A stretch of DNA of 64,000 bases, from assembly GCA_903944085.1 (NCBI GenBank), contig CAJAQO010000198.1:1-64000 (forward strand), in the 5' to 3' direction. The notes under the pieces were generated by a model. It was not told where the DNA came from, searched no databases, and was given only the letters and a program-made list of their open reading frames with translations. The stretch's first letter is position 1. Every line of letters begins with the position of its first letter. Positions 1-64,000 of this stretch are shown in pieces. A program made the position numbers and the translations under genes. Origin of the DNA: an uncultured Verrucomicrobia subdivision 3 bacterium. Lineage in GTDB: Bacteria > Verrucomicrobiota > Verrucomicrobiia > Limisphaerales > UBA11358.

Positions 1-369
1 ATGCCAGCCGTTGTAAATCGCGCGGGCTTCATCAGAGAGAACGGTGGCCGTTTCGTGAACCAGATTCGTGTCCCACGTCGCCGACATCGCGAGGCAAATG
101 GGAAACAGCGTGGTGGGCCGGTCCCATTGCACGCCGTTCAAGCATTGATTCCATTGGTCGGAACGGATGTTAAACCGCGTCACCGTCGGCCCGCGATGAT
201 TCAGCAACGTGGCTTTTTCCTCCAGCGTCAGGCGCGAAATCAAATCCGCGACCCGCTGATCCACCGGCCGGTTGACGTCGAGATAAACCGCCGGCACGTC
301 GGCATCCGCCGCCCGCAAACCGCCGGTGGACAACAAAACTAAAACCGCTAGCGCAAAAAGAGTTTTCAT
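1..369 (-). CDS. Glycoside hydrolase family 3-like beta-glycosidase, N-terminal part (runs off window edge)
   Basis: Not in the ORF track because it is open to the edge. Reverse-strand translation from ATG at 369: MKTLFALAVLVLLSTGGLRAADADVPAVYLDVNRPVDQRVADLISRLTLEEKATLLNHRGPTVTRFNIRSDQWNQCLNGVQWDRPTTLFPICLAMSATWDTNLV. Signal peptide plus typical GH3 N-terminus (VADLISRLTLEEKATLL, 'FP..LAMSATWD'). Confidence 0.85.
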   Translation of the reverse strand, partial: MKTLFALAVLVLLSTGGLRAADADVPAVYLDVNRPVDQRVADLISRLTLEEKATLLNHRGPTVTRFNIRSDQWNQCLNGVQWDRPTTLFPICLAMSATWDTNLVHETATVLSDEARAIYNGWH

Positions 370-401
370 AAATTTTTGGATGAAATCCGCCCCGGTTTGG
401 T

Positions 402-1979
402 TTACGCCGCCACGTCGTTCTGCGACCACTGGCCGTCAATGAGCCGCCACATTTTTCCGTTCGGATTTTTATTTTGCAACGCCGCCGGCAGCCGGTGCGG
501 ACGCACGTTGTCGAAACACTGGAGCATCGCAAACCGCCGCAGCGACGCCGGCATGCCGACCGCCGTGAATCCCGGATGACCCGTTGCCGGGAACGGTCCG
601 CCGTGATTCATCGCGCTGGTGACGGCCACGCCCGTGGGCATTTTGTCGTTGAGCAATCGTCCGACGCGCGAACGCAGCAGCGGTGCAAATTTTTCGTAGC
701 GCTCATCGTCGGTGCCATTCGTGTCCGAATAAATGCCGCCGGTGAGATTGCCGTCAAGCTGCTGAAGAATTTTTTCCATTTCGGCTTCATCGCGCGCTAC
801 GACCACCAGCGACGCGTTGCCGAACGCCTCGGTTTGCAACTGTTCCGGCGACGCGAGAAATTGTTTTCCGCTCACGCGCAGCAGCGTGTTCGCAAATTTG
901 TTTCCGGCCAGCGGCACGCCGCCGGTGACAAGTTCCGCGCCCGCCGCTTGCAACGCTTTTACGCTTTCAGCCAGATTGCGCGCCACGCCGGCCGACAACA
1001 GAATTCCCGGTGCCGTGCTTTCCAGCTTCGTCTTCACGCCCGCGATGAATTCTTCCGCGGCGTCGCCGGCGAGCAAAATCGCCAGTCCTGGACTCGTGCA
1101 AAACTGGCCGCTCGCCAGCAGGCAACTGCCGGCAAATTCCTCCGCGATTTTCGCGCCGCGTTCCGCCAGCGCGCCCGGCAGAATGACCACCGGATTCAAA
1201 CTGGAAAGCTCGGCATAAAACGGTTTGCCCACGGCGTCCGCCGCCGCCTTGAGTTGCAAACCCGCCCCGCGGCTGCCGGTGAAACCAACGGCACCGAGGC
1301 GTTTGTCCGCCACGAAACGCAGTCCGTCGGCCGGCGCGAGGTGGTAAATCAACTGCACGCTCGCGGCTGGCAATCCCGTTTCGCGCACCGCTGCCAAGGC
1401 TTCTTCCGCGAGCAGTCGCGACGTGTTCGGGTGGCACGGATGTGCTTTGGCGATGACGGGATTTCCCGCCGCCAGCGCCGCCGCAAAGTCGCCGCCCGCC
1501 ACGCCGTTGTAGGCCAGCGGAAAATTATTCGGGCCAAAAATCAAAACCGGGCCGAGCGGGCCGAGCACCGAGCGGATGTTCAACTTCGGGTCAATTGTCG
1601 GCAACGCCCACGAGCCTTCGCGCACGGCGGCGGCGGCCTGGCGCAACTGGCCCGTCGTGCGCGGCAGTTCCACGTCGGCGAGCCGTGGCGTTTTGGGCAG
1701 CGCGGTTTCGGCGTGCGCGGTTTCGGCGATTTCGTTTTTGCGCGCTTCAATGCGTTCCGCAAAACGCGTCAAAAATGTTGCAATTTTTTCAGGTGGCATC
1801 GCGCGCAAAAGATTTGCCGCTGCAAGCGCGGCGTTCAATGCGTCGTCGCCATCGGCCCAGGTGCTGACGGGAAATTCCTCCGGCAGCGCCTCGCCGGTCG
1901 CTGGATTTTCCGCGCGGAAAGTTCCGCTGGCATTGGCCGCGCGCCATCGGCCCGCGATGAGAACTGGTTGGATTGACAT
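402..1979 (-). CDS. NADP-dependent aldehyde dehydrogenase, 2,5-dioxovalerate / alpha-ketoglutarate semialdehyde dehydrogenase type
   Basis: 525 aa; LGPVLIFGPNNFPLAYNGVAGGDFAAALAAGNPVIAKAHPCHPNTS, GAVGFTGSRGAG, ELSSLNPVVILPGAL, SCLLASGQFCTSPGL are typical of KGSADH-type ALDHs. Confidence 0.88.
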   Translation of the reverse strand: MSIQPVLIAGRWRAANASGTFRAENPATGEALPEEFPVSTWADGDDALNAALAAANLLRAMPPEKIATFLTRFAERIEARKNEIAETAHAETALPKTPRLADVELPRTTGQLRQAAAAVREGSWALPTIDPKLNIRSVLGPLGPVLIFGPNNFPLAYNGVAGGDFAAALAAGNPVIAKAHPCHPNTSRLLAEEALAAVRETGLPAASVQLIYHLAPADGLRFVADKRLGAVGFTGSRGAGLQLKAAADAVGKPFYAELSSLNPVVILPGALAERGAKIAEEFAGSCLLASGQFCTSPGLAILLAGDAAEEFIAGVKTKLESTAPGILLSAGVARNLAESVKALQAAGAELVTGGVPLAGNKFANTLLRVSGKQFLASPEQLQTEAFGNASLVVVARDEAEMEKILQQLDGNLTGGIYSDTNGTDDERYEKFAPLLRSRVGRLLNDKMPTGVAVTSAMNHGGPFPATGHPGFTAVGMPASLRRFAMLQCFDNVRPHRLPAALQNKNPNGKMWRLIDGQWSQNDVAA

Positions 1980-1992
1980 GATGCAATTCGGT

Positions 1993-2721
1993 TTATTTAT
2001 GTTTCACTGCCATCGCTGTCGTGGTTCCGTCCGGCGCCGGTTTGGGCGGCAGCGGGCCGGTGCTCAGGTAAATGGTCGGGTCCGGCAAATTCGCCAGCAT
2101 GAAGGCTTCGCGCCGCTCGACGCAGGTGCCGCAGGTGCCGCAGTGAACGTCGCCACCTTTGTAGCAGGACCAAGTTTTGGAAAAATCCACGCCCAGTTCG
2201 TATCCGCGCTGCGCGATTTCGGCCTTGGTGTGGTGAATGAAGGGGCGGAGAATTTCGACGCCCGCATAAGTGCCGAGGCGAACGGCGTCCGCCATCGACT
2301 TCATAAAATCTTCACGGCAATCCGGGTAAATGGCGTGGTCGCCGGAGTGGGCGGCGATCACCAAGCCGCCGGCTTCAATGGATTCTGCATAACCGCCGGC
2401 GATGGCAAGCATGATGCCATTGCGAAACGGCACCACCGTTTGCTTCATGGTCAATTCTTGGTAGTGGCCATCGGGAATCGTGCCGCCGGATTGCAAAAGA
2501 TCGGACTTGAACAGTTCGTCCACGAAGCCAAGCCGGATCGTTCGCTGCGGCACGCCCAGTTTTTGGCAGTGCCAGGCGGCAAAGGGGATTTCCTTGTCAT
2601 TATGTTTGGAACCGTAATCAAAGCTGACCGCGCCGACAACCGCGTAACGCTGATTGGCTTCGTAAAGGGCGGCGACGGAATCCATGCCGCCGCTCACGAG
2701 CACAACAACTTTTTTCTTCAA
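1993..2721 (-). CDS. queC: 7-cyano-7-deazaguanine synthase QueC
   Basis: 242 aa; VVVLVSGGMDSVAALYEA PP-loop, SFDYGSKHNDKE, C-terminal zinc-binding Cys cluster CYKGGDVHCGTCGTCVERREAF. Start codon is TTG, overlapping the queF stop by 4 nt. Confidence 0.93.
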   Translation of the reverse strand: MKKKVVVLVSGGMDSVAALYEANQRYAVVGAVSFDYGSKHNDKEIPFAAWHCQKLGVPQRTIRLGFVDELFKSDLLQSGGTIPDGHYQELTMKQTVVPFRNGIMLAIAGGYAESIEAGGLVIAAHSGDHAIYPDCREDFMKSMADAVRLGTYAGVEILRPFIHHTKAEIAQRGYELGVDFSKTWSCYKGGDVHCGTCGTCVERREAFMLANLPDPTIYLSTGPLPPKPAPDGTTTAMAVKHK

Positions 2722-3185
2722 GGCTTGTTTCCTTTCCGAGCGCAGGCCGCAGAGCCGGCCACCATCTGGGGATGTTCGGCAACAACCGTCAGCGCGAGTC
2801 CGCCACGGGCGGCAAAGCGTCCTTCCACGCGCATGTGCCGGGGATGACAGGCGACCACCAGATCGTCCAGAATGCGGTTGATGACGGCTTCATTAAACGA
2901 ATGGACATTGCGATAGGAAGCCAGATACAGCTTGAGCGATTTGGTTTCCAGGCAGCGCGCATCCGGAATGTATTCGACAAAAATCTCGGCAAAATCCGGC
3001 TGGCCGGTCACGGGGCAAAGCGACGTGAAATCGGGGCAATCAATGCGGATGGAAAAATCCCGGTGAACATTCGGATTGGGAAACGCCTCCAATGTGGCCT
3101 GCTGCGGCGATTTCGGGAAGGCGGCTTGGGAGTTGCCCAACAGCGTCAGCGCGGCGTATGGCTTGTTTTTTTTCTGGTGCTTCAC
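2718..3185 (-). CDS. queF: NADPH-dependent 7-cyano-7-deazaguanine reductase QueF
   Basis: 155 aa; CPDFTSLCPVTGQPDFAEIFVEYIPDARCLETKSLKLYLASYRNVHSFNEAVINRILDDL is characteristic of type I QueF. Confidence 0.93.
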   Translation of the reverse strand: MKHQKKNKPYAALTLLGNSQAAFPKSPQQATLEAFPNPNVHRDFSIRIDCPDFTSLCPVTGQPDFAEIFVEYIPDARCLETKSLKLYLASYRNVHSFNEAVINRILDDLVVACHPRHMRVEGRFAARGGLALTVVAEHPQMVAGSAACARKGNKP

Positions 3186-3429
3186 GGCGAAAATAGCATG
3201 TCAAAAATCGGCCGGCTTGGCGAAGCGAAAATATTCAGCCCGTCTGACGATTGCCCGGCAGCGCAGGGTCAAAAAATTCCGGCCAATCCAAACCGTTTTA
3301 ATTTTGCGCAGATGATGCAAGTGGGAGCCAGACTTGCAGTCGGCTGTCGCCTGTCGCAAACTGCCTCGCATTATCCGAACTGTGGCCGGACGGCTTTTCA
3401 AGCATTCCTGTTTCCGCGCAAAATAAATT

Positions 3430-6363
3430 ATGAAACATATTAGCCTCTGGATTGGTCTGTGCCTGCTGGGCCAAGCCCGGTTGTTTGCAGCGGATTTGGA
3501 AGGCGATTTTCATCGGCCGCCGCCCGCCGCGCGCCCTTGGGTTTACTGGTATTTTATGGACGGCAATTTGTCGCGCGAAGGCATGACGGCGGATTTGGCG
3601 GCCATGAAACAGGCGGGCATCGGCGGCGCCATTTTTCTGGAGGTCAACCTCGGCATTCCGCGCGGGCCGGTGGATTTTATGAGTCCGCAATGGCAGGAAC
3701 TGGTCGCGCACGCGATGCGGGAGGCGGATCGTTTGGGCATTCAGATTGCACTGGGCGCCGGACCGGGCTGGTGTGGCACCGGCGGCCCATGGATCACGCC
3801 GGAACTCGCGATGCAGGATTTGGTGGCGAGCACCACCAATGTGGCGGGCCCGGAAGTGTTTTCAGCCGAACTGCCGCAACCACAGCCCCGCGAGCCTTTT
3901 TTCGGCGAGGGCACGCTGACCCCGGAACTCAAAAAAGAATGGCGCAATTTTTATCGGGATACCGCCGTGCTGGCGTTCCGCACGCCGGACGGCACGAACC
4001 GGATTGCCGAGGTGGATGAAAAAGCCCTTTATTATCGCGCCCCATTTTCATCACAACCGGGAGTAAAACCGTTTCTGCCCGCGCTGGCGGAATATCCGGC
4101 GCTGCCGGCGGCGGACTGCATCCAACCGGGCGACGTCGTGGATCTGACGCAACAGCTTACTTCCGCTGGCCAGCTGAATTGGAAGGTGCCTCCGGGCCGT
4201 TGGACCATCATGCGCTTTGGTCGCGCGCTGACCGGCCAGACGACGCGGCCCGCGCCGACGCCGGGTCTCGGTTTCGAAAGTGATAAGTTTAATCGCGCCG
4301 CACTGGACGCGCATTTTGCTGCTTATGTTCAGAAGCTGCTGGCCAGGATTGGACCGCGCACCAACGCGAACGGCGGACTGACGATGCTGCATTTCGACAG
4401 TTGGGAAATGAGTTCGCAAAACTGGTCGCCCGGATTTCGCGCGGAATTTCGAAAACGCCGGGGTTATGATCCGTTGAAATATTTGCCCGCGCTGACCGGT
4501 CGCGTCGTGGGCAGCGAGGAAATGTCGGAACGAGTCCTTTGGGATTTGCGGCGGACCGCCCAGGAACTCGTCGTGGAAAATCATGTCGGCTACTTGAAAA
4601 TACTGGCCCACCGGAACGGGCTGAAACTTTCCGTTGAACCTTATGACTTGAATCCTGCCGGCGATCTGACGCTCGGCCGGGTGGCCGACGTGCCGCAATG
4701 CGAGTTTTGGCATCTTGGTTTTGACACGGTTTACAGTGTCATCGAGGCGGCTTCGATTGCACACACCTGCGGCCGCAATGTGGTTGCCGCCGAAGCTTTC
4801 ACCAGCAATCCGGGTGAAGATTGGCAGGCCGATCCGGCTTCCTTGAAAGTGCAGGGCGACTGGGCGTTTTGCACCGGCGTGAACCGTTTAGATTTTCACC
4901 GTTTTCAGGCCCAGCCGTGGACCAATCGCTGGCCGGGTATGACGATGGGACCTTACGGTGTCCACTGGGATCGCACCCAGACTTGGTGGGATATGGTGCC
5001 CGCCTATCACGAATATCTGGCGCGTTGTCAGTCGCTCCTGCAGCGCGGCGTGACGGTGGCTGATGTTTGCTTTTTGGCAGGTGAAGGCGCGCCCTATGTT
5101 TTTCGCCCGCCGGATTCGGCCACGACCGGAAATCCACCGGATCACGGCGGCTTTAACTTCGATGGTTGCGCGCCGGAAACCTTGCTTGAACGGGCCGAGG
5201 TGAAAAATGGCCAAGTCGTGTTTCCCGGCGGCACCAGTTACCGCCTGCTCGTGCTGCCGGAGCAACGAACGATGACGCCCGCGTTGCTGGCCAAAATCAA
5301 ATCGCTCGTCCGCGCGGGCGCAACGGTATTCGGCCCGCCGCCGGAAAAATCACCGAGTCTGCAAAATTTTCCAAAATGTGACGCCACCATTCAAAAACTC
5401 GCCCGGGAGCTTTGGGGCGGCTGTGATGGCAAAACCGTTTTCGCACACGCCTTCGGCAAAGGCCAGGTGGTCTGGCGGGAAACAAAAGTCAAACCGCAGG
5501 CAGAATATGGCGATTTCGCTGCGGTCACGTCCGAGCTTGCAGCAATGGGGGTGGTGCCGGATTTTGTCGCGGCTGGTCCCATTCGTTTCACGCACCGGCG
5601 CGATGGGGACACGGACATTTATTTTCTCGCCAATCGGGAAGATCGCGCCGTCGAAACAACCTGCCAGTTCCGCACGGTCGGTCGCCAGCCTGAACTGTGG
5701 GATTCGCAGACCGGCAAGACGCGGGAATTGCCGCAATTCACTTTTGGCGACGGCTGCACCACCATTCCAATGCATCTTGATCCGGAGCAATCGTGCTTTG
5801 TCATTTTTCGGAAACCGGTGGCAAAGGTGGCAACTCAAGAAATAAACTTTCCAAGTTTCCGGGATGCCGGGGTGTCCTTCTCGGGTCCGTGGGAAGTCAG
5901 CTTCGATCCTAAATGGGGCGGGCCGGAAAAAATCAGCTTCGACACGCTGGACAATTGGAGCCGACGCCCGGAGGCTGGCATCAAGTATTACTCCGGCCGG
6001 GCAACTTACCGAAAAATATTTACTTTGCCGACCGCATCGGTGGTGGCGGGCCAAAAATATTTTCTGGACCTGGGCGTGGTGAAGAATCTGGCGCGCGTCC
6101 GCCTGAACGGCCACGATCTTGGTGTCATTTGGTGTCATCCATGGCGAATTGAAGTCAGCGACGCCATTCAGCCAGGGGAAAATCATTTGGAGATCGAGGT
6201 GGCCAACCTCTGGCCCAACCGGCTCATTGGCGACCAGTCGTTGCCGCCGGAGAAGCAATTTACTTGGACCACCCGTAATCCCTACCAGAAAAATTCGCCG
6301 CTGCTGTCGTCGGGCCTGCTCGGTCCGGTGGTGCTCTTGCAGGCAGATCCGGCGACCCATTAG
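3430..6363 (+). CDS. GH106-like alpha-L-rhamnosidase, secreted
   Basis: 977 aa with signal peptide; RPPPAARPWVYWYFMDGNLSREGMTADLAAMKQAGIGGAIFLEV, ALGAGPGWCGTGGPWITPELAMQDLV, and a C-terminal jelly-roll (YFLDLGVVKNLARVRLNGHDLGVIWCHPWRIEVSDAIQPGENHLEIEVANLWPNRLIGDQ) as in GH106-type glycosidases. Confidence 0.85.
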   Translation: MKHISLWIGLCLLGQARLFAADLEGDFHRPPPAARPWVYWYFMDGNLSREGMTADLAAMKQAGIGGAIFLEVNLGIPRGPVDFMSPQWQELVAHAMREADRLGIQIALGAGPGWCGTGGPWITPELAMQDLVASTTNVAGPEVFSAELPQPQPREPFFGEGTLTPELKKEWRNFYRDTAVLAFRTPDGTNRIAEVDEKALYYRAPFSSQPGVKPFLPALAEYPALPAADCIQPGDVVDLTQQLTSAGQLNWKVPPGRWTIMRFGRALTGQTTRPAPTPGLGFESDKFNRAALDAHFAAYVQKLLARIGPRTNANGGLTMLHFDSWEMSSQNWSPGFRAEFRKRRGYDPLKYLPALTGRVVGSEEMSERVLWDLRRTAQELVVENHVGYLKILAHRNGLKLSVEPYDLNPAGDLTLGRVADVPQCEFWHLGFDTVYSVIEAASIAHTCGRNVVAAEAFTSNPGEDWQADPASLKVQGDWAFCTGVNRLDFHRFQAQPWTNRWPGMTMGPYGVHWDRTQTWWDMVPAYHEYLARCQSLLQRGVTVADVCFLAGEGAPYVFRPPDSATTGNPPDHGGFNFDGCAPETLLERAEVKNGQVVFPGGTSYRLLVLPEQRTMTPALLAKIKSLVRAGATVFGPPPEKSPSLQNFPKCDATIQKLARELWGGCDGKTVFAHAFGKGQVVWRETKVKPQAEYGDFAAVTSELAAMGVVPDFVAAGPIRFTHRRDGDTDIYFLANREDRAVETTCQFRTVGRQPELWDSQTGKTRELPQFTFGDGCTTIPMHLDPEQSCFVIFRKPVAKVATQEINFPSFRDAGVSFSGPWEVSFDPKWGGPEKISFDTLDNWSRRPEAGIKYYSGRATYRKIFTLPTASVVAGQKYFLDLGVVKNLARVRLNGHDLGVIWCHPWRIEVSDAIQPGENHLEIEVANLWPNRLIGDQSLPPEKQFTWTTRNPYQKNSPLLSSGLLGPVVLLQADPATH

Positions 6364-6487
6364 GTTTTCAATTTATTAGGCAATAATTTTGACAACCCAA
6401 ATTGAATCGACCGCATTTCCCGAGCCTGTCGGTTCGGGCAGATTGTCAAAAAGCCTGACCAAAACTAAGTGCAACAAAAATAAAATT

Positions 6488-8209
6488 ATGGCGTCTCTTC
6501 TAATAGCCAATAGTTTACTTGGCAAGTCACTTGCGGCCACGCGTCAAATCATTCAGGCGTCGCTGGGCAACATTATCTACATTCTTATACTTTGCAGTCT
6601 TGCCGTGGCGGATAGCCAGACAGCGGCAGTTGCCAGCGGGCCGCGCATTGTGAACCTTTACAATTTTGTCCGAAACTCCGATTCGCGCCTGGCGAATTCC
6701 GAAGAAATTCTTTTTGAAACCACCCGGCGACAGATAGAGTTGATTAAATCGGCCAATCTGCCGGCGACTTGGGCTTTGCAATATGATGCACTGCTCAATC
6801 CCCGCTATCAAAAGCTCTTCAAGGAACAATTGGGAACCAATGACGAGATCGCGGCTTGGTGGGAACTGCCGCGGCCATTGGTTGAAAAGGCCGGCCTGAA
6901 GTGGCGGGGCCGGCACGACTGGGATTGGGCGGCGAATGTCGGCTTTTCGCCGGGTTACACTCCGGCCGAACGGCGCAAACTGGTGGACGTTTACATGGCC
7001 GATTTCAAAGCGATCTTTGGTTGTTATCCCCGGACGGTTGGTTCCTGGTATATAGACGAAGTGACCTTGGCTTATATGGGCGAGAAATACGGCATTGTCG
7101 CCTCGTGCAACTGCAAAGACCAGGTTGGCACGGACGGCTATACGCTGTGGGGCGGTTATTGGAATCAAGCTTACTATCCCAGTCGGCTCAACGCCTATAT
7201 GCCTGCCCAAACCAAGGCCGCGCAGATTAATGTGCCGATCTTTCGAATGCTGGGCAGCGATCCCATTTATCAACATGGCACCACGCCCGGCATGTTCACC
7301 CTTGAACCAGTTTATCCGGCGGCGGGAGGCTCGGCCGATTGGGTCGCATGGTTTATGAACAACCTAATTCATCAACCTGCGCTGGCGTTCGGCTTTACTC
7401 AGGCTGGGCAGGAAAATTCGTTTGGCTGGGAGGCGATGAAAACGGGGCTGACCCAACAGGTGGCGCTCTTTGCCGCGCAGGCCAAGGCTGGCGAAATTCA
7501 GGTCGAGACGTTGGCGCAAGCCGGGCAATGGTTTCGGAGTCATTATACCCTCACACCGCCCACCTCCGTGGTTTGTCTTGATGATTGGAAACATGAAAAC
7601 CGCCAAACCATCTGGTATGACAGCCGTTTTTATCGGGTGAACATTCTTTGGGAAAACGGGACGTTTTTTATCCGTGATATGCACCGCTTCAATGAAAACA
7701 TGGTCTCGGCAACCCATGACACCGCGCTGACTACCACCGCTTTGGCTTATGGAACTCTTCCCGTAATGGATGGCGCTCTCTGGTCCGGGTCACAACCGGC
7801 GGCCATTTGGCCGGTGTTGCTTGCGCGCGACGGCAAGAAAACACCACTGTTACCGGAGGGGCCATCTGCTGTCAAGGAACTGAACGCAACTGATTTGAGT
7901 ATCAGTCAGCCGCTTCGCGGAGGCGGAACCTTTTCGATTATTTGCAGCGAACGCAATATCACCTGCATCGGGTTGGACGCACGCGGGCGACCTTTGCCTT
8001 GGGCTTGGGATATGGTCGGCGGCGCGCAGCAAAAATCCGCCGTTCAGACGGTCACGTCTACCGCTGTCACTTACATTTGTGCTGCGTTAAAATATCAACT
8101 CAAACTGTCCCCGAAGACGGGTTCCTGCCAGCAATTAACCAATGGGGCCATTCGACTAAGTCCCAATAATTCCGGGAAACTTGTTTTGAACTTAGCTGCA
8201 ACCCCGTAG
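6488..8209 (+). CDS. Secreted protein of uncertain family; polysaccharide-deacetylase-like / DUF3863-like N-terminal region
   Basis: ORF open from 6389; ATG at 6488 is a plausible start before a hydrophobic segment. RIVNLYNFVRNSDSR...RRQIELIKSANLPATWALQYDALLNPRYQKLFKEQ...GSWYIDEVTLAYMGEKYGIVASCNCKDQVGTDGYTLWGGYWNQAYYPS resembles uncharacterised carbohydrate-active (alpha/beta barrel) proteins. Family name is from memory only. Confidence 0.5.
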   Translation: MASLLIANSLLGKSLAATRQIIQASLGNIIYILILCSLAVADSQTAAVASGPRIVNLYNFVRNSDSRLANSEEILFETTRRQIELIKSANLPATWALQYDALLNPRYQKLFKEQLGTNDEIAAWWELPRPLVEKAGLKWRGRHDWDWAANVGFSPGYTPAERRKLVDVYMADFKAIFGCYPRTVGSWYIDEVTLAYMGEKYGIVASCNCKDQVGTDGYTLWGGYWNQAYYPSRLNAYMPAQTKAAQINVPIFRMLGSDPIYQHGTTPGMFTLEPVYPAAGGSADWVAWFMNNLIHQPALAFGFTQAGQENSFGWEAMKTGLTQQVALFAAQAKAGEIQVETLAQAGQWFRSHYTLTPPTSVVCLDDWKHENRQTIWYDSRFYRVNILWENGTFFIRDMHRFNENMVSATHDTALTTTALAYGTLPVMDGALWSGSQPAAIWPVLLARDGKKTPLLPEGPSAVKELNATDLSISQPLRGGGTFSIICSERNITCIGLDARGRPLPWAWDMVGGAQQKSAVQTVTSTAVTYICAALKYQLKLSPKTGSCQQLTNGAIRLSPNNSGKLVLNLAATP

Positions 8210-8224
8210 GTTGCCAAAATTATT

Positions 8225-11200
8225 GTGAATAAACTGAAATTGTCCAAAATAAAAATCGTTGTAGGTTTTGCTTTTCTGGGTGCATTGATGTTCGTCAATC
8301 CCACTTCGGCGCAACTTACTGTCATGACGACCAACCAGCAGGGTGCCTTGCCGCTAACCCCGACATGGACTCCGGCCACAGACAGTTTGATCGGCGGTCT
8401 GGTTCCCAGCACGGCATTGGGCAATTTCAGCGAGGAAGCTATCGGTCGGAATGTCAATTCCCTGACATCTGGCGGCGCTCTCACGATTACTTCGACAATG
8501 AACTCAGGAGGTTCAGGAACCACCGCCGGCACAAACTATGTGACCTGTGGCAATGCGGCCGGTGCCGGAAGCACGGTCATTTATACGCTGCCAGTTTCTA
8601 TCTATGGATATAATCTAACTAATATTACGGTTTACAGCGGCTGGCAAGACAATGGTCGCGACGCCCAGGCCTACACGGTATCTTATGCGACGGTGGTCAA
8701 TCCAACGGTGTTTACGGTGCTAACGTCTGTCAATTACAACCCATCAGTTCCAGGCAGCACCGCGTCAGCCAACCGCGTGATTCTTGCCGATGCGGCGGGC
8801 GGATTGATCGCCAGTAACACTGCCGCTGTGAAGTTTGATTTCACCTCGCCGAGTTCTGAGAATGGTTATTGTGGTTACGGTGCCATTACGGTCGAAGGAA
8901 TCGCAGCGACAAATGTGACTGGGCCGATCATTGTCATCACAACCTCAAACCAAAACAGCAGCGTCTCGTTTATCCCCACCTGGACGATTGAAACTAACAA
9001 TCTGATCGCCGGAAAGATGCCCAGCAGCATCGGTGCAGGCAACTTCACAATTGAATCTGGAGTGAGCGGCGTAAGCGCGCTGACAGACGGAACCTTTGGC
9101 GCAGTTGACAATAAAGCGTCCTATGCCACATGCGGTTCGCTTGGCGGGCAGTTGGTCACTTATACCATCGGCGGTGCCACCATTGCCAACATCGTGATTT
9201 ATAGTGGCTGGCCTGATCAAAATCGTGATGGCCAATTTTATAATATTACCTATTCGACCGTGTCGGCACCCACGACGTTCATCCCCTTGACGAGCGTTAA
9301 TTATAACCCCGCTGTCACGGGCATTTCTGCCAACCGGGTGGCCATTGCAAACAACAATGGCATGCCGCTTGCCACGAATGTGGCTTTCATTACATTCGAC
9401 TTTACTCCCCAAGATAGCAGCACTGATTACGGGTATTCGGGCTATGCTGAAATTGTTGTCGGCGGAGTTGCGCCACCCCAGGTCGCGATCCCCACAGCCT
9501 CGCCGTCCACCAATTTTTTTGTCGGCAGTTTGGTTGTGCTTTCAGAGTCTGCTCAAGGCCTTGCCCCATTCTATTATCATTGGCAAACTAATGGAACAGT
9601 CCTGCCTGGCGCCACCAATAGTTCCCTGACCTTGAGCAATCTCACCTTGGCGGCTTCCGGCAATTATAGTGTAATCGTTAGCAACGATTACGGCGCGGCC
9701 ACGAGCGCGCCGGTGAGGTTATCAGTGACACTCGATACAAATCCACCGGTGGTCCTGCGGGTCTTCAACCTAGGCCCGACAAATGTCGAGGTGGATTTTT
9801 CTAAAATGATCGAGGCCGCCAGCGCTACGAATCTGGCAAATTATCATTTTACCAACGGCTTGGCGATTGCGACCGCCGCACTCACGATCAACAACTCGTC
9901 AGTTTTGCTGACTATGGCACCGGTAGTTTATGGAACCAACTACAGCCTTGTCATTAATGGAATTCGTGATCGAGCCATTCCGCCGAATACCATTGTTACA
10001 AACACACAAGTCAGTTTTACGGCTTCGCCGTTTGCGCCGCTGGATATCGGCAATCCGGCCATTGCGTCCGCTGACATTTATACGGGCAGCGGCGTAATCA
10101 TCAACAGCGCCGGCACCTTGATTGGCGGCAACAGTGATCAGTTCAATTTTGAATATGAACTCCAGACCGGAAATTTCGACGTCTCGGTCTGCGTTGCTGG
10201 ATTGGGCTTGTCTGACCTTTGGGCACAAGCTGGTCTCATGGCGCGGGCAAGTTTGGATGCCAGCAGTCCTTTCGCCGCTGCGCTAGCCACGCCTAGTTTG
10301 AATGGAGAATTCTTTAATGCGCGGCTTACCACGAACGGTGCCGCCTCCACTTCGGGAAGTTTTCCCGTCAACTATCCCAACACTTGGCTGCGACTAAATC
10401 GTGTTGGCAATGTGTTCACTGGCTTCGGCAGTTACGACGGCACCAACTGGACGCAGTTGGGCAGCGTGACCATTGGGATGCCGGCGCAGATTTATCTCGG
10501 CCTGGCGGTGGCCAGTCATAGCTCCAGCCAACTGACTACGGCACAATTTGTGAATTATGAAAACACGCCCGCCGGTGCAGTGCTGGCGGCAACGGCCAAT
10601 CCGCACGAACCGTTGGGACCGAGCAGTCGCAAAACCGGCATAGTCATTTCCGAAATCATGTATAAACCTGCGCCGCGCACTGACAGCAACAATGTGGAGT
10701 TTTTGGAGATTTATAACTCCAACCCATTTTTTCAGGACATCAGCAGTTATCAAGTGACGTGTGCGGACATGAGCTACAAGTTTCCCGCCAACACGCTGAT
10801 TCCAGGTGGCGGCTTTTTCGTCTTGGCCGCTTCGCCGCAGGGCATCCAAAATGTTTATGGGCTGACGACTAATGTCTTTGGTCCCTATACTGGCAGCCTC
10901 AAGAAAACTGAGACCATTCAAGTGCTTGATGAGCAAAGCAACGTTTTACTCACGGTGCCTTATGCCAATGTTAATCCGTGGCCGGTGGCGGCGGATGGCA
11001 CAGGCCACTCCATTGTGCTGGCTAATCCTACTTACGGTGAAGAAGACCCGCGCGCCTGGGACATCAGCGACGTCGTGGGTGGTTCGCCCGACCAGATGGA
11101 ATCATTTCGCCCCAGTCCGCTCCGAAATGTGGTAATCAACGAAATCCTGCCACACTCGGAAAATCCTGCCCTGCCACAGTTCGTCGAACTCTATAATCAC

Positions 11201-14200
11201 AGCACAAACCTCGTGGATGTGTCGGGCTGCATTTTGACGGATGATCCGGCGACCAATAAGTTTGTTATCCCATTCGGCACCGTGATCAGCCCCGCTGGTT
11301 TTGTTTCCTTCACGCAACCGCAATTGGGTTTCACGCTCAACGGCGCGGGTGAGACGCTTTACTTCATCAAACCGGATCACAGCCGTGTCTTGGACGCCGT
11401 TCAATTCGGTCCGCAGGCCAACGGTGTTTCCTATGGCCGCTGGCCGGATGGTGCGAATGACTTTTATGCCTTGACCACCAATACGCCGGGCACGAACAAC
11501 AGCGCCATTGTCGTTGGTGATATTGTCATCAATGAACTGATGTATGACCCGATCAGCGGCAATGACGCCGACCAATACATCGAACTTTACAACAAAGGAA
11601 CGAACGCCGTCAATTTGGCCGGCTGGCAGTTCACCGCCGGAGTTACTTTCACTTTTCCCAGCGTGACAATTGCACCGAATGGTTATTTGGTGATTGCTCA
11701 AAACATGACCAATTTATTCGCCAAATACACCAACTTAAACAGCGGCAACACGGTGGGCAATTACAGTGGCAAGTTATCGCACAGCGGCGAGTTACTGGTG
11801 TTAGCCATGCCGCAGACCCTTTACACCAATACAATCATCTTGGTGGCGGAAGACCAGGTGGCTTATGGTGTCGGCGGACGCTGGGGTGAATGGTCTTCTG
11901 GCGGCGGCAGCAGTCTCGAATTGGTTGATCCACATTCCAATCATCGGCTGGCCGCGAATTGGGCGGACAGCGATGAATCCCAGAAATCTGTCTGGGTGGA
12001 CATTGAAAACACGGGCGTGCTGGACAATGGAGCGAATTATGATCCGTCCATTGATTACGCGCAGATTGGCCCGCTGGATGTCGGAGAATGTTTGGTGGAT
12101 AACATCGAGGTGGATTACAACGGGAGCAACTATGTTTCCAACGGCACGTTTGAAGGAAGCGCAGGCGTTGCCAACTGGTCGTTCCAAGGCTGCATGGTGC
12201 GTTCGAGTTTGGAAAACAGCGGCTATGGCGGCGGCGGCCATTCCTTGCATATTCGGTGCAGCGACCGGCTATGGACCGGAGTCAATTCCTGCCAGGTCAC
12301 TTTGAATGCAAACTCGATGGCAGCCGGGCAGACGGCGACGCTCCGCTTCAAGGCGCGCTGGCTGCACGGGTGGCCGGAAGCCCTGTTGCGCTTGAATGGC
12401 AACTGGCTCGAAGCTGCGGGAGCAATGCCGGTTCCGACTAACCTCGGCTCACCGGGCGCTCCAAACAGCCGGTTTTCACCCAATGCCGGACCGGCTATCT
12501 ACAACGTAAATCATACTCCAAGCCTGCCGGCAGCCAACCAAGCGGCCGTGGTGAGCGCTCAGGTGCATGACCCGGATGCCATTACCAACCTGACACTTTA
12601 TTACCGGCTTGATCCGGCGACGACTTATACCGCCGTGCCAATGAATGACAACGGCATGGGTGGTGATGCGATTGCCGGCGACGGCGTTTTCAGCGCGGCC
12701 ATTCCCGGCCAAAGTGCGAATACGATTGCCGCGTTTTACATCTCCGCCACGGACACATCGGGAGCGGTGACGCGTTTTCCGGCGATCCGCGCCAATGACA
12801 ACGAACCGGTGCGCGAAGGCTTGGTCATGTTTGGCGACGGCACTCCGGGCGGCAGCTTTGGCGTGTATCATTTGTGGATCACGCAATCGAATGCGAACCG
12901 ATGGGCCAGTTTATCCGACCTAAGCAACGAGGGAAATGATTGCACCTTCGTGAACGACTCCCGCGTGATTTACAACCTGCAGGGCCGGTTTGCAGGTAGT
13001 CCGGCGCATCAGGAGTTTGACACTCCCACAGGCAACTTGTGCCATTACAAATGGATTTTCAATGACGATGACAAGTTTTTGGGGGCGACATCTTTCAACA
13101 AAATTCATCAGCCGGGAAACTCTCCGGGCGATGATCCCAGCATCCAGCGCGAACAGTTGGCCAACACGTTTCTGCACACGCTGGGGGTGCCCTGGCTCTA
13201 CAAACGCTACGCGGCGGTCTATGTCAACGGCAATCGCCGGGGCACTTTGATGGAAGACACCCAGGTGCCGGACGGTGATATCGTGAAAGAACATTTTCCC
13301 AATGACACCGGTGGCTTCCTTTACAAAATGCAACCCTGGTTTGAAATGGCCCCATTCCCTTCGGGTTCCAGCATCGGCGTTGACCTTCAATCCTGGTGCT
13401 GCCTGATGCCTTATACTACCACCGGAGGCATGAAGAAAGCTTCCCGCTACCGCTACATGTTTGAGCTCCGCCGCGCGCCGGATTCGGACAGCGATTTTAC
13501 CAATGTCTATTCCCTGGTGGATGCGGCCAGTTCTTATGGCACACCCAACTATGTGGCCAATATGGAGAATCTGGCGAACATGGAAAATTGGATGCGGGTG
13601 TTCGCCGCCAACCACGCGGCGGGAAACTTTGACGCTTATGGTTCGCAAAACGCCCAGAATCTTTATGGCTACATCGGCACGCTGGGCACAAAATACTCCT
13701 TGTTGATGTGGGATTTCAACATTGTTATTGGTGTCCCTGGCGTCGGTTACTCCGCTTGGGCGCCGGGCCAGAACTTATTCACTGTTAATGGTGCGGATGC
13801 CAACACACAGAACATTTACAACGAGCCAACCTTCCGGCGGATGTATTGGCGAGCATTGCAGGAACTGGTCAATGGACCTCTAAACACAGCCAATAGCGGA
13901 CCTCTGGTGACGGCCAAATACAACGCATTTGTTGCCAACGGACTCAGTGTCGAAAATCCTGCCGTGAACATTGAGCCTTGGCTGTCGCAGGCGCAGAGTA
14001 GCATTGCGTTGCAACTGGCGGCCGTCAATGCCGCCAGTTTCGCCGTGAATACCACCGTGACGACCTGTAACAATATGGCGTATGTTACCGGCCAGGCACC
14101 GGTTAATGTGGCCACCGTCTGGATCAACGACGTGGCGTATCCTCTAACTTGGATCACGCTGACCAATTGGGTCGTCAAATTGCCTTTGGCCAGCGGAACC

Positions 14201-16210
14201 AATCAGTTGAGTGTGGTGGGTGTGGGACTCAATGGTCTGCCGATCACGGGTGACAGCAACAGTGTCAGCGTCGTCTATAACGGAACTAATTCATCGCCCG
14301 TCGGCCAGATTGTCCTCAATGAAATCATGTATGCGCCGACGGTTAATAACGCGCAGTTTGTCGAACTTTATAATAGCTCCAGTAACATGATGTTTGACCT
14401 GTCGGGTTGGCAATTACAGGGGCTGGGTTACACTTTCCCGAATGGCTCGACTCTCGCGCCGACCAATTATTTGGTGCTGGCGGCAAATGGCGCGGCGTTC
14501 GCTGGCGCGTATGGCGCGACTAATCCGGTGTTTGACACTTTTGACGGCACTTTATCCGCCAATGGGGAAACGCTTACGTTGACGACTTCCAGCAATCTGA
14601 CGGTGACCAAGGTGAGATATGCCAATCAACTGCCTTGGCCGACGAACGCCAACGGCACCGGTGCGTCCTTGCAGTTGATGGACTCGCGACAGGACAACTG
14701 GCGCGTCGGCAATTGGTCCGCGACAACCCGGTCTGCCACGCCCAGTTGGCGGAACAATGGGGCAACTTTGTTGGCTCCATTTCCATCGTTGTGGCTTAAT
14801 GAAGTGCAGGCCGACAATTTGAACGGCATCACCAACCGCATCGGCCAGCACACGGGTTGGCTAGAACTTTACAATCCCGGCACCAATGGCATTTCATTGA
14901 ACGGACTCTATCTGGCCGATAACTATACCAACCTGTTGCAGTGGTCATTCCCGACGAATGCCAGCATCGGCGCCGGCCAGTTCAAGGTGATTTTTGCTGA
15001 CGCACTCACCAACCTTTCGACGACCAACGAATGGCACACCAGTTTTGTGCTGCCGAGTGGCACCGGTTCGCTGGCCTTGACCCGGCTGGCTACCAACGGC
15101 CAGCCGCAGGTGCTCGACTATCTGGACTACCAAAATGTTTATCCGAACGATTCCTATGGTTCGTTTCCTGATGGACAAAGTTTCTACCGTCAGGAATTTT
15201 TCCAGCCGACGCCGGGCGCTCTCAATAATGCCACCGCCACGCCGCCGGCTTCTTTTATTAATTATACTTCGCCCAGTTCCGTCTATAGTCAAAATTTTGA
15301 CACGTTGCCCGATCCGGGCGCGGCTTCGGTAAACAGCGCCAATACGGTGACTATCAATGGTGTCACTTACTCGCTGGCCAATCCTTATGATTTCGCCTTC
15401 CCGGCCGTGGTCAGCGGCAGCAGCGGCGGCCTAGGCATCTCCACGCTGGCCGGCTGGTGTGGTAAGAGTATTTTGGAAACCCGCTTTGGAGCGACGGATG
15501 GCGATCAAACCTCGGGAGGGCAGATCAGCTTTGGTTTGCCCAGCAGTTCCAACCGGGCCTTGGGTCTGCTGGCGACCAGCACTACGGGCGCCACTGCTTT
15601 TGGCGTGCGGATCATCAACGGAACCGGCATTACATTGACGCGGATGAACCTTCAGTTTACCGGTGAGGTCTGGCGGCAATCCAATCTGCCCAAGACCCTG
15701 CAATTTTATTATTTCGTTGATGTGACTGGCACCAACACCTTCAGCACCAACCAGACGGCGGCGATTCCCGCCTTGAATGTGAGCTTGCCCACTGCGTCGG
15801 CGGATGTGAACGGCGTGGCCGTGGACGGCACTTCGCCGCTCAACCAAACTAATTTGAGCGTGTTGGATCAGCCTATCACCAACTGGTCGCCGGGCGCAGC
15901 TTTGTGGCTGGTGTGGCAGATGAGCGATGCCACGGGGAAGGCCCAGGGTTTGGCTATTGATAATCTCAGCTTCTCCGCCAGCATTCCGCTGTCCGTGCCG
16001 CTGAACATCCAAACTTCTGGCACCAATCTCTGGCTGAACTGGCCGGCGGCGGCAGGTCAAACCTATCAATTGGAATACAAAGACAATCTCGCGTCGCCGG
16101 TCTGGACCCCGCTGGGCGGTCCGGTGACCGGAACGGGTGCGAGCCTGACGCTGACCAACAATTTTGGCGCCTCGCCGCAACGATTTTTCCGGTTGCGGCT
16201 GGTGAATTAG
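8225..16210 (+). CDS. Giant secreted modular protein: two novel ~190-aa modules, Ig-like domain, beta-sandwich domain, lamin-tail domains flanking a CotH-kinase-like domain
   Basis: 2661 aa, GTG start, signal peptide (MNKLKLSKIKIVVGFAFLGALMFVNPTSAQ). LTD-like segments: IVISEIMYKPAPR.., VVINEILPHSENPALPQFVELYN.., IVINELMYDPISGNDADQYIELYN.., IVLNEIMYAPTVNNAQFVELYN.., LWLNEVQADN... CotH-like: FNKIHQPGNSPGDDPSIQREQLANTFLHTLGVPWLYKRYAAVYVNGNRRGTLMEDTQVPD. Ends GASPQRFFRLRLVN. Confidence 0.85.
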   Translation: MNKLKLSKIKIVVGFAFLGALMFVNPTSAQLTVMTTNQQGALPLTPTWTPATDSLIGGLVPSTALGNFSEEAIGRNVNSLTSGGALTITSTMNSGGSGTTAGTNYVTCGNAAGAGSTVIYTLPVSIYGYNLTNITVYSGWQDNGRDAQAYTVSYATVVNPTVFTVLTSVNYNPSVPGSTASANRVILADAAGGLIASNTAAVKFDFTSPSSENGYCGYGAITVEGIAATNVTGPIIVITTSNQNSSVSFIPTWTIETNNLIAGKMPSSIGAGNFTIESGVSGVSALTDGTFGAVDNKASYATCGSLGGQLVTYTIGGATIANIVIYSGWPDQNRDGQFYNITYSTVSAPTTFIPLTSVNYNPAVTGISANRVAIANNNGMPLATNVAFITFDFTPQDSSTDYGYSGYAEIVVGGVAPPQVAIPTASPSTNFFVGSLVVLSESAQGLAPFYYHWQTNGTVLPGATNSSLTLSNLTLAASGNYSVIVSNDYGAATSAPVRLSVTLDTNPPVVLRVFNLGPTNVEVDFSKMIEAASATNLANYHFTNGLAIATAALTINNSSVLLTMAPVVYGTNYSLVINGIRDRAIPPNTIVTNTQVSFTASPFAPLDIGNPAIASADIYTGSGVIINSAGTLIGGNSDQFNFEYELQTGNFDVSVCVAGLGLSDLWAQAGLMARASLDASSPFAAALATPSLNGEFFNARLTTNGAASTSGSFPVNYPNTWLRLNRVGNVFTGFGSYDGTNWTQLGSVTIGMPAQIYLGLAVASHSSSQLTTAQFVNYENTPAGAVLAATANPHEPLGPSSRKTGIVISEIMYKPAPRTDSNNVEFLEIYNSNPFFQDISSYQVTCADMSYKFPANTLIPGGGFFVLAASPQGIQNVYGLTTNVFGPYTGSLKKTETIQVLDEQSNVLLTVPYANVNPWPVAADGTGHSIVLANPTYGEEDPRAWDISDVVGGSPDQMESFRPSPLRNVVINEILPHSENPALPQFVELYNHSTNLVDVSGCILTDDPATNKFVIPFGTVISPAGFVSFTQPQLGFTLNGAGETLYFIKPDHSRVLDAVQFGPQANGVSYGRWPDGANDFYALTTNTPGTNNSAIVVGDIVINELMYDPISGNDADQYIELYNKGTNAVNLAGWQFTAGVTFTFPSVTIAPNGYLVIAQNMTNLFAKYTNLNSGNTVGNYSGKLSHSGELLVLAMPQTLYTNTIILVAEDQVAYGVGGRWGEWSSGGGSSLELVDPHSNHRLAANWADSDESQKSVWVDIENTGVLDNGANYDPSIDYAQIGPLDVGECLVDNIEVDYNGSNYVSNGTFEGSAGVANWSFQGCMVRSSLENSGYGGGGHSLHIRCSDRLWTGVNSCQVTLNANSMAAGQTATLRFKARWLHGWPEALLRLNGNWLEAAGAMPVPTNLGSPGAPNSRFSPNAGPAIYNVNHTPSLPAANQAAVVSAQVHDPDAITNLTLYYRLDPATTYTAVPMNDNGMGGDAIAGDGVFSAAIPGQSANTIAAFYISATDTSGAVTRFPAIRANDNEPVREGLVMFGDGTPGGSFGVYHLWITQSNANRWASLSDLSNEGNDCTFVNDSRVIYNLQGRFAGSPAHQEFDTPTGNLCHYKWIFNDDDKFLGATSFNKIHQPGNSPGDDPSIQREQLANTFLHTLGVPWLYKRYAAVYVNGNRRGTLMEDTQVPDGDIVKEHFPNDTGGFLYKMQPWFEMAPFPSGSSIGVDLQSWCCLMPYTTTGGMKKASRYRYMFELRRAPDSDSDFTNVYSLVDAASSYGTPNYVANMENLANMENWMRVFAANHAAGNFDAYGSQNAQNLYGYIGTLGTKYSLLMWDFNIVIGVPGVGYSAWAPGQNLFTVNGADANTQNIYNEPTFRRMYWRALQELVNGPLNTANSGPLVTAKYNAFVANGLSVENPAVNIEPWLSQAQSSIALQLAAVNAASFAVNTTVTTCNNMAYVTGQAPVNVATVWINDVAYPLTWITLTNWVVKLPLASGTNQLSVVGVGLNGLPITGDSNSVSVVYNGTNSSPVGQIVLNEIMYAPTVNNAQFVELYNSSSNMMFDLSGWQLQGLGYTFPNGSTLAPTNYLVLAANGAAFAGAYGATNPVFDTFDGTLSANGETLTLTTSSNLTVTKVRYANQLPWPTNANGTGASLQLMDSRQDNWRVGNWSATTRSATPSWRNNGATLLAPFPSLWLNEVQADNLNGITNRIGQHTGWLELYNPGTNGISLNGLYLADNYTNLLQWSFPTNASIGAGQFKVIFADALTNLSTTNEWHTSFVLPSGTGSLALTRLATNGQPQVLDYLDYQNVYPNDSYGSFPDGQSFYRQEFFQPTPGALNNATATPPASFINYTSPSSVYSQNFDTLPDPGAASVNSANTVTINGVTYSLANPYDFAFPAVVSGSSGGLGISTLAGWCGKSILETRFGATDGDQTSGGQISFGLPSSSNRALGLLATSTTGATAFGVRIINGTGITLTRMNLQFTGEVWRQSNLPKTLQFYYFVDVTGTNTFSTNQTAAIPALNVSLPTASADVNGVAVDGTSPLNQTNLSVLDQPITNWSPGAALWLVWQMSDATGKAQGLAIDNLSFSASIPLSVPLNIQTSGTNLWLNWPAAAGQTYQLEYKDNLASPVWTPLGGPVTGTGASLTLTNNFGASPQRFFRLRLVN

Positions 16211-16333
16211 CGGAGCAGGCCGGGCTAACGTGGAGCATTTGCAAGCGGTTTTAATGGAATTATCGGGCAATTTGCCAATGTTATTGCTGCGGATGTGATA
16301 ACACAAATCAAACCGGCGCGCGTGGGAGCGAGC

Positions 16334-16379
16334 CTCACCGGTTTCGGTGATGACATTTTAACCATGTTTGGGGATAGGC
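16334..16379. repeat. Intergenic repeat copy A (hairpin TCACCG-GTTT-CGGTGA plus conserved flank)
   Basis: CTCACCGGTTTCGGTGATGACATTTTAACCATGTTTGGGGATAGGC, matching copy B near 29373. Confidence 0.6.
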
Positions 16380-16418
16380 TTTTACCAGTTTTAGCTTACA
16401 GTTGTTAAAACTAATAAA

Positions 16419-16462
16419 AAACGCAGCCCTCCGAGGGATTTATCCTGAGGATCACTGCGTTT
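16419..16462. repeat. Compact three-way-junction inverted repeat in the intergenic region
   Basis: Outer arms AAACGCAG (16419-16426) / CTGCGTTT (16455-16462), inner hairpins CCCT-CCG-AGGG (16427-16437) and ATCC-TGA-GGAT (16442-16452). Confidence 0.6.
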
Positions 16463-16579
16463 GCCGACAAAACCAAACATTAATCATTGCCAAGCCCGGC
16501 CGGTTAGCAGCCATTCAAGAAACCACTGCAGAATCAATCAATTACGCAACTCTGACACCCTAATCCGTTAAATTCAAAT

Positions 16580-19500
16580 ATGAAAAAACTAAAGTTACCC
16601 AAATGGAAAATCGCAGGCAGCCTGGCTTGCTTGGCTCTGCTCATCTTGGCCAGTTCCACCTCGGCGGCTTTGGTCGTGACAGGCGCTTACCAAAACCCTG
16701 GAACCAGTTCATTTGACCCCACGGTCACTTGGACCGTCGCCGCGAATAGTTTGATTCACGGCCTGTCCCCCAGCGGTCAGGCGGGTAATTTCACCGGTGA
16801 GGGCAATACTCCCGGGGTCTCGGCGCTGACCGACGGCACAATTGGTCCAGTGTCAGGCAGCCTCAACATCTACGCAGCGGGTGGTCCTAGCGCGGGCACG
16901 CAGGTGACTTATACCCTGCCGGCTCAAACCTATGGATATAACCTCACGAATATCACCGTTTACAGCGGATGGGCGAATGGTGGCCGCAGCGCGCAAGGCT
17001 ATACCGTTCTTTATTCCACTGTGGCCAACCCGACGACTTTCATCTATTTGACCAATGTCACTTACACCGCGGGCTTTAGCGGCAATAATCCAGGGACTCC
17101 AATTACTTTGCAGGTGCAGTTGGCCGACTCAGCCGGGGGAGTGATTGCCGCCAACGTCGCCCAAGTGGAATTTCTGTTTAGCTGGCCGACCGCGCCCAAC
17201 GGTGAAAACAGTGGTTCCGGCTATTCTGAAATCACAGTGCAAGGGACGCCGGCGGCGAACGTGGTTTCGCCGGTGGTTTCGATAACGACTTCAAACCAGA
17301 GCGGAGCCAGTCCGTTCACGCCCTCGTGGACGGCGGAAACGCCCGACTTGATTCTCGGAATGACTCCCAGCACTGCCAGCGGCACTTTCACTTTGGAAAC
17401 TTCGGGTGGCACTCCGGTTTTAACGGACGGCACGATTGGAACTTCCGGCACACATAGCACTTTGGCCACCTGTGGCGCCAATGGCGGCACCACGCTCATC
17501 TACACGCTCACCAATGTGGTCAACGGAACCGATGTGACCAACATCATCACTTACAGCGGCTGGGGTGATAGTGGCCGTGACGGTCAATATTACATCGTTT
17601 CCTACGCCACAATCGCCGCTCCCAATGCCTTCATCCCCATCACCACCGTCTATTACCTCCCTTCTTTCCCCAACCCCGCCCCGGCGAACCGGGTGGCCAT
17701 CGCCATGAACAACGGCAGTGCGCTCGCCAGCGGCGTGGCCAAAATCAAGTTTGACTTTTCCAGCCCTGCCTATGCGAATAGCTTCAATAACGCCTACCAG
17801 GGCTATTCTGAAATCATTGTGCAAGGCCATGACACCGCTACGCCGCCACCGCCGCCGTCGCCGCTCCTGACCCAGGACATCTTGCCCTCTTACGCCGCGA
17901 CCATCACAGGTGACCAGGTCGTCTTCACGGCGACTTACAGCAATTTCCCGCCGGTCAGCTTGCAATGGCAGCAAGTCGTCACCGGTCCAGTGACGAATAA
18001 CATCAGCACCGGGGTGGTCAATGTCACCAATAACAATGTCGTGACCTCGACGCTGACGCTTAACAACGTGCAAGTGAACAGCTCTGGCACCTACCGGCTG
18101 CAAGGCCTTAATGCGACCAACGGTGCGGCGGCTCCTTCGTATAGCTCGGGTGCCTCGTTGGTGGTCAGCAGCACTCCAGCTGCAGTGGGCAATATCATCT
18201 TTGAAACCACCGAGCAATTGGGTCTTGGTGCCATTGGCTTGGTCAACCTGAACACAAATTTCTATCCCACCTGGACGGTTAACACTGCCAACGACTTGAT
18301 TTTGAATTCAACCAGTGGAAGCGGCCTTGGAACTTTTGTTGCCGGGTCGGGCAATTTCGACATGAATATTCCCGTTTATGGCACCGGTGCTGGACCCCTT
18401 GATCCAGACCCAACCATTTTGTCCGACGGCTCGGGTGGTTATCTTACTTACTGGCCGTCCGTCGGCGGCAATTTCACCCAATGCAGTTGCGGCACTGGCG
18501 GAGCCGGTGATACCATGACCTATACGCTGAATACGAGTCTGGCGACCTACGGCTTTGACATTACCAACATCACGATTTATGGCGGCTGGGGTGACGCGGG
18601 TCGCAATGAGCAGAAATACGAGGTGCTCTATTCCACGGTGGCGAATCCCACGGTCTTCACCAGTCTGGGAATCTTTGATTACAACCCCACTGATCCGAGC
18701 GGTTTGCCGACTGCCACTCGCACGATGCTGATTCCCGTGTCGGGCGCGCTGGCCCAAAATGTGGCTCAAGTGGAAATCAATTGGAACGTGGCCTCAGCGC
18801 CCAAGAATAATTGGGAAGGCTATTCTGAAGTTGTGGTGCAGGGCGTCCAATCGCTCAACTATCCGATTTTGCTCCAAGACACCTTGCCGGCTACCGCCGC
18901 CACGGTCGTGGGCGACCAGATCACCTTCGCGGCGGCGTTCAGCAATGCGCCGGCAGCCAGCCTGCAATGGCAGTTCATCAACACGAATGGCATTGTGAGC
19001 GACATCACCGGTGCGACCACCGCGACGCTGACGCTCAATAATCTGCAATTGACCAACACCGGTTCCTACCAGTTGAAAGCCGTCAGTATTGCCAACAGCG
19101 CGGCCATTTCCTATAGCACAGCCGCGCCGCTGACTGTCAATGCCGTGCCGGCACCGGTGGGCAACATCATCCTCACTACGGCCAACCAGACGTTTCTGGG
19201 GGCTGTTAGTGGCGTCAACCTGAGCACAAATTATACTCCCACTTGGACCGAAAACACCAACAACGACCTGATTCTAGGTGCAACAGATAGTAGTGCTGGC
19301 AGTCCGCCTGGAGATCCCGGAACGGTCTGGGCTGGTGGGGGCAATTACGCTCCGTCAGGATCAGCCTGCAACGGCGATCCGGTCATTTTGTCCGATGGGT
19401 CGATTGGTTATCTAAACTATTGGCCTGGGATTGGCGGCAATTCAACCTTGGATGCCTGCGGCAATTCCGCCGGATTCTCGGTCACCTACACGCTTCCAGC

Positions 19501-21595
19501 TTCTGCTACCAATGGCTGGAGCCTGACCAATATCACGGTTTATGGTGGCTGGGGGAGCAACGGTCGCGATGAACTGAAATATGAAGTGCTCTATTCCACG
19601 ATCTCCGCGCCCACCACATTCAACCATCTGATCAGCGTGGACTATAACCCGGCCGGAGGTTCTCCCAACTTGCCGTCAGCCAGCCGCACCACGCTGGTGC
19701 CAGCCGCAGGGGCGATGGCGCAAAGTGTTTATGCCGTGGAGTTCAACTTTTTCAATGCCGCGTCGGGCAGTGAGAACGGCTGGAGCGGTTATTCAGAAAT
19801 CGTCGTGGCCGGGCAACCCTCGCCGCCCGTGCCGGTTTTGACGACAAACGTCACCCCGACCACGGCCGAGGATGTGGTGGGCAGTTCGTTGACCCTCACG
19901 GCAAATTTCAGCGGTGCCGACAGTTTTCAATGGCTGAAAAACGGGACGAATCTGCCGGGAGCCACAAGTCCGACCCTGACGCTCAAAAACCTGAAGTTAT
20001 CGGATATGGCGACCAACAGTGGTTATAGCTTGGTGGCTTCCAATTCCTCTGGCACGAACATGACCACGTTCTGCAAGGTCTTCGTTGACCCGGCCCCGGC
20101 GGCGGTCAGCAACATAGTCACGGCGATCGCCTACCAGACCTCGACCACGGCTGGTTTTACCCCTACATGGGATACGACCATGCTGGGTTTGAGTTTGATT
20201 GCCGGACAAAATCCTCCAATTATTGACTATGATCAAACCGGCAATTTTCAGGATCCGGATACTGGTGTTCAAGCCCATAACTTGGCCGGTGGTCTGCCGG
20301 TGCTGACCGATGGCAACTACGGAGCATTTGACAATACTGGGGCTCATCCGGCTTTCGCCACCTGTGGACCCGGCGGTTCGGCGCCGGGTGCCGGACAATA
20401 TGTCATCTATCAACTCGGTAACTACACTCCCAGTGCCAACGGCTATGACATTACCAACATCCAGATCGCCGGCGGCTGGAATGACAACGGTCGGAACTCG
20501 CAATATTACACCGTATCGTATTCCACGGTGGCGAATCCCACCCTGTTCTTTCCAATGATCGTGGAGGCAAATAACCTCAGCTCCGGAAATGCCCTCGGTG
20601 GCGGCACCGGGGAGGCGGTGCCTGCTGGCGCGGGCATTCCGACGACCGTCCGCACCACGTTCACGCCCGCGTCCGGCTTGCTCGCGAGCAATGTTTACGC
20701 CATCTATGTTGACTACACCGTGCCGAACAGCGTGCCGAACGGGTATTCCGGCTACAGTGAAATCAGTGTCTTCGGTTCGCCTTCGGCAACGGCACCGCTC
20801 GCCGGACCGGTGATCACCACTCAACACGAGGAATATACGGACTCGTTTACGCTGGAAACACCCAACCTGATTGCTAATCAACTGCCCAGCAGCTACGGTC
20901 CCGGCATCTTCACGGAAGAGGGATGCTCTGAGGCCGGCCTGACCGACGGGGTGCTTAGCTTTGGCGGCGACACTAACAGTGCCAGTTGCGGTGATGACGG
21001 TATTGCTGTCCCCTGGATTGTCTTCACGCCCACCAATGGCAGTTGGAACCTCACCAACATCGTGGTTTACACATTATGGCACGATTACGGACGCGATGGT
21101 CAGTTCTATAACGTCAGCTATTCGACGCTGTCGAGTCCCACGACGTTCCTGCCGCTGGCCAGTGTGGCTTACAATCCGTTTGTAATTCATGATGGGCGCG
21201 CTTCCGGTAACCGGGTGGAGATTGCTCCCCCGGTGGGACAGGCCATGCTCGCCACCAATGTGGCGGCGTTGAAGTTTGACTTCACCCCGCAAGGGGTTCA
21301 GGACTTCGGTTGGTCCGGTTATACTGAAATCATATTGCAAGGCACCAATCTGCCGTCGACGGTTGTGACGGCGCCGATACTTGGCGCACCCAAGGTTTCG
21401 GGCGGCAATCTGATTCTGACGGGCACCGGCGGCACGCCGGGCGCAGGTTACACCTGGCTGACCACGACCAACCTGGCATCGCCGATCCTCTGGACGACGA
21501 ACAGCACCGGCAATCTGGATGGCGCGGGTGCCTTCAGCAACTCCATTCCGATTGGTGCCAGTCCGGACAGGTTCTTCCGTCTGCGGTTGCCATGA
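16580..21595 (+). CDS. Giant secreted protein built of six copies of the novel ~190-aa module alternating with Ig-like domains
   Basis: 1671 aa; signal peptide MKKLKLPKWKIAGSLACLALLILASSTSA; repeats of TCG...YTL...LTNI.VY.GW...GR..Q.Y.V.YSTV..PT.F..L; Ig-like linkers (e.g. SLTLTANFSGADSFQWLKNGTNLPGATSPTLTLKNLKLSDMATNSGYSLVASNSSG). Ends GASPDRFFRLRLP. Confidence 0.85.
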   Translation: MKKLKLPKWKIAGSLACLALLILASSTSAALVVTGAYQNPGTSSFDPTVTWTVAANSLIHGLSPSGQAGNFTGEGNTPGVSALTDGTIGPVSGSLNIYAAGGPSAGTQVTYTLPAQTYGYNLTNITVYSGWANGGRSAQGYTVLYSTVANPTTFIYLTNVTYTAGFSGNNPGTPITLQVQLADSAGGVIAANVAQVEFLFSWPTAPNGENSGSGYSEITVQGTPAANVVSPVVSITTSNQSGASPFTPSWTAETPDLILGMTPSTASGTFTLETSGGTPVLTDGTIGTSGTHSTLATCGANGGTTLIYTLTNVVNGTDVTNIITYSGWGDSGRDGQYYIVSYATIAAPNAFIPITTVYYLPSFPNPAPANRVAIAMNNGSALASGVAKIKFDFSSPAYANSFNNAYQGYSEIIVQGHDTATPPPPPSPLLTQDILPSYAATITGDQVVFTATYSNFPPVSLQWQQVVTGPVTNNISTGVVNVTNNNVVTSTLTLNNVQVNSSGTYRLQGLNATNGAAAPSYSSGASLVVSSTPAAVGNIIFETTEQLGLGAIGLVNLNTNFYPTWTVNTANDLILNSTSGSGLGTFVAGSGNFDMNIPVYGTGAGPLDPDPTILSDGSGGYLTYWPSVGGNFTQCSCGTGGAGDTMTYTLNTSLATYGFDITNITIYGGWGDAGRNEQKYEVLYSTVANPTVFTSLGIFDYNPTDPSGLPTATRTMLIPVSGALAQNVAQVEINWNVASAPKNNWEGYSEVVVQGVQSLNYPILLQDTLPATAATVVGDQITFAAAFSNAPAASLQWQFINTNGIVSDITGATTATLTLNNLQLTNTGSYQLKAVSIANSAAISYSTAAPLTVNAVPAPVGNIILTTANQTFLGAVSGVNLSTNYTPTWTENTNNDLILGATDSSAGSPPGDPGTVWAGGGNYAPSGSACNGDPVILSDGSIGYLNYWPGIGGNSTLDACGNSAGFSVTYTLPASATNGWSLTNITVYGGWGSNGRDELKYEVLYSTISAPTTFNHLISVDYNPAGGSPNLPSASRTTLVPAAGAMAQSVYAVEFNFFNAASGSENGWSGYSEIVVAGQPSPPVPVLTTNVTPTTAEDVVGSSLTLTANFSGADSFQWLKNGTNLPGATSPTLTLKNLKLSDMATNSGYSLVASNSSGTNMTTFCKVFVDPAPAAVSNIVTAIAYQTSTTAGFTPTWDTTMLGLSLIAGQNPPIIDYDQTGNFQDPDTGVQAHNLAGGLPVLTDGNYGAFDNTGAHPAFATCGPGGSAPGAGQYVIYQLGNYTPSANGYDITNIQIAGGWNDNGRNSQYYTVSYSTVANPTLFFPMIVEANNLSSGNALGGGTGEAVPAGAGIPTTVRTTFTPASGLLASNVYAIYVDYTVPNSVPNGYSGYSEISVFGSPSATAPLAGPVITTQHEEYTDSFTLETPNLIANQLPSSYGPGIFTEEGCSEAGLTDGVLSFGGDTNSASCGDDGIAVPWIVFTPTNGSWNLTNIVVYTLWHDYGRDGQFYNVSYSTLSSPTTFLPLASVAYNPFVIHDGRASGNRVEIAPPVGQAMLATNVAALKFDFTPQGVQDFGWSGYTEIILQGTNLPSTVVTAPILGAPKVSGGNLILTGTGGTPGAGYTWLTTTNLASPILWTTNSTGNLDGAGAFSNSIPIGASPDRFFRLRLP

Positions 21596-21620
21596 AGTTA
21601 GGCTGAGTTGAAGTTGTAAA

Positions 21621-21646
21621 GCCCGGGGACGCATTCGTCCCCGGGC
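21621..21646 (+). terminator. Rho-independent-type terminator hairpin
   Basis: GCCCGGGGACG CATT CGTCCCCGGGC: perfect 11-bp stem, 4-nt loop, followed by AATTTTGTTC, 25 nt after the 16580-21595 stop. Confidence 0.75.
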
Positions 21647-21725
21647 AATTTTGTTCAGGCGCAGATTGTTTTTGAAGTATTGATAATACAGGGATTGTTG
21701 CAGTTCATAAATAAAGCGGCTACAT

Positions 21726-22580
21726 TTGCAAATCATGAAAAAACTGAGATCGGCCAAAGCGGTGAAGCGGGCCTTTACCTTGATCGAACTGCTGGTGGTG
21801 ATTGCCATCATCGCCATTCTCGCGGCCATGCTCCTGCCGGCGCTGTCCAAGGCCAAAGCGAAGGCGAATGGCATTAGCTGCATCAGCAATTTGAAGCAGC
21901 TCACGCTGGGAGCTCATGTGTATGCGGCCGACTTTCGCGACGCGATCATTATCAACACCTCCAGTTCAACTGCTAACACCTGGGTGTTGGGCAATGTTGG
22001 TGGCAGCACATTCACTACAGACTGGACCAATACCGCGCTCATCAGCGCCTCCCTGCTTTTTCCCTCGTGCAGTTCCCTGGGCTGCTACCATTGCCCGGGA
22101 GACAAGGCCTATGTCAACGGAACCATCCTGCCACGCGCTCGCAGTTATTCGATGAATGGCATGATGGGGGACAACGGCCCGACCCTCCGGGCGGCGGCAA
22201 ACAATCCGCATCCGGGGATCATGGAAAATCTCAAGTTCTCCTCCGTCCGCGATCCAAGTCCTTCGGCGGCGTCACTATTCGTTGACGAACAGACGGATGC
22301 TTCTTCGGCGGCAAATAACAGCCTGGATGACGGCTACTACGCCGTTAATTTCACCGATACTGGCCGGACTTGGCGCAATTGTCCGGCGAGTCGGCATGGT
22401 AATTATGGACAATTTTCTTTTGCGGACGGTCACGCGGGAATAATGAAATGGGTTGAACCGAATACCCGCAATCTGCAAGGGCTGGATGACAGCACCCACG
22501 GGCAATTTAAGGACCGGGATCTGCACCAGGTATGGTTATCAACTTATTCCGCAAGTGCTCCCGGCAACCCCTGGCCGTAA
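21726..22580 (+). CDS. Type II secretion-type pseudopilin (prepilin-type N-terminal cleavage/methylation domain)
   Basis: 284 aa (TTG/ATG start region); [59 protein letters not shown]-terminal FSFADGHAG motif typical of PVC pseudopilins. Confidence 0.92.
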
Positions 22581-22656
22581 ACAACCGTTTGCTATCGGCG
22601 CGATCTCTGCTTCGTCCCCGCTTGCATGCTGCGGCTGATTTAATGCGCGACATTTC

Positions 22657-25600
22657 ATGAACTTCACCCCCAAAATCATAACTGTGGTGATGGCGATGCT
22701 TGCCCTTGCAGTGGGGTTGGCCGGGCTGACGGCACAAGCCGCATTATTGCCGGTGAATTTGCGCTGCGCGCTACGCGTCAATCCATTGGGCGTGGGCGAC
22801 GCCATGCCCCGACTTTCCTGGCAACTGCAAAGCGGCGGACAGAGAGGCGAGACGCAAAGCGCCTACCAGATCCAAGTCGGTTCGGCGGCTGGTGCGGCGG
22901 ACTTATGGGACAGCGGTAAAGTCGCGAGCAGTGCGACAATGGATGTATTGTATGCCGGTCAGCCGTTGACGAGCGGCGAAAAATGTTTCTGGCAGGTGCG
23001 GGTGTATGACGGCAGTAACAACTTATCAGCTTGGAGCGCGCCGGCGCAATGGTCCATGGGACTTCTGGCGCCAACGGATTGGACGGCGCAATGGATCGGC
23101 TATGATGCCGCCTACAATCTGACAGCGGCCCAAGCCGCAAACAATGCGTTGTTCAACACCACGGGACTTAACTGGATTAGTTATTCAGGGCAAACGCCGC
23201 ATGGCAATATCTATCAGTCTTCATTGCGGAAGCAAGTGATCATGCCATCGGGCAAAACCATCACCAATGCCATCATGGCACTTTATGCCGACAATTTTTG
23301 CGGCGTCTTTGTTAATGGGCAGCAAATGACTAATTCGGCTATGCGCTGGGAAGCTACTGCTTGGATCAATGTGACACCATGGCTGCATCCGGGCACCAAC
23401 GAACTGGCGCTCGCCGCCACGAACAGCGACGCCCAAGAGCTGGCCAGCGTGATCGGACAACTCGTGGTGCAGTTCGCCTCCGGCGGCGTCTCCAATATTC
23501 CGGTAGATACTTCTTGGAAGGCCGCGCAATGGCCGTCAGGCAGTTGGACCCAGACAAATTATAATGATTCGGCCTGGGCCACGCCTGCCAGTGGCGGCAG
23601 CCCATGGGGCACGCCCGCGCTCAACGATCTGGCACGGGTTCCCGCGCCGTTTTTGCGCAAAAACTTTTCGGTAGGCCAGTCGGTCACGCGCGCGACCGTC
23701 TATGTCACCGCGCTGGGTGCTTATGAATTGCATCTCAACGGCCAGAAGGTGGGCAACGATGTGCTGACGCCGGGCTGGACACAATTCACAAAACGGGTTT
23801 ATTACCAGACCTATGATGTCACTGGCATGGTGCAGAGCGGCTCCAACACCATCAGTGCGATTCTCGGCGATGGCTGGTATGCCAGCGATCTCGCCTTCAA
23901 AGGCAGCCGCAACAACTACGGCGGAAATCCGCGATTTTTAGCGCAGCTTGTCCTGAAACTTGCCGATGGCAGCACGCAAACGGTCGTCAGCGATGGTTCC
24001 TGGAAAGCGAGTTACGGCCCGATCCAATTCGGCGACCTTCTCATTGGCTCAGGTTATGACGCGCGGCTGGAAATGCCTGGCTGGGATACCACGAATTTCA
24101 TTGACAGCAGTTGGTCGCCGGTCTTGACTGGCTTAAGCGCCGCCGCTCTCGGCTACTCAAATGTGACGGCCATCGTGGCGGGTTTGGTGACGAACAATCA
24201 GCTCAATTTTGTGGCAAGCAATGGTAATCTCGGCGGTGATCCCGCTTATGGCACCGTAAAGACATTGCAAATTACCTTCCTACTTGGCGGCACGAATCAG
24301 ACGCTTTCATTCGCGGAAAATGCGACCGTGAACATTGGCGGATCGGGACGAACTTTGACGATTCTTCAGGCACTCTATGGCAATGCGGCTCAGTTTCCCG
24401 GCGTTGGCGGTCTGCAAGTGCAGGCTGCCGTTACGGAACCTGCCCGGTGTTTGGAAACATTGGCGGCCACCAATCTTACCCTGCCGAAACCCGGTTGTTA
24501 TACATTCGATCTGGGGCAAAATATGGTCGGCTGGGTGCAGCTAAATATCAGCGGCAGCATCGGCGACCGCATCACGGTGCGCCATGGCGAAATGCTGAAT
24601 CCCGACGGCTCGATTTACACCGCCAACCTGCGGGGCGCCAACGCGACGGACTTTTATATTTTTGGCACCAATGGCAACGTGGTCTTCCAACCGCGTTTCA
24701 CCTTCCACGGTTTTCGCTATGTCGAGGTGCGTGGACTGTCCGTGCCGCCCACGCTGAATTCGGTGACGGGCATCGTCGTGCATTCGGACATGCCGCTCAC
24801 GGGTGCTTTCGCTTGTTCGAGTCCGCTAGTAAACCAGCTCTACCGCAATATTATTTGGGGGCAGAAAGGAAATTATCTCGAAGTTCCTTCGGATTGTCCG
24901 CAGCGGGATGAACGCATGGGCTGGACGGGCGACACGGAATTTTTCGTGCCGACTGCGGCTTATAACTTCGATGTCCAATCCTTCTTCCGCCGGCACTTAG
25001 TCACGTTGTGTGAGGACTCACAGCATTCCGATGGTTCTTATGCCGTCGTCGCGCCGGACATGGGGCAAGGAAGCGGCGGGACCGCCTGGGGTGATGCCGG
25101 CTGGATCTGCCCATATAACATGTATCGCGCCTATGGTGATACAAATGTGATCACCGACCACTATGCCTCGTTTGTGCGCTGCGGACAATTCGACGCCGCC
25201 AATGCTGCAAACTTTGTGATTGCGAGTTTGCCCGGCGATTTTGGCGACTGGTTAAACCTGGGTGGCGGCGCCACTTCTACCGTGATGGACACGGCCTTTT
25301 ATGCCTACTATGCCCAGGCGATGTCGGAGATGGCTGCGGCCATTGGCAACAGCGCGGATGCCGCCACTTATTCCACGCTGCATAGTAACATTGTGGCTGC
25401 GTTCGCAAATTTCTTCAACGCGGACGGCTCGTTTGCCGATGGCAGCGGTCAAACGGGTTACGCGCTGGCGTTCACTTTGAATTTGGTGCCTGCCGGACTG
25501 CGCGCGCAAGCCGCCCAACAGTTTGCCAATTCCATAGCGCAATTTGGCAATCATCTGGCCACGGGCTTCATCGGCACACCACGACTGTTGCCCGCGTTGC

Positions 25601-26988
25601 ACGCCGCCGGCCGAGATGACCTCGCCTACACGCTGCTGCTGCAACAAACTTATCCGTCATGGCTCTATCAAGTCACGTTGGGTGCCACGACCATGTGGGA
25701 ACGCTGGGACGGTTGGACGCCCGCCGCCGGTTTTGAGAGTGTCGGCATGAATTCCTTCAATCACTATGCCTTTGGTTCTGTCGGACAGTATTTATACGGT
25801 GCGGTTGGCGGTATTAACAGCGCCGGCCCGGGTTATAAGAGTATTCTTATCCAGCCAGTTCCAGGCAATGGTCTGACTTGGGCCAACGCCAGCTACAACT
25901 CTACCCGTGGACTTATTTCTAGTGCATGGACCAATGCCGGAAATATATTCAAACTCGATGTGGTCATTCCGCCGAACACAACGGCGCAAATCTATGTTCC
26001 CACCACTAATGCGGCCGCCATCACCGAAAGCGGCGTGCCTGCGACGAGTTCACCCGGCGTCAACTATGTCGGCCTGTCCAATAGTTATGCTATTTATGGC
26101 GTCGGCTCCGGCCACTATATTTGGTCATCGCCTTTCTCAATTCCTGTGGCCCCGAGCGTGATCATTACGACCACCAACCAGACGGGCAGCGGCACAGGAA
26201 CTTTTTATCCGAGTTGGACGGTTGTGACTAACGGCAGTCTGGTTGCCGGACGACTCCCCAGCACCGCCGTCGGCAATTTTAGTGAAGAGGTGCCCGGAAG
26301 AAATGTCAACTCCTTGACAACCGGCGGCAACTTGGGGCTTACCCAAATACAGGGAACATCCGGCTATACCACTAGCACAAATTATGTGACGTGTGGCAAT
26401 GGTAACGGCGCGGGTTCGCAGTTGATTTACTCGCTCAGCGGTTCCGCCCTCGGCTATGACCTGACCAACATCACGGTCTATGGCGGCTGGGCTGATAATG
26501 GTCGGGATCAGCAGGCTTATACGGTTTATTACTCCACGGTGGCGGCACCGACTAATTTCGTTTCGTTGGCGGTGGTCAATTTTAACCCCTCGATTGCTGG
26601 CAGTATCCAATCCGCCACGCGGGTGATGTTGACTTCTTCAATCGGAGTGCTGGCCACCAACGTGGCCGCCGTGAAATTTGATTTGACCAGTCCGACCTCG
26701 GAAAACGGTTATTGCGGCTATGCGGGCATCACCATGTTTGGGACAGCGAGCCTTCCGCCGGCGGTGCCGGCGAATTTGAGCGCGACGCTGCAGGCGGGGT
26801 TGACGGGTTTTATCCTGAATATCGGGAGTTTGGTGGCTGGCCGGAATTATGCGCTCCAAAGCACAACCGATCTGACCGCCGCCGGTTGGTTCACCGAGAC
26901 CAATTTTGTCGCACCGCAGGCGACGGTCGCCTTGACCAACGCCATCGCGAACGCTCCGCAAAAATTCTACCGCGTGGTTGGAAATTAA
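22657..26988 (+). CDS. GH78 alpha-L-rhamnosidase, secreted, with DUF3395-like insert and C-terminal novel module
   Basis: 1443 aa; LRCALRVNPLGVGDAMPRLSWQL, VTALGAYELHLNGQKVGNDVLTPGWTQFTKRVYYQTYDVT, GQNMVGWVQLNISGSIGDRITVRHGEMLNPDGSIYTANLRGA, PSDCPQRDERMGWTGDTEFF, WERWDGWTP are GH78 hallmarks. Confidence 0.95.
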   Translation: MNFTPKIITVVMAMLALAVGLAGLTAQAALLPVNLRCALRVNPLGVGDAMPRLSWQLQSGGQRGETQSAYQIQVGSAAGAADLWDSGKVASSATMDVLYAGQPLTSGEKCFWQVRVYDGSNNLSAWSAPAQWSMGLLAPTDWTAQWIGYDAAYNLTAAQAANNALFNTTGLNWISYSGQTPHGNIYQSSLRKQVIMPSGKTITNAIMALYADNFCGVFVNGQQMTNSAMRWEATAWINVTPWLHPGTNELALAATNSDAQELASVIGQLVVQFASGGVSNIPVDTSWKAAQWPSGSWTQTNYNDSAWATPASGGSPWGTPALNDLARVPAPFLRKNFSVGQSVTRATVYVTALGAYELHLNGQKVGNDVLTPGWTQFTKRVYYQTYDVTGMVQSGSNTISAILGDGWYASDLAFKGSRNNYGGNPRFLAQLVLKLADGSTQTVVSDGSWKASYGPIQFGDLLIGSGYDARLEMPGWDTTNFIDSSWSPVLTGLSAAALGYSNVTAIVAGLVTNNQLNFVASNGNLGGDPAYGTVKTLQITFLLGGTNQTLSFAENATVNIGGSGRTLTILQALYGNAAQFPGVGGLQVQAAVTEPARCLETLAATNLTLPKPGCYTFDLGQNMVGWVQLNISGSIGDRITVRHGEMLNPDGSIYTANLRGANATDFYIFGTNGNVVFQPRFTFHGFRYVEVRGLSVPPTLNSVTGIVVHSDMPLTGAFACSSPLVNQLYRNIIWGQKGNYLEVPSDCPQRDERMGWTGDTEFFVPTAAYNFDVQSFFRRHLVTLCEDSQHSDGSYAVVAPDMGQGSGGTAWGDAGWICPYNMYRAYGDTNVITDHYASFVRCGQFDAANAANFVIASLPGDFGDWLNLGGGATSTVMDTAFYAYYAQAMSEMAAAIGNSADAATYSTLHSNIVAAFANFFNADGSFADGSGQTGYALAFTLNLVPAGLRAQAAQQFANSIAQFGNHLATGFIGTPRLLPALHAAGRDDLAYTLLLQQTYPSWLYQVTLGATTMWERWDGWTPAAGFESVGMNSFNHYAFGSVGQYLYGAVGGINSAGPGYKSILIQPVPGNGLTWANASYNSTRGLISSAWTNAGNIFKLDVVIPPNTTAQIYVPTTNAAAITESGVPATSSPGVNYVGLSNSYAIYGVGSGHYIWSSPFSIPVAPSVIITTTNQTGSGTGTFYPSWTVVTNGSLVAGRLPSTAVGNFSEEVPGRNVNSLTTGGNLGLTQIQGTSGYTTSTNYVTCGNGNGAGSQLIYSLSGSALGYDLTNITVYGGWADNGRDQQAYTVYYSTVAAPTNFVSLAVVNFNPSIAGSIQSATRVMLTSSIGVLATNVAAVKFDLTSPTSENGYCGYAGITMFGTASLPPAVPANLSATLQAGLTGFILNIGSLVAGRNYALQSTTDLTAAGWFTETNFVAPQATVALTNAIANAPQKFYRVVGN

Positions 26989-26997
26989 GGTCATTAA

Positions 26998-27071
26998 AAT
27001 CCCTCGGATCAATTCCGCGAGTTATATCGTCCTTGGCGTTTTTGGCGAAAAGGACTAAACTGCGAGGGATT
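26998..27071. repeat. Nested inverted repeat between GH78 and histidine kinase genes
   Basis: Outer 9-bp arms AATCCCTCG (26998-27006) / CGAGGGATT (27063-27071), inner GTCCTT (27029-27034) / AAGGAC (27050-27055). Confidence 0.55.
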
Positions 27072-28599
27072 GCAACGATTAGTTAATTTTTTGCACTGGC
27101 TTCGATCGTGGTTGAAAGGTTGTCAAATTGGGTCAACCACGTTGCTGGCCTCAGCTTTATGTTTCGCGGCGCTCATTCCGGTGCCGGCGAAAGGCCAAAC
27201 TGTTGGCACCCAGCCGATGGTTCAACAAAGCCTCGAGCCTTACGTCAGTCCGACCAACGGCCTTGGCTCGTGGATTTGGGCCAGCAACACTTTTGACGGG
27301 CAGAAATGTCAACTGTGGAAAACTTTTGAGATTCCGTCGGGCAGCATGGTTACTAATGCCCGGCTCGTGATGACGGTGGATAACGAATTTACGCTTTTCC
27401 TCGACGGACGTGAGTTGGGGCATGGCGCCGAGTGGCACGAATTGTTCGTTTTTGATTTGTCCCGGATTTTGTCTCCGGGCAGACATATTCTGGCCGTCGA
27501 GGCGTTAAACGGTTTTTCTTTCGCGGGAATGCTCTTTGGATTGCAGGTGGAACTGGCAGATGGACGAGTAATTATAGTCAAATCGGACAATAGCTGGCGG
27601 ATTGTTCCTGATGGAGTAAGCCGGTGGCAAAAAAAGAGTGAACTCCAGCCGGGCTGGCCCGCAGCTACGATTATTGCGCCGTTGGGAAGCCTTCCTTGGT
27701 GGACGCAGCCGCTAAATGTGGACAAGATGCCCTCGCTGGAACCCATCAAAGTATTCTTTTGGCAGACCGGCTGGTTTCAGATCACGCTGCTTTTCATCTG
27801 TGGCTTGGTGATCTTGATCAGTCTTCGGCTCATGGCCCAACTGGCGCTGCACCAAAAAGAACGCTGGCTGTTGCAGCGGGAGCGTGCGCGGATCGCCCGG
27901 GAGATTCACGACGACATCGGCTCGCGCATGACGCAACTGCTGCTGCACGGCGAAGTGGCGCAAAGCGGGTTGCCGGCCGGCTCGGAAACGCAGCAACAAT
28001 TGGTTCAAATCTGCGCTGAAGCGCGCGGACTGCTCTCAACCATGGACGAAATTCTTTGGGCGGTAAATCCCCGGCGGGACACGCTGCGCGATTTTGCCGC
28101 CTATGTTTGCAACTACGCGGAGGAGTTTCTGGAACCCACGCCCATCCAGTGTTTGTTTGAGGTGGATCCGGAAATGTTGTCCGCGACGTTTACGCTGCCG
28201 GTCCGGCGCAGCCTGCTCATGGCCATCAAAGAAGCGCTTAATAATGCGGTCAAACATTCGGCCGCCACCGAATTGCGCCTTCAAATCCAATGGCAAAGCT
28301 CGCAATTGGTTGTGGTGGTGCAGGACAACGGCAAGGGCTTTGACCCGGTGACGATGAAATCGGAGCGCAACGGCCTGCGCAACATGAGCCAGCGCATGAC
28401 TGAACTGGGCGGCGCTTGTCATATCACCAGTCAGCCCGGCAAAGGCTGTCGCGCCGAATTCAGCATTCCATTGAAGCATCCGCAGCGGCGGCTGTGGTCG
28501 TGGTTTTGGAATTTGAACGAAGTTTCGCCGCCGAGCAGCGAACCGAACCCGGTGCCGACCAATGAACCTTCACAAAAACATGACCCCACCCAATGTTAA
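27070..28599 (+). CDS. Membrane sensor histidine kinase (NarL/HisKA_3 type) with periplasmic GH78-N-domain-like input module
   Basis: 509 aa, TTG start in track (exact start uncertain; other TTG candidates at 27091 and 27112). Signal-like segment, extracellular GSWIWASNTFDGQKCQLWKTFEIPSGSMVTNARLVMTVDNEFTLFLDGRELG.., TM WFQITLLFICGLVILISLRLMAQL, RARIAREIHDDIGSRMTQLLLHGE (H-box), VVVVQDNGKGFDP (ATPase). Confidence 0.9.
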   Translation: MQRLVNFLHWLRSWLKGCQIGSTTLLASALCFAALIPVPAKGQTVGTQPMVQQSLEPYVSPTNGLGSWIWASNTFDGQKCQLWKTFEIPSGSMVTNARLVMTVDNEFTLFLDGRELGHGAEWHELFVFDLSRILSPGRHILAVEALNGFSFAGMLFGLQVELADGRVIIVKSDNSWRIVPDGVSRWQKKSELQPGWPAATIIAPLGSLPWWTQPLNVDKMPSLEPIKVFFWQTGWFQITLLFICGLVILISLRLMAQLALHQKERWLLQRERARIAREIHDDIGSRMTQLLLHGEVAQSGLPAGSETQQQLVQICAEARGLLSTMDEILWAVNPRRDTLRDFAAYVCNYAEEFLEPTPIQCLFEVDPEMLSATFTLPVRRSLLMAIKEALNNAVKHSAATELRLQIQWQSSQLVVVVQDNGKGFDPVTMKSERNGLRNMSQRMTELGGACHITSQPGKGCRAEFSIPLKHPQRRLWSWFWNLNEVSPPSSEPNPVPTNEPSQKHDPTQC

Positions 28600-29308
28600 A
28601 ATGACCAAGCCGGTCAAAGGAAACCGGCCGGTCGAACCGGCATTAAAACGGCAGCTTAAAGTCGCCCTGGTCGAGGACCAGCCGGAAGTCCGGGAAAGCT
28701 GGATCAAACTCATCAATTCGTTTGCGGACTTCGCCTGCGTCTGCGCCTGCGGCAGTGGCGAGGAAGCGTTGCGGATGATTCCCCAGGAAACACCCGACGT
28801 CGTGCTCATGGACATATTTCTCCCGCGCATGTCTGGCATCGAATGCACCGTGCGGCTCAAGGCGCTGCTGCCGCAAACTCAGATCGTCATCCTCACGGCC
28901 ATGGCGGATCAGGAACTGGTTTTTCTGGCGCTGGAAGCCGGGGCCGATGGTTACCTGCTGAAACGGACGAAGCCGGCGGACTTACGGACCGCTTTGCTGG
29001 ACGTGCTGGGCGGCGGGGCACCGATGTCGAGCCAGATCGCGCGCCGCGTGATTGAATCATTTCGACAAAAAGCCAAAATCCGGGATGAATTCGCACATCT
29101 TTCCATCCGCGAAGAGCAAATTTTAATGCTGCTTTCGCAGGGCTATGCAAACAAGGTGATCGCCGACAAACTGGAGTTGAGCATTGACACGGTATGCAGT
29201 CATTTGAAGCATGTATTTACGAAGTTGCAGGTGAGTTCGCGCACCGAAGCCGTGGTCCGTTACATGGCCTCCAAAACCCCGCCGCACAAGCCGGACGATC
29301 TGTCTTGA
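28562..29308 (+). CDS. NarL/LuxR-family response regulator
   Basis: 248 aa; receiver VALVEDQPEVRESW..DVVLMDIFLPRMSGIECTVRLKALLP..IVILTAMADQE, LuxR HTH REEQILMLLSQGYANKVIADKLELSIDTVCSHLKHVFTKLQVSSRTEAVV. Overlaps the kinase 3' end. Confidence 0.94.
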   Translation: MNLHKNMTPPNVKMTKPVKGNRPVEPALKRQLKVALVEDQPEVRESWIKLINSFADFACVCACGSGEEALRMIPQETPDVVLMDIFLPRMSGIECTVRLKALLPQTQIVILTAMADQELVFLALEAGADGYLLKRTKPADLRTALLDVLGGGAPMSSQIARRVIESFRQKAKIRDEFAHLSIREEQILMLLSQGYANKVIADKLELSIDTVCSHLKHVFTKLQVSSRTEAVVRYMASKTPPHKPDDLS

Positions 29309-29372
29309 TAACCGCGCAGAAACCGGCGAGGCCGCGCACCGCCGCCGCGACCAGCGAGAAACCGCTTGTAAA

Positions 29373-29418
29373 CTCACCGGTTTCGGTGATGCCGGTCTCA
29401 CCATGTCGGGGCATAGAC
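29373..29418. repeat. Intergenic repeat copy B (hairpin TCACCG-GTTT-CGGTGA plus conserved flank)
   Basis: CTCACCGGTTTCGGTGATGCCGGTCTCACCATGTCGGGGCATAGAC, matching copy A at 16334. Confidence 0.6.
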
Positions 29419-29512
29419 GCAAGGCTGGATCCGAGGTTAAATTAGCCCAATCAAAATTAGCAGACGACTCCATCGTTTAGTCGCATCCGTTGGCGCATTT
29501 TTTTTTGCGCAG

Positions 29513-29809
29513 GTGATTGTTTGCGCACGCCGGTTGCTGGGTCGTTTGCCAACCGGTTATTCTGCAGACAAAATAGAAAACATGCCGTTGTTGGCCGATG
29601 GGACTGACTCTGCGACTGTTCTTTACTTGAATCTACTAGCCTTGAAGAGCGCGTTAGGCATCTATGCACATGATTACGACGACGAAAGCACCCACGACTC
29701 AGCTTCTGCTGTTAGCTTTGGCCAGATGGGTGGAACGGTCGGCATGAAAGTAACCATTTGCCATTACATCAATCTTAGTTACAAAAGAATGCCGCCACTC
29801 AAATCATGA
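29513..29809 (+). pseudogene. Short ORF, possible decayed pseudopilin-like remnant
   Basis: 98 aa; ...YLNLLALKSALGIYAHDYDDESTHDSASAVSFGQMGGTVGM loosely parallels the pseudopilin segment [21 protein letters not shown]; no prepilin N-terminus. Confidence 0.25.
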
Positions 29810-32800
29810 AAAAGGGATTACTGATTGTTCTATGTTCGGTGATTTGCATTGGGGGAATGTTTTGGTGGCATGACTTGCTGTCTCGTGCCGAAGTGGTGCG
29901 TCGCGCGTCCGTATCGTTAGCTGGCTCGGTAACGGCACGAACCAACCTGCCGCCGGTTGTGGCTCAGGCGGCTCGCATTCGGTCCGGATCCCGTGAAATG
30001 GACCTTACGGTAAACCCTTATGCCGGAGGGTTGCGCGACCCCGGCAAATCGAAGCGCAAATGGGAAGCTGATTATATCGAGAGTTTTCTACAGGCAAAAA
30101 GCGGCGATGGAGTTCGGTTTGAACTCACAGGCGGTGTGATGGCTCTGGGCAGCATTAAGATGATTCAAATTTCAGGCGGCAAGGTAACTTATGTGTCGGG
30201 AGAGTTGTCTGCCCCGGAGTCGGGAAAATTTTTCTTTCTGACACCTCCAATCGGCGGCAAGGCTGGAAGCGCAGTTGGAGTGGCGGAATTTCCAGGAAGC
30301 AAAACCGCCTATCGTGTCGAACCAACCGGTCCCGGTGGTGCCCCGGAACTATGGCAGCGGCGGCTAGATGAAGTTATTTGCCTGGACATGCCTAAAGTTA
30401 ATGCGGCGGCCCAAGCAGCAGCCCAGGCGGCGACTAATCAGACTGAGGACATCCCGCCCTTGCGACCGGACATGGTGTCCGATTATGTGCCAAGTTACAA
30501 TGCAAACATAGTTTCCTTGCAAAGTTATCCCGGTTCTTCCGCCGTGCTGCTGTTGGATTTCTTTGGTGGCTACACGCCAACTTGGGGCGGCGTGATCTAT
30601 GCGCGTCCTCCGGTCGATAACCCCACGATCAAAGATATCTGGAAGCGAGTAGCCGAAGATTATATGCCGTTTAACATTAACGTGACCACAGACATCAAAA
30701 TTTATCAAGCCGCGCCAGCAGCGAGCCGCCAGCGTTGCTGTTTCACCACGACCCCAATTACTGCAGCTGGCGTTGCGTATGAAGGGTCGTGGAACTGGGG
30801 CAATGACACGCCCTGTTGGTCCGTTTATTATGTTGGTAAACCCGCCGCAGAAGTCGGTGCCCATGAGCCGGGACACACGCTGGGCTTGAGTCACGAGACG
30901 CAGGATATTCCCAATGGAACCAACGCACCAACCCATAATGAATATTTCACCGGCCAAGGCTCGGGTGCAACCGGCTGGGCACCGATCATGGGTGCTGCTT
31001 ATTATCAGCCCGTGACCACTTGGGCGAAAGGGGAGTATCTTTATGCGGGCAATTTACAAGATCAACTAAACATCATCGCCACTGCAAACAATAATGTGAC
31101 TTATCGAACGGATGACACGGGCAGCACGCTGGCGACTTCACGTTATTTGGAGGTTTACACGAATAATTCCGCTTTTGCCGAAGGCGTGATTGAACAAACC
31201 GCCGACACAGATGCTTTTCAATTCACAACCACCGGTGGGGTGGTTAGCTTGACCGCGAATCCTGTTGGCGACTGGGCTGATTTGGCAATGATGGCCACCT
31301 TGGCGGACGCGACCGAAACCATTATCGCGAGCAATAACTCACAGACTGTTCTTTCCGCAACTATCACGACAAACTTGCCAGCGGGCACTTACACCTTCCG
31401 GGTGACTGGTGCCGGGCGTAACGATCCAGTGACCAATGGCTTTTCAAATTACGCAAGCTTGGGCTACTATTCCGTCACCGGCACGGTGACCGGCGCGCGG
31501 CAACCCACGCGGTTGAGCGTGGCGGAACATGCGACAAACAATACATTAGTTGGCTCCGTGCCGGCAAATAATCCCAACGGCAGTCCGTTGGCATATGGGA
31601 TTTCGTCAGGTAATACTGGTGCGACGTTTTCCGTTGATAACTCCGGCGTGGTCCGTGTATCCAATAATACGCTGCTGGACTATTACAAGTTGGCGAGCAA
31701 TACGATGTATGCTATGCAATTTGAGTTGTTTATGAATATCACCAACGTAAACAATCCGGCACTGACGGAATTGAACCGTCGGGTAGTAATTGCAGTTCTA
31801 CAACTGTATCCGCCGGTGCCAGCGGCATTGACGGCTGCCGCGGACAGTAGCTTACGAATCGACCTTTCATGGATGGGAGGACAAGCGGCTACAAGTTACT
31901 ACGTAAAACGTTCGACAATTCATGGCGGGCCTTACGCAACGGTGGCCAGTCCCACCGACGTCAACTATACCGACGGAGGACTAACCAATGGCGTCACATA
32001 TTACTATGTCGTCTCCGCGTTGAATGCCGGCGGCGAGAGTAGCAACTCTTTAGAAGCGAGTGCGATGGCCCAGGCAGTGGCGGATTACGGCTTTGAGATT
32101 TCGAGCATCGGTTCCGGCAACTATTCTTACAACCCGAATGGAAGTTTCTGGACTTTCAGCGGCACCGCTGGGAATGGTTCAGGCATTGTCGCGAACGGCA
32201 GCGGCTTTTCCAATCCGAACGCCCCGGAAGGAACACAGGCGGCATTTATTCAGGAATATGGCTCCGTCACCCAAACGTTGGCTGGTTTCACGCCGGGAAC
32301 TAATTATACAATTTCTTACTCGGCTGCCCAACGGTCGGGAGCGGGTCAAAACGGAGGTGAATCGTGGAATGTGGTGATTGATGGCAATGTGATCAAGGCC
32401 AACAGTCCGGGATCAACCAGTTACTCGACTTATACCGCTACGTTCACCGCCACGGCCACGACGCACACGCTTGCCTTCGTGGGCACAGACTTGGTCGGCG
32501 GCGACAACACCGTCTTCATAGACAATGTGCGTTTCAGCCCCGTTTTGCAGCCAGCGCCCGCCTCGGTGGTGTTGGCCAGTCCCGCAAATAATGCCGCCTT
32601 TGACATTTCAGCGCCTATCAACCTGACGGCGACCGTGACCACAAATGAAAACATTATTAATGGCGTGCAGTTTTACATGGATACCATCACGTTACTTGGT
32701 CAGATTACCAACGCACCTTATACATTCGCGCTGGCGAATATAAGTGCGGGGAGACATAACGTGTTCGCGCGAGTGCTTTTTAACAACGGCAGCGTTGCAA

Positions 32801-35800
32801 ATTCCAGCCCCATCAGTCTAGCTGTCATCAACCATTATTCTAATTTTGGCTTTGAAGCACCAAGTCTCGGATCTGGCAATTACGCCTACGCACCAATAGG
32901 CGGCTCCTGGACTTTCACCAGCAGCGCAGACGGAAATGGTTCAGGTATTGCCGCCAACGGTAGTGCGTTTGGCAATCCGAATGCTCCAGAAGGCACGCAG
33001 GCGGCTATGGTTCAAAGCTACGGGAGCATCAGTCAGACGCTGACGGGCTTTGCTCCGGGAACGAACTATACCATCACTTATTTTGTTGCACAACGGGGAA
33101 CGGTGCAAAATGGCGGCGAGTCATGGAATGTCGTCATTGACAATACTGTCATTAGTTCCAACAGTCCTGGTGCGACCAACTACACAAGTTACTCGGCCAG
33201 TTTTACAGCGGCGGCGGTGACACATACCCTTTCCTTTGTTGGCACAGATTTGGCCACCGGCGATAATACCGTTTTCATTGACAACGTGGTTGTCAATCCA
33301 CCGACCTCGCCCATCCTGATCCCCAATTTGACCACCAATACTTTGCCGGTAACGGCGGCGGATGTGGTGGGCAGCCAGGTGACCTTTATTGCAGCGTTTA
33401 GCAGCACCAATCCGATAACTTATCAATGGCAGAAAATTGCCAGCGGAATCGTTAATAATATTGTCGGGGCGACAAACACGATGTTGACGTTGACCAACCT
33501 GCAACTAATTGATGCCGCTTCCTACCGGTTGCAGGCTTCGAATAGTTTGGGTATTGCGGTGAGTGCGGCGAGCCAGCTCATGGTCACCAATGTGCCCGTA
33601 GCGGTGAATAATGTCATCATCGCCTACGCCGCGCAAACTGGGCTGGGCAGCGCGCTCACGAATTTTGCCCCCACTTGGACCGTTGCGCCGGGAAGCCTGA
33701 TCGCCGGCCAAACACCGAACAGTGTGGGTAGTGGCAGCTTCAGTCAAAACGTCGCCGTGCTGACCGACGGCGCTTTTGGTTGGCTAAATTACTGGCCGAA
33801 TGTCGGCAGTAGTCCAACTGAAGTTACCTGCGGCACGAGTGCCGGCCAGTCGGCCACTTATACCCTGGGCAGTTCTGCCAGCGGCTATATTATTACCAAC
33901 ATCGTGGTCTATGGCGGCTGGGGAGATGCTGGTCGTGACCAGCAGGCCTATACTATCTTTTATTCTACGGTGGCGGCACCGACGAATTTCGTCTTGCTGG
34001 CAAGTGCTAATTTCAACCCCTCGAATCCTAACGCCGTCCAGTCCGCGACGCGCGCGACGTTTAGCTCTTCGACCACCGGCCCACTGGCGACCAATGTCGC
34101 CGCCTTGATGTTTGATTTTACCACGCCGGCGCCGGAAAACGGCTTCTGCGGCTATTCGGAAATTGATGTGTATGGAACGTCAATAAATCCCGCTTTAACC
34201 ATGAACACGTCGCCGGTGACGGCTGCGGACGTGGTAGGCAGCCAGATAACATTCACAGCGGCCTTCACGGGCGTTGGTCCCTTGGCTTACCAGTGGCGGA
34301 AGATCAGTGGTGGGGTGACAAATAATGTGGCTGGGGCGACGAATACAATTCTCACGCTCACTAATTTTACGCTGGCAAATACTGCTGCCTATCAGCTCCA
34401 GGCGTCCAATGCCTATGGCGTTGCCGTCAGCACACCAAGTTCGCTAACGGTATCCAGCGTGCCGGCGGCGGTGAACAATGTGGTTACCTCGATGGCCGCG
34501 CAGACTGGGAATGGCAGCGGCACCTTCACGCCGACTTGGACGGTGACAACTAATAGCAGTCTCATTGCTGGAAAAATGCCGAGCAACACGAATGGCAGTT
34601 TCACATTGGAAATTCCTGGGCGCAACGTTGGCTCACTGACCGCTGGCGGCAATGGAGCGATCACAAAAATCGCCGGAACTTCAGGCAATACCACCAGCGT
34701 TAATTATGTGACCTGCGGAAACGGTGGTGGGGCAGGTTCATTAATTGTTTATACCTTGAACGGTTCCGCCAGCGGGTTTGACCTTACCAATATAATGGTT
34801 TACGGCGGTTGGGCGGATGCCGGTCGCGACCAGCAGGCTTATACGGTGTATTATTCCACGGTGGCGGCCCCGACGACTTTTATTTTATTAGGCAGCGTTA
34901 ATTACAACCCTGCGAATCCTGTAAGGGCGCAATCCGCTACACGGGCGACGCTTACGCCAGCGACCGGCGTGCTGGCCAGCCGGGTGGCTGCCGTGAAATT
35001 TGATTTTACTACGCCGACTTCGGAAAACGGCTATTGTGGCTACGCGGAAATCAACTTAGCCGGGACACCTTCATCGCAGCCAGCAAAATGGGCCGTCGGT
35101 AATGGCAACTGGGATACTAATTCGCTGAACTGGAAGTTGCTGAGCGGCGGGAACGCCGTCAGCTACGTCGAAAATAATCTCGCGTCATTTGATGACAGTG
35201 CGACTGGTAGCAGTCCACTCACAGTGACGCTGACGGGTAATCACGCACCTAGCATCCTTACCAATAACTCGACAAAGAACTACATCTTAGCGGGCGGCTT
35301 TGGCCTTACCGATGGCCGCTTGGTCAAGGACGGTAGCAGCACCTTGGTGCTGGATAACAGTGGCGTCAATGGATTCAGTGGAATACTGATTAACAACGGC
35401 ACGTTGCAGGTGGGAAGTAATGATGCGAACGGCACGCTCGGAACCAGCGGCGTGACCAACAATGGACTGTTAATTTTTACACGCACCGACGCGTTCGCCG
35501 TGAACAATATAATTTCCGGCAGTGGTGCCGTGGTTCAAAATGGTAGCGGCGCGCTGGTTGTGGGTGCGTCTAACACGTATGCCGGCAATACGTTTGTCAA
35601 TGCCGGCACACTGACGCTGACAGGACTTGGCTCGATTTCTACAAGTGCAGTGCTAGTGATTGCCAGCGGCGCGACATTGGATGTGAGCGGGCGGAGCGAC
35701 CAAACGTTGACGCTGAACATTGGGCAGACTTTGAAAGGCGGCGGGAGTATCAATGGAACGGTGAACGCCTTGACCGGTTCGATTCTCAATCCGGGAGATA

Positions 35801-36315
35801 CTATTGGCACGCTGTTGGTGCAAAGCAACATTACTTTAAGCGGCCTGCTAGTGCTAGAAATAAACCGGACAAACGAACCGGCGAACGACGAACTGGTGAG
35901 TGCGGCGGGAACAATAGCCGGCGAGGGCACGCTCACGGTGACTAATTTGGGTCCGCCGCTACAGGCAGGTGACAACTTCAAGCTGTTCAACCAGCCGGTC
36001 AGCGGTTTTACCGTGGTGAACCTGCCAGAGTTGGGAAGCAACGCATGGGCTAATAATCTGGCGAACAATGGAACATTGACCGTGGTTTCGACTTCATCTC
36101 CGAACTTGATGGCGCAGGTGGCTGGAGGCAATCTGATGACGTTGACTTGGCCAGCGGACCACACGGGCTGGCGATTAGAGATGCAGACCAATGACGTGAC
36201 GCAAGGTTTGACCACGAATTGGGTAGAGATTCTTGGCGCAACCACTACTAATCAGATAACCTTTCCCATCAATGCAACCGCAGGCACTGTCTTTTACCGC
36301 CTACTATTTCCATAA
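29806..36315 (+). CDS. Giant secreted modular metzincin-like metalloprotease with cadherin-like, FN3, duplicated beta-sandwich, novel modules and PATR-type repeats
   Basis: 2169 aa; HEPGHTLGLSH (HExxHxxGxxH) at 30862-30894, Met-turn candidate APIMGAAYYQPVTTWAKGEY; FN3 PAALTAAADSSLRIDLSWMGG...; tandem FGFE..GSGNY.Y.P.GSWTF blocks; autotransporter-associated strand repeats (SSTLVLDNSGVNGFSGILINNGTLQVG). Ends TAGTVFYRLLFP. Confidence 0.85.
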   Translation: MKKGLLIVLCSVICIGGMFWWHDLLSRAEVVRRASVSLAGSVTARTNLPPVVAQAARIRSGSREMDLTVNPYAGGLRDPGKSKRKWEADYIESFLQAKSGDGVRFELTGGVMALGSIKMIQISGGKVTYVSGELSAPESGKFFFLTPPIGGKAGSAVGVAEFPGSKTAYRVEPTGPGGAPELWQRRLDEVICLDMPKVNAAAQAAAQAATNQTEDIPPLRPDMVSDYVPSYNANIVSLQSYPGSSAVLLLDFFGGYTPTWGGVIYARPPVDNPTIKDIWKRVAEDYMPFNINVTTDIKIYQAAPAASRQRCCFTTTPITAAGVAYEGSWNWGNDTPCWSVYYVGKPAAEVGAHEPGHTLGLSHETQDIPNGTNAPTHNEYFTGQGSGATGWAPIMGAAYYQPVTTWAKGEYLYAGNLQDQLNIIATANNNVTYRTDDTGSTLATSRYLEVYTNNSAFAEGVIEQTADTDAFQFTTTGGVVSLTANPVGDWADLAMMATLADATETIIASNNSQTVLSATITTNLPAGTYTFRVTGAGRNDPVTNGFSNYASLGYYSVTGTVTGARQPTRLSVAEHATNNTLVGSVPANNPNGSPLAYGISSGNTGATFSVDNSGVVRVSNNTLLDYYKLASNTMYAMQFELFMNITNVNNPALTELNRRVVIAVLQLYPPVPAALTAAADSSLRIDLSWMGGQAATSYYVKRSTIHGGPYATVASPTDVNYTDGGLTNGVTYYYVVSALNAGGESSNSLEASAMAQAVADYGFEISSIGSGNYSYNPNGSFWTFSGTAGNGSGIVANGSGFSNPNAPEGTQAAFIQEYGSVTQTLAGFTPGTNYTISYSAAQRSGAGQNGGESWNVVIDGNVIKANSPGSTSYSTYTATFTATATTHTLAFVGTDLVGGDNTVFIDNVRFSPVLQPAPASVVLASPANNAAFDISAPINLTATVTTNENIINGVQFYMDTITLLGQITNAPYTFALANISAGRHNVFARVLFNNGSVANSSPISLAVINHYSNFGFEAPSLGSGNYAYAPIGGSWTFTSSADGNGSGIAANGSAFGNPNAPEGTQAAMVQSYGSISQTLTGFAPGTNYTITYFVAQRGTVQNGGESWNVVIDNTVISSNSPGATNYTSYSASFTAAAVTHTLSFVGTDLATGDNTVFIDNVVVNPPTSPILIPNLTTNTLPVTAADVVGSQVTFIAAFSSTNPITYQWQKIASGIVNNIVGATNTMLTLTNLQLIDAASYRLQASNSLGIAVSAASQLMVTNVPVAVNNVIIAYAAQTGLGSALTNFAPTWTVAPGSLIAGQTPNSVGSGSFSQNVAVLTDGAFGWLNYWPNVGSSPTEVTCGTSAGQSATYTLGSSASGYIITNIVVYGGWGDAGRDQQAYTIFYSTVAAPTNFVLLASANFNPSNPNAVQSATRATFSSSTTGPLATNVAALMFDFTTPAPENGFCGYSEIDVYGTSINPALTMNTSPVTAADVVGSQITFTAAFTGVGPLAYQWRKISGGVTNNVAGATNTILTLTNFTLANTAAYQLQASNAYGVAVSTPSSLTVSSVPAAVNNVVTSMAAQTGNGSGTFTPTWTVTTNSSLIAGKMPSNTNGSFTLEIPGRNVGSLTAGGNGAITKIAGTSGNTTSVNYVTCGNGGGAGSLIVYTLNGSASGFDLTNIMVYGGWADAGRDQQAYTVYYSTVAAPTTFILLGSVNYNPANPVRAQSATRATLTPATGVLASRVAAVKFDFTTPTSENGYCGYAEINLAGTPSSQPAKWAVGNGNWDTNSLNWKLLSGGNAVSYVENNLASFDDSATGSSPLTVTLTGNHAPSILTNNSTKNYILAGGFGLTDGRLVKDGSSTLVLDNSGVNGFSGILINNGTLQVGSNDANGTLGTSGVTNNGLLIFTRTDAFAVNNIISGSGAVVQNGSGALVVGASNTYAGNTFVNAGTLTLTGLGSISTSAVLVIASGATLDVSGRSDQTLTLNIGQTLKGGGSINGTVNALTGSILNPGDTIGTLLVQSNITLSGLLVLEINRTNEPANDELVSAAGTIAGEGTLTVTNLGPPLQAGDNFKLFNQPVSGFTVVNLPELGSNAWANNLANNGTLTVVSTSSPNLMAQVAGGNLMTLTWPADHTGWRLEMQTNDVTQGLTTNWVEILGATTTNQITFPINATAGTVFYRLLFP

Positions 36316-36335
36316 ACACAAACTATAAAATAAAA

Positions 36336-39278
36336 ATGAACCAATCAAGACACATTCTGATTTTGGGAGCGAGTTTGCTGGCCGGCCTCTGTTCGGCGGC
36401 GGTCACCCCGAAAAATCTGCGCTGCGAATATCTGACCGACCCGCGCGGCCTTGAGGCCGTCAGTCCACGCCTAAGTTGGATCCTGTCCTCGGACCAACGA
36501 GGTGAGCACCAGACCGCGTTTCAGATTCTGGTAGCTTCCTCGCGTGAATTGCTCTACGCGGACACCGGAGATCTCTGGGACAGCGGCAAGGTGGCGTCCG
36601 ATGAAAGTTTGCAGATTGGTTATGCGGGCAAAACCTTGGTTTCGCGGGAAAGCTGCTTTTGGAAAGTGCGGGCTTGGGATCGCGACGGTCATGCCGGCGC
36701 CTGGAGTCCCGGCGCGCAATGGCAGATGGGCTTGCTGGAGCCAGCGGATTGGAGCGCCAAATGGATTGCGCCAAAAGTCCCCGCTGCAACTTTGGCCACG
36801 CCGCTGATCATTCACCGGGCAACTTATGAGGCAATTGCGGAGGGGCGAGCAGCAGATGTGACCGCTGTCTTGACGAATCACGTCGCCCAAGGACGTTTAA
36901 AAATTGTGGTCAATAACAAGACCATGGGAGTTGATCCCGCTTATAACTTGGTGAAACGTTTGCGAGTAGAATACGAGTATGGCGGGCAGTCGTTCCAAAA
37001 AGAAGTGAATGAGAACCAGACTTTGATGTTGCCGGGAGCATCATCATCCTTGCCGTATCTGCGGAAATCTTTTGAATTGAAAGCCCCGGTGCAACGGGCG
37101 GTTCTTTATGTCACGGCGCTGGGTTTGTATGAAGTGCATATTAATGGCCAGCGGGTCGGAGACCATGTGCTCGCGCCCGATTGGACGGACTATCGTCAAC
37201 GGGTGCGTTATCAGGCTTACGATGTCACGACACTGCTGAAACCCGGCGGCAATGCGGTCGCCGCGCTGCTGGCCAACGGCTGGTTCAGTGGCCACATTGG
37301 CAATGGCGGCAATGAATTTTTCGGCAAAGAGCCGGCCTTTCTGGCGCAGTTAGAAGTCACCTACGCGAATGGTCAAACGGATAAAGTTACAACCGATGAC
37401 ACTTGGAAATCGCACGACAGCCCGATTCTATCTTCCGATTTCATGTTGGGGGAAGACTATGATTCGCGGTTGGAAGTTAAGGGCTGGGACCGGGTAGGCT
37501 TGGACGAAAGCCAGTGGGTCCCGGTCGGAGTGCGTGATGAATCTTCCCGCAAATTGGAATCGCAAGTGATGGAACCCGTGCGCCAACTCAGCGAATTGAA
37601 ACCGAAAAAGATTACGGAACCTAAGCCCGGCTGCTGGGTTTATGATTTGGGCCAGAACATGGTGGGCGTCGTTCGGCTGCAAGTATCCGCACCGGCCGGC
37701 ACGCGGATAACTCTGCGTCATGCGGAGATGCTCAATCCTGATGGCACGATTTACACTCAGAATTTGCGCGGGGCGCCGTCCGTGGATCATTATGTCTGCA
37801 CCGGCACCGGCGCGGAAAGCTGGCAGCCGCGTTTTACCTTCCACGGCTTTCGCTATGTGGAAATTACCGGACTAACCAAGCCGCCGACATTGAAGACGGT
37901 CACGGGAATTGTTATTGGTTCCGACAACTCACAGACTGGCGAGTTTGCCTGTTCCGATGCCCGCCTCAATCAGCTTCAGTCTAACATCCAATGGGGGCAG
38001 CGCGGCAACTACATCAGCATTCCCACCGACTGTCCGCAACGCGACGAGCGCTTGGGTTGGATGGGCGATGCCGAAGTGTTTATCCGCACCGCGACTTACA
38101 ATGCGGATGTCGCGTCGTTCTTTACCAAATGGCTGGTGGATGTGGACGATGGGCAAACCGCCGCCGGATCGTTCAGCGATGTGAGTCCCGATACCGGCGG
38201 CAGCGGCGGCGTTCCGGCTTGGGGCGATGCCGGCGTTATCTGTCCTTGGACTATCTATGAAGTGTATGGTGACAAGCGGATTTTGGAACGGCATCTGCCG
38301 GCGATGACTCGGTGGGTGGAATATCTGCGCCGGCACAGCAACAACCTGATTCGTGACAAGGATCGCGGGAACGATTATGGAGACTGGCTGTCCATTGGTG
38401 CGGATACGCCCAAGGATTTGATAGGGACGGCATTTTTCGCCTATTCCACTCACTTGCTGGCCAAGTCATGCCACGCACTCGGACGAGTGGAGGAAGCGGA
38501 TAAATACGACCAGCTCTTTGCGGATATCAAGACCTCTTTCAACCAGCGCTATGTGGCGGCTGACGGTCGTATCAAAGGCAATACGCAATGTGTTTATGCT
38601 CTGGCGCTGAAATTCGAACTGCTGCCCGCAGAACTCCGGCCCAAGGCCGCGCAGTATCTCGAAGACGACATCAAGGCCAAAGGTAACCACCTTTCAACTG
38701 GCTTTGTCGGTGTCAGCTACTTGCTGCCGGTGCTCACGGAGGCCGGCAAGGCGGAAACCGCCTATGAACTGCTGCAGCAGGATACTTTTCCGTCCTGGCT
38801 GTTCTCCGTGAAACACGGGGCCACCACGATTTGGGAACGGTGGGATGGCTGGACGCCTGAAAAAGGATTTCAAGATCCGGGCATGAACTCGTTCAACCAT
38901 TATTCGCTGGGTTCCTGCGGCGAATATTTGTTCGGCGGCATTGGCGGCATCCGGCCAGCCAGTCCTGGCTTCAATACCATTCTCATTGATCCTGCCATTC
39001 GCCCTGGCCTGACTTGGGCTAGAACCAGCTATGACTCCATTCACGGTAAGATTGCCACCGCGTGGAAACAGGAAGGCAACCGGCTGACGCTGGATGTCGT
39101 CGTGCCGGCGAACACGACCGCTACCGTCTGCATTCCGGGCAGTGACCTGGCTGACGTCAAGGAAAGCGGCACGCCCGTGGAGCACGCCAAAGGGGTGAAA
39201 TATTTGCGTTCGGATAATGACCGGCTCCTGTTCCAAGTTGGTTCCGGAACTTACCGGTTTGTTTTCGAAAAGAAGTAA
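36336..39278 (+). CDS. GH78 alpha-L-rhamnosidase, secreted, with DUF3395-like insert
   Basis: 980 aa; KNLRCEYLTDPRGLEAVSPRLSWIL, YVTALGLYEVHINGQRVGDHVLAPDWTDYRQRVRYQAYDVT, YDLGQNMVGVVRLQVSAPAGTRITLRHAEMLNPDGTIYTQNLRGA, PTDCPQRDERLGWMGDAEVF, WERWDGWTP. Confidence 0.95.
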   Translation: MNQSRHILILGASLLAGLCSAAVTPKNLRCEYLTDPRGLEAVSPRLSWILSSDQRGEHQTAFQILVASSRELLYADTGDLWDSGKVASDESLQIGYAGKTLVSRESCFWKVRAWDRDGHAGAWSPGAQWQMGLLEPADWSAKWIAPKVPAATLATPLIIHRATYEAIAEGRAADVTAVLTNHVAQGRLKIVVNNKTMGVDPAYNLVKRLRVEYEYGGQSFQKEVNENQTLMLPGASSSLPYLRKSFELKAPVQRAVLYVTALGLYEVHINGQRVGDHVLAPDWTDYRQRVRYQAYDVTTLLKPGGNAVAALLANGWFSGHIGNGGNEFFGKEPAFLAQLEVTYANGQTDKVTTDDTWKSHDSPILSSDFMLGEDYDSRLEVKGWDRVGLDESQWVPVGVRDESSRKLESQVMEPVRQLSELKPKKITEPKPGCWVYDLGQNMVGVVRLQVSAPAGTRITLRHAEMLNPDGTIYTQNLRGAPSVDHYVCTGTGAESWQPRFTFHGFRYVEITGLTKPPTLKTVTGIVIGSDNSQTGEFACSDARLNQLQSNIQWGQRGNYISIPTDCPQRDERLGWMGDAEVFIRTATYNADVASFFTKWLVDVDDGQTAAGSFSDVSPDTGGSGGVPAWGDAGVICPWTIYEVYGDKRILERHLPAMTRWVEYLRRHSNNLIRDKDRGNDYGDWLSIGADTPKDLIGTAFFAYSTHLLAKSCHALGRVEEADKYDQLFADIKTSFNQRYVAADGRIKGNTQCVYALALKFELLPAELRPKAAQYLEDDIKAKGNHLSTGFVGVSYLLPVLTEAGKAETAYELLQQDTFPSWLFSVKHGATTIWERWDGWTPEKGFQDPGMNSFNHYSLGSCGEYLFGGIGGIRPASPGFNTILIDPAIRPGLTWARTSYDSIHGKIATAWKQEGNRLTLDVVVPANTTATVCIPGSDLADVKESGTPVEHAKGVKYLRSDNDRLLFQVGSGTYRFVFEKK

Positions 39279-39492
39279 AAGCAAATCCAGCCAATCAAAT
39301 TGGCCGACACAACTTGAGCCTTCGATTTAGATCAATCGCAAGGCTTGGAAACTGGCTGTGTTTTTGATGTGCCATTGGCGCTGAGAACGAAGGACCTGAT
39401 CTTTCCGTGAATTTATGCGACTAACCTGCGAGCCGCTAAATAACTTTTGGCTGAAGTCTTGCATTTATCAAGGCAAAGCTCTACCAAGGGAA

Positions 39493-41811
39493 ATGCGCTT
39501 TTGTTACTTGTTGCTTACCGGCCTGCTTGGAAGTGGATTGAGCGCGGCGGCTGACTCCAATCCGCCGATTGACCGTCATGCGCTGGTCGCCCGGCATGAC
39601 ATTGACTGGCCCAGCCGCAATGGCCAGATGCCTCTGGGCAACGGCAATTTTGCCTTCAATGCTGACGGCACTGGTTTGGAGACCGTCGGCGGCAATACCA
39701 TGTGCCATTGGTGCTGGCACAGCTTTCCGCTTCCGCCGGGCGTGACGCAAAACGAAATCAAGCCGTGGGCGACTCCGGATCGCGGGCGCTTGACAACGAT
39801 TACCACGCCGGAGTCCCGACCGATTTATGATTGGGAGCGCCTGAATCCGCAGCCGCTGAACTTGGGTCGGATCGGTTTCGTCAATCAGGAAGGCGAGCGC
39901 TTGACGGCGGCGGATGTGCGGATGGATTCACGTCGTCTTGAATTATGGTCTGGCATATTGACAAGCCGTTTTACTTACCTCGGCCAGCCGGTTTCGGTGC
40001 AAACATGTGTTGATCCCAAAAGCGACACCGTGGCGGCGAAGGTAGAATCGGTTTTGTTGCGTGCCGGCCGGTTGCAGGTGATGCTGGATTTTCCGGCGCC
40101 GGCGCAAAATGTTGGTGCCTGGGTAGGAAATTATTCCCAAGCCGCCGGTCATCAGACGAGCATTGTTCGCCAAACTCCTAACCGGCTCCAATTGCACCGC
40201 ACGATTGATGATGTCCAATATGAGGTTGTCCTAACTGGTCAAGGGTTTGCCACGAGCCGGCCAATGGCCATTCAACCGGAGATTGAAAGCGCCCGTTATG
40301 GTGCCGATGGCGGTGGCTGGACCAATGTCACCGCCCAAGTGGCAGGCTCGCTGCGGGACCACGAAACCGTGACCGCCAACAATGAATTGTGCGGCGATCC
40401 AGCGTTGAATCACCCCAAACATCTTGAGATCAAATACCGTGTTGACGGAAATGAGCGGATTAAGAGTCTCTCTGAAAATGAAGCTTGGAACATTGGTTCG
40501 TCGCCTCACCGATTTATCCTGACTCCGAATGCCGGAACTGATGGTATTAATTTTACCTGTTACTTCGGAACCAATGCTGCCGAGGCCGGCACGACTGGTT
40601 TTGAGCGGATCAAGTCGGCGTGCGTTGTTTCATGGCGGGCGTTCTGGAACAGCGGCGGAGCCATTGATCTGTCCGGGAGCCGAGATCCACGCTGGATGGA
40701 GTTGGAACGCCGCATCGTGCTTTCGCAATATGAACTGGCGGCGCAATCGGCGGGCGACAATCCGCCTGCCGAAGTCGGATTGACCGGCACTGACCCTTGG
40801 GATGCCAAGTGGCACTTTGAAATGATCTGGTGGCATCTGGCGCACTACGCGCTTTGGGACCGGTGGCCAATGGCCGAAAAAGCGCTCTCGATTTATTCGC
40901 GCGTGACTCCCGTGGCCAGAGCCATCGCGACCAATTTTGATTATCAGGGCTTGATGTGGCCCAAATCCACCGGCCCCAATGGTTACAACGATGGATTTCC
41001 TCCCGAGATGGCATTGCTGTGGAAAGAGCCGCATCCGATCTTCTTCGCCGAACTGGATTACCGGCTGCATCCAACGCCGGCGACTTTGGCCAAGTGGAAG
41101 AACATCGTTTTCGGCACCGCTGACTTCATGGCGGATTACCCGCAGCGGGATGCGATCACCGGACAATATAATCTCGACCCCGCCTGGCCTGCCAGCGAAG
41201 GTCACGTCCGGCCGTTGCGGCGAAACACCATTTTCGAACTGGCTTATTGGCGCGTCGGACTCAACCTCGCGCAACAATGGCGGCTGCGCTTGGGACTGCC
41301 GCGCGAGCCGCATTGGGATGAGGTCGTCAGCCAGCTCGCGCCGCTGCCGCAGAAAGATGGTCTTTATATTTTCAGCGATGACCGGCCCGACACGTTCACC
41401 ACCCGCACCTTTGACCATGTTGACAACATCGGCATTGCCGGGATGCTGCCGCCGTTCCAGGGTTTTGATCCCGCGACGGCCCGGCGCACGGTGGAAGAAG
41501 TGGGCCGGAAGTGGAACTGGGATGCGACGTGGGGCTGGGATTTTCCGTGGATGGCCATGGCGGCGGCCCGCGTGGGCGATCCCAAACTGGCGGTGGATGC
41601 GCTGCTGAATGCCTCGTTCAAGAATCATTACGACGAGCGGGGTATTTGCACCGGTGGCCCCGGACCGTATCTGCCCGGCAACGGCGGTCTGCTTTATGCC
41701 GTGGCCATGATGGCCGCCGGCTGGGACGGTGCGCCCAACCGCAATACGCCAGGCTTTCCCGCCGATGGTTCGTGGACCGTGCGCTGGGAAGACCTGAAAC
41801 CCGCACCTTGA
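39493..41811 (+). CDS. Secreted six-hairpin-type (alpha/alpha barrel) glycoside hydrolase-like protein with DUF3395-like insert
   Basis: ORF open from 39415; ATG at 39493 gives signal peptide MRFCYLLLTGLLGSGLSAA. Contains NGQMPLGNGNFAFNADGTGLETVGGNTMCHWCW, PWDAKWHFEMIWWHLAHYALWDRWPMAEKALSIY, MWPKSTGPNGYNDGFPPEMALLWKEPHPIFFAELDYR. Exact GH family not assigned. Confidence 0.65.
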   Translation: MRFCYLLLTGLLGSGLSAAADSNPPIDRHALVARHDIDWPSRNGQMPLGNGNFAFNADGTGLETVGGNTMCHWCWHSFPLPPGVTQNEIKPWATPDRGRLTTITTPESRPIYDWERLNPQPLNLGRIGFVNQEGERLTAADVRMDSRRLELWSGILTSRFTYLGQPVSVQTCVDPKSDTVAAKVESVLLRAGRLQVMLDFPAPAQNVGAWVGNYSQAAGHQTSIVRQTPNRLQLHRTIDDVQYEVVLTGQGFATSRPMAIQPEIESARYGADGGGWTNVTAQVAGSLRDHETVTANNELCGDPALNHPKHLEIKYRVDGNERIKSLSENEAWNIGSSPHRFILTPNAGTDGINFTCYFGTNAAEAGTTGFERIKSACVVSWRAFWNSGGAIDLSGSRDPRWMELERRIVLSQYELAAQSAGDNPPAEVGLTGTDPWDAKWHFEMIWWHLAHYALWDRWPMAEKALSIYSRVTPVARAIATNFDYQGLMWPKSTGPNGYNDGFPPEMALLWKEPHPIFFAELDYRLHPTPATLAKWKNIVFGTADFMADYPQRDAITGQYNLDPAWPASEGHVRPLRRNTIFELAYWRVGLNLAQQWRLRLGLPREPHWDEVVSQLAPLPQKDGLYIFSDDRPDTFTTRTFDHVDNIGIAGMLPPFQGFDPATARRTVEEVGRKWNWDATWGWDFPWMAMAAARVGDPKLAVDALLNASFKNHYDERGICTGGPGPYLPGNGGLLYAVAMMAAGWDGAPNRNTPGFPADGSWTVRWEDLKPAP

Positions 41812-41874
41812 AAACCCCAAAAACTGTCCGATAAATCGGGGGATTAAACGCGGGAAAAAACGGTATCATTTTTA

Positions 41875-41903
41875 TTGACATTGTGATCTAGTTTTCCTAA
41901 TCT
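41875..41903 (+). promoter_or_regulatory. Weak sigma70-like promoter candidate upstream of the 2792-aa gene
   Basis: TTGACA (41875-41880), 17-nt spacer, TAATCT (41898-41903). The -35 is perfect, the -10 poor. Confidence 0.25.
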
Positions 41904-42155
41904 AGGCCGAACCCCGAAAAACATTTAAGAAAAACAACAATCATTCCATAACACAAAGAGTTCGCCCATGTCCTTGGTTTTGTGAATGAAGTATGTTGTT
42001 TTGCTTGACACGCGACTTCTAATAAATAGCTGTATGAAAGCGCAATCGTGCCATGGCTGCCGGCGATGGTTCGCTCAAGCGTCTCAGCACCTGCTGGGAG
42101 AATTTTACAGCATCCCATCTACAATCAACCTAACCTAAACAGCCCACTGAAACTT

Positions 42156-45100
42156 ATGAAAGTAAGCACAGGAACCAAAACAACAATCCTATTCGCTGCT
42201 CTCTTGATGGTGTTTGCCACGCCTTCCTGGTTGCGCGCCCAGAGCGGCACTTGGACCCAGACCACCAGTGGCGGCCTGTGGAGTAATTCCGGCAACTGGT
42301 TGGGCGGCATTGTGGCTGACGGCAGTGGAGCCACCGCCGACTTCAGCCAGATTGATATCACCGCCGACAACAATGTTCACATGGACGCGTCCCATACGTT
42401 GACGGCGATCATTTTCGGCAATAAGGATGCCAGCCCCGCCGCCAATTGGGTTTTGGATGACAATGGCACCGGAGGCGGAAACATCCTGACTCTCGCCGGT
42501 TCCTCGCCGAGCATCGCCGTGAACAATCTGGGCGCTGGGGAAACCGCGACCATCAGCGCGGCGATGGCGGGCGGTGCGGCTTGGGCCAAAAGTGGACCGG
42601 GCAATTTGATCCTTTCCGGCAACAGCACCCTTAGCAGCAACATCAACATCAGCAGCGGCCAGTTGACCCTGGCCAACGCGGCCAACCTGAATGGCGGCAC
42701 GATCCGAACCTTTACCATCGGCAGCGGCACCACCTTGAGCATCGCTTACGGCGGCACGGTTTCGGGAACAACTTTTGCCAATTCGTTTGGCTCCGGCATC
42801 ACGGTGGTGGGCAACGGCACGCTTCAATTTGATCCCGGCAGCGGGTTGGGCCTCGGCTTGGTGAATGTGAGCGGCGGGGCCACCTTTTATTTGGGCATGA
42901 CCGGCGGCCTGATCAATATCAATTCAGGAATTTTGAACAATGGTGGTTTCACGAGTCAAAACTGGACCACCAACAAGGCGGGGATGAATATTGCTTCCGG
43001 TGCGATCTTTGATGTCTGGAATGGCGCGGTGGTTTATATTGATGCATTGACCGGCGCGGGAACTCTCCGCGATACCGAAACTTCCGGGGACACGCTGAAT
43101 ATCGGCGTGAATAATGGCAGTGGTGAATTCGATGGACCCATTGGTGGATTGGCCGCCATCGTGATGGTCAAGACCGGCAAAGGCACTGAAATATTTACGG
43201 GAGTAGATACCAATCCCGGACCCGTAAGTGTCAACGGCGGCGCGCTGCTCATTAATGGCAACTTTACCGCGTATGCCAACACCAATGGTTATAGCGTGAA
43301 TGCGGGCGGCACGTTGGGCGGCACTGGCGTGATTGGCCATCCGACTTATATCAATAACGGTGGCACGTTGGGGGCGGGTTTGGGGACCGCCATTGCCACT
43401 TTGACTTTCAGTAACAATCTGACCTTGAATGCCGGCAGCACGAACTTTATGGGCATCACCAAGACCGGCGGCAGCACCACGAATGACGTAATCGTCGGAC
43501 TCGGTGCCCTGAATTTCGCCGGCACATTGGTGGTCACCAACATCACCTCCGACGCCAGCACGCTGGCTGCGGGTGACACCTTCCAACTCTTCAACACCGC
43601 CGGAGGCAGTGGCGGCTTTAACAACTTCGTCCTGCCCGTTTTGCCAGTCGGATTGAGCTGGGATACTTCGCAATTGGCGGCTTCAGGTTTTATACGGGTG
43701 TATGATAATACTACCGTTGCTATGCCGGTGCTAAGTCCCGGTGCGGGTCAATATGTCGGCGCACAGGTAGTGACGCTTACTTGCATTACCCCGGGTGCGA
43801 CCATCTATTACACGACGAATGGCACCACGCCAACTACCAGTTCACTGTCTGGCCCCAGCGGTCTCACCATTACTTTGCCGTCGAACACGCTCGGCGAGAC
43901 GATCGAGGCTTTTGGACATGAGACGGGCTTTGCGGATAGTGCTTTGGTGATTGCAGCCTACCAGACTGTGCCGACGGCATTCTGGACGAATCCAGCCGGC
44001 GGGTCTTGGGCCACTCCGGGCAACTGGTTGAATAATGTGATTGGCACCGGGGCTTACGGGACTGCGGATTTCAGCACGCTGACCCTTTCCTCGCTGACTG
44101 ATGTTACGCTGGATGGCACATGGACGATTGCCAATCTGAAGTTTGGGGACGTGGGGAACACCTACGGTTGGGAGATTGATCCCGGCAGCGGCGGACCGTT
44201 CACGTTGTCTGGAATCAACTCGACCATCACGGTTAGCAACCAGACCGTGAACTTCACCGCCGTGATTGCAGGCACGAACAATTTGACCACGGCTGGCAAC
44301 GGCACGCTGATTTTCAACGGCGACAACACCTTTGCCGGCAACATTAACGTTACGGCTGGCGAACTGAATCTGGCCAATGCGGCGAATCTGGACAGCGGCG
44401 TCAGTCGGATCTTCAGTATTGCCACCAATTCGATGTTGAGCATCAGCTATGGCAGCCCAACTGAGGGCAACGCCACGAGCGCCGGCTTTGGCGCTGGAAT
44501 AACGGTGGTGGGCAACGGCACGCTACAGTTCGATCCGGGCAGCGGAAATTACATTGGTCTTGTGAGTTTATCAAGCACCCCCTATCTGAATCTGAACATG
44601 AGCAATGGCTGGATTAATGTTATTTCCGGCACGTTGGTGGATGGCGGCTGGCAAAGTCAAAATTGGACGAATAGCAAAGCCGGACTGAACATCGCCTCCG
44701 GAGCGCAATTGGATGTTTGGAATGGGAATTGGCTATATATTGATGCCCTGACAGGGTCGGGGTCAATTATTAATGGTTATCCTAGTGGTGTGGGCAATAC
44801 CCTGAATATCGGAGTCAACAACGGCAGCGGTGAATTCGACGGGTCTATTAGTAGCGTCCCCCCCATTAACTTCGTCAAGAGCGGGGCTGGCACCCAGATT
44901 TTCACGGGCTCTGATTCCGCGCCTGGTTCAATCACCGTCAACGGAGGTGCGATGCTTATCAATGGCGACTTTTCCCTCGTCACCGGTAGTTTCACGGCGA
45001 ATGCGGGCGGCACGTTGGGTGGCTCGGGCCTGATTGGCGGCGCGGTGACGATCAATAGCGGTGGGACATTGGGTGTGAAGCTGGGCACGGGGGTCGGCAC

Positions 45101-48100
45101 GCTGACCCTCGCCAATTTACTGACTTTCAGCCCCGGCAGCACCAACTTTATGAGCATCACCAAGACCGGCGGCCCCGCCGCCTGCGACTTGATCACCGGA
45201 TACACCGCCGGGACGACATTCCATGGCACATTGGTCGTCACCAACATCACCAGCGACAGTAGCACGTTGGCCGTGGGTGATACTTTCCAGCTTTTCAACG
45301 GTTCCGGCGCCCTTGGCGCCTTTGATCATCTCGTCCTGCCCAATTTGCCGGTTGGATTGAGTTGGGATGCCTCTCAATTGGCGACCACAGGTTACCTCAC
45401 GGTGGCCAACACCGCCGCCGTGCCGATTTTCAATCCGCCTGCGGGTGGCTATGTTGGGGCACAAACGGTAACCATCACTTGCCTGACGCCGGGTGCAACC
45501 ATTTATTACACGACGAATGGCAGTGTGCCGACCACCAGTTCCCCGTCTGGCCTCAGCGGGCTTACGGTTGCAGTGCCGGCCAACACAACTGGTCTGACCA
45601 TCCAAGCCTTCGCCTCGAAGACTGGCTTTGCTGCCAGCGCGGTGGTGAGTGCGGTGTTCCAAACTATTGCGATACCGACTTGGACAAATCCCAATGGTGG
45701 GTCTTGGGCGACGGCGGGTAATTGGTCCAACAATGTCGTGGGCAACGGAGCCAATGTGGCGGCAGATTTCAGCACGCTGACTCTTCCAAGTCAGCCATAT
45801 GTCACGATGGATGCCCCATGGATAATTGGCAGTCTGAAATTTGGGGACGTGGGCAACACTTACGGCTGGGAGATTGACTCCGGCAGCGGCGGTCCGCTCA
45901 CTTTGGCGGGCACCAATACGACCATCACAGTCAGCAACCAAGCCGCGACCATCACCGCCGTGATTGTGGGCACCAACAACCTGACCACGGCCGGGCCGGG
46001 CACCTTGATTCTTTCCGGCAACAACACGTTTACCGGCAACATCAATGTCACTAGCGGCCAGTTGACTTTGGCTAACTCGGCGAACCTGAACAGCCAAATC
46101 AGCCGGACCTTTAACATCCCCAGCGGCGCGACCTTGAGCATCGGCTACGGCGGCACGGTTTCGGGAACAACTTTTAGCAAGTCTTTTGGCTCTGGAATAA
46201 CGGTGACTGGCAACGGCACGCTTCAATTTGATCCCGGAAGCGGCCTCGGCCTTGGCCTGGTGAACATCAGTGGGGGTGCCAAGTTAAATTTTGGCATGAC
46301 CGGCGGGGTTATCAATATTAATTCGGGGATCGTTATTAATGGCGGTAACACGAGTCAAAACTGGACGACCAACCTGGCCGCGTTGAACATCGCCGCCGGC
46401 GCGACCTTCGATAATTGGAATGGTTCTGCGGTTTATGTGGACGCCTTGACTGGTTCGGGAACGCTCAGCGATGGCTACACTTCCGGCACGAGTTTTAATT
46501 TCGGGGTCAACAACGGCAGCGGCACCTTCAGCGGTAACATCAGTTCTAACAACACAGGAACTGTTACCTTGAACAAACTTGGCACCGGCACTGAGATATT
46601 CACGGGCACGGATTCCAACCCCGGCACGATCAGTGTGAACAACGGCGCATTGTTCATTAATGGTTCGACCACCACGACCGGTCTCGTGTCGGTGGCCAGC
46701 GGAGCAATCCTTGGCGGCGTGGGCACGATTGGCGGCCGGGTCAATGCGACAGCGGGTGGCTTTCTGGCACCCGGCGCCTCACCGTTCAGCTTAGGCACAC
46801 TCACGTTAAGCTTCAACGCCACCAACACCTTGACCCTTAATGGCAATACGCTTTTCTTTGGCCTTTCAACGGTGGCGAATTCCGACAAAATCGCCATCGC
46901 AGGTAATCTGGTTTTGAATGGAGCGAACATCGTGCAACTAAGTGCTCCCAGTGGATCCATTCCCGCCGGAACCTATACTTTGATGACCTATCCATCCAAA
47001 ACGGGGAGCGGCACCTTGGCCCTCCAGGCAGCTTATCCTAACGCCACCCTGACGGTCGGGGCCACGAGCGTGACCTTGAATGTGACTGCCACCACTTATG
47101 TGCCCGGGGCGGTGTGGCAAGGTGCCGTCTCAGGAGTTTGGGACGGAGGTGCCTTGAACTGGACACGCAATGGAACCGGCTCTTCAGCCTATGTGGCGGG
47201 TGATAGCGTGACCTTTGACGACACCGCCACCGGGAATTTCACGGTAAGCAGTGGCAGCCTGGTTTTGCCCGGCTCCGTCACCTTCAATAACTCCTTCAAT
47301 AATTACACCGTGTCCGCCGGCATCGGGGGGGCCGGCCCGTTGGTTAAGAATGGCAGCGGCACGCTGACTCTTTCCGGCGCGAACACTTATACCAACACCA
47401 CCACCCTCAATTCGGGCATGTTGCGATTCGCTGGCGGCAGTGCGCTACCGGGCGCGTCGGCCATCAATCTTGGTCCGGGGACGCTCCAGATTCTCAACGA
47501 CGGCGCTGGCAACGGCGGCACCATTGCCCTCGGCAACAGCATTACCCTTAGCGGGGCACTCACCACGGATACCATCAATGTCGGCAACAACGGCAGTGGC
47601 CACACCGGCAACATTGTGGCCTTTGGTTCGTTGAACAATGGCACTCCGGCCAATGCCAATGTGAGCACCATCAACTTCACTGCTGCGAACGGCTATCTGA
47701 TGAGCTTCGGCGTCTTGGGGCTGCCGGGCAGCGGCGGTAACACCACCACGCTGAATCCCACCACCACCTCGCTGATTATTACGAATGTCGTGAACCAGGA
47801 GACTTCCTTCTCCGGCCATTACGATACGGTTACGTTGGGTGGAACGAGCATAGGCAATGTGATTAACGGGGTGATTTCCGACTCCTCTGGCTATACCAGT
47901 GTCGGCAATGGTGACACGCGGGTCACGATGTCAGGCAATGGCTGGACGCTCTCCGGCACGAACACCTACCACGGCCCCACGAGTGTTACCACTGGCAACT
48001 TGACGATTGGCGGCGCGGGTGAGTTGGGTGCCGGCAATTACACCGGGACCATTTCAATTTCGAGCGGCGCGGCGCTTAATTATGCCAGTTCGGCCAGCCA

Positions 48101-50426
48101 GATTTTCTCCGGCGTCATCTCCGGTGCCGGTAATCTGACCAATGCCGGCTTCGGCACTCTGATACTTTCCGCTACAAACACTTTAACCGGCCTTCTACAG
48201 GTTCCGACCGGGGAATTGGTGGGAGTGGCGGGAGGCGCCTGTTCGAACGCTGCCGTCCTCGTGGCGTCCGGAGCGACCAACGGCGTGCAAGTGCCCGTGT
48301 TTGGCGGGCAATGGGCTTGCAGTAACTTGACCTATGGTGCCGGCACGACCTATCTGGACATCAATTTTGGCAGTGCTTATCCAAACACCACTAACGCGCC
48401 GTTGTTTGTGAACGGCAACCTGACTAATAATGGCACCGTGAATCTCATCGTCCGTTCCAGCGTGGGAATTGGTGTTGGCGTCTATCCGCTCGTGAAATAC
48501 ACCGGTGTGACCAACGGCCCGCTGCCGGCCACGGCCTTTGCGCTCCCGGCGGGAATGGTTGGCAGCCTGAGCAACGATGTGGTCAGAAAATCCCTGGACT
48601 TGGTGGTGACGACGGCGGGCACTGGCCCGATCCCGCTGGAATGGGCCGTTGGCAACGGGACTTGGGATCTTAATACGACCGCCAATTGGAAGGATTTTAA
48701 TAACGTCACTGGACAATATTATACTGGTGGGAATGCCGTGACGTTCGACGACTCCGCAAGCGGCGCGTCGCCGATCACTGTGACATTGAACAGCACGGTC
48801 AATCCGGCGAATGTCACCGTGAACGCCACCAAGAATTATACGATCAGCGGCACCGGAGGCATTGCTGGGTCAGCCGCACTGACCAAGAACGGCACCGGCA
48901 CGAACATCTTATCTGGCGTGAACACCTACACCGGCACCACCACCGTCAATACCGGCACGTTGCAATTCGCGGGCGGCAATGCGCTGCCGGGCGCGTCGCC
49001 CATCAGCCTTGGCGCGGCCACACTCCAGATTCTCAACGACGGCGCCGGCAGCGGCGGCACCATCTCCCTCGGCAACAGCATCACTCTCAATGTGGCCGCC
49101 ACCACGGATACCATCAATGTTGGCAACAACGGGAGTGGCCACACCGGCAACACCGTTGCTTTTGGGGCTTTGAATAATGGAGCTCCGGGAAATGCCTTCG
49201 TCAGCACGATCAACTTCACTGCGGCCAACGGCTATCTGATGAGCTTTGGCGTCTTGGGGTTGCCGGGCTTATCCGGTAACACGACCACGCTGAATCCCAC
49301 CACCACCTCGCTGATCATTACGAATGTCGTCAACCAGGAAACTTTGTTTATCGGCCACTATGATACCGTCACGCTGGGTGGAACGAGCACGGGCAACGTG
49401 ATCAACGGAGTTATCTCCGACTCTTCGGGCTATACCAGTGTCGGCAACGGCGACACGCGGGTTACGATGACGGGCATCGGCTGGACCCTCTCTGGAACTA
49501 ATACCTACCACGGCCCCACGGCCATCAGCACCAACACACTGACGATTGGCGGCGCGGGCCAATTGGGTGCCGGCAATTATACGGGGACCATCTCGATCGG
49601 GACTAACTCGGCGTTGAACTATGCGAGTTCAGCCAGCCAGATATTGGCCGGCGTCATCTCCGGTGCCGGTAATCTGACCAATGCCGGCGGCGCGCTTACG
49701 CTCACGGCCACGAACACCTACACTGGCACCACGGCGATTGGAGCAGGCTCGACGCTGGCAATCGGCGGTGCCGGCATGTTGAACAACGGCATCTATGCGG
49801 GGCTGATCATCAACAACGGCGCGTTCAATTATGCCAGTTCAGCCAACCAGACCAACAGCGGCGTCATTTCCGGCACGGGTTCCCTGACGAATGCCGGCCC
49901 CGGCATCCTGACTCTGACGGGCGCGAACACTTACACTGGCAACACCACGGTCAATGGCGGAACGCTGGTCCTCACCTCACCCACGCTGGCCACGAACTCC
50001 ACCGTGACCGTGGCCAACAATGCCGTGTTGAAATTGAATTTTGCGGTGACGAACCAGGTGGCCACCCTCGTGCTGAACGGAGCACCGCAGCCCCCGGGCG
50101 TTTACAACAGTGGCAACACCCCCTTGATCGCCGGCACCGGCAGTTTGATGATTGCCTCTTCCGGTCCCATGGGATTCACCAATCCAACTGCCATCACCGG
50201 CTTCAGCCTGAACGGAGCGAACGTGGTCATCAGCGGGACCAACGGACAGGCGGGTGTGGCCTATTATTTGCTGGCCAGCACCAATCTGACTTTGCGGTTG
50301 AACCAATGGACGGTAGTGGCTACCAACGTGCCGGCCAGTTCCGGGAATTACTCGTTCACCGCCACGAATGCGGTGTTCTCCGGTGCTTTGCAGCAGTTCT
50401 ACATCTTGAGCAATACCAACTTTTAA
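42156..50426 (+). CDS. Giant secreted autotransporter-associated beta-strand repeat (PATR) protein with two chitobiase/hexosaminidase C-terminal-like domains
   Basis: ORF open from 42048; ATG 42156 gives signal peptide MKVSTGTKTTILFAALLMVFATPSWLRAQ. Many GTLILSGNNTFTGNINVTSGQLTLANSANL-type repeats; PVLSPGAGQYVGAQVVTLTCITPGATIYYTTNGTTPTTSS (x2). No C-terminal barrel recognised. Confidence 0.85.
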   Translation: MKVSTGTKTTILFAALLMVFATPSWLRAQSGTWTQTTSGGLWSNSGNWLGGIVADGSGATADFSQIDITADNNVHMDASHTLTAIIFGNKDASPAANWVLDDNGTGGGNILTLAGSSPSIAVNNLGAGETATISAAMAGGAAWAKSGPGNLILSGNSTLSSNINISSGQLTLANAANLNGGTIRTFTIGSGTTLSIAYGGTVSGTTFANSFGSGITVVGNGTLQFDPGSGLGLGLVNVSGGATFYLGMTGGLININSGILNNGGFTSQNWTTNKAGMNIASGAIFDVWNGAVVYIDALTGAGTLRDTETSGDTLNIGVNNGSGEFDGPIGGLAAIVMVKTGKGTEIFTGVDTNPGPVSVNGGALLINGNFTAYANTNGYSVNAGGTLGGTGVIGHPTYINNGGTLGAGLGTAIATLTFSNNLTLNAGSTNFMGITKTGGSTTNDVIVGLGALNFAGTLVVTNITSDASTLAAGDTFQLFNTAGGSGGFNNFVLPVLPVGLSWDTSQLAASGFIRVYDNTTVAMPVLSPGAGQYVGAQVVTLTCITPGATIYYTTNGTTPTTSSLSGPSGLTITLPSNTLGETIEAFGHETGFADSALVIAAYQTVPTAFWTNPAGGSWATPGNWLNNVIGTGAYGTADFSTLTLSSLTDVTLDGTWTIANLKFGDVGNTYGWEIDPGSGGPFTLSGINSTITVSNQTVNFTAVIAGTNNLTTAGNGTLIFNGDNTFAGNINVTAGELNLANAANLDSGVSRIFSIATNSMLSISYGSPTEGNATSAGFGAGITVVGNGTLQFDPGSGNYIGLVSLSSTPYLNLNMSNGWINVISGTLVDGGWQSQNWTNSKAGLNIASGAQLDVWNGNWLYIDALTGSGSIINGYPSGVGNTLNIGVNNGSGEFDGSISSVPPINFVKSGAGTQIFTGSDSAPGSITVNGGAMLINGDFSLVTGSFTANAGGTLGGSGLIGGAVTINSGGTLGVKLGTGVGTLTLANLLTFSPGSTNFMSITKTGGPAACDLITGYTAGTTFHGTLVVTNITSDSSTLAVGDTFQLFNGSGALGAFDHLVLPNLPVGLSWDASQLATTGYLTVANTAAVPIFNPPAGGYVGAQTVTITCLTPGATIYYTTNGSVPTTSSPSGLSGLTVAVPANTTGLTIQAFASKTGFAASAVVSAVFQTIAIPTWTNPNGGSWATAGNWSNNVVGNGANVAADFSTLTLPSQPYVTMDAPWIIGSLKFGDVGNTYGWEIDSGSGGPLTLAGTNTTITVSNQAATITAVIVGTNNLTTAGPGTLILSGNNTFTGNINVTSGQLTLANSANLNSQISRTFNIPSGATLSIGYGGTVSGTTFSKSFGSGITVTGNGTLQFDPGSGLGLGLVNISGGAKLNFGMTGGVININSGIVINGGNTSQNWTTNLAALNIAAGATFDNWNGSAVYVDALTGSGTLSDGYTSGTSFNFGVNNGSGTFSGNISSNNTGTVTLNKLGTGTEIFTGTDSNPGTISVNNGALFINGSTTTTGLVSVASGAILGGVGTIGGRVNATAGGFLAPGASPFSLGTLTLSFNATNTLTLNGNTLFFGLSTVANSDKIAIAGNLVLNGANIVQLSAPSGSIPAGTYTLMTYPSKTGSGTLALQAAYPNATLTVGATSVTLNVTATTYVPGAVWQGAVSGVWDGGALNWTRNGTGSSAYVAGDSVTFDDTATGNFTVSSGSLVLPGSVTFNNSFNNYTVSAGIGGAGPLVKNGSGTLTLSGANTYTNTTTLNSGMLRFAGGSALPGASAINLGPGTLQILNDGAGNGGTIALGNSITLSGALTTDTINVGNNGSGHTGNIVAFGSLNNGTPANANVSTINFTAANGYLMSFGVLGLPGSGGNTTTLNPTTTSLIITNVVNQETSFSGHYDTVTLGGTSIGNVINGVISDSSGYTSVGNGDTRVTMSGNGWTLSGTNTYHGPTSVTTGNLTIGGAGELGAGNYTGTISISSGAALNYASSASQIFSGVISGAGNLTNAGFGTLILSATNTLTGLLQVPTGELVGVAGGACSNAAVLVASGATNGVQVPVFGGQWACSNLTYGAGTTYLDINFGSAYPNTTNAPLFVNGNLTNNGTVNLIVRSSVGIGVGVYPLVKYTGVTNGPLPATAFALPAGMVGSLSNDVVRKSLDLVVTTAGTGPIPLEWAVGNGTWDLNTTANWKDFNNVTGQYYTGGNAVTFDDSASGASPITVTLNSTVNPANVTVNATKNYTISGTGGIAGSAALTKNGTGTNILSGVNTYTGTTTVNTGTLQFAGGNALPGASPISLGAATLQILNDGAGSGGTISLGNSITLNVAATTDTINVGNNGSGHTGNTVAFGALNNGAPGNAFVSTINFTAANGYLMSFGVLGLPGLSGNTTTLNPTTTSLIITNVVNQETLFIGHYDTVTLGGTSTGNVINGVISDSSGYTSVGNGDTRVTMTGIGWTLSGTNTYHGPTAISTNTLTIGGAGQLGAGNYTGTISIGTNSALNYASSASQILAGVISGAGNLTNAGGALTLTATNTYTGTTAIGAGSTLAIGGAGMLNNGIYAGLIINNGAFNYASSANQTNSGVISGTGSLTNAGPGILTLTGANTYTGNTTVNGGTLVLTSPTLATNSTVTVANNAVLKLNFAVTNQVATLVLNGAPQPPGVYNSGNTPLIAGTGSLMIASSGPMGFTNPTAITGFSLNGANVVISGTNGQAGVAYYLLASTNLTLRLNQWTVVATNVPASSGNYSFTATNAVFSGALQQFYILSNTNF
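42243..47090 (+). repeat. Three tandem ~1.4-1.7 kb internal repeat units inside the 2792-aa gene
   Basis: Units beginning about 42243, 43978 and 45668 share GGSWxTxGNWxNNVxGxGA..ADFSTLTL..LKFGDVGNTYGWEID.GSGGP.TL.G....TITVSNQ blocks; 2nd and 3rd units nearly identical in places. Confidence 0.7.
47110..49690 (+). repeat. Recent tandem duplication (two ~1.5 kb units) inside the 2792-aa gene
   Basis: Segments ~47400-48130 and ~48920-49670 are near-identical over long stretches, e.g. ACGGCTATCTGATGAGCTT(C/T)GGCGTCTTGGGG(C/T)TGCCGGGC and GGCTATACCAGTGTCGGCAA(T/C)GG(T/C)GACACGCGGGT(C/T)ACGATG. Confidence 0.75.
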
Positions 50427-50693
50427 GGATGCCGAAAATCATTCCGCCCAAATTCTGGGGCTGGTGAAATTTTGAGGCCGTGGCACTCAGTCCGCCGAAT
50501 GACAATCGGATTGATGGTCGCTCCCGACCCAATGAAAAATCATTCGGCGAGTGGTTGCCACTGGGTTGCCATCACCGGCGACGCATCAGAACCGTGTGGA
50601 TCTGTGACTTCTTTGCGATGAACATGGCGCACCGGAATATCTGCGGAGTGACAACGGTTCGGAGCTCAATGTTGCGTGCGGATCGTATTAACT

Positions 50694-52451
50694 TCACGTT
50701 CGCACCAGCGCTTTCATGGTCGCGCATTCTCGGCCAGCGGAAGGACCGTGCGGACGGATGGTGTAGCGTTCGACTGCGGCTGGGATGATGAAAGTTTCCG
50801 CGTAATGAACCACGAACGGCGCGAACGCTCCCGTCGGACTTTCCACCAGCGCCTCCTCGCCTTCGACGAGGTTGAGCACATTGACACCACCGCCGGTGTC
50901 GTGCGGCACTTTTTTCGTAAACCAATGCCGCCGCGTCTCGATGAACTCGCGCTCATGGAGGCCGGTGCGCTCCTCGCGCCAGCCGTCGCCGCGGCCGAGC
51001 GGCATGATGCGGTTAACGAGATTTTGCCGCGTCCATTCCGTCGTGTAATTCCACTGAATATTTTTCAAGCCGTGTTCCAGATGAATCGGCCGCGGCTGGC
51101 CGTCGAGGCCGAGCCGGTTCCAGTCCCACAGCTTAAAGGTGAAAATATAAGGCGTGGCGCTGATTTCAAGCACCATGGATTCCGCGCCGCTGCAATGCAC
51201 GGTGCCGGCCGGAATCAGAAAGTGATCGTGCTTTTTGGCCGGGAATTGATTGGCGTATTTCTCCGCCGGAAATGGAGCGATACCGGTTTGCGCAAGCTGC
51301 AAATCGCGCGCCAGGTCCGCCGGGTTCACGTCATCCTTGATTCCCAAATAAACGCTCGCGCCGGGGCGGGCATCGAGCAGGTAATAACTTTCGTCCTGCG
51401 TGTAGTGCATTCCGAAATTATGTTGAATGTATTCCGTGAGCGGATGAACTTGGAACGACAGATTGCCGCCGCCCATTGTGTCGAGAAAATCGAAACGAAT
51501 CGGAAATTCATCGCCGAACCGGGCGTGAACCGCCTCGCCGAGCAGGGCGCGCGGTTGATCGAACACCAGGTCAATTGAGGGAATTTCAAAACGCACGTCG
51601 CCAAAGCCGAGCAACAAGCTGTTTTCTTCTGGCACGCAATCAAAGCACCAGCCGAAGTTTTTCACGTTGCGATCCAAATCACAAACTTCTTTCATCCATT
51701 GTCCACCCCACGGCGCGGGATCGAAAAACGGCACAACGCGAAATGGCCTTGTCACCGCCTGACGCAATCCGCGACGCACGGCTTCGCCACCGGCCAGCTT
51801 GGGTTCGCGCGGATTGTTCGTATCGAGCACGAAATCCCAATTTGCGATGAGCAGGCGTTTCCAGCGGTCGCACACGCGCCAGTCCACGAAGAAGGCGCGT
51901 TTGTATTGCAGGCTTGCGGCCAGCGTGTGGTTTTCGACACCCAAGTTGCTCGCCTCATTTCGACGGAAACGAAGCTGCGCTTCCCAGCGGGCCAGATCGG
52001 CATAAACGAAAATGTCCGGCTTGGCGATCAGACTCGCGCCGCAGCCAACGACCAGCACCAAGCCCGCTGCAATTGCCTCGACTTGCGCACGCAAACGCCC
52101 AATTTCCTGGTCATCGAAAAACTGCGGCAGTGTCAGGCTGCAGAGAAATCCAAATACCGGATCATCCCCGCCCAGAAACGGTTTTACCAGCTCGTCAATG
52201 GCTTCCGGCGCGAGCATGGCGTCGGCCGCGTGCAGTGCCAAAGCTGGCGCGAGCCGCAATTGAAGCTCGTGCAGCACCGAGGGTTCATCCACGCCCGGGT
52301 AACATTCCACGACGAGCACCGTTTTTTTTGCGGATCGTCGGGCTGCGGATTGGAGGAGTCGCGCGGCAATGTCGGCCCAACCTTGGACACAGCTTGTCTC
52401 ACCGTCGGGAACGGGCACGAACGGGAATTTGTCGTAGCTCGGATTTCTCAT
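50694..52451 (-). CDS. Phosphomannose-isomerase-like (class I mannose-6-phosphate isomerase family) protein with extra N-terminal domain
   Basis: 585 aa; PAPWGGQWMKEVCDLD, GGGNLSFQVHPLTEYIQHNFGMHYTQDESYYLLDARPGASVYLGIKDDV, KHDHFLIPAGTVHCSGAESMVLEISATPYIFTFKLWDW are PMI-like; residues ~1-200 form a separate kinase/P-loop-like region without an obvious Walker A. Confidence 0.75.
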   Translation of the reverse strand: MRNPSYDKFPFVPVPDGETSCVQGWADIAARLLQSAARRSAKKTVLVVECYPGVDEPSVLHELQLRLAPALALHAADAMLAPEAIDELVKPFLGGDDPVFGFLCSLTLPQFFDDQEIGRLRAQVEAIAAGLVLVVGCGASLIAKPDIFVYADLARWEAQLRFRRNEASNLGVENHTLAASLQYKRAFFVDWRVCDRWKRLLIANWDFVLDTNNPREPKLAGGEAVRRGLRQAVTRPFRVVPFFDPAPWGGQWMKEVCDLDRNVKNFGWCFDCVPEENSLLLGFGDVRFEIPSIDLVFDQPRALLGEAVHARFGDEFPIRFDFLDTMGGGNLSFQVHPLTEYIQHNFGMHYTQDESYYLLDARPGASVYLGIKDDVNPADLARDLQLAQTGIAPFPAEKYANQFPAKKHDHFLIPAGTVHCSGAESMVLEISATPYIFTFKLWDWNRLGLDGQPRPIHLEHGLKNIQWNYTTEWTRQNLVNRIMPLGRGDGWREERTGLHEREFIETRRHWFTKKVPHDTGGGVNVLNLVEGEEALVESPTGAFAPFVVHYAETFIIPAAVERYTIRPHGPSAGRECATMKALVRT

Positions 52452-53401
52452 GCGAAGGTTGAAGCCTGGTTTTGGCTAAACAGCGCTTCACCGCCGATCA
52501 ATGCCGCGTCATCACCCAGTGCGGCAGCGACCACGGGAGTTTGCAATGGCAGACTGGGCATGTGCTGCCGCAGATGTTCTTCCATCGCGGGCAAAACAAT
52601 GTCAGGACTACGCAAAACTCCGCCGCCGAGCACCACCAGTTCCGGGTCAAACGCGATCACGGCATTTTGAACCACGACCGCCCAAACCTCGAGGCTTTGC
52701 TGAAGCAGAGCTTGAGCACATTCATCGCCCTGGGCCGCCAGCGCGAAGATTGTTTCGTAATCAGTTTTCCCCGCGCCGGCCAGTTGGCTGCCGGCGAAGT
52801 CGGAGCGTTCCCGCGCCAGCTTCGCAAGCGTGGCGGTGGAAGCGAGATCTTCGGCACAGCCGATGTTTCCGCAGCGCCCGGCTGAATGTTTGTGGGCGAT
52901 GGTGCTGTGCCCCAACAACGTCGCCGCGCGGTTGTTCGCGCCCCGCAAAAGCCGGCCGCTGGAAATCACCGCGCAGCCGATGCCTGTGCCCAGCGCCAGC
53001 ATCACCACGTCGCTTTTTCCGCGCGCGGCGCCGGCCGTCCATTCGCCCAGCAACGCCATGCGCAAATCATTTTCCAAGGCCACGGGCAATCCCAGCCGCG
53101 CGCGGCTCCACGCGGCGAAGTCAATGTCCCCCGCGCCTGGAAATTTTCCGAACTCGCCCCGCACGTGCGGCAATTTTGGGTCCGCCAAAAACGGCAGCGA
53201 CAAGGCAACGCCCGCACAGTTTTGAAGAGTGCAGTCGTTCGTTTTCAGCAGCGATTCCCATGCACAAGCAACCGCTTCAAGCCGCTCCGCCATCGGGCGA
53301 TTGGCGCCGGCGTCGAGCCGGTTTCGCGCGCGGATGCGGCCAGCGCGCACCAGCCCAAGCTTGATCGTGGTGCCACCGAAATCTGCGGCGAGAATCATCA
53401 T
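52448..53401 (-). CDS. ROK family sugar kinase / glucokinase-like
   Basis: 317 aa; MILAADFGGTTIKLGLV, LENDLRMALLGEWTAGAARG, LGTGIGCAVISSGRLLRGANN, GHSTIAHKHSAGRCGNIGCAEDLAS (ROK zinc motif). Confidence 0.92.
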   Translation of the reverse strand: MMILAADFGGTTIKLGLVRAGRIRARNRLDAGANRPMAERLEAVACAWESLLKTNDCTLQNCAGVALSLPFLADPKLPHVRGEFGKFPGAGDIDFAAWSRARLGLPVALENDLRMALLGEWTAGAARGKSDVVMLALGTGIGCAVISSGRLLRGANNRAATLLGHSTIAHKHSAGRCGNIGCAEDLASTATLAKLARERSDFAGSQLAGAGKTDYETIFALAAQGDECAQALLQQSLEVWAVVVQNAVIAFDPELVVLGGGVLRSPDIVLPAMEEHLRQHMPSLPLQTPVVAAALGDDAALIGGEALFSQNQASTFA

Positions 53402-54183
53402 GGCGCTTCCCGTTTCAAATCCAACGTCAGCGTGAAACGCGCGCTGACATAGTGGACTTCAGCAAATTCCATCGGTCTTTTGCCCGTGTCAAAAACCGTG
53501 TGGCAACGAAGCAACAGCGGTTCACCGGTCGGCACTTTCAAGTGCCGCGCCAGCGCGGCGGCGGCAGGCACCGCGGAAAGTTCTTCGCGGGCGCTGTCCG
53601 CCACCGAACCGGTTTCCGCCTGAATTAATTCATAAAGCGGCTTTGAAAAATCGGCCGCTTCCGCGAGCCGCAGGCGCGGATGAAACCAGGAGCGGGAATG
53701 CAGCACCGGACGTTTTGCCCAGCCACGCACGCGATCCAGCCGCAGCACTTCGGTTCCCGCCGTGATTTGCAACGCCTGCGCCACGCGGTCGGGCGCGGCG
53801 AAACGGCGCGCGTCCAGAAAATAACTTTCCACGGAGATGTTGCGCCGCGCCATTTCGCGCGAAAAACTGCGCCATTCGCCAATGCTCGACTCGGCCGGAA
53901 TGGGCAGCACGCGTGTGCCGACGCCCGGCTTGCGTTCCAACAGGCGCTGGTTAACCAGTCGCGTGAGGGCCACGCGCACGGTTCCCCGGCTGACGCCAAA
54001 GCGGTTGGCCAGCGTCAGTTCATCGGGAAACAATGCGCCTTTTTGAAACTCCGGCAGCGCCATCATCCGCCGCAATTCACGCTCGATCTGCGCATGGAGT
54101 GGAACCGGATCAGCCGCCACCAAGCCGGGCAGAGATTTTGAGCCGGAGCGCGAAAACCGGCGAAATGGACGGCTAGAATTCAT
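53398..54183 (-). CDS. GntR-family (HutC-type) transcriptional regulator
   Basis: The ORF track extends to 54732, but ATG at 54183 gives MNSSRPFRRFSRSGSKSLPGLVAADPVPLHAQIERELRRMMALPEFQKGALFPDELTLANRFGVSRGTVRVALTRLVNQRLLERKPGVGTRV and a UTRA-like effector domain. Confidence 0.88.
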   Translation of the reverse strand: MNSSRPFRRFSRSGSKSLPGLVAADPVPLHAQIERELRRMMALPEFQKGALFPDELTLANRFGVSRGTVRVALTRLVNQRLLERKPGVGTRVLPIPAESSIGEWRSFSREMARRNISVESYFLDARRFAAPDRVAQALQITAGTEVLRLDRVRGWAKRPVLHSRSWFHPRLRLAEAADFSKPLYELIQAETGSVADSAREELSAVPAAAALARHLKVPTGEPLLLRCHTVFDTGKRPMEFAEVHYVSARFTLTLDLKREAP

Positions 54184-54197
54184 TTGTCTATACAAAT
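54182..54197. promoter_or_regulatory. Predicted GntR/HutC-type operator
   Basis: Perfect inverted repeat ATTTGT-CTAT-ACAAAT containing TTGTCTATACAA (GT-N-TA-N-AC core), overlapping the regulator start codon in a divergent promoter region. Confidence 0.65.
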
Positions 54198-54277
54198 AAA
54201 CAAATAGCTTGCGCCGGTTGGTTCGGTCAACTAAAAAGTGCCGCATCATGCACGCGCCACCAGCCTCGGAATCTGCC

Positions 54278-55624
54278 ATGACCAGCTCCCATTTGCCTCC
54301 CAGCGGCGGCATCCTGCTGCTGAGTGCGATCGTGGCGGCGCTCGGCTCGCTGTTGTTCGGCTTCGACACCGCCGTGATTTCCGGCACCACGGAAGCGTTG
54401 CGCCACGCGTTTGCGCTCAATGACAACCTGCTCGGTTTTACGGTTTCGAGCGCGCTCATTGGCACAATGTTCGGTGCGTTTGGAGCCGGACGCCCCGCCG
54501 ACAGGTGGGGACGGCGGCCAATGTTGACGTTGCTCGCGGTGCTGTTTCTTATTTCCGCCACCGGCTGTGCCTTGGGGTGGAACTGGTATGCCCTGTTGTT
54601 TTTTCGTTTTCTCGGCGGCGTGGCCGTCGGCGCGGCGTCCGTCATCTGCCCGCTGTATATCACCGAAATCGCCCCGGCCAAAAGCCGTGGTTTGCTGGTG
54701 TGCGTGAGCCAGTTGAACATCGTGGTCGGCATCCTGCTGGCCTATCTCTCAAATTATCTGGTCGCGCATTTTCTTGGGGCGGAAAAGCCGGACGCGTGGC
54801 GCTGGATGTTTGGCGTGATGGCGTTGCCCTCGCTGACGTTTCTGGTCGCCGCACTGGTGATTCCCGAGAGTCCGCGCTGGCTGGTCAAAAAGCACCGGCT
54901 AGCCGAAGCGGAAGCCGTGCTGACCCGTTTTGGTCACGAAGCACCGGCGCGCGAAACCCGGGAAATTCAGGAATCTCTTTCCGCCGAAACCACCGGCGCG
55001 AGCGACCGGCTTTTTCAGCGCAAATATCTGAAACCGCTTTTGCTCGTTTGCATGATCGCCGCATTCAACCAGCTCGACGGCATCAATGCCGTCATTTATT
55101 ACACGACCGACATCTTTCGCATGGCTGGCGCGGACAAAGCCAGTGCGCTTATGCAATCGGTGATCGTGGGGCTGACTAATCTGGTGATGACGTTTGTCGG
55201 CATGGCGCTCATTGACCGCGTCGGGCGCAAGGCGCTGCTGCTCGTCGGCTCAGTGACGTTCGTGCTTTCGCATGCGTTGGCGGCGTGGGTTTTTGCCACG
55301 CACACGCAGGGCTGGATGGTGATTGCCGCGATGATGGGCGTGGTCGGCTCACACGCGTATTCGCAAGGCGCGGTCGTCTGGGTGATCATCAACGAACTGC
55401 TGCCCAACGCCGTCCGTGCCTCCGGCTCGGCGCTGGCGTGTTTTTTCATGTGGATGCTGTGCGCGGGAATTGGCTGGGGCTTTCCCGTCATCGCCAAGGC
55501 TTCGGGCGCGGTGGCTTTTGGATTTTTCGCGCTGATGATGGTGGCTCAATTCATCCTCGTCGCCAAATTCCTGCCCGAAACCAAAGGCGTGAGCCTGGAG
55601 GAATTGCAAAAACGACTTGGTTGA
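54278..55624 (+). CDS. MFS sugar porter (sugar:H+ symporter family)
   Basis: Track ORF from 54209 (ATG candidates 54248, 54278); ALGSLLFGFDTAVISGTTEAL, GRPADRWGRRPMLT, PLYITEIAPAKSRGLLVCVSQLNIVVGILLAYLSNY, VIPESPRWLVKKHR, FNQLDGINAVIYYTTDIF, FLPETKGVSLEEL are sugar-porter signatures. Confidence 0.94.
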   Translation: MTSSHLPPSGGILLLSAIVAALGSLLFGFDTAVISGTTEALRHAFALNDNLLGFTVSSALIGTMFGAFGAGRPADRWGRRPMLTLLAVLFLISATGCALGWNWYALLFFRFLGGVAVGAASVICPLYITEIAPAKSRGLLVCVSQLNIVVGILLAYLSNYLVAHFLGAEKPDAWRWMFGVMALPSLTFLVAALVIPESPRWLVKKHRLAEAEAVLTRFGHEAPARETREIQESLSAETTGASDRLFQRKYLKPLLLVCMIAAFNQLDGINAVIYYTTDIFRMAGADKASALMQSVIVGLTNLVMTFVGMALIDRVGRKALLLVGSVTFVLSHALAAWVFATHTQGWMVIAAMMGVVGSHAYSQGAVVWVIINELLPNAVRASGSALACFFMWMLCAGIGWGFPVIAKASGAVAFGFFALMMVAQFILVAKFLPETKGVSLEELQKRLG

Positions 55625-55824
55625 CTCGTAAACAATTTGGTTTAATGAGCATAGACTCATTTTGCACGCCCCGCCCATGCTGGATTGGGTTTGGCAGAGG
55701 GCACAAAGTTCAGCCGCGCGTATTGGCTAATCTGTTCCTGGGTGATGACGAGCTTAGTGAACGGCTGGCCGTTTAGTGCGACCGATTACTGCGTCATCAT
55801 AAAACAAAGGGTTCTTACATTATC

Positions 55825-56112
55825 ATGGATTATCACGGCGGCCTGGCCGCAAACATTGTCCAAGTCATCAACCAGGCTTCCGGAACCAGTCCGCAGATTC
55901 AGCCTTTGGTGTTGCTGAAGGGAGGTGACTCAACGGCATTGATTCGTTTCCACGGTGCGCCGGGACAAACTTGGCGCATTCAAGCCTGCGATGCCATCGG
56001 CGGAACTTGGACGACCATTGGAACCGCCATGGCCGGATCGGACGGTTTGATTGATGCGACTGATGCCGTCGGAATGTATTCGTTACGATTTTACCGCGCG
56101 GTTTCCCCATAG
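55825..56112 (+). pseudogene. Orphan C-terminal domain remnant of a secreted protein
   Basis: 95 aa; LIRFHGAPGQTWRIQACDAIGGTWTTIGTAMAGSDGLIDATDAVGMYSLRFYRAVSP matches the C-terminal module style of the large secreted proteins here but lacks any signal peptide or body. Confidence 0.5.
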
Positions 56113-56300
56113 TAGGCAGCCGTGGCGAAGGCACTCATTGCTTTCGTTGGCCCGGCCCAACAATTATCGCGAACGACAAAGACTCCGCAGCCTACTCAAA
56201 AACGCCAAGCGCATTTTTGCCAGCATCTTAGCTGGTGGCGGATATCAAATTATAGGAATTGAAGTGGAGTTGGCTGGTAATGCGTTTAAGGCGCTGATAG

Positions 56301-56516
56301 CTGGAACTCGTCTGGTTTCGGTCCCACCTCGCGGCTCAAGTCATCTTCGACGGGAAAAGTGTTGGGGACGTGTTTCACGCCTTCGAGTTGCTCATGGTTA
56401 ATAACGAGGACTTGCGGTCGTATCAATATCTGGAACGGCTGACGACGCTGATGAATCTGCTCGCCAGCGGCAGCATCGGTTTTTCCGGTAGGTTAAGAAG
56501 TTTGGTCGAGAAATAA
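56301..56516 (+). pseudogene. Possible ATP-dependent DNA ligase fragment
   Basis: Frame opens right after two stops (TGA TAG at 56295-56300): LELVWFRSHLAAQVIFDGKSVGDVFHAFELLMVNNEDLRSYQYLERLTTLMNLLASGSIGFSG..; 'F.AF.LL..N.EDLR....ER...L..LL' recalls the ligase adenylation domain. No start codon or catalytic lysine motif. Confidence 0.3.
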
Positions 56517-56616
56517 TCGAACGCCAGTCGGTCTCCGGCAAAGACGTGGCCAGAATGGGTGGTGGCGCAGTCACAAATCAACCATTCAATTTCCGGCAAC
56601 TCTTGTTTTTTGCATA

Positions 56617-57345
56617 TTAGCAGCCATGTTGAATGTCGTATGCATGTTGCCAAGCATGAGTGATATGCGCGGTGATAGCGTCTACGCCGACTCCATGTTT
56701 GACCTGTGCAAACACGAATGGCCCGGCCCCGCGCATTTTTTTTGTGTCGCGTTCCATCACCGCCAAATCGGCACCCACGCCGGCGGCGAGATCGGTCTTG
56801 TTGATGACGAGCAGGTCGGACTGCGTGATGCCCGGACCTCCTTTGCGCGGAATTTTGTCACCGCCGCAGACATCAATCACTTGAATGGTAAAATCAGCCA
56901 GTTCACGGCTGAAGCACGCCGCCAGATTGTCGCCGCCGGATTCGATGAACAGCATTTGTGGTTTGAACTTTTGGTGCAGTTCCTCCAGCGCGAGCAAATT
57001 CGCCGAAATATCCTCGCGGATCGCCGTGTGCGGACACCCGCCGGTTTCCACCGCGCGGATGCGTTCGGCGGGCAGCGCTTCGTGCTTGGTAAGAAACTCA
57101 GCATCTTCCTTGGTGAAAATATCGTTCGTCACGGCGGCAATATTCATGGTGGCGCGCAAGCGTTGACAGAGTTGAAGCAACAACGCCGTTTTGCCACTGC
57201 CTACCGGACCACCCACCCCGACAGTAAAAGCGCGTTTACTGAAATCGCGGTCAAGCGGTTGCTCGCGCTCAGTAAAATGCCCCGCTGAGTCTGCGTGGCC
57301 ATTGCCACCGTGGGTTTGAAAATGGAACAGCAAGCTTGAGTTCAT
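56617..57345 (-). CDS. ureG: Urease accessory GTPase UreG
   Basis: 242 aa; [117 protein letters not shown]. Confidence 0.96.
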
Positions 57346-57357
57346 GGCGGTTGTTTT

Positions 57358-58005
57358 TTAGCTCTGAAAAAGTCGGGAGTAAAGCCGGTCTTGCGCGCCT
57401 TGCCAGAGGTCGAGCAGCGGCGAAGTTTGGGCGATTTGATCCAGCGTCAACAAGGCGCAGGCATTTAGAATTATTTCTGCTTTTGGCGACAGCTTATGCT
57501 GTAGTATCTGCGCCTCCATCGGCCCGATGATGTTCAAACGCACCGCCGCCGCCAGCACGCTGCGGAGGTGATTGAATAAAAACAGGCGGGCCGTCGTGGC
57601 GCGCGAAACTTCCAACCGGCGCAGGCCCGCGCCAAGAACTGGCGCGTAATGGGCGAATTCAATTTCCAATTTCAAATTTTCAATTTCCAATTTGAAAATG
57701 CGTTCCGCCGCCGTCAGAAAAGCCCGGCCCTGCGCCCGGCTGGCGCGGTTGGCGACATGGTTCGTCGTGAAAACATCGCAAAGCTGGTCAAACTCAGCGA
57801 GTTTTTCCGGCTCATCAAAAGCGGCCATAGCAAATGGCAGCGCCGCATGACCGAGTTGTTGGAGGCTGGCCTCGAGGAAAGAAAACAGTTCGCTGCGATT
57901 GCGGACTTCGCCGTGCTGCCAGGCGGCTTCGAGTCCGAGTGAATGAGCGAAACCGCCGGTGGGAAACGCCGAATCGCAAAGTTGCCAGAGCAGCCAATCA
58001 TCCAT
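57358..58005 (-). CDS. ureF: Urease accessory protein UreF
   Basis: ATG at 58005: MDDWLLWQLCDSAFPTGGFAHSLGLEAAWQHGEV..; typical UreF N-terminus. The track ORF extends to 58185 upstream. Confidence 0.9.
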   Translation of the reverse strand: MDDWLLWQLCDSAFPTGGFAHSLGLEAAWQHGEVRNRSELFSFLEASLQQLGHAALPFAMAAFDEPEKLAEFDQLCDVFTTNHVANRASRAQGRAFLTAAERIFKLEIENLKLEIEFAHYAPVLGAGLRRLEVSRATTARLFLFNHLRSVLAAAVRLNIIGPMEAQILQHKLSPKAEIILNACALLTLDQIAQTSPLLDLWQGAQDRLYSRLFQS

Positions 58006-58133
58006 TTTTTTATTTGCCGTTGCAGGAGCTACCGCACTCAAGTTGAAAACTTTTGAACGGCGAGCGGCCAATTGGATCACAGATTTTCCAGGTTGTTGGC
58101 CATGACCGTTGATTTGGGGCGCGCGTGACACGA

Positions 58134-59849
58134 TTAAAAAAGTTGATACCGCTGCGCCAGCGGCAGCACTTTTGCCGGTTCGCACGTCAGCAGTTCGCCA
58201 TCCGCACGGACTTTGTAGGTTTCAGGATCCACCGTGATCTTCGGCATGGCGTTGTTCCATTTTAAATCTTTCTTGCCCACTTTGCGACAACCACGCACGG
58301 CTTCGATGCGTTTGGTCAGACCATAAGTTTTGCCCACACCTTTTTGTTTCGCGAGTTGGCTGACAAACGCAATGGAACTCATCCCCGCCGTGCGGCCCAA
58401 CGCGCCGAACATCGGCCGCATGAACACCGGCTGCGGCGTGGGAATGCTCGCGTTCGGGTCGCCCATTTGCGCCCACGCGATAATGCCGCCTTTGATCACC
58501 ATTTCCGGTTTCGCGCCGAACATCGATGGTTTCCATAAAACAAGATCGGCGAGCTTGCCGACTTCAATCGAACCGATGATGTGCGCCATGCCATGCGCGA
58601 GCGCGGGGTTGATCGTGTATTTCGCGAGGTAACGTTTGATTCGAAGATTGTCGTTGTCGCCTTTTTCACCGGGCAGACGACCACGCTGTTGCTTCATCTT
58701 GTCCGCCGTCTGCCAACTGCGCGTGATGACTTCGCCGATGCGGCCCATTGCCTGCGAATCGGAACTCATCATGCTGATTGCGCCAAGGTCGTGTAAAATA
58801 TCCTCGGCAGCGATGGTCTCGCCGCGAATCCGGCTTTCGGCAAACGCCACGTCTTCTGGCAAATTCGGATCGAGATGATGGCATACCATGAGCATGTCGA
58901 GATGCTCGTCAATGGTGTTGACCGTGTAAGGCTTCGTCGGGTTGGTGGAACTTGGCAGCACGTTTGGTTCGCCACAAATGCGGATGATGTCCGGTGCATG
59001 GCCACCGCCCGCGCCTTCGCTGTGATAAGTATGGATCGTCCGGCCTTTGAACGCAGCGATCGTGCCTTCAACAAATGTGGATTCATTCAACGTGTCTGTG
59101 TGAATCGTGACTTGAATATCGTGCTTGTCCGCCATGCTCAAACAACAATCAATCGCCGCCGGCGTCGTGCCCCAATCTTCGTGCAACTTCAAACCAATCG
59201 CACCGGCCTCGATTTGATCGCTCAAACCTTCTGGCATCGCGGTGTTGCCTTTGCCAGTAAAACCAAAATTGAGCGGCAAGGAATCCACGGCTTGCAACAT
59301 CGCTTTGAAGTAAAATGGCGCGGGCGTGCAGGTGGTCGCGCAGGTGCCGACCGCCGGCCCGGTGCCACCGCCAACCATCGTCGTGAGTCCGGCCGCAATG
59401 GCTTCGTGCGCCTGCTGCGGACAGATGAAATGGATATGCGTGTCGAGTCCGCCCGCCGTGATGATCAAACCTTCGCCTGCGATCACTTCGGTCGTGACGC
59501 CGATGATCATTTTTTTGGTAACGCCCGCCATGACATCGGGATTGCCCGCCTTGCCAATGCCGGAGATCAAACCGTTTTTAATGCCGATGTCTGCTTTGTA
59601 AATTCCCGTGTAATCAATGATGAGTGCGTTGGTGATGACGCAATCCAGTGCGTCCTTTGCCCCGACGCCAGCGGCCTGGCCCATGCCTTCGCGGATGACC
59701 TTGCCGCCGCCAAATTTGCATTCGTCGCCATAAATCGTGGAATCTTTTTCGACTTCGAGAATCAACGATGTATCGCCGAGCCGGACTTTGTCGCCGGTCG
59801 TCGGGCCAAACATTTCGGCGTAATGCGCGCGTTTCATGGTGTGCGACAT
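58134..59849 (-). CDS. ureC: Urease subunit alpha
   Basis: 571 aa; [49 protein letters not shown] (carbamylated Lys region), [50 protein letters not shown]. Confidence 0.98.
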
Positions 59850-59853
59850 AAAT

Positions 59854-61248
59854 TCAGGCTGCGGCCGGCGCGAGGTAACGAATGCGTTTGTTGACGTCGG
59901 TGTTGATGGAATGATACGGCTGCGTCAAATTTCCGGCGGCGAACAAAGTCTGGCGCGTGTGTTCCAGGTCATCATCGCCGATGGCGTCGGTGAAAATGGG
60001 TAGCAGATATTCAATGCCCAGTTTGGAGGGTCGCATGAGTTTCGCATCGTAAAGCGATGGGTGCATGGAACGCGCATGAATCAATCCCCAGCGATCACGC
60101 AACCGATTTGCATCGTAGCCTTCAACATGAAAGCCTTTCGTTTCGTTATATTGCAAGATTGAAATCGCGTTGTTGCGGCCTTCGATCAGCATCTCGACCG
60201 ACTTAGCGCCAAGCTGGGCGGCGTAAAAGCGATCGAACAAAATCGGCCGGCCGCCGCGTTGCGTATGACCGACTTTGCGCGTGAAAATCGCTTCGCGCGC
60301 CGTTTCGCTCCGGCGATAGAGCTTGAAATAATTGTCGCCGATCATCTGGATCAGCTTTGAACGCAAGGCCTCCGCCGCGCCACTCAGTTGGATGTTCCCG
60401 GCAGGATCGGAGGATTTTAATTCCGCGCCCAGCTCGCGACCTTGCGAATCCACGATGCCTTCGCCGCAAACGATCACGACATTTTTCTGCAAGTCGTAAG
60501 TATGTTTCACGCGTTCGACGAGATGTTCCAGATCGAGCGGCTGTTCGGGCACGAGCAAAATGTCCGGGCGGCCGTAAGCCGTGCCGAGCGCGATGTAACC
60601 GGAGTGGCGGCCCATGACCTCGATGATGGCAATGCGACGATGACTCTCGGCCGTGGTGCGAATGCGCCCAACGCCTTGCGCAGAAACAAAAACTGACGTG
60701 GCATAGCCGGGCGTGGCGTAATTGACAATTTGATCAAGTTGAAAAACCGCCCGGGATTCGGCCCGTTTGTAATGGTAGCCGCCCTTTGCGGAAGTATCGT
60801 TGACGCGCACGAATTCATCCGGCTCGCTGGGATAATTCAGGCCGAGGTCGTTATCAATTGTCTTCGGCGCGAGCACAGTAGGCAGGCGTTCGGCCAATGG
60901 TTGCAGCCCATTCAGCGTGCCGTCGCCGCCCACGCAAATCAGTCCTTCAATGCCGAGTTTGGCCAACCGCGACGCAATCATATCCAAATCATCCTTCTTT
61001 TCTGGATCAACATAATCGCGCGAAGAGCCAATCAGCGTGCCGCCTTTGGCCGGATCGAGCTCCGGGATTTCCTGATACAGCGGATTGAGCAGAACGTGCG
61101 GGACGCGCGGATTGAACAGGCTGTTGAAGCCTTTGATAAGACCCACGATTTCCACCTTGAGTTGGTTGGCGCGCGTAACGGCACCCGCGATGGTTGCGTT
61201 CAAGGCCGGTGTGTCGCCGCCCGCTGTCAAAATGCCGATGCGTTTCAT
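59854..61248 (-). CDS. Phosphofructokinase (PfkA / PPi-PFK superfamily)
   Basis: 464 aa; [82 protein letters not shown]. Confidence 0.92.
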
Positions 61249-62003
61249 ACAGGTTGATTTGCAAATGACGCTGATTTGATTTTTTTCAAAGCCGCCTTTT
61301 TCCCGGCCGGAGAAACTTTGCCGCTCGCGAGATTGTTGCCACCGCGAATAATTTTTTTTCCGGCAATTTCAACCAACTTCACCGTCTTGGTTTCGCCGGG
61401 TTCAAAACGCACGGCGGTGCCGGCGGGAATATCAAGTCGCTTGCCATACGCCGCGCCGCGATCAAATTGCAACAACGCATTCGTCTCGATGAAATGATAA
61501 TGACTGCCAACTTGAATCGGTCGGTCACCGAGATTTGTGACGGGAATTTCCAACGTAGCACGGCCGGTATTGAGTTCGATTTCACCTTCCTTGATTTCGG
61601 TTGAACCCGGAACCGGTTCGTCGGCGATTGCTTTGAACATGGAAATATCCGGCACCGGCAGAAAACTGCCATGCAGCGCGAGCGCGAGATTTCCGTTCTC
61701 ACTGGCGATGGGATGATGCACGGTCACAAGTTTGGAGCCGTCAGGAAACGTGCCTTCGACTTGCACGTCATAAATCATTTCCGGCACGCCGGACATCACT
61801 TGGTTCCGGCCGAGCAAATGCCGACCGAGATTCATCAGTTCGGCGACGCTCTTGCCATCGCGAATGAATTCCAAAATCACCGCTGCGATGAGCGCGACTG
61901 CTTCGGGATGGTTCAGTCGCAGGCCGCGCGCGAGGCGTTTCTGCGCGAGAAAACCGGCGTTGTGCAGCAGCAGTTTGTCAATTTCGCGAGGAGACAGGTG
62001 CAT
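61245..62003 (-). CDS. ureAB: Fused urease subunit gamma-beta (UreAB)
   Basis: ATG at 62003: [40 protein letters not shown] (gamma) followed in the same frame by [93 protein letters not shown] (beta). Confidence 0.95.
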
Positions 62004-62007
62004 AAAA

Positions 62008-62850
62008 TTACCATTTGCGCGCCCACGGATCGTCGCCGAGGAATTCCGACACAAATGCCAGACGTCGGTGGAGTTCACGTCCAACGGCTTCGACTTGTTC
62101 GCCCGCCACCCGCAGCACCGCGCCGTCGCGCACAGGGCTGGCGCTGACGACCAACGCCGCGTGGCGTTCCACCGGCGCGGCGGAAATGTTCTGCAGCAAT
62201 TCACCGGCAACAGCACGCAGCGGCTCCCCGGCAAGCAACACGGTGGCAAAACAGTTGAATCGTCCGGTTCGCGCCGGCGAGGTCAATGAACCATCGGCCG
62301 AATCCAGCAAGATTGATTCGAGAAAAATTCTTTCACCCGCAACGAAAACTTCGTTGCGCGTTGTAAACTGTGAAAATTGCCAGCGTTCACCGCGTGCGGC
62401 GCGGCCGGACGTGAACCAATCAACCAGCACCAATCCGGCTCCGGCGGCGAGGTGAAATTCCTGTCGTTGCGAATAGCTGGAGCCGGCAAACGCCTGCACC
62501 GGATCGGGCGCGAACACGAGCAGCGAATTTTCGTCCAGCATGGCCCGGGTTACGTGGCCGCACGGAAGTTGATTGGGATTGCGATAAATTTTTGTGGAAG
62601 CCTGCGTGCCGAGAAAACAGCGCGCGTTTTTGCCGAGGCGGAGGTCGAGCCGGGTCTGGTCGCCAGCGACAAGGCCGCCGCCGAAGCTGCTCGTGCAGGC
62701 CCAGACGCTGCGGCCCCGCGCCCGAGGCGTGAGCAGCTTCAACGGACTGCGGGCCAGCGCGGACGTGACGGCACTCGCGCCGCAAACGGATTCGACTTCG
62801 AGCGCCGCGCCGCCGGGTTCCTTGGAATAATTTTTTGCAAAAGCAACCAC
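62008..62850 (-). CDS. ureD: Urease accessory protein UreD/UreH
   Basis: 280 aa, GTG start; [55 protein letters not shown] is typical UreD. Confidence 0.93.
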
Positions 62851-62852
62851 GC

Positions 62853-63548
62853 TTAAACAGTCAGGTGTTTTTTGACAATGTCATTATTCAGTTGCGAAAT
62901 CGGGCCGTTGGCCACGATCGCGCCACGATCCATGATGTAAAAACTGTCGCCAACACTTAAACAGAAGTCGAGATATTGTTCCACGAGCAGGATGCTGATC
63001 TTGCCTTCCTTTTTGATTTTCAAAAGCGTGTCGCCAATCAAATCAATGATGTTCGGCTGGATGCCTTCGGTCGGCTCGTCGAGAATCAAAATTTGCGGAT
63101 CGGTCAGCAGCGCGCGGGCGATGGCGAGTTGCTGCTGCTGGCCGCCGCTCAACACGCCGCCTTTGCGCTGGAGAAATTCCTTCAGGATGGGAAACAATTC
63201 CAATACGCGATCCACCTGGCCGTTGGCCTTGGTGCCGTGGACGACGAGGCTGATCTTCAAATTTTCCCAAACCGTGAGATGCGGGAAAATGTCGCGGCCC
63301 TGCGGCACAAAGCCGATGCCTTTCCGCGCGCGGGCATCGGGCGGAAGTCCCAGGAGTTCCGTTCCAGCGAGTTTCACCGAGCCGGCTTCGGGCTTCACGA
63401 GGCCGACGATGGCTTTGAGCGTGGTGGTTTTGCCGACGCCATTGCGCCCCATCAGGCAGACGAGGCTGTGCTCCGGCACGGTGAGGTTCACCCCGCGCAA
63501 AATCCGCGAGCCATCGTAGCTGACGTTGATGTTGAGAAGCGAAAGCAT
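62853..63548 (-). CDS. urtE: Urea ABC transporter ATP-binding protein UrtE
   Basis: ATG at 63548: MLSLLNINVSYDGSRILRGVNLTVPEHSLVCLMGRNGVGKTTTLKAIVG; LSGGQQQQLAIARALLTDPQILILDEPTEGIQPNIIDLIG. Located beside urease genes. Confidence 0.93.
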   Translation of the reverse strand: MLSLLNINVSYDGSRILRGVNLTVPEHSLVCLMGRNGVGKTTTLKAIVGLVKPEAGSVKLAGTELLGLPPDARARKGIGFVPQGRDIFPHLTVWENLKISLVVHGTKANGQVDRVLELFPILKEFLQRKGGVLSGGQQQQLAIARALLTDPQILILDEPTEGIQPNIIDLIGDTLLKIKKEGKISILLVEQYLDFCLSVGDSFYIMDRGAIVANGPISQLNNDIVKKHLTV

Positions 63549-63630
63549 GGTCAACAACAAAGCAACAAAGCCACTAAGACAAAATTGATTATTCCATCCG
63601 CCGCACTTTGTTTCTTTGTTCCTTGGTTGT

Positions 63631-64000
63631 TCATTTTTCCTTTTTTTTGCGACCGAGATAAACTTCTTTGACGCGTTCATCGTTTTGCACGTCGTCCACG
63701 GTGCCTTCGCACAGAACATGTCCTTGATGCAGCACGGTGACTTTGCGGGCGATCTGGCGGACGAATGCCATGTCGTGTTCGATGACGATGATGCTGTGCT
63801 TGCCTTCGAGGCTCAACAGCAGTTCACCGGTCTTGTGCGTTTCCTCGTCTGTCATGCCGGCGGCGGGTTCATCCACCAGCAACAATTTCGGGTCTTGCGC
63901 GAGCAACATGCCGATTTCGAGCCATTGTTTCTGACCGTGCGACAACGAGCCGGCCAATGTTTCAGCCTTATCGCTCAAGCCGATAGTTTTCAAAACGGCT
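63631..64000 (-). CDS. urtD: Urea ABC transporter ATP-binding protein UrtD, C-terminal part (truncated by window edge)
   Basis: LAGSLSHGQKQWLEIGMLLAQDPKLLLVDEPAAGMTDEETHKTGELLLSLEGKHSIIVIEHDMAFVRQIARKVTVLHQGHVLCEGT; frame remains open to position 64000. Confidence 0.92.
   Translation of the reverse strand, partial: AVLKTIGLSDKAETLAGSLSHGQKQWLEIGMLLAQDPKLLLVDEPAAGMTDEETHKTGELLLSLEGKHSIIVIEHDMAFVRQIARKVTVLHQGHVLCEGTVDDVQNDERVKEVYLGRKKKEK

Follow-up and report, generated by a model that had tools for sequence, protein, structure and literature searches.

A two-component system with a CBM67-type sensor module beside alpha-L-rhamnosidase genes in a Verrucomicrobia genome

The locus and its two-component system

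The DNA analysed here, called the window below, is a stretch of 64,000 nucleotides (64 kb) from an uncultured Verrucomicrobia subdivision 3 bacterium of the order Limisphaerales. Its two GH78 genes and one GH106 gene mark a rhamnosidase-rich locus, and a sensor histidine kinase gene and a response regulator gene lie between the two GH78 genes (Table 1). The first-pass annotation had placed the kinase next to the 1443-aa GH78 on the same strand, and this arrangement was borne out, with a gap of about 80 bp separating the 3′ end of the rhamnosidase gene from the kinase start. Near the rhamnosidase genes, positions 8225-16210 encode a 2661-aa protein in which a CotH kinase domain and five matches to the lamin-tail domain are recognised. 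Prepilin-type (N_methyl) proteins are encoded beside CBM67-kinase loci at 21726-22580 of the window and at 8139-9011 of L080 (L numbers denote the compared loci), and their cluster is present in 23 loci.

Table 1. Coordinates of the features of the window
Feature	Position	Strand	Basis
GH106 alpha-L-rhamnosidase, 977 aa	3430..6363	+	Glyco_hydro_106 2.6e-187
GH78 alpha-L-rhamnosidase, 1443 aa	22657..26988	+	Bac_rhamnosid6H 6.9e-101
CBM67-type module of the 1443-aa GH78, residues 167-323	23155..23625	+	phmmer, AF2, Foldseek
Sigma70-like promoter TTGGCG-N17-TAAACT, -10 ending 8 nt 5′ of the TTG start (putative)	27033..27061	+	Sequence
Sensor histidine kinase, 509 aa, TTG start	27070..28599	+	Pfam domains; start supported by ATG at the equivalent place in L075
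N-terminal hydrophobic segment, residues ~20-42 (signal anchor or signal peptide)	27127..27195	+	Read from sequence
CBM67-type sensor module, residues ~60-225	27247..27744	+	phmmer, AF2, Foldseek
D104-N105	27379..27384	+	Aligned to SaRha78A D179-N180 and POL Ca2+-site Asp-Asp
Second transmembrane helix, residues ~235-255	27772..27834	+	Read from sequence
HisKA_3 phosphoacceptor domain, residues 271-335, H-box REIHDDIG	27880..28074	+	Pfam 8.6e-9
HATPase_c domain, residues 380-469	28207..28476	+	Pfam 1.3e-12
Response regulator (NarL/LuxR type), Response_reg + LuxR/GerE	28562..29308	+	Pfam
Second GH78 alpha-L-rhamnosidase, 980 aa	36336..39278	+	Bac_rhamnosid6H 1.7e-118

From the N terminus, the kinase is composed of a membrane segment, a CBM67-type module, a transmembrane helix, HisKA_3 and HATPase_c, and the module, lying between two membrane segments, is predicted to be periplasmic. 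HisKA_3, HATPase_c and a receiver-LuxR partner, all above Pfam cut-offs, identify the pair as a two-component system of the HisKA_3 type; kinase and regulator are products of separate genes, which overlap by 38 bp, and do not form the single polypeptide that defines a hybrid two-component system (HTCS). The regulator gene family is found in 53 compared loci, mostly directly 3′ of the kinase. By Pfam, the kinase lacks the (alpha/alpha)6 catalytic domain of GH78, and the part common to kinase and rhamnosidase is the CBM-type module only.

The layout of the putative promoter (TTGGCG-N16/17-TAnnnT, 8 nt to the start) recurs in seven relatives (L102, L103, L107, L108, L110, L111 and L075), and in L075 the start codon that follows it is ATG, not TTG. 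This recurrence suggests that the kinase is expressed from its own promoter as a leaderless mRNA with an unusual start codon. An inverted repeat at 26998-27068, between the GH78 and kinase genes, overlaps the putative promoter and forms a more stable fold than shuffled sequences do (z -2.9).

Identity and origin of the sensor module

A phmmer comparison of the kinase N terminus with the genome of the window matched the 1443-aa GH78 at residues 167-323 (3.8e-9), confirming a resemblance that the first-pass annotation had noticed; the homology it had placed at 27270-27600 extends further, over about 160 residues. The counterpart in the rhamnosidase is not the N-terminal domain, as had been supposed. 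Pfam locates the matched stretch between Ig_Rha78A_N (residues 32-137) and Bac_rhamnosid_N (342-490), the place taken by CBM67 in SaRha78A, and these coordinates rule out both the N-terminal Ig domain and Bac_rhamnosid_N. On the kinase module itself Pfam was uninformative, returning only Glyco_hydro_2_N below cut-off.

The kinase module matched residues 138-293 of SaRha78A (PDB 3W5M; phmmer E 4.1e-7) and, best among solved structures, the Pleurotus lectin POL in each of its two repeats (~3e-17). An AlphaFold (AF2) model of the module, built from 18 aligned relatives, reached a pLDDT of 84.2, and Foldseek ranked 3W5N, SaRha78A with L-rhamnose, first (TM 0.72, rmsd 2.1), followed by structures of POL, among them its rhamnose complex 6KC2, and then by other GH78 enzymes. 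The model of the GH78 module is weaker (pLDDT 68.8), and its best matches are again 3W5N/3W5M (TM 0.64-0.65), so that the two domains independently lead to the same solved structures. Since the top 11 Foldseek matches of the kinase module are all GH78 enzymes or POL, with GH2-type jelly rolls far lower, a generic jelly-roll likeness was ruled out. Judged by homology and modelled fold, the kinase sensor is a CBM67-type module of the rhamnosidase kind.

In SaRha78A, CBM67 depends on calcium and has been observed with L-rhamnose bound (PMC4690510). It shares 27-30% identity with the kinase module over the module's length, and its D179-N180, W203 and N228 align with D104-N105, W122 and N147 of the kinase. 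In modules of the window's clade the putative site is nearly invariant: D is present in 37/37, N in 34/37 (D in the remaining three), W in 37/37 and N in 37/37. The SaRha78A counterparts are ligand-contact residues, and those of the kinase are its presumed Ca2+/sugar site. The two modules differ in setting, an enzyme accessory in SaRha78A and the input domain of a membrane kinase here, where binding is predicted, and also at the position of P233. In POL-type lectins an Asp pair holds the Ca2+ for sugar binding and a Pro/Val position contributes (PMC11512411). The POL prolines align to P233, a position that is changed in the kinases, to F in that of the window and to F, E, A, Y or S across its clade; proline occurs in only 7/14 GH78 modules, and hence was not taken as defining CBM67 membership.

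The change at P233 implies that the sugar choice of the kinase module may differ from that of SaRha78A and POL. It lends some weight to the idea that the kinase senses a different glycan, containing for example galactose, mannose or uronic acid, and that the rhamnosidases are merely part of a complex-polysaccharide locus. Nor does the CBM67 fold fix the sugar, since POL structures in the PDB include melibiose, GalNAc, glycerol and rhamnose complexes (PMC11512411 for POL-type lectins). At the site itself, the kinases have the Asp-Asn of SaRha78A and not the Asp-Asp of POL, which argues in the opposite direction. POL (6KC2, 6T1D, 6LI7) and the shiitake lectin Shictin share the CBM67-type jelly-roll with the kinases, and their tandem modules have parallels among the sensors described below; unlike the kinases, they are fungal lectins that bind several sugars.

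The first-pass annotation had further suggested that the binding domain of the adjacent rhamnosidase was co-opted as a sugar sensor. The general idea of a rhamnosidase domain turned to sensing fits the type of the module, its retained site residues and the gene linkage of the clade, but its derivation from this neighbour does not survive. Adjacency, a shared strand and membership of one domain family are what would be expected had the sensor been duplicated from the adjoining GH78 in this lineage. The module tree, which is based on 146 columns and has long branches in its GH78 part, nevertheless puts all kinase modules on one side of a 99-supported branch. The module of the window shares 66-75% identity with the kinase modules nearest to it, but 27-29% with the nearest of the GH78 modules examined and 30% with SaRha78A; elsewhere, moreover, the same kinase adjoins GH106 genes. 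We regard such a local duplication as excluded by tree and identities for practical purposes. On the strength of the supported grouping and the identity gap, the CBM67 domain most likely joined the kinases once, long ago, before the family spread.

Distribution, gene neighbourhoods and sensor variants

Verrucomicrobia living in soil, peat and lakes are degraders of complex polysaccharides, and those that carry the kinase come from soil and freshwater. Kinases with this sensor are present in the family of the window, turn up here and there across its order, and extend to two genomes from elsewhere in the class. Among the near relatives in public databases, most are MAGs that carry the label Limisphaerales or Verrucomicrobia subdivision 3. 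We compared the neighbourhoods of 73 kinases with a CBM67-type sensor with those of a control set, 40 other HisKA_3 kinases encoded in these genomes, counting as linked any kinase with a GH78 or GH106 gene within about 10 kb. The kinase tree has two sides, separated with support 99, of which one is the window's clade (n = 35) and the other a sister group (n = 38). Linkage was found for 26/35 members of the window's clade and 2/40 controls (Fisher p = 2e-10), whereas the sister group (5/38) did not differ from controls (p = 0.26); both p values overstate independence, as the linked loci are phylogenetically related, although the linkage label requires 13-14 changes on the tree. The expectation that HisKA_3 kinases with this domain would lie next to rhamnosidase genes thus holds for one clade, and the contrary case that had been raised, the same sensor with no glycosidase linkage, is found in the sister group and in at least three members of the clade (L078, L081 and L106) that are unlinked despite good flanks; several other unlinked members lie on short contigs. 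A rhamnosidase link for every kinase with the module is ruled out, and the term 'rhamnose sensor' is proposed for the window's clade only.

Within the linked loci, 35/39 rhamnosidase genes are on the kinase strand, and linkage spans both rhamnosidase families in differing gene orders. Rhamnosidases dominate the CAZymes among the neighbours, followed by GH92 (3), RicinB lectin (3) and WbsX (2); Ig-domain surface proteins are also numerous, and a tally by NCBIfam gained little over Pfam. The genome of the window has a second, paralogous CBM67 two-component system (G000:C184; locus L006, 2914-5173), which adjoins a divergent GH106 gene and has a GH78 gene 11.5 kb downstream. PATR/LamG surface proteins and GH78 follow that system in L006 (1-19166).

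These neighbourhoods bear on what the module binds. GH92 and GH76 genes near some members, together with a sister group that has no rhamnosidase link, are compatible with a sensor for some other sugar, but an enrichment that covers two rhamnosidase families and brings few other CAZymes is not what that reading would lead one to expect, and we consider it a minority possibility. It is also conceivable that the module binds no sugar at all and has a structural or protein-interaction role, responding for example to envelope state or a protein partner, with the neighbourhood an inherited linkage. Sister-group modules retain the same site residues, so their conservation may be partly structural; L106, L112 and L100 lie among housekeeping genes, and what lies downstream of many kinases of the sister group is not an enzyme gene but one for a large PATR or Ig surface protein. 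Set against this are the near invariance of the D, N, W and N site in the window's clade, the recurrence of linkage across gene orders and enzyme families, and the fact that domains added to some sensors are further carbohydrate modules, and we judge a non-binding module improbable.

The added domains define several variants of the CBM67 core. Tandem CBM67 modules, as in POL, are present in L076 (kinase 3980-6208) and L080 (kinase 9192-11348). Kinases of ~930 aa in L058, L059, L060, L062, L068 and L071 form one group of the tree; the scanned example, L058 (8078-10873), combines F5/8C (best match 6EON, 8e-33), a GH43/BT_3657-like propeller, CBM67, a transmembrane helix and HisKA_3, and L060 has the same sequence pattern. 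Both L058 and L060 contain an EGP motif that is similar to the catalytic acid of GH43. In L109 (3871-7056) a CBM67 kinase and a WbsX/GH99-like domain share one open frame, with a GH106 gene nearby. Such variants point to sensors assembled from carbohydrate-active (glycosidase) parts, and the tandem and composite forms fit glycan sensing. A broader proposition, to which we give even weight for and against, is that Limisphaerales and some other Verrucomicrobia possess a histidine-kinase family of modular glycan receptors, built on a CBM67 core (single, tandem, or with F5/8C and GH43-like propeller or WbsX/GH99-like additions) from glycosidase parts, in which one clade is dedicated to rhamnose-containing glycans.

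Proposed sensing and relation to known systems

We propose, as the fairly probable reading, that 27070-29308 encodes a two-component system that senses terminal L-rhamnose, or a close sugar, through a periplasmic CBM67-type module and controls the locus. For the window's clade we infer that terminal L-rhamnose, carried by glycans on which the adjoining enzymes act, is the likeliest ligand. The GH78 and GH106 enzymes would trim or present oligosaccharides ending in L-rhamnose or a closely related sugar, which, together with Ca2+, would bind at the D104-N105-W122-N147 site. The two modules of a kinase dimer would then probably be held differently, for example by both capturing one multivalent glycan, shifting the attached transmembrane helices. 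SaRha78A is reported to change little upon ligand binding (PMC4690510), and for this reason bivalent capture or dimer reorientation seems likelier than an internal change of shape. The HisKA_3 domain would phosphorylate the NarL/LuxR-type regulator, which in turn would switch the locus's genes for rhamnosidases and surface proteins. The kinase would thus probably report rhamnose-rich sugar chains to the cell.

Because the input domain has solved, ligand-bound relatives, the signal is directly testable. In genomes, a CBM67 kinase may also mark the regulation of rhamnosidases, and the module could become a part for rhamnose biosensors. Our search, which covered mainly the open literature, found no description of a CBM67-bearing or rhamnose-linked kinase or of a CBM67-type glycan sensor in Verrucomicrobia, and the novelty of the CBM67-bearing kinase is therefore provisional.

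HTCS proteins sense through beta-propeller/Y_Y_Y domains. Like the system proposed here, the HTCS of Bacteroides polysaccharide utilisation loci are membrane histidine kinases that sense glycans and govern nearby glycosidase genes (PMC10766802). They differ in that kinase and regulator are fused, whereas here a classical HisKA_3 kinase carries a CBM and works with a separate NarL-type regulator. A second parallel is provided by the RsgI-type anti-sigma factors of Clostridium, which use extracellular carbohydrate-binding modules or glycosidase domains as polysaccharide sensors; to our knowledge CBM67 is not among them. Sigma/anti-sigma systems of this sort act on the cellulosome genes of C. thermocellum (PMC10766802). 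Both designs place carbohydrate modules outside the membrane as sensors, but the signal passes by anti-sigma release in the Firmicutes and by the proposed phosphorelay here. If the proposal is true, carbohydrate-binding modules have been recruited into phosphorelay sensing, as they have been elsewhere into anti-sigma factors.
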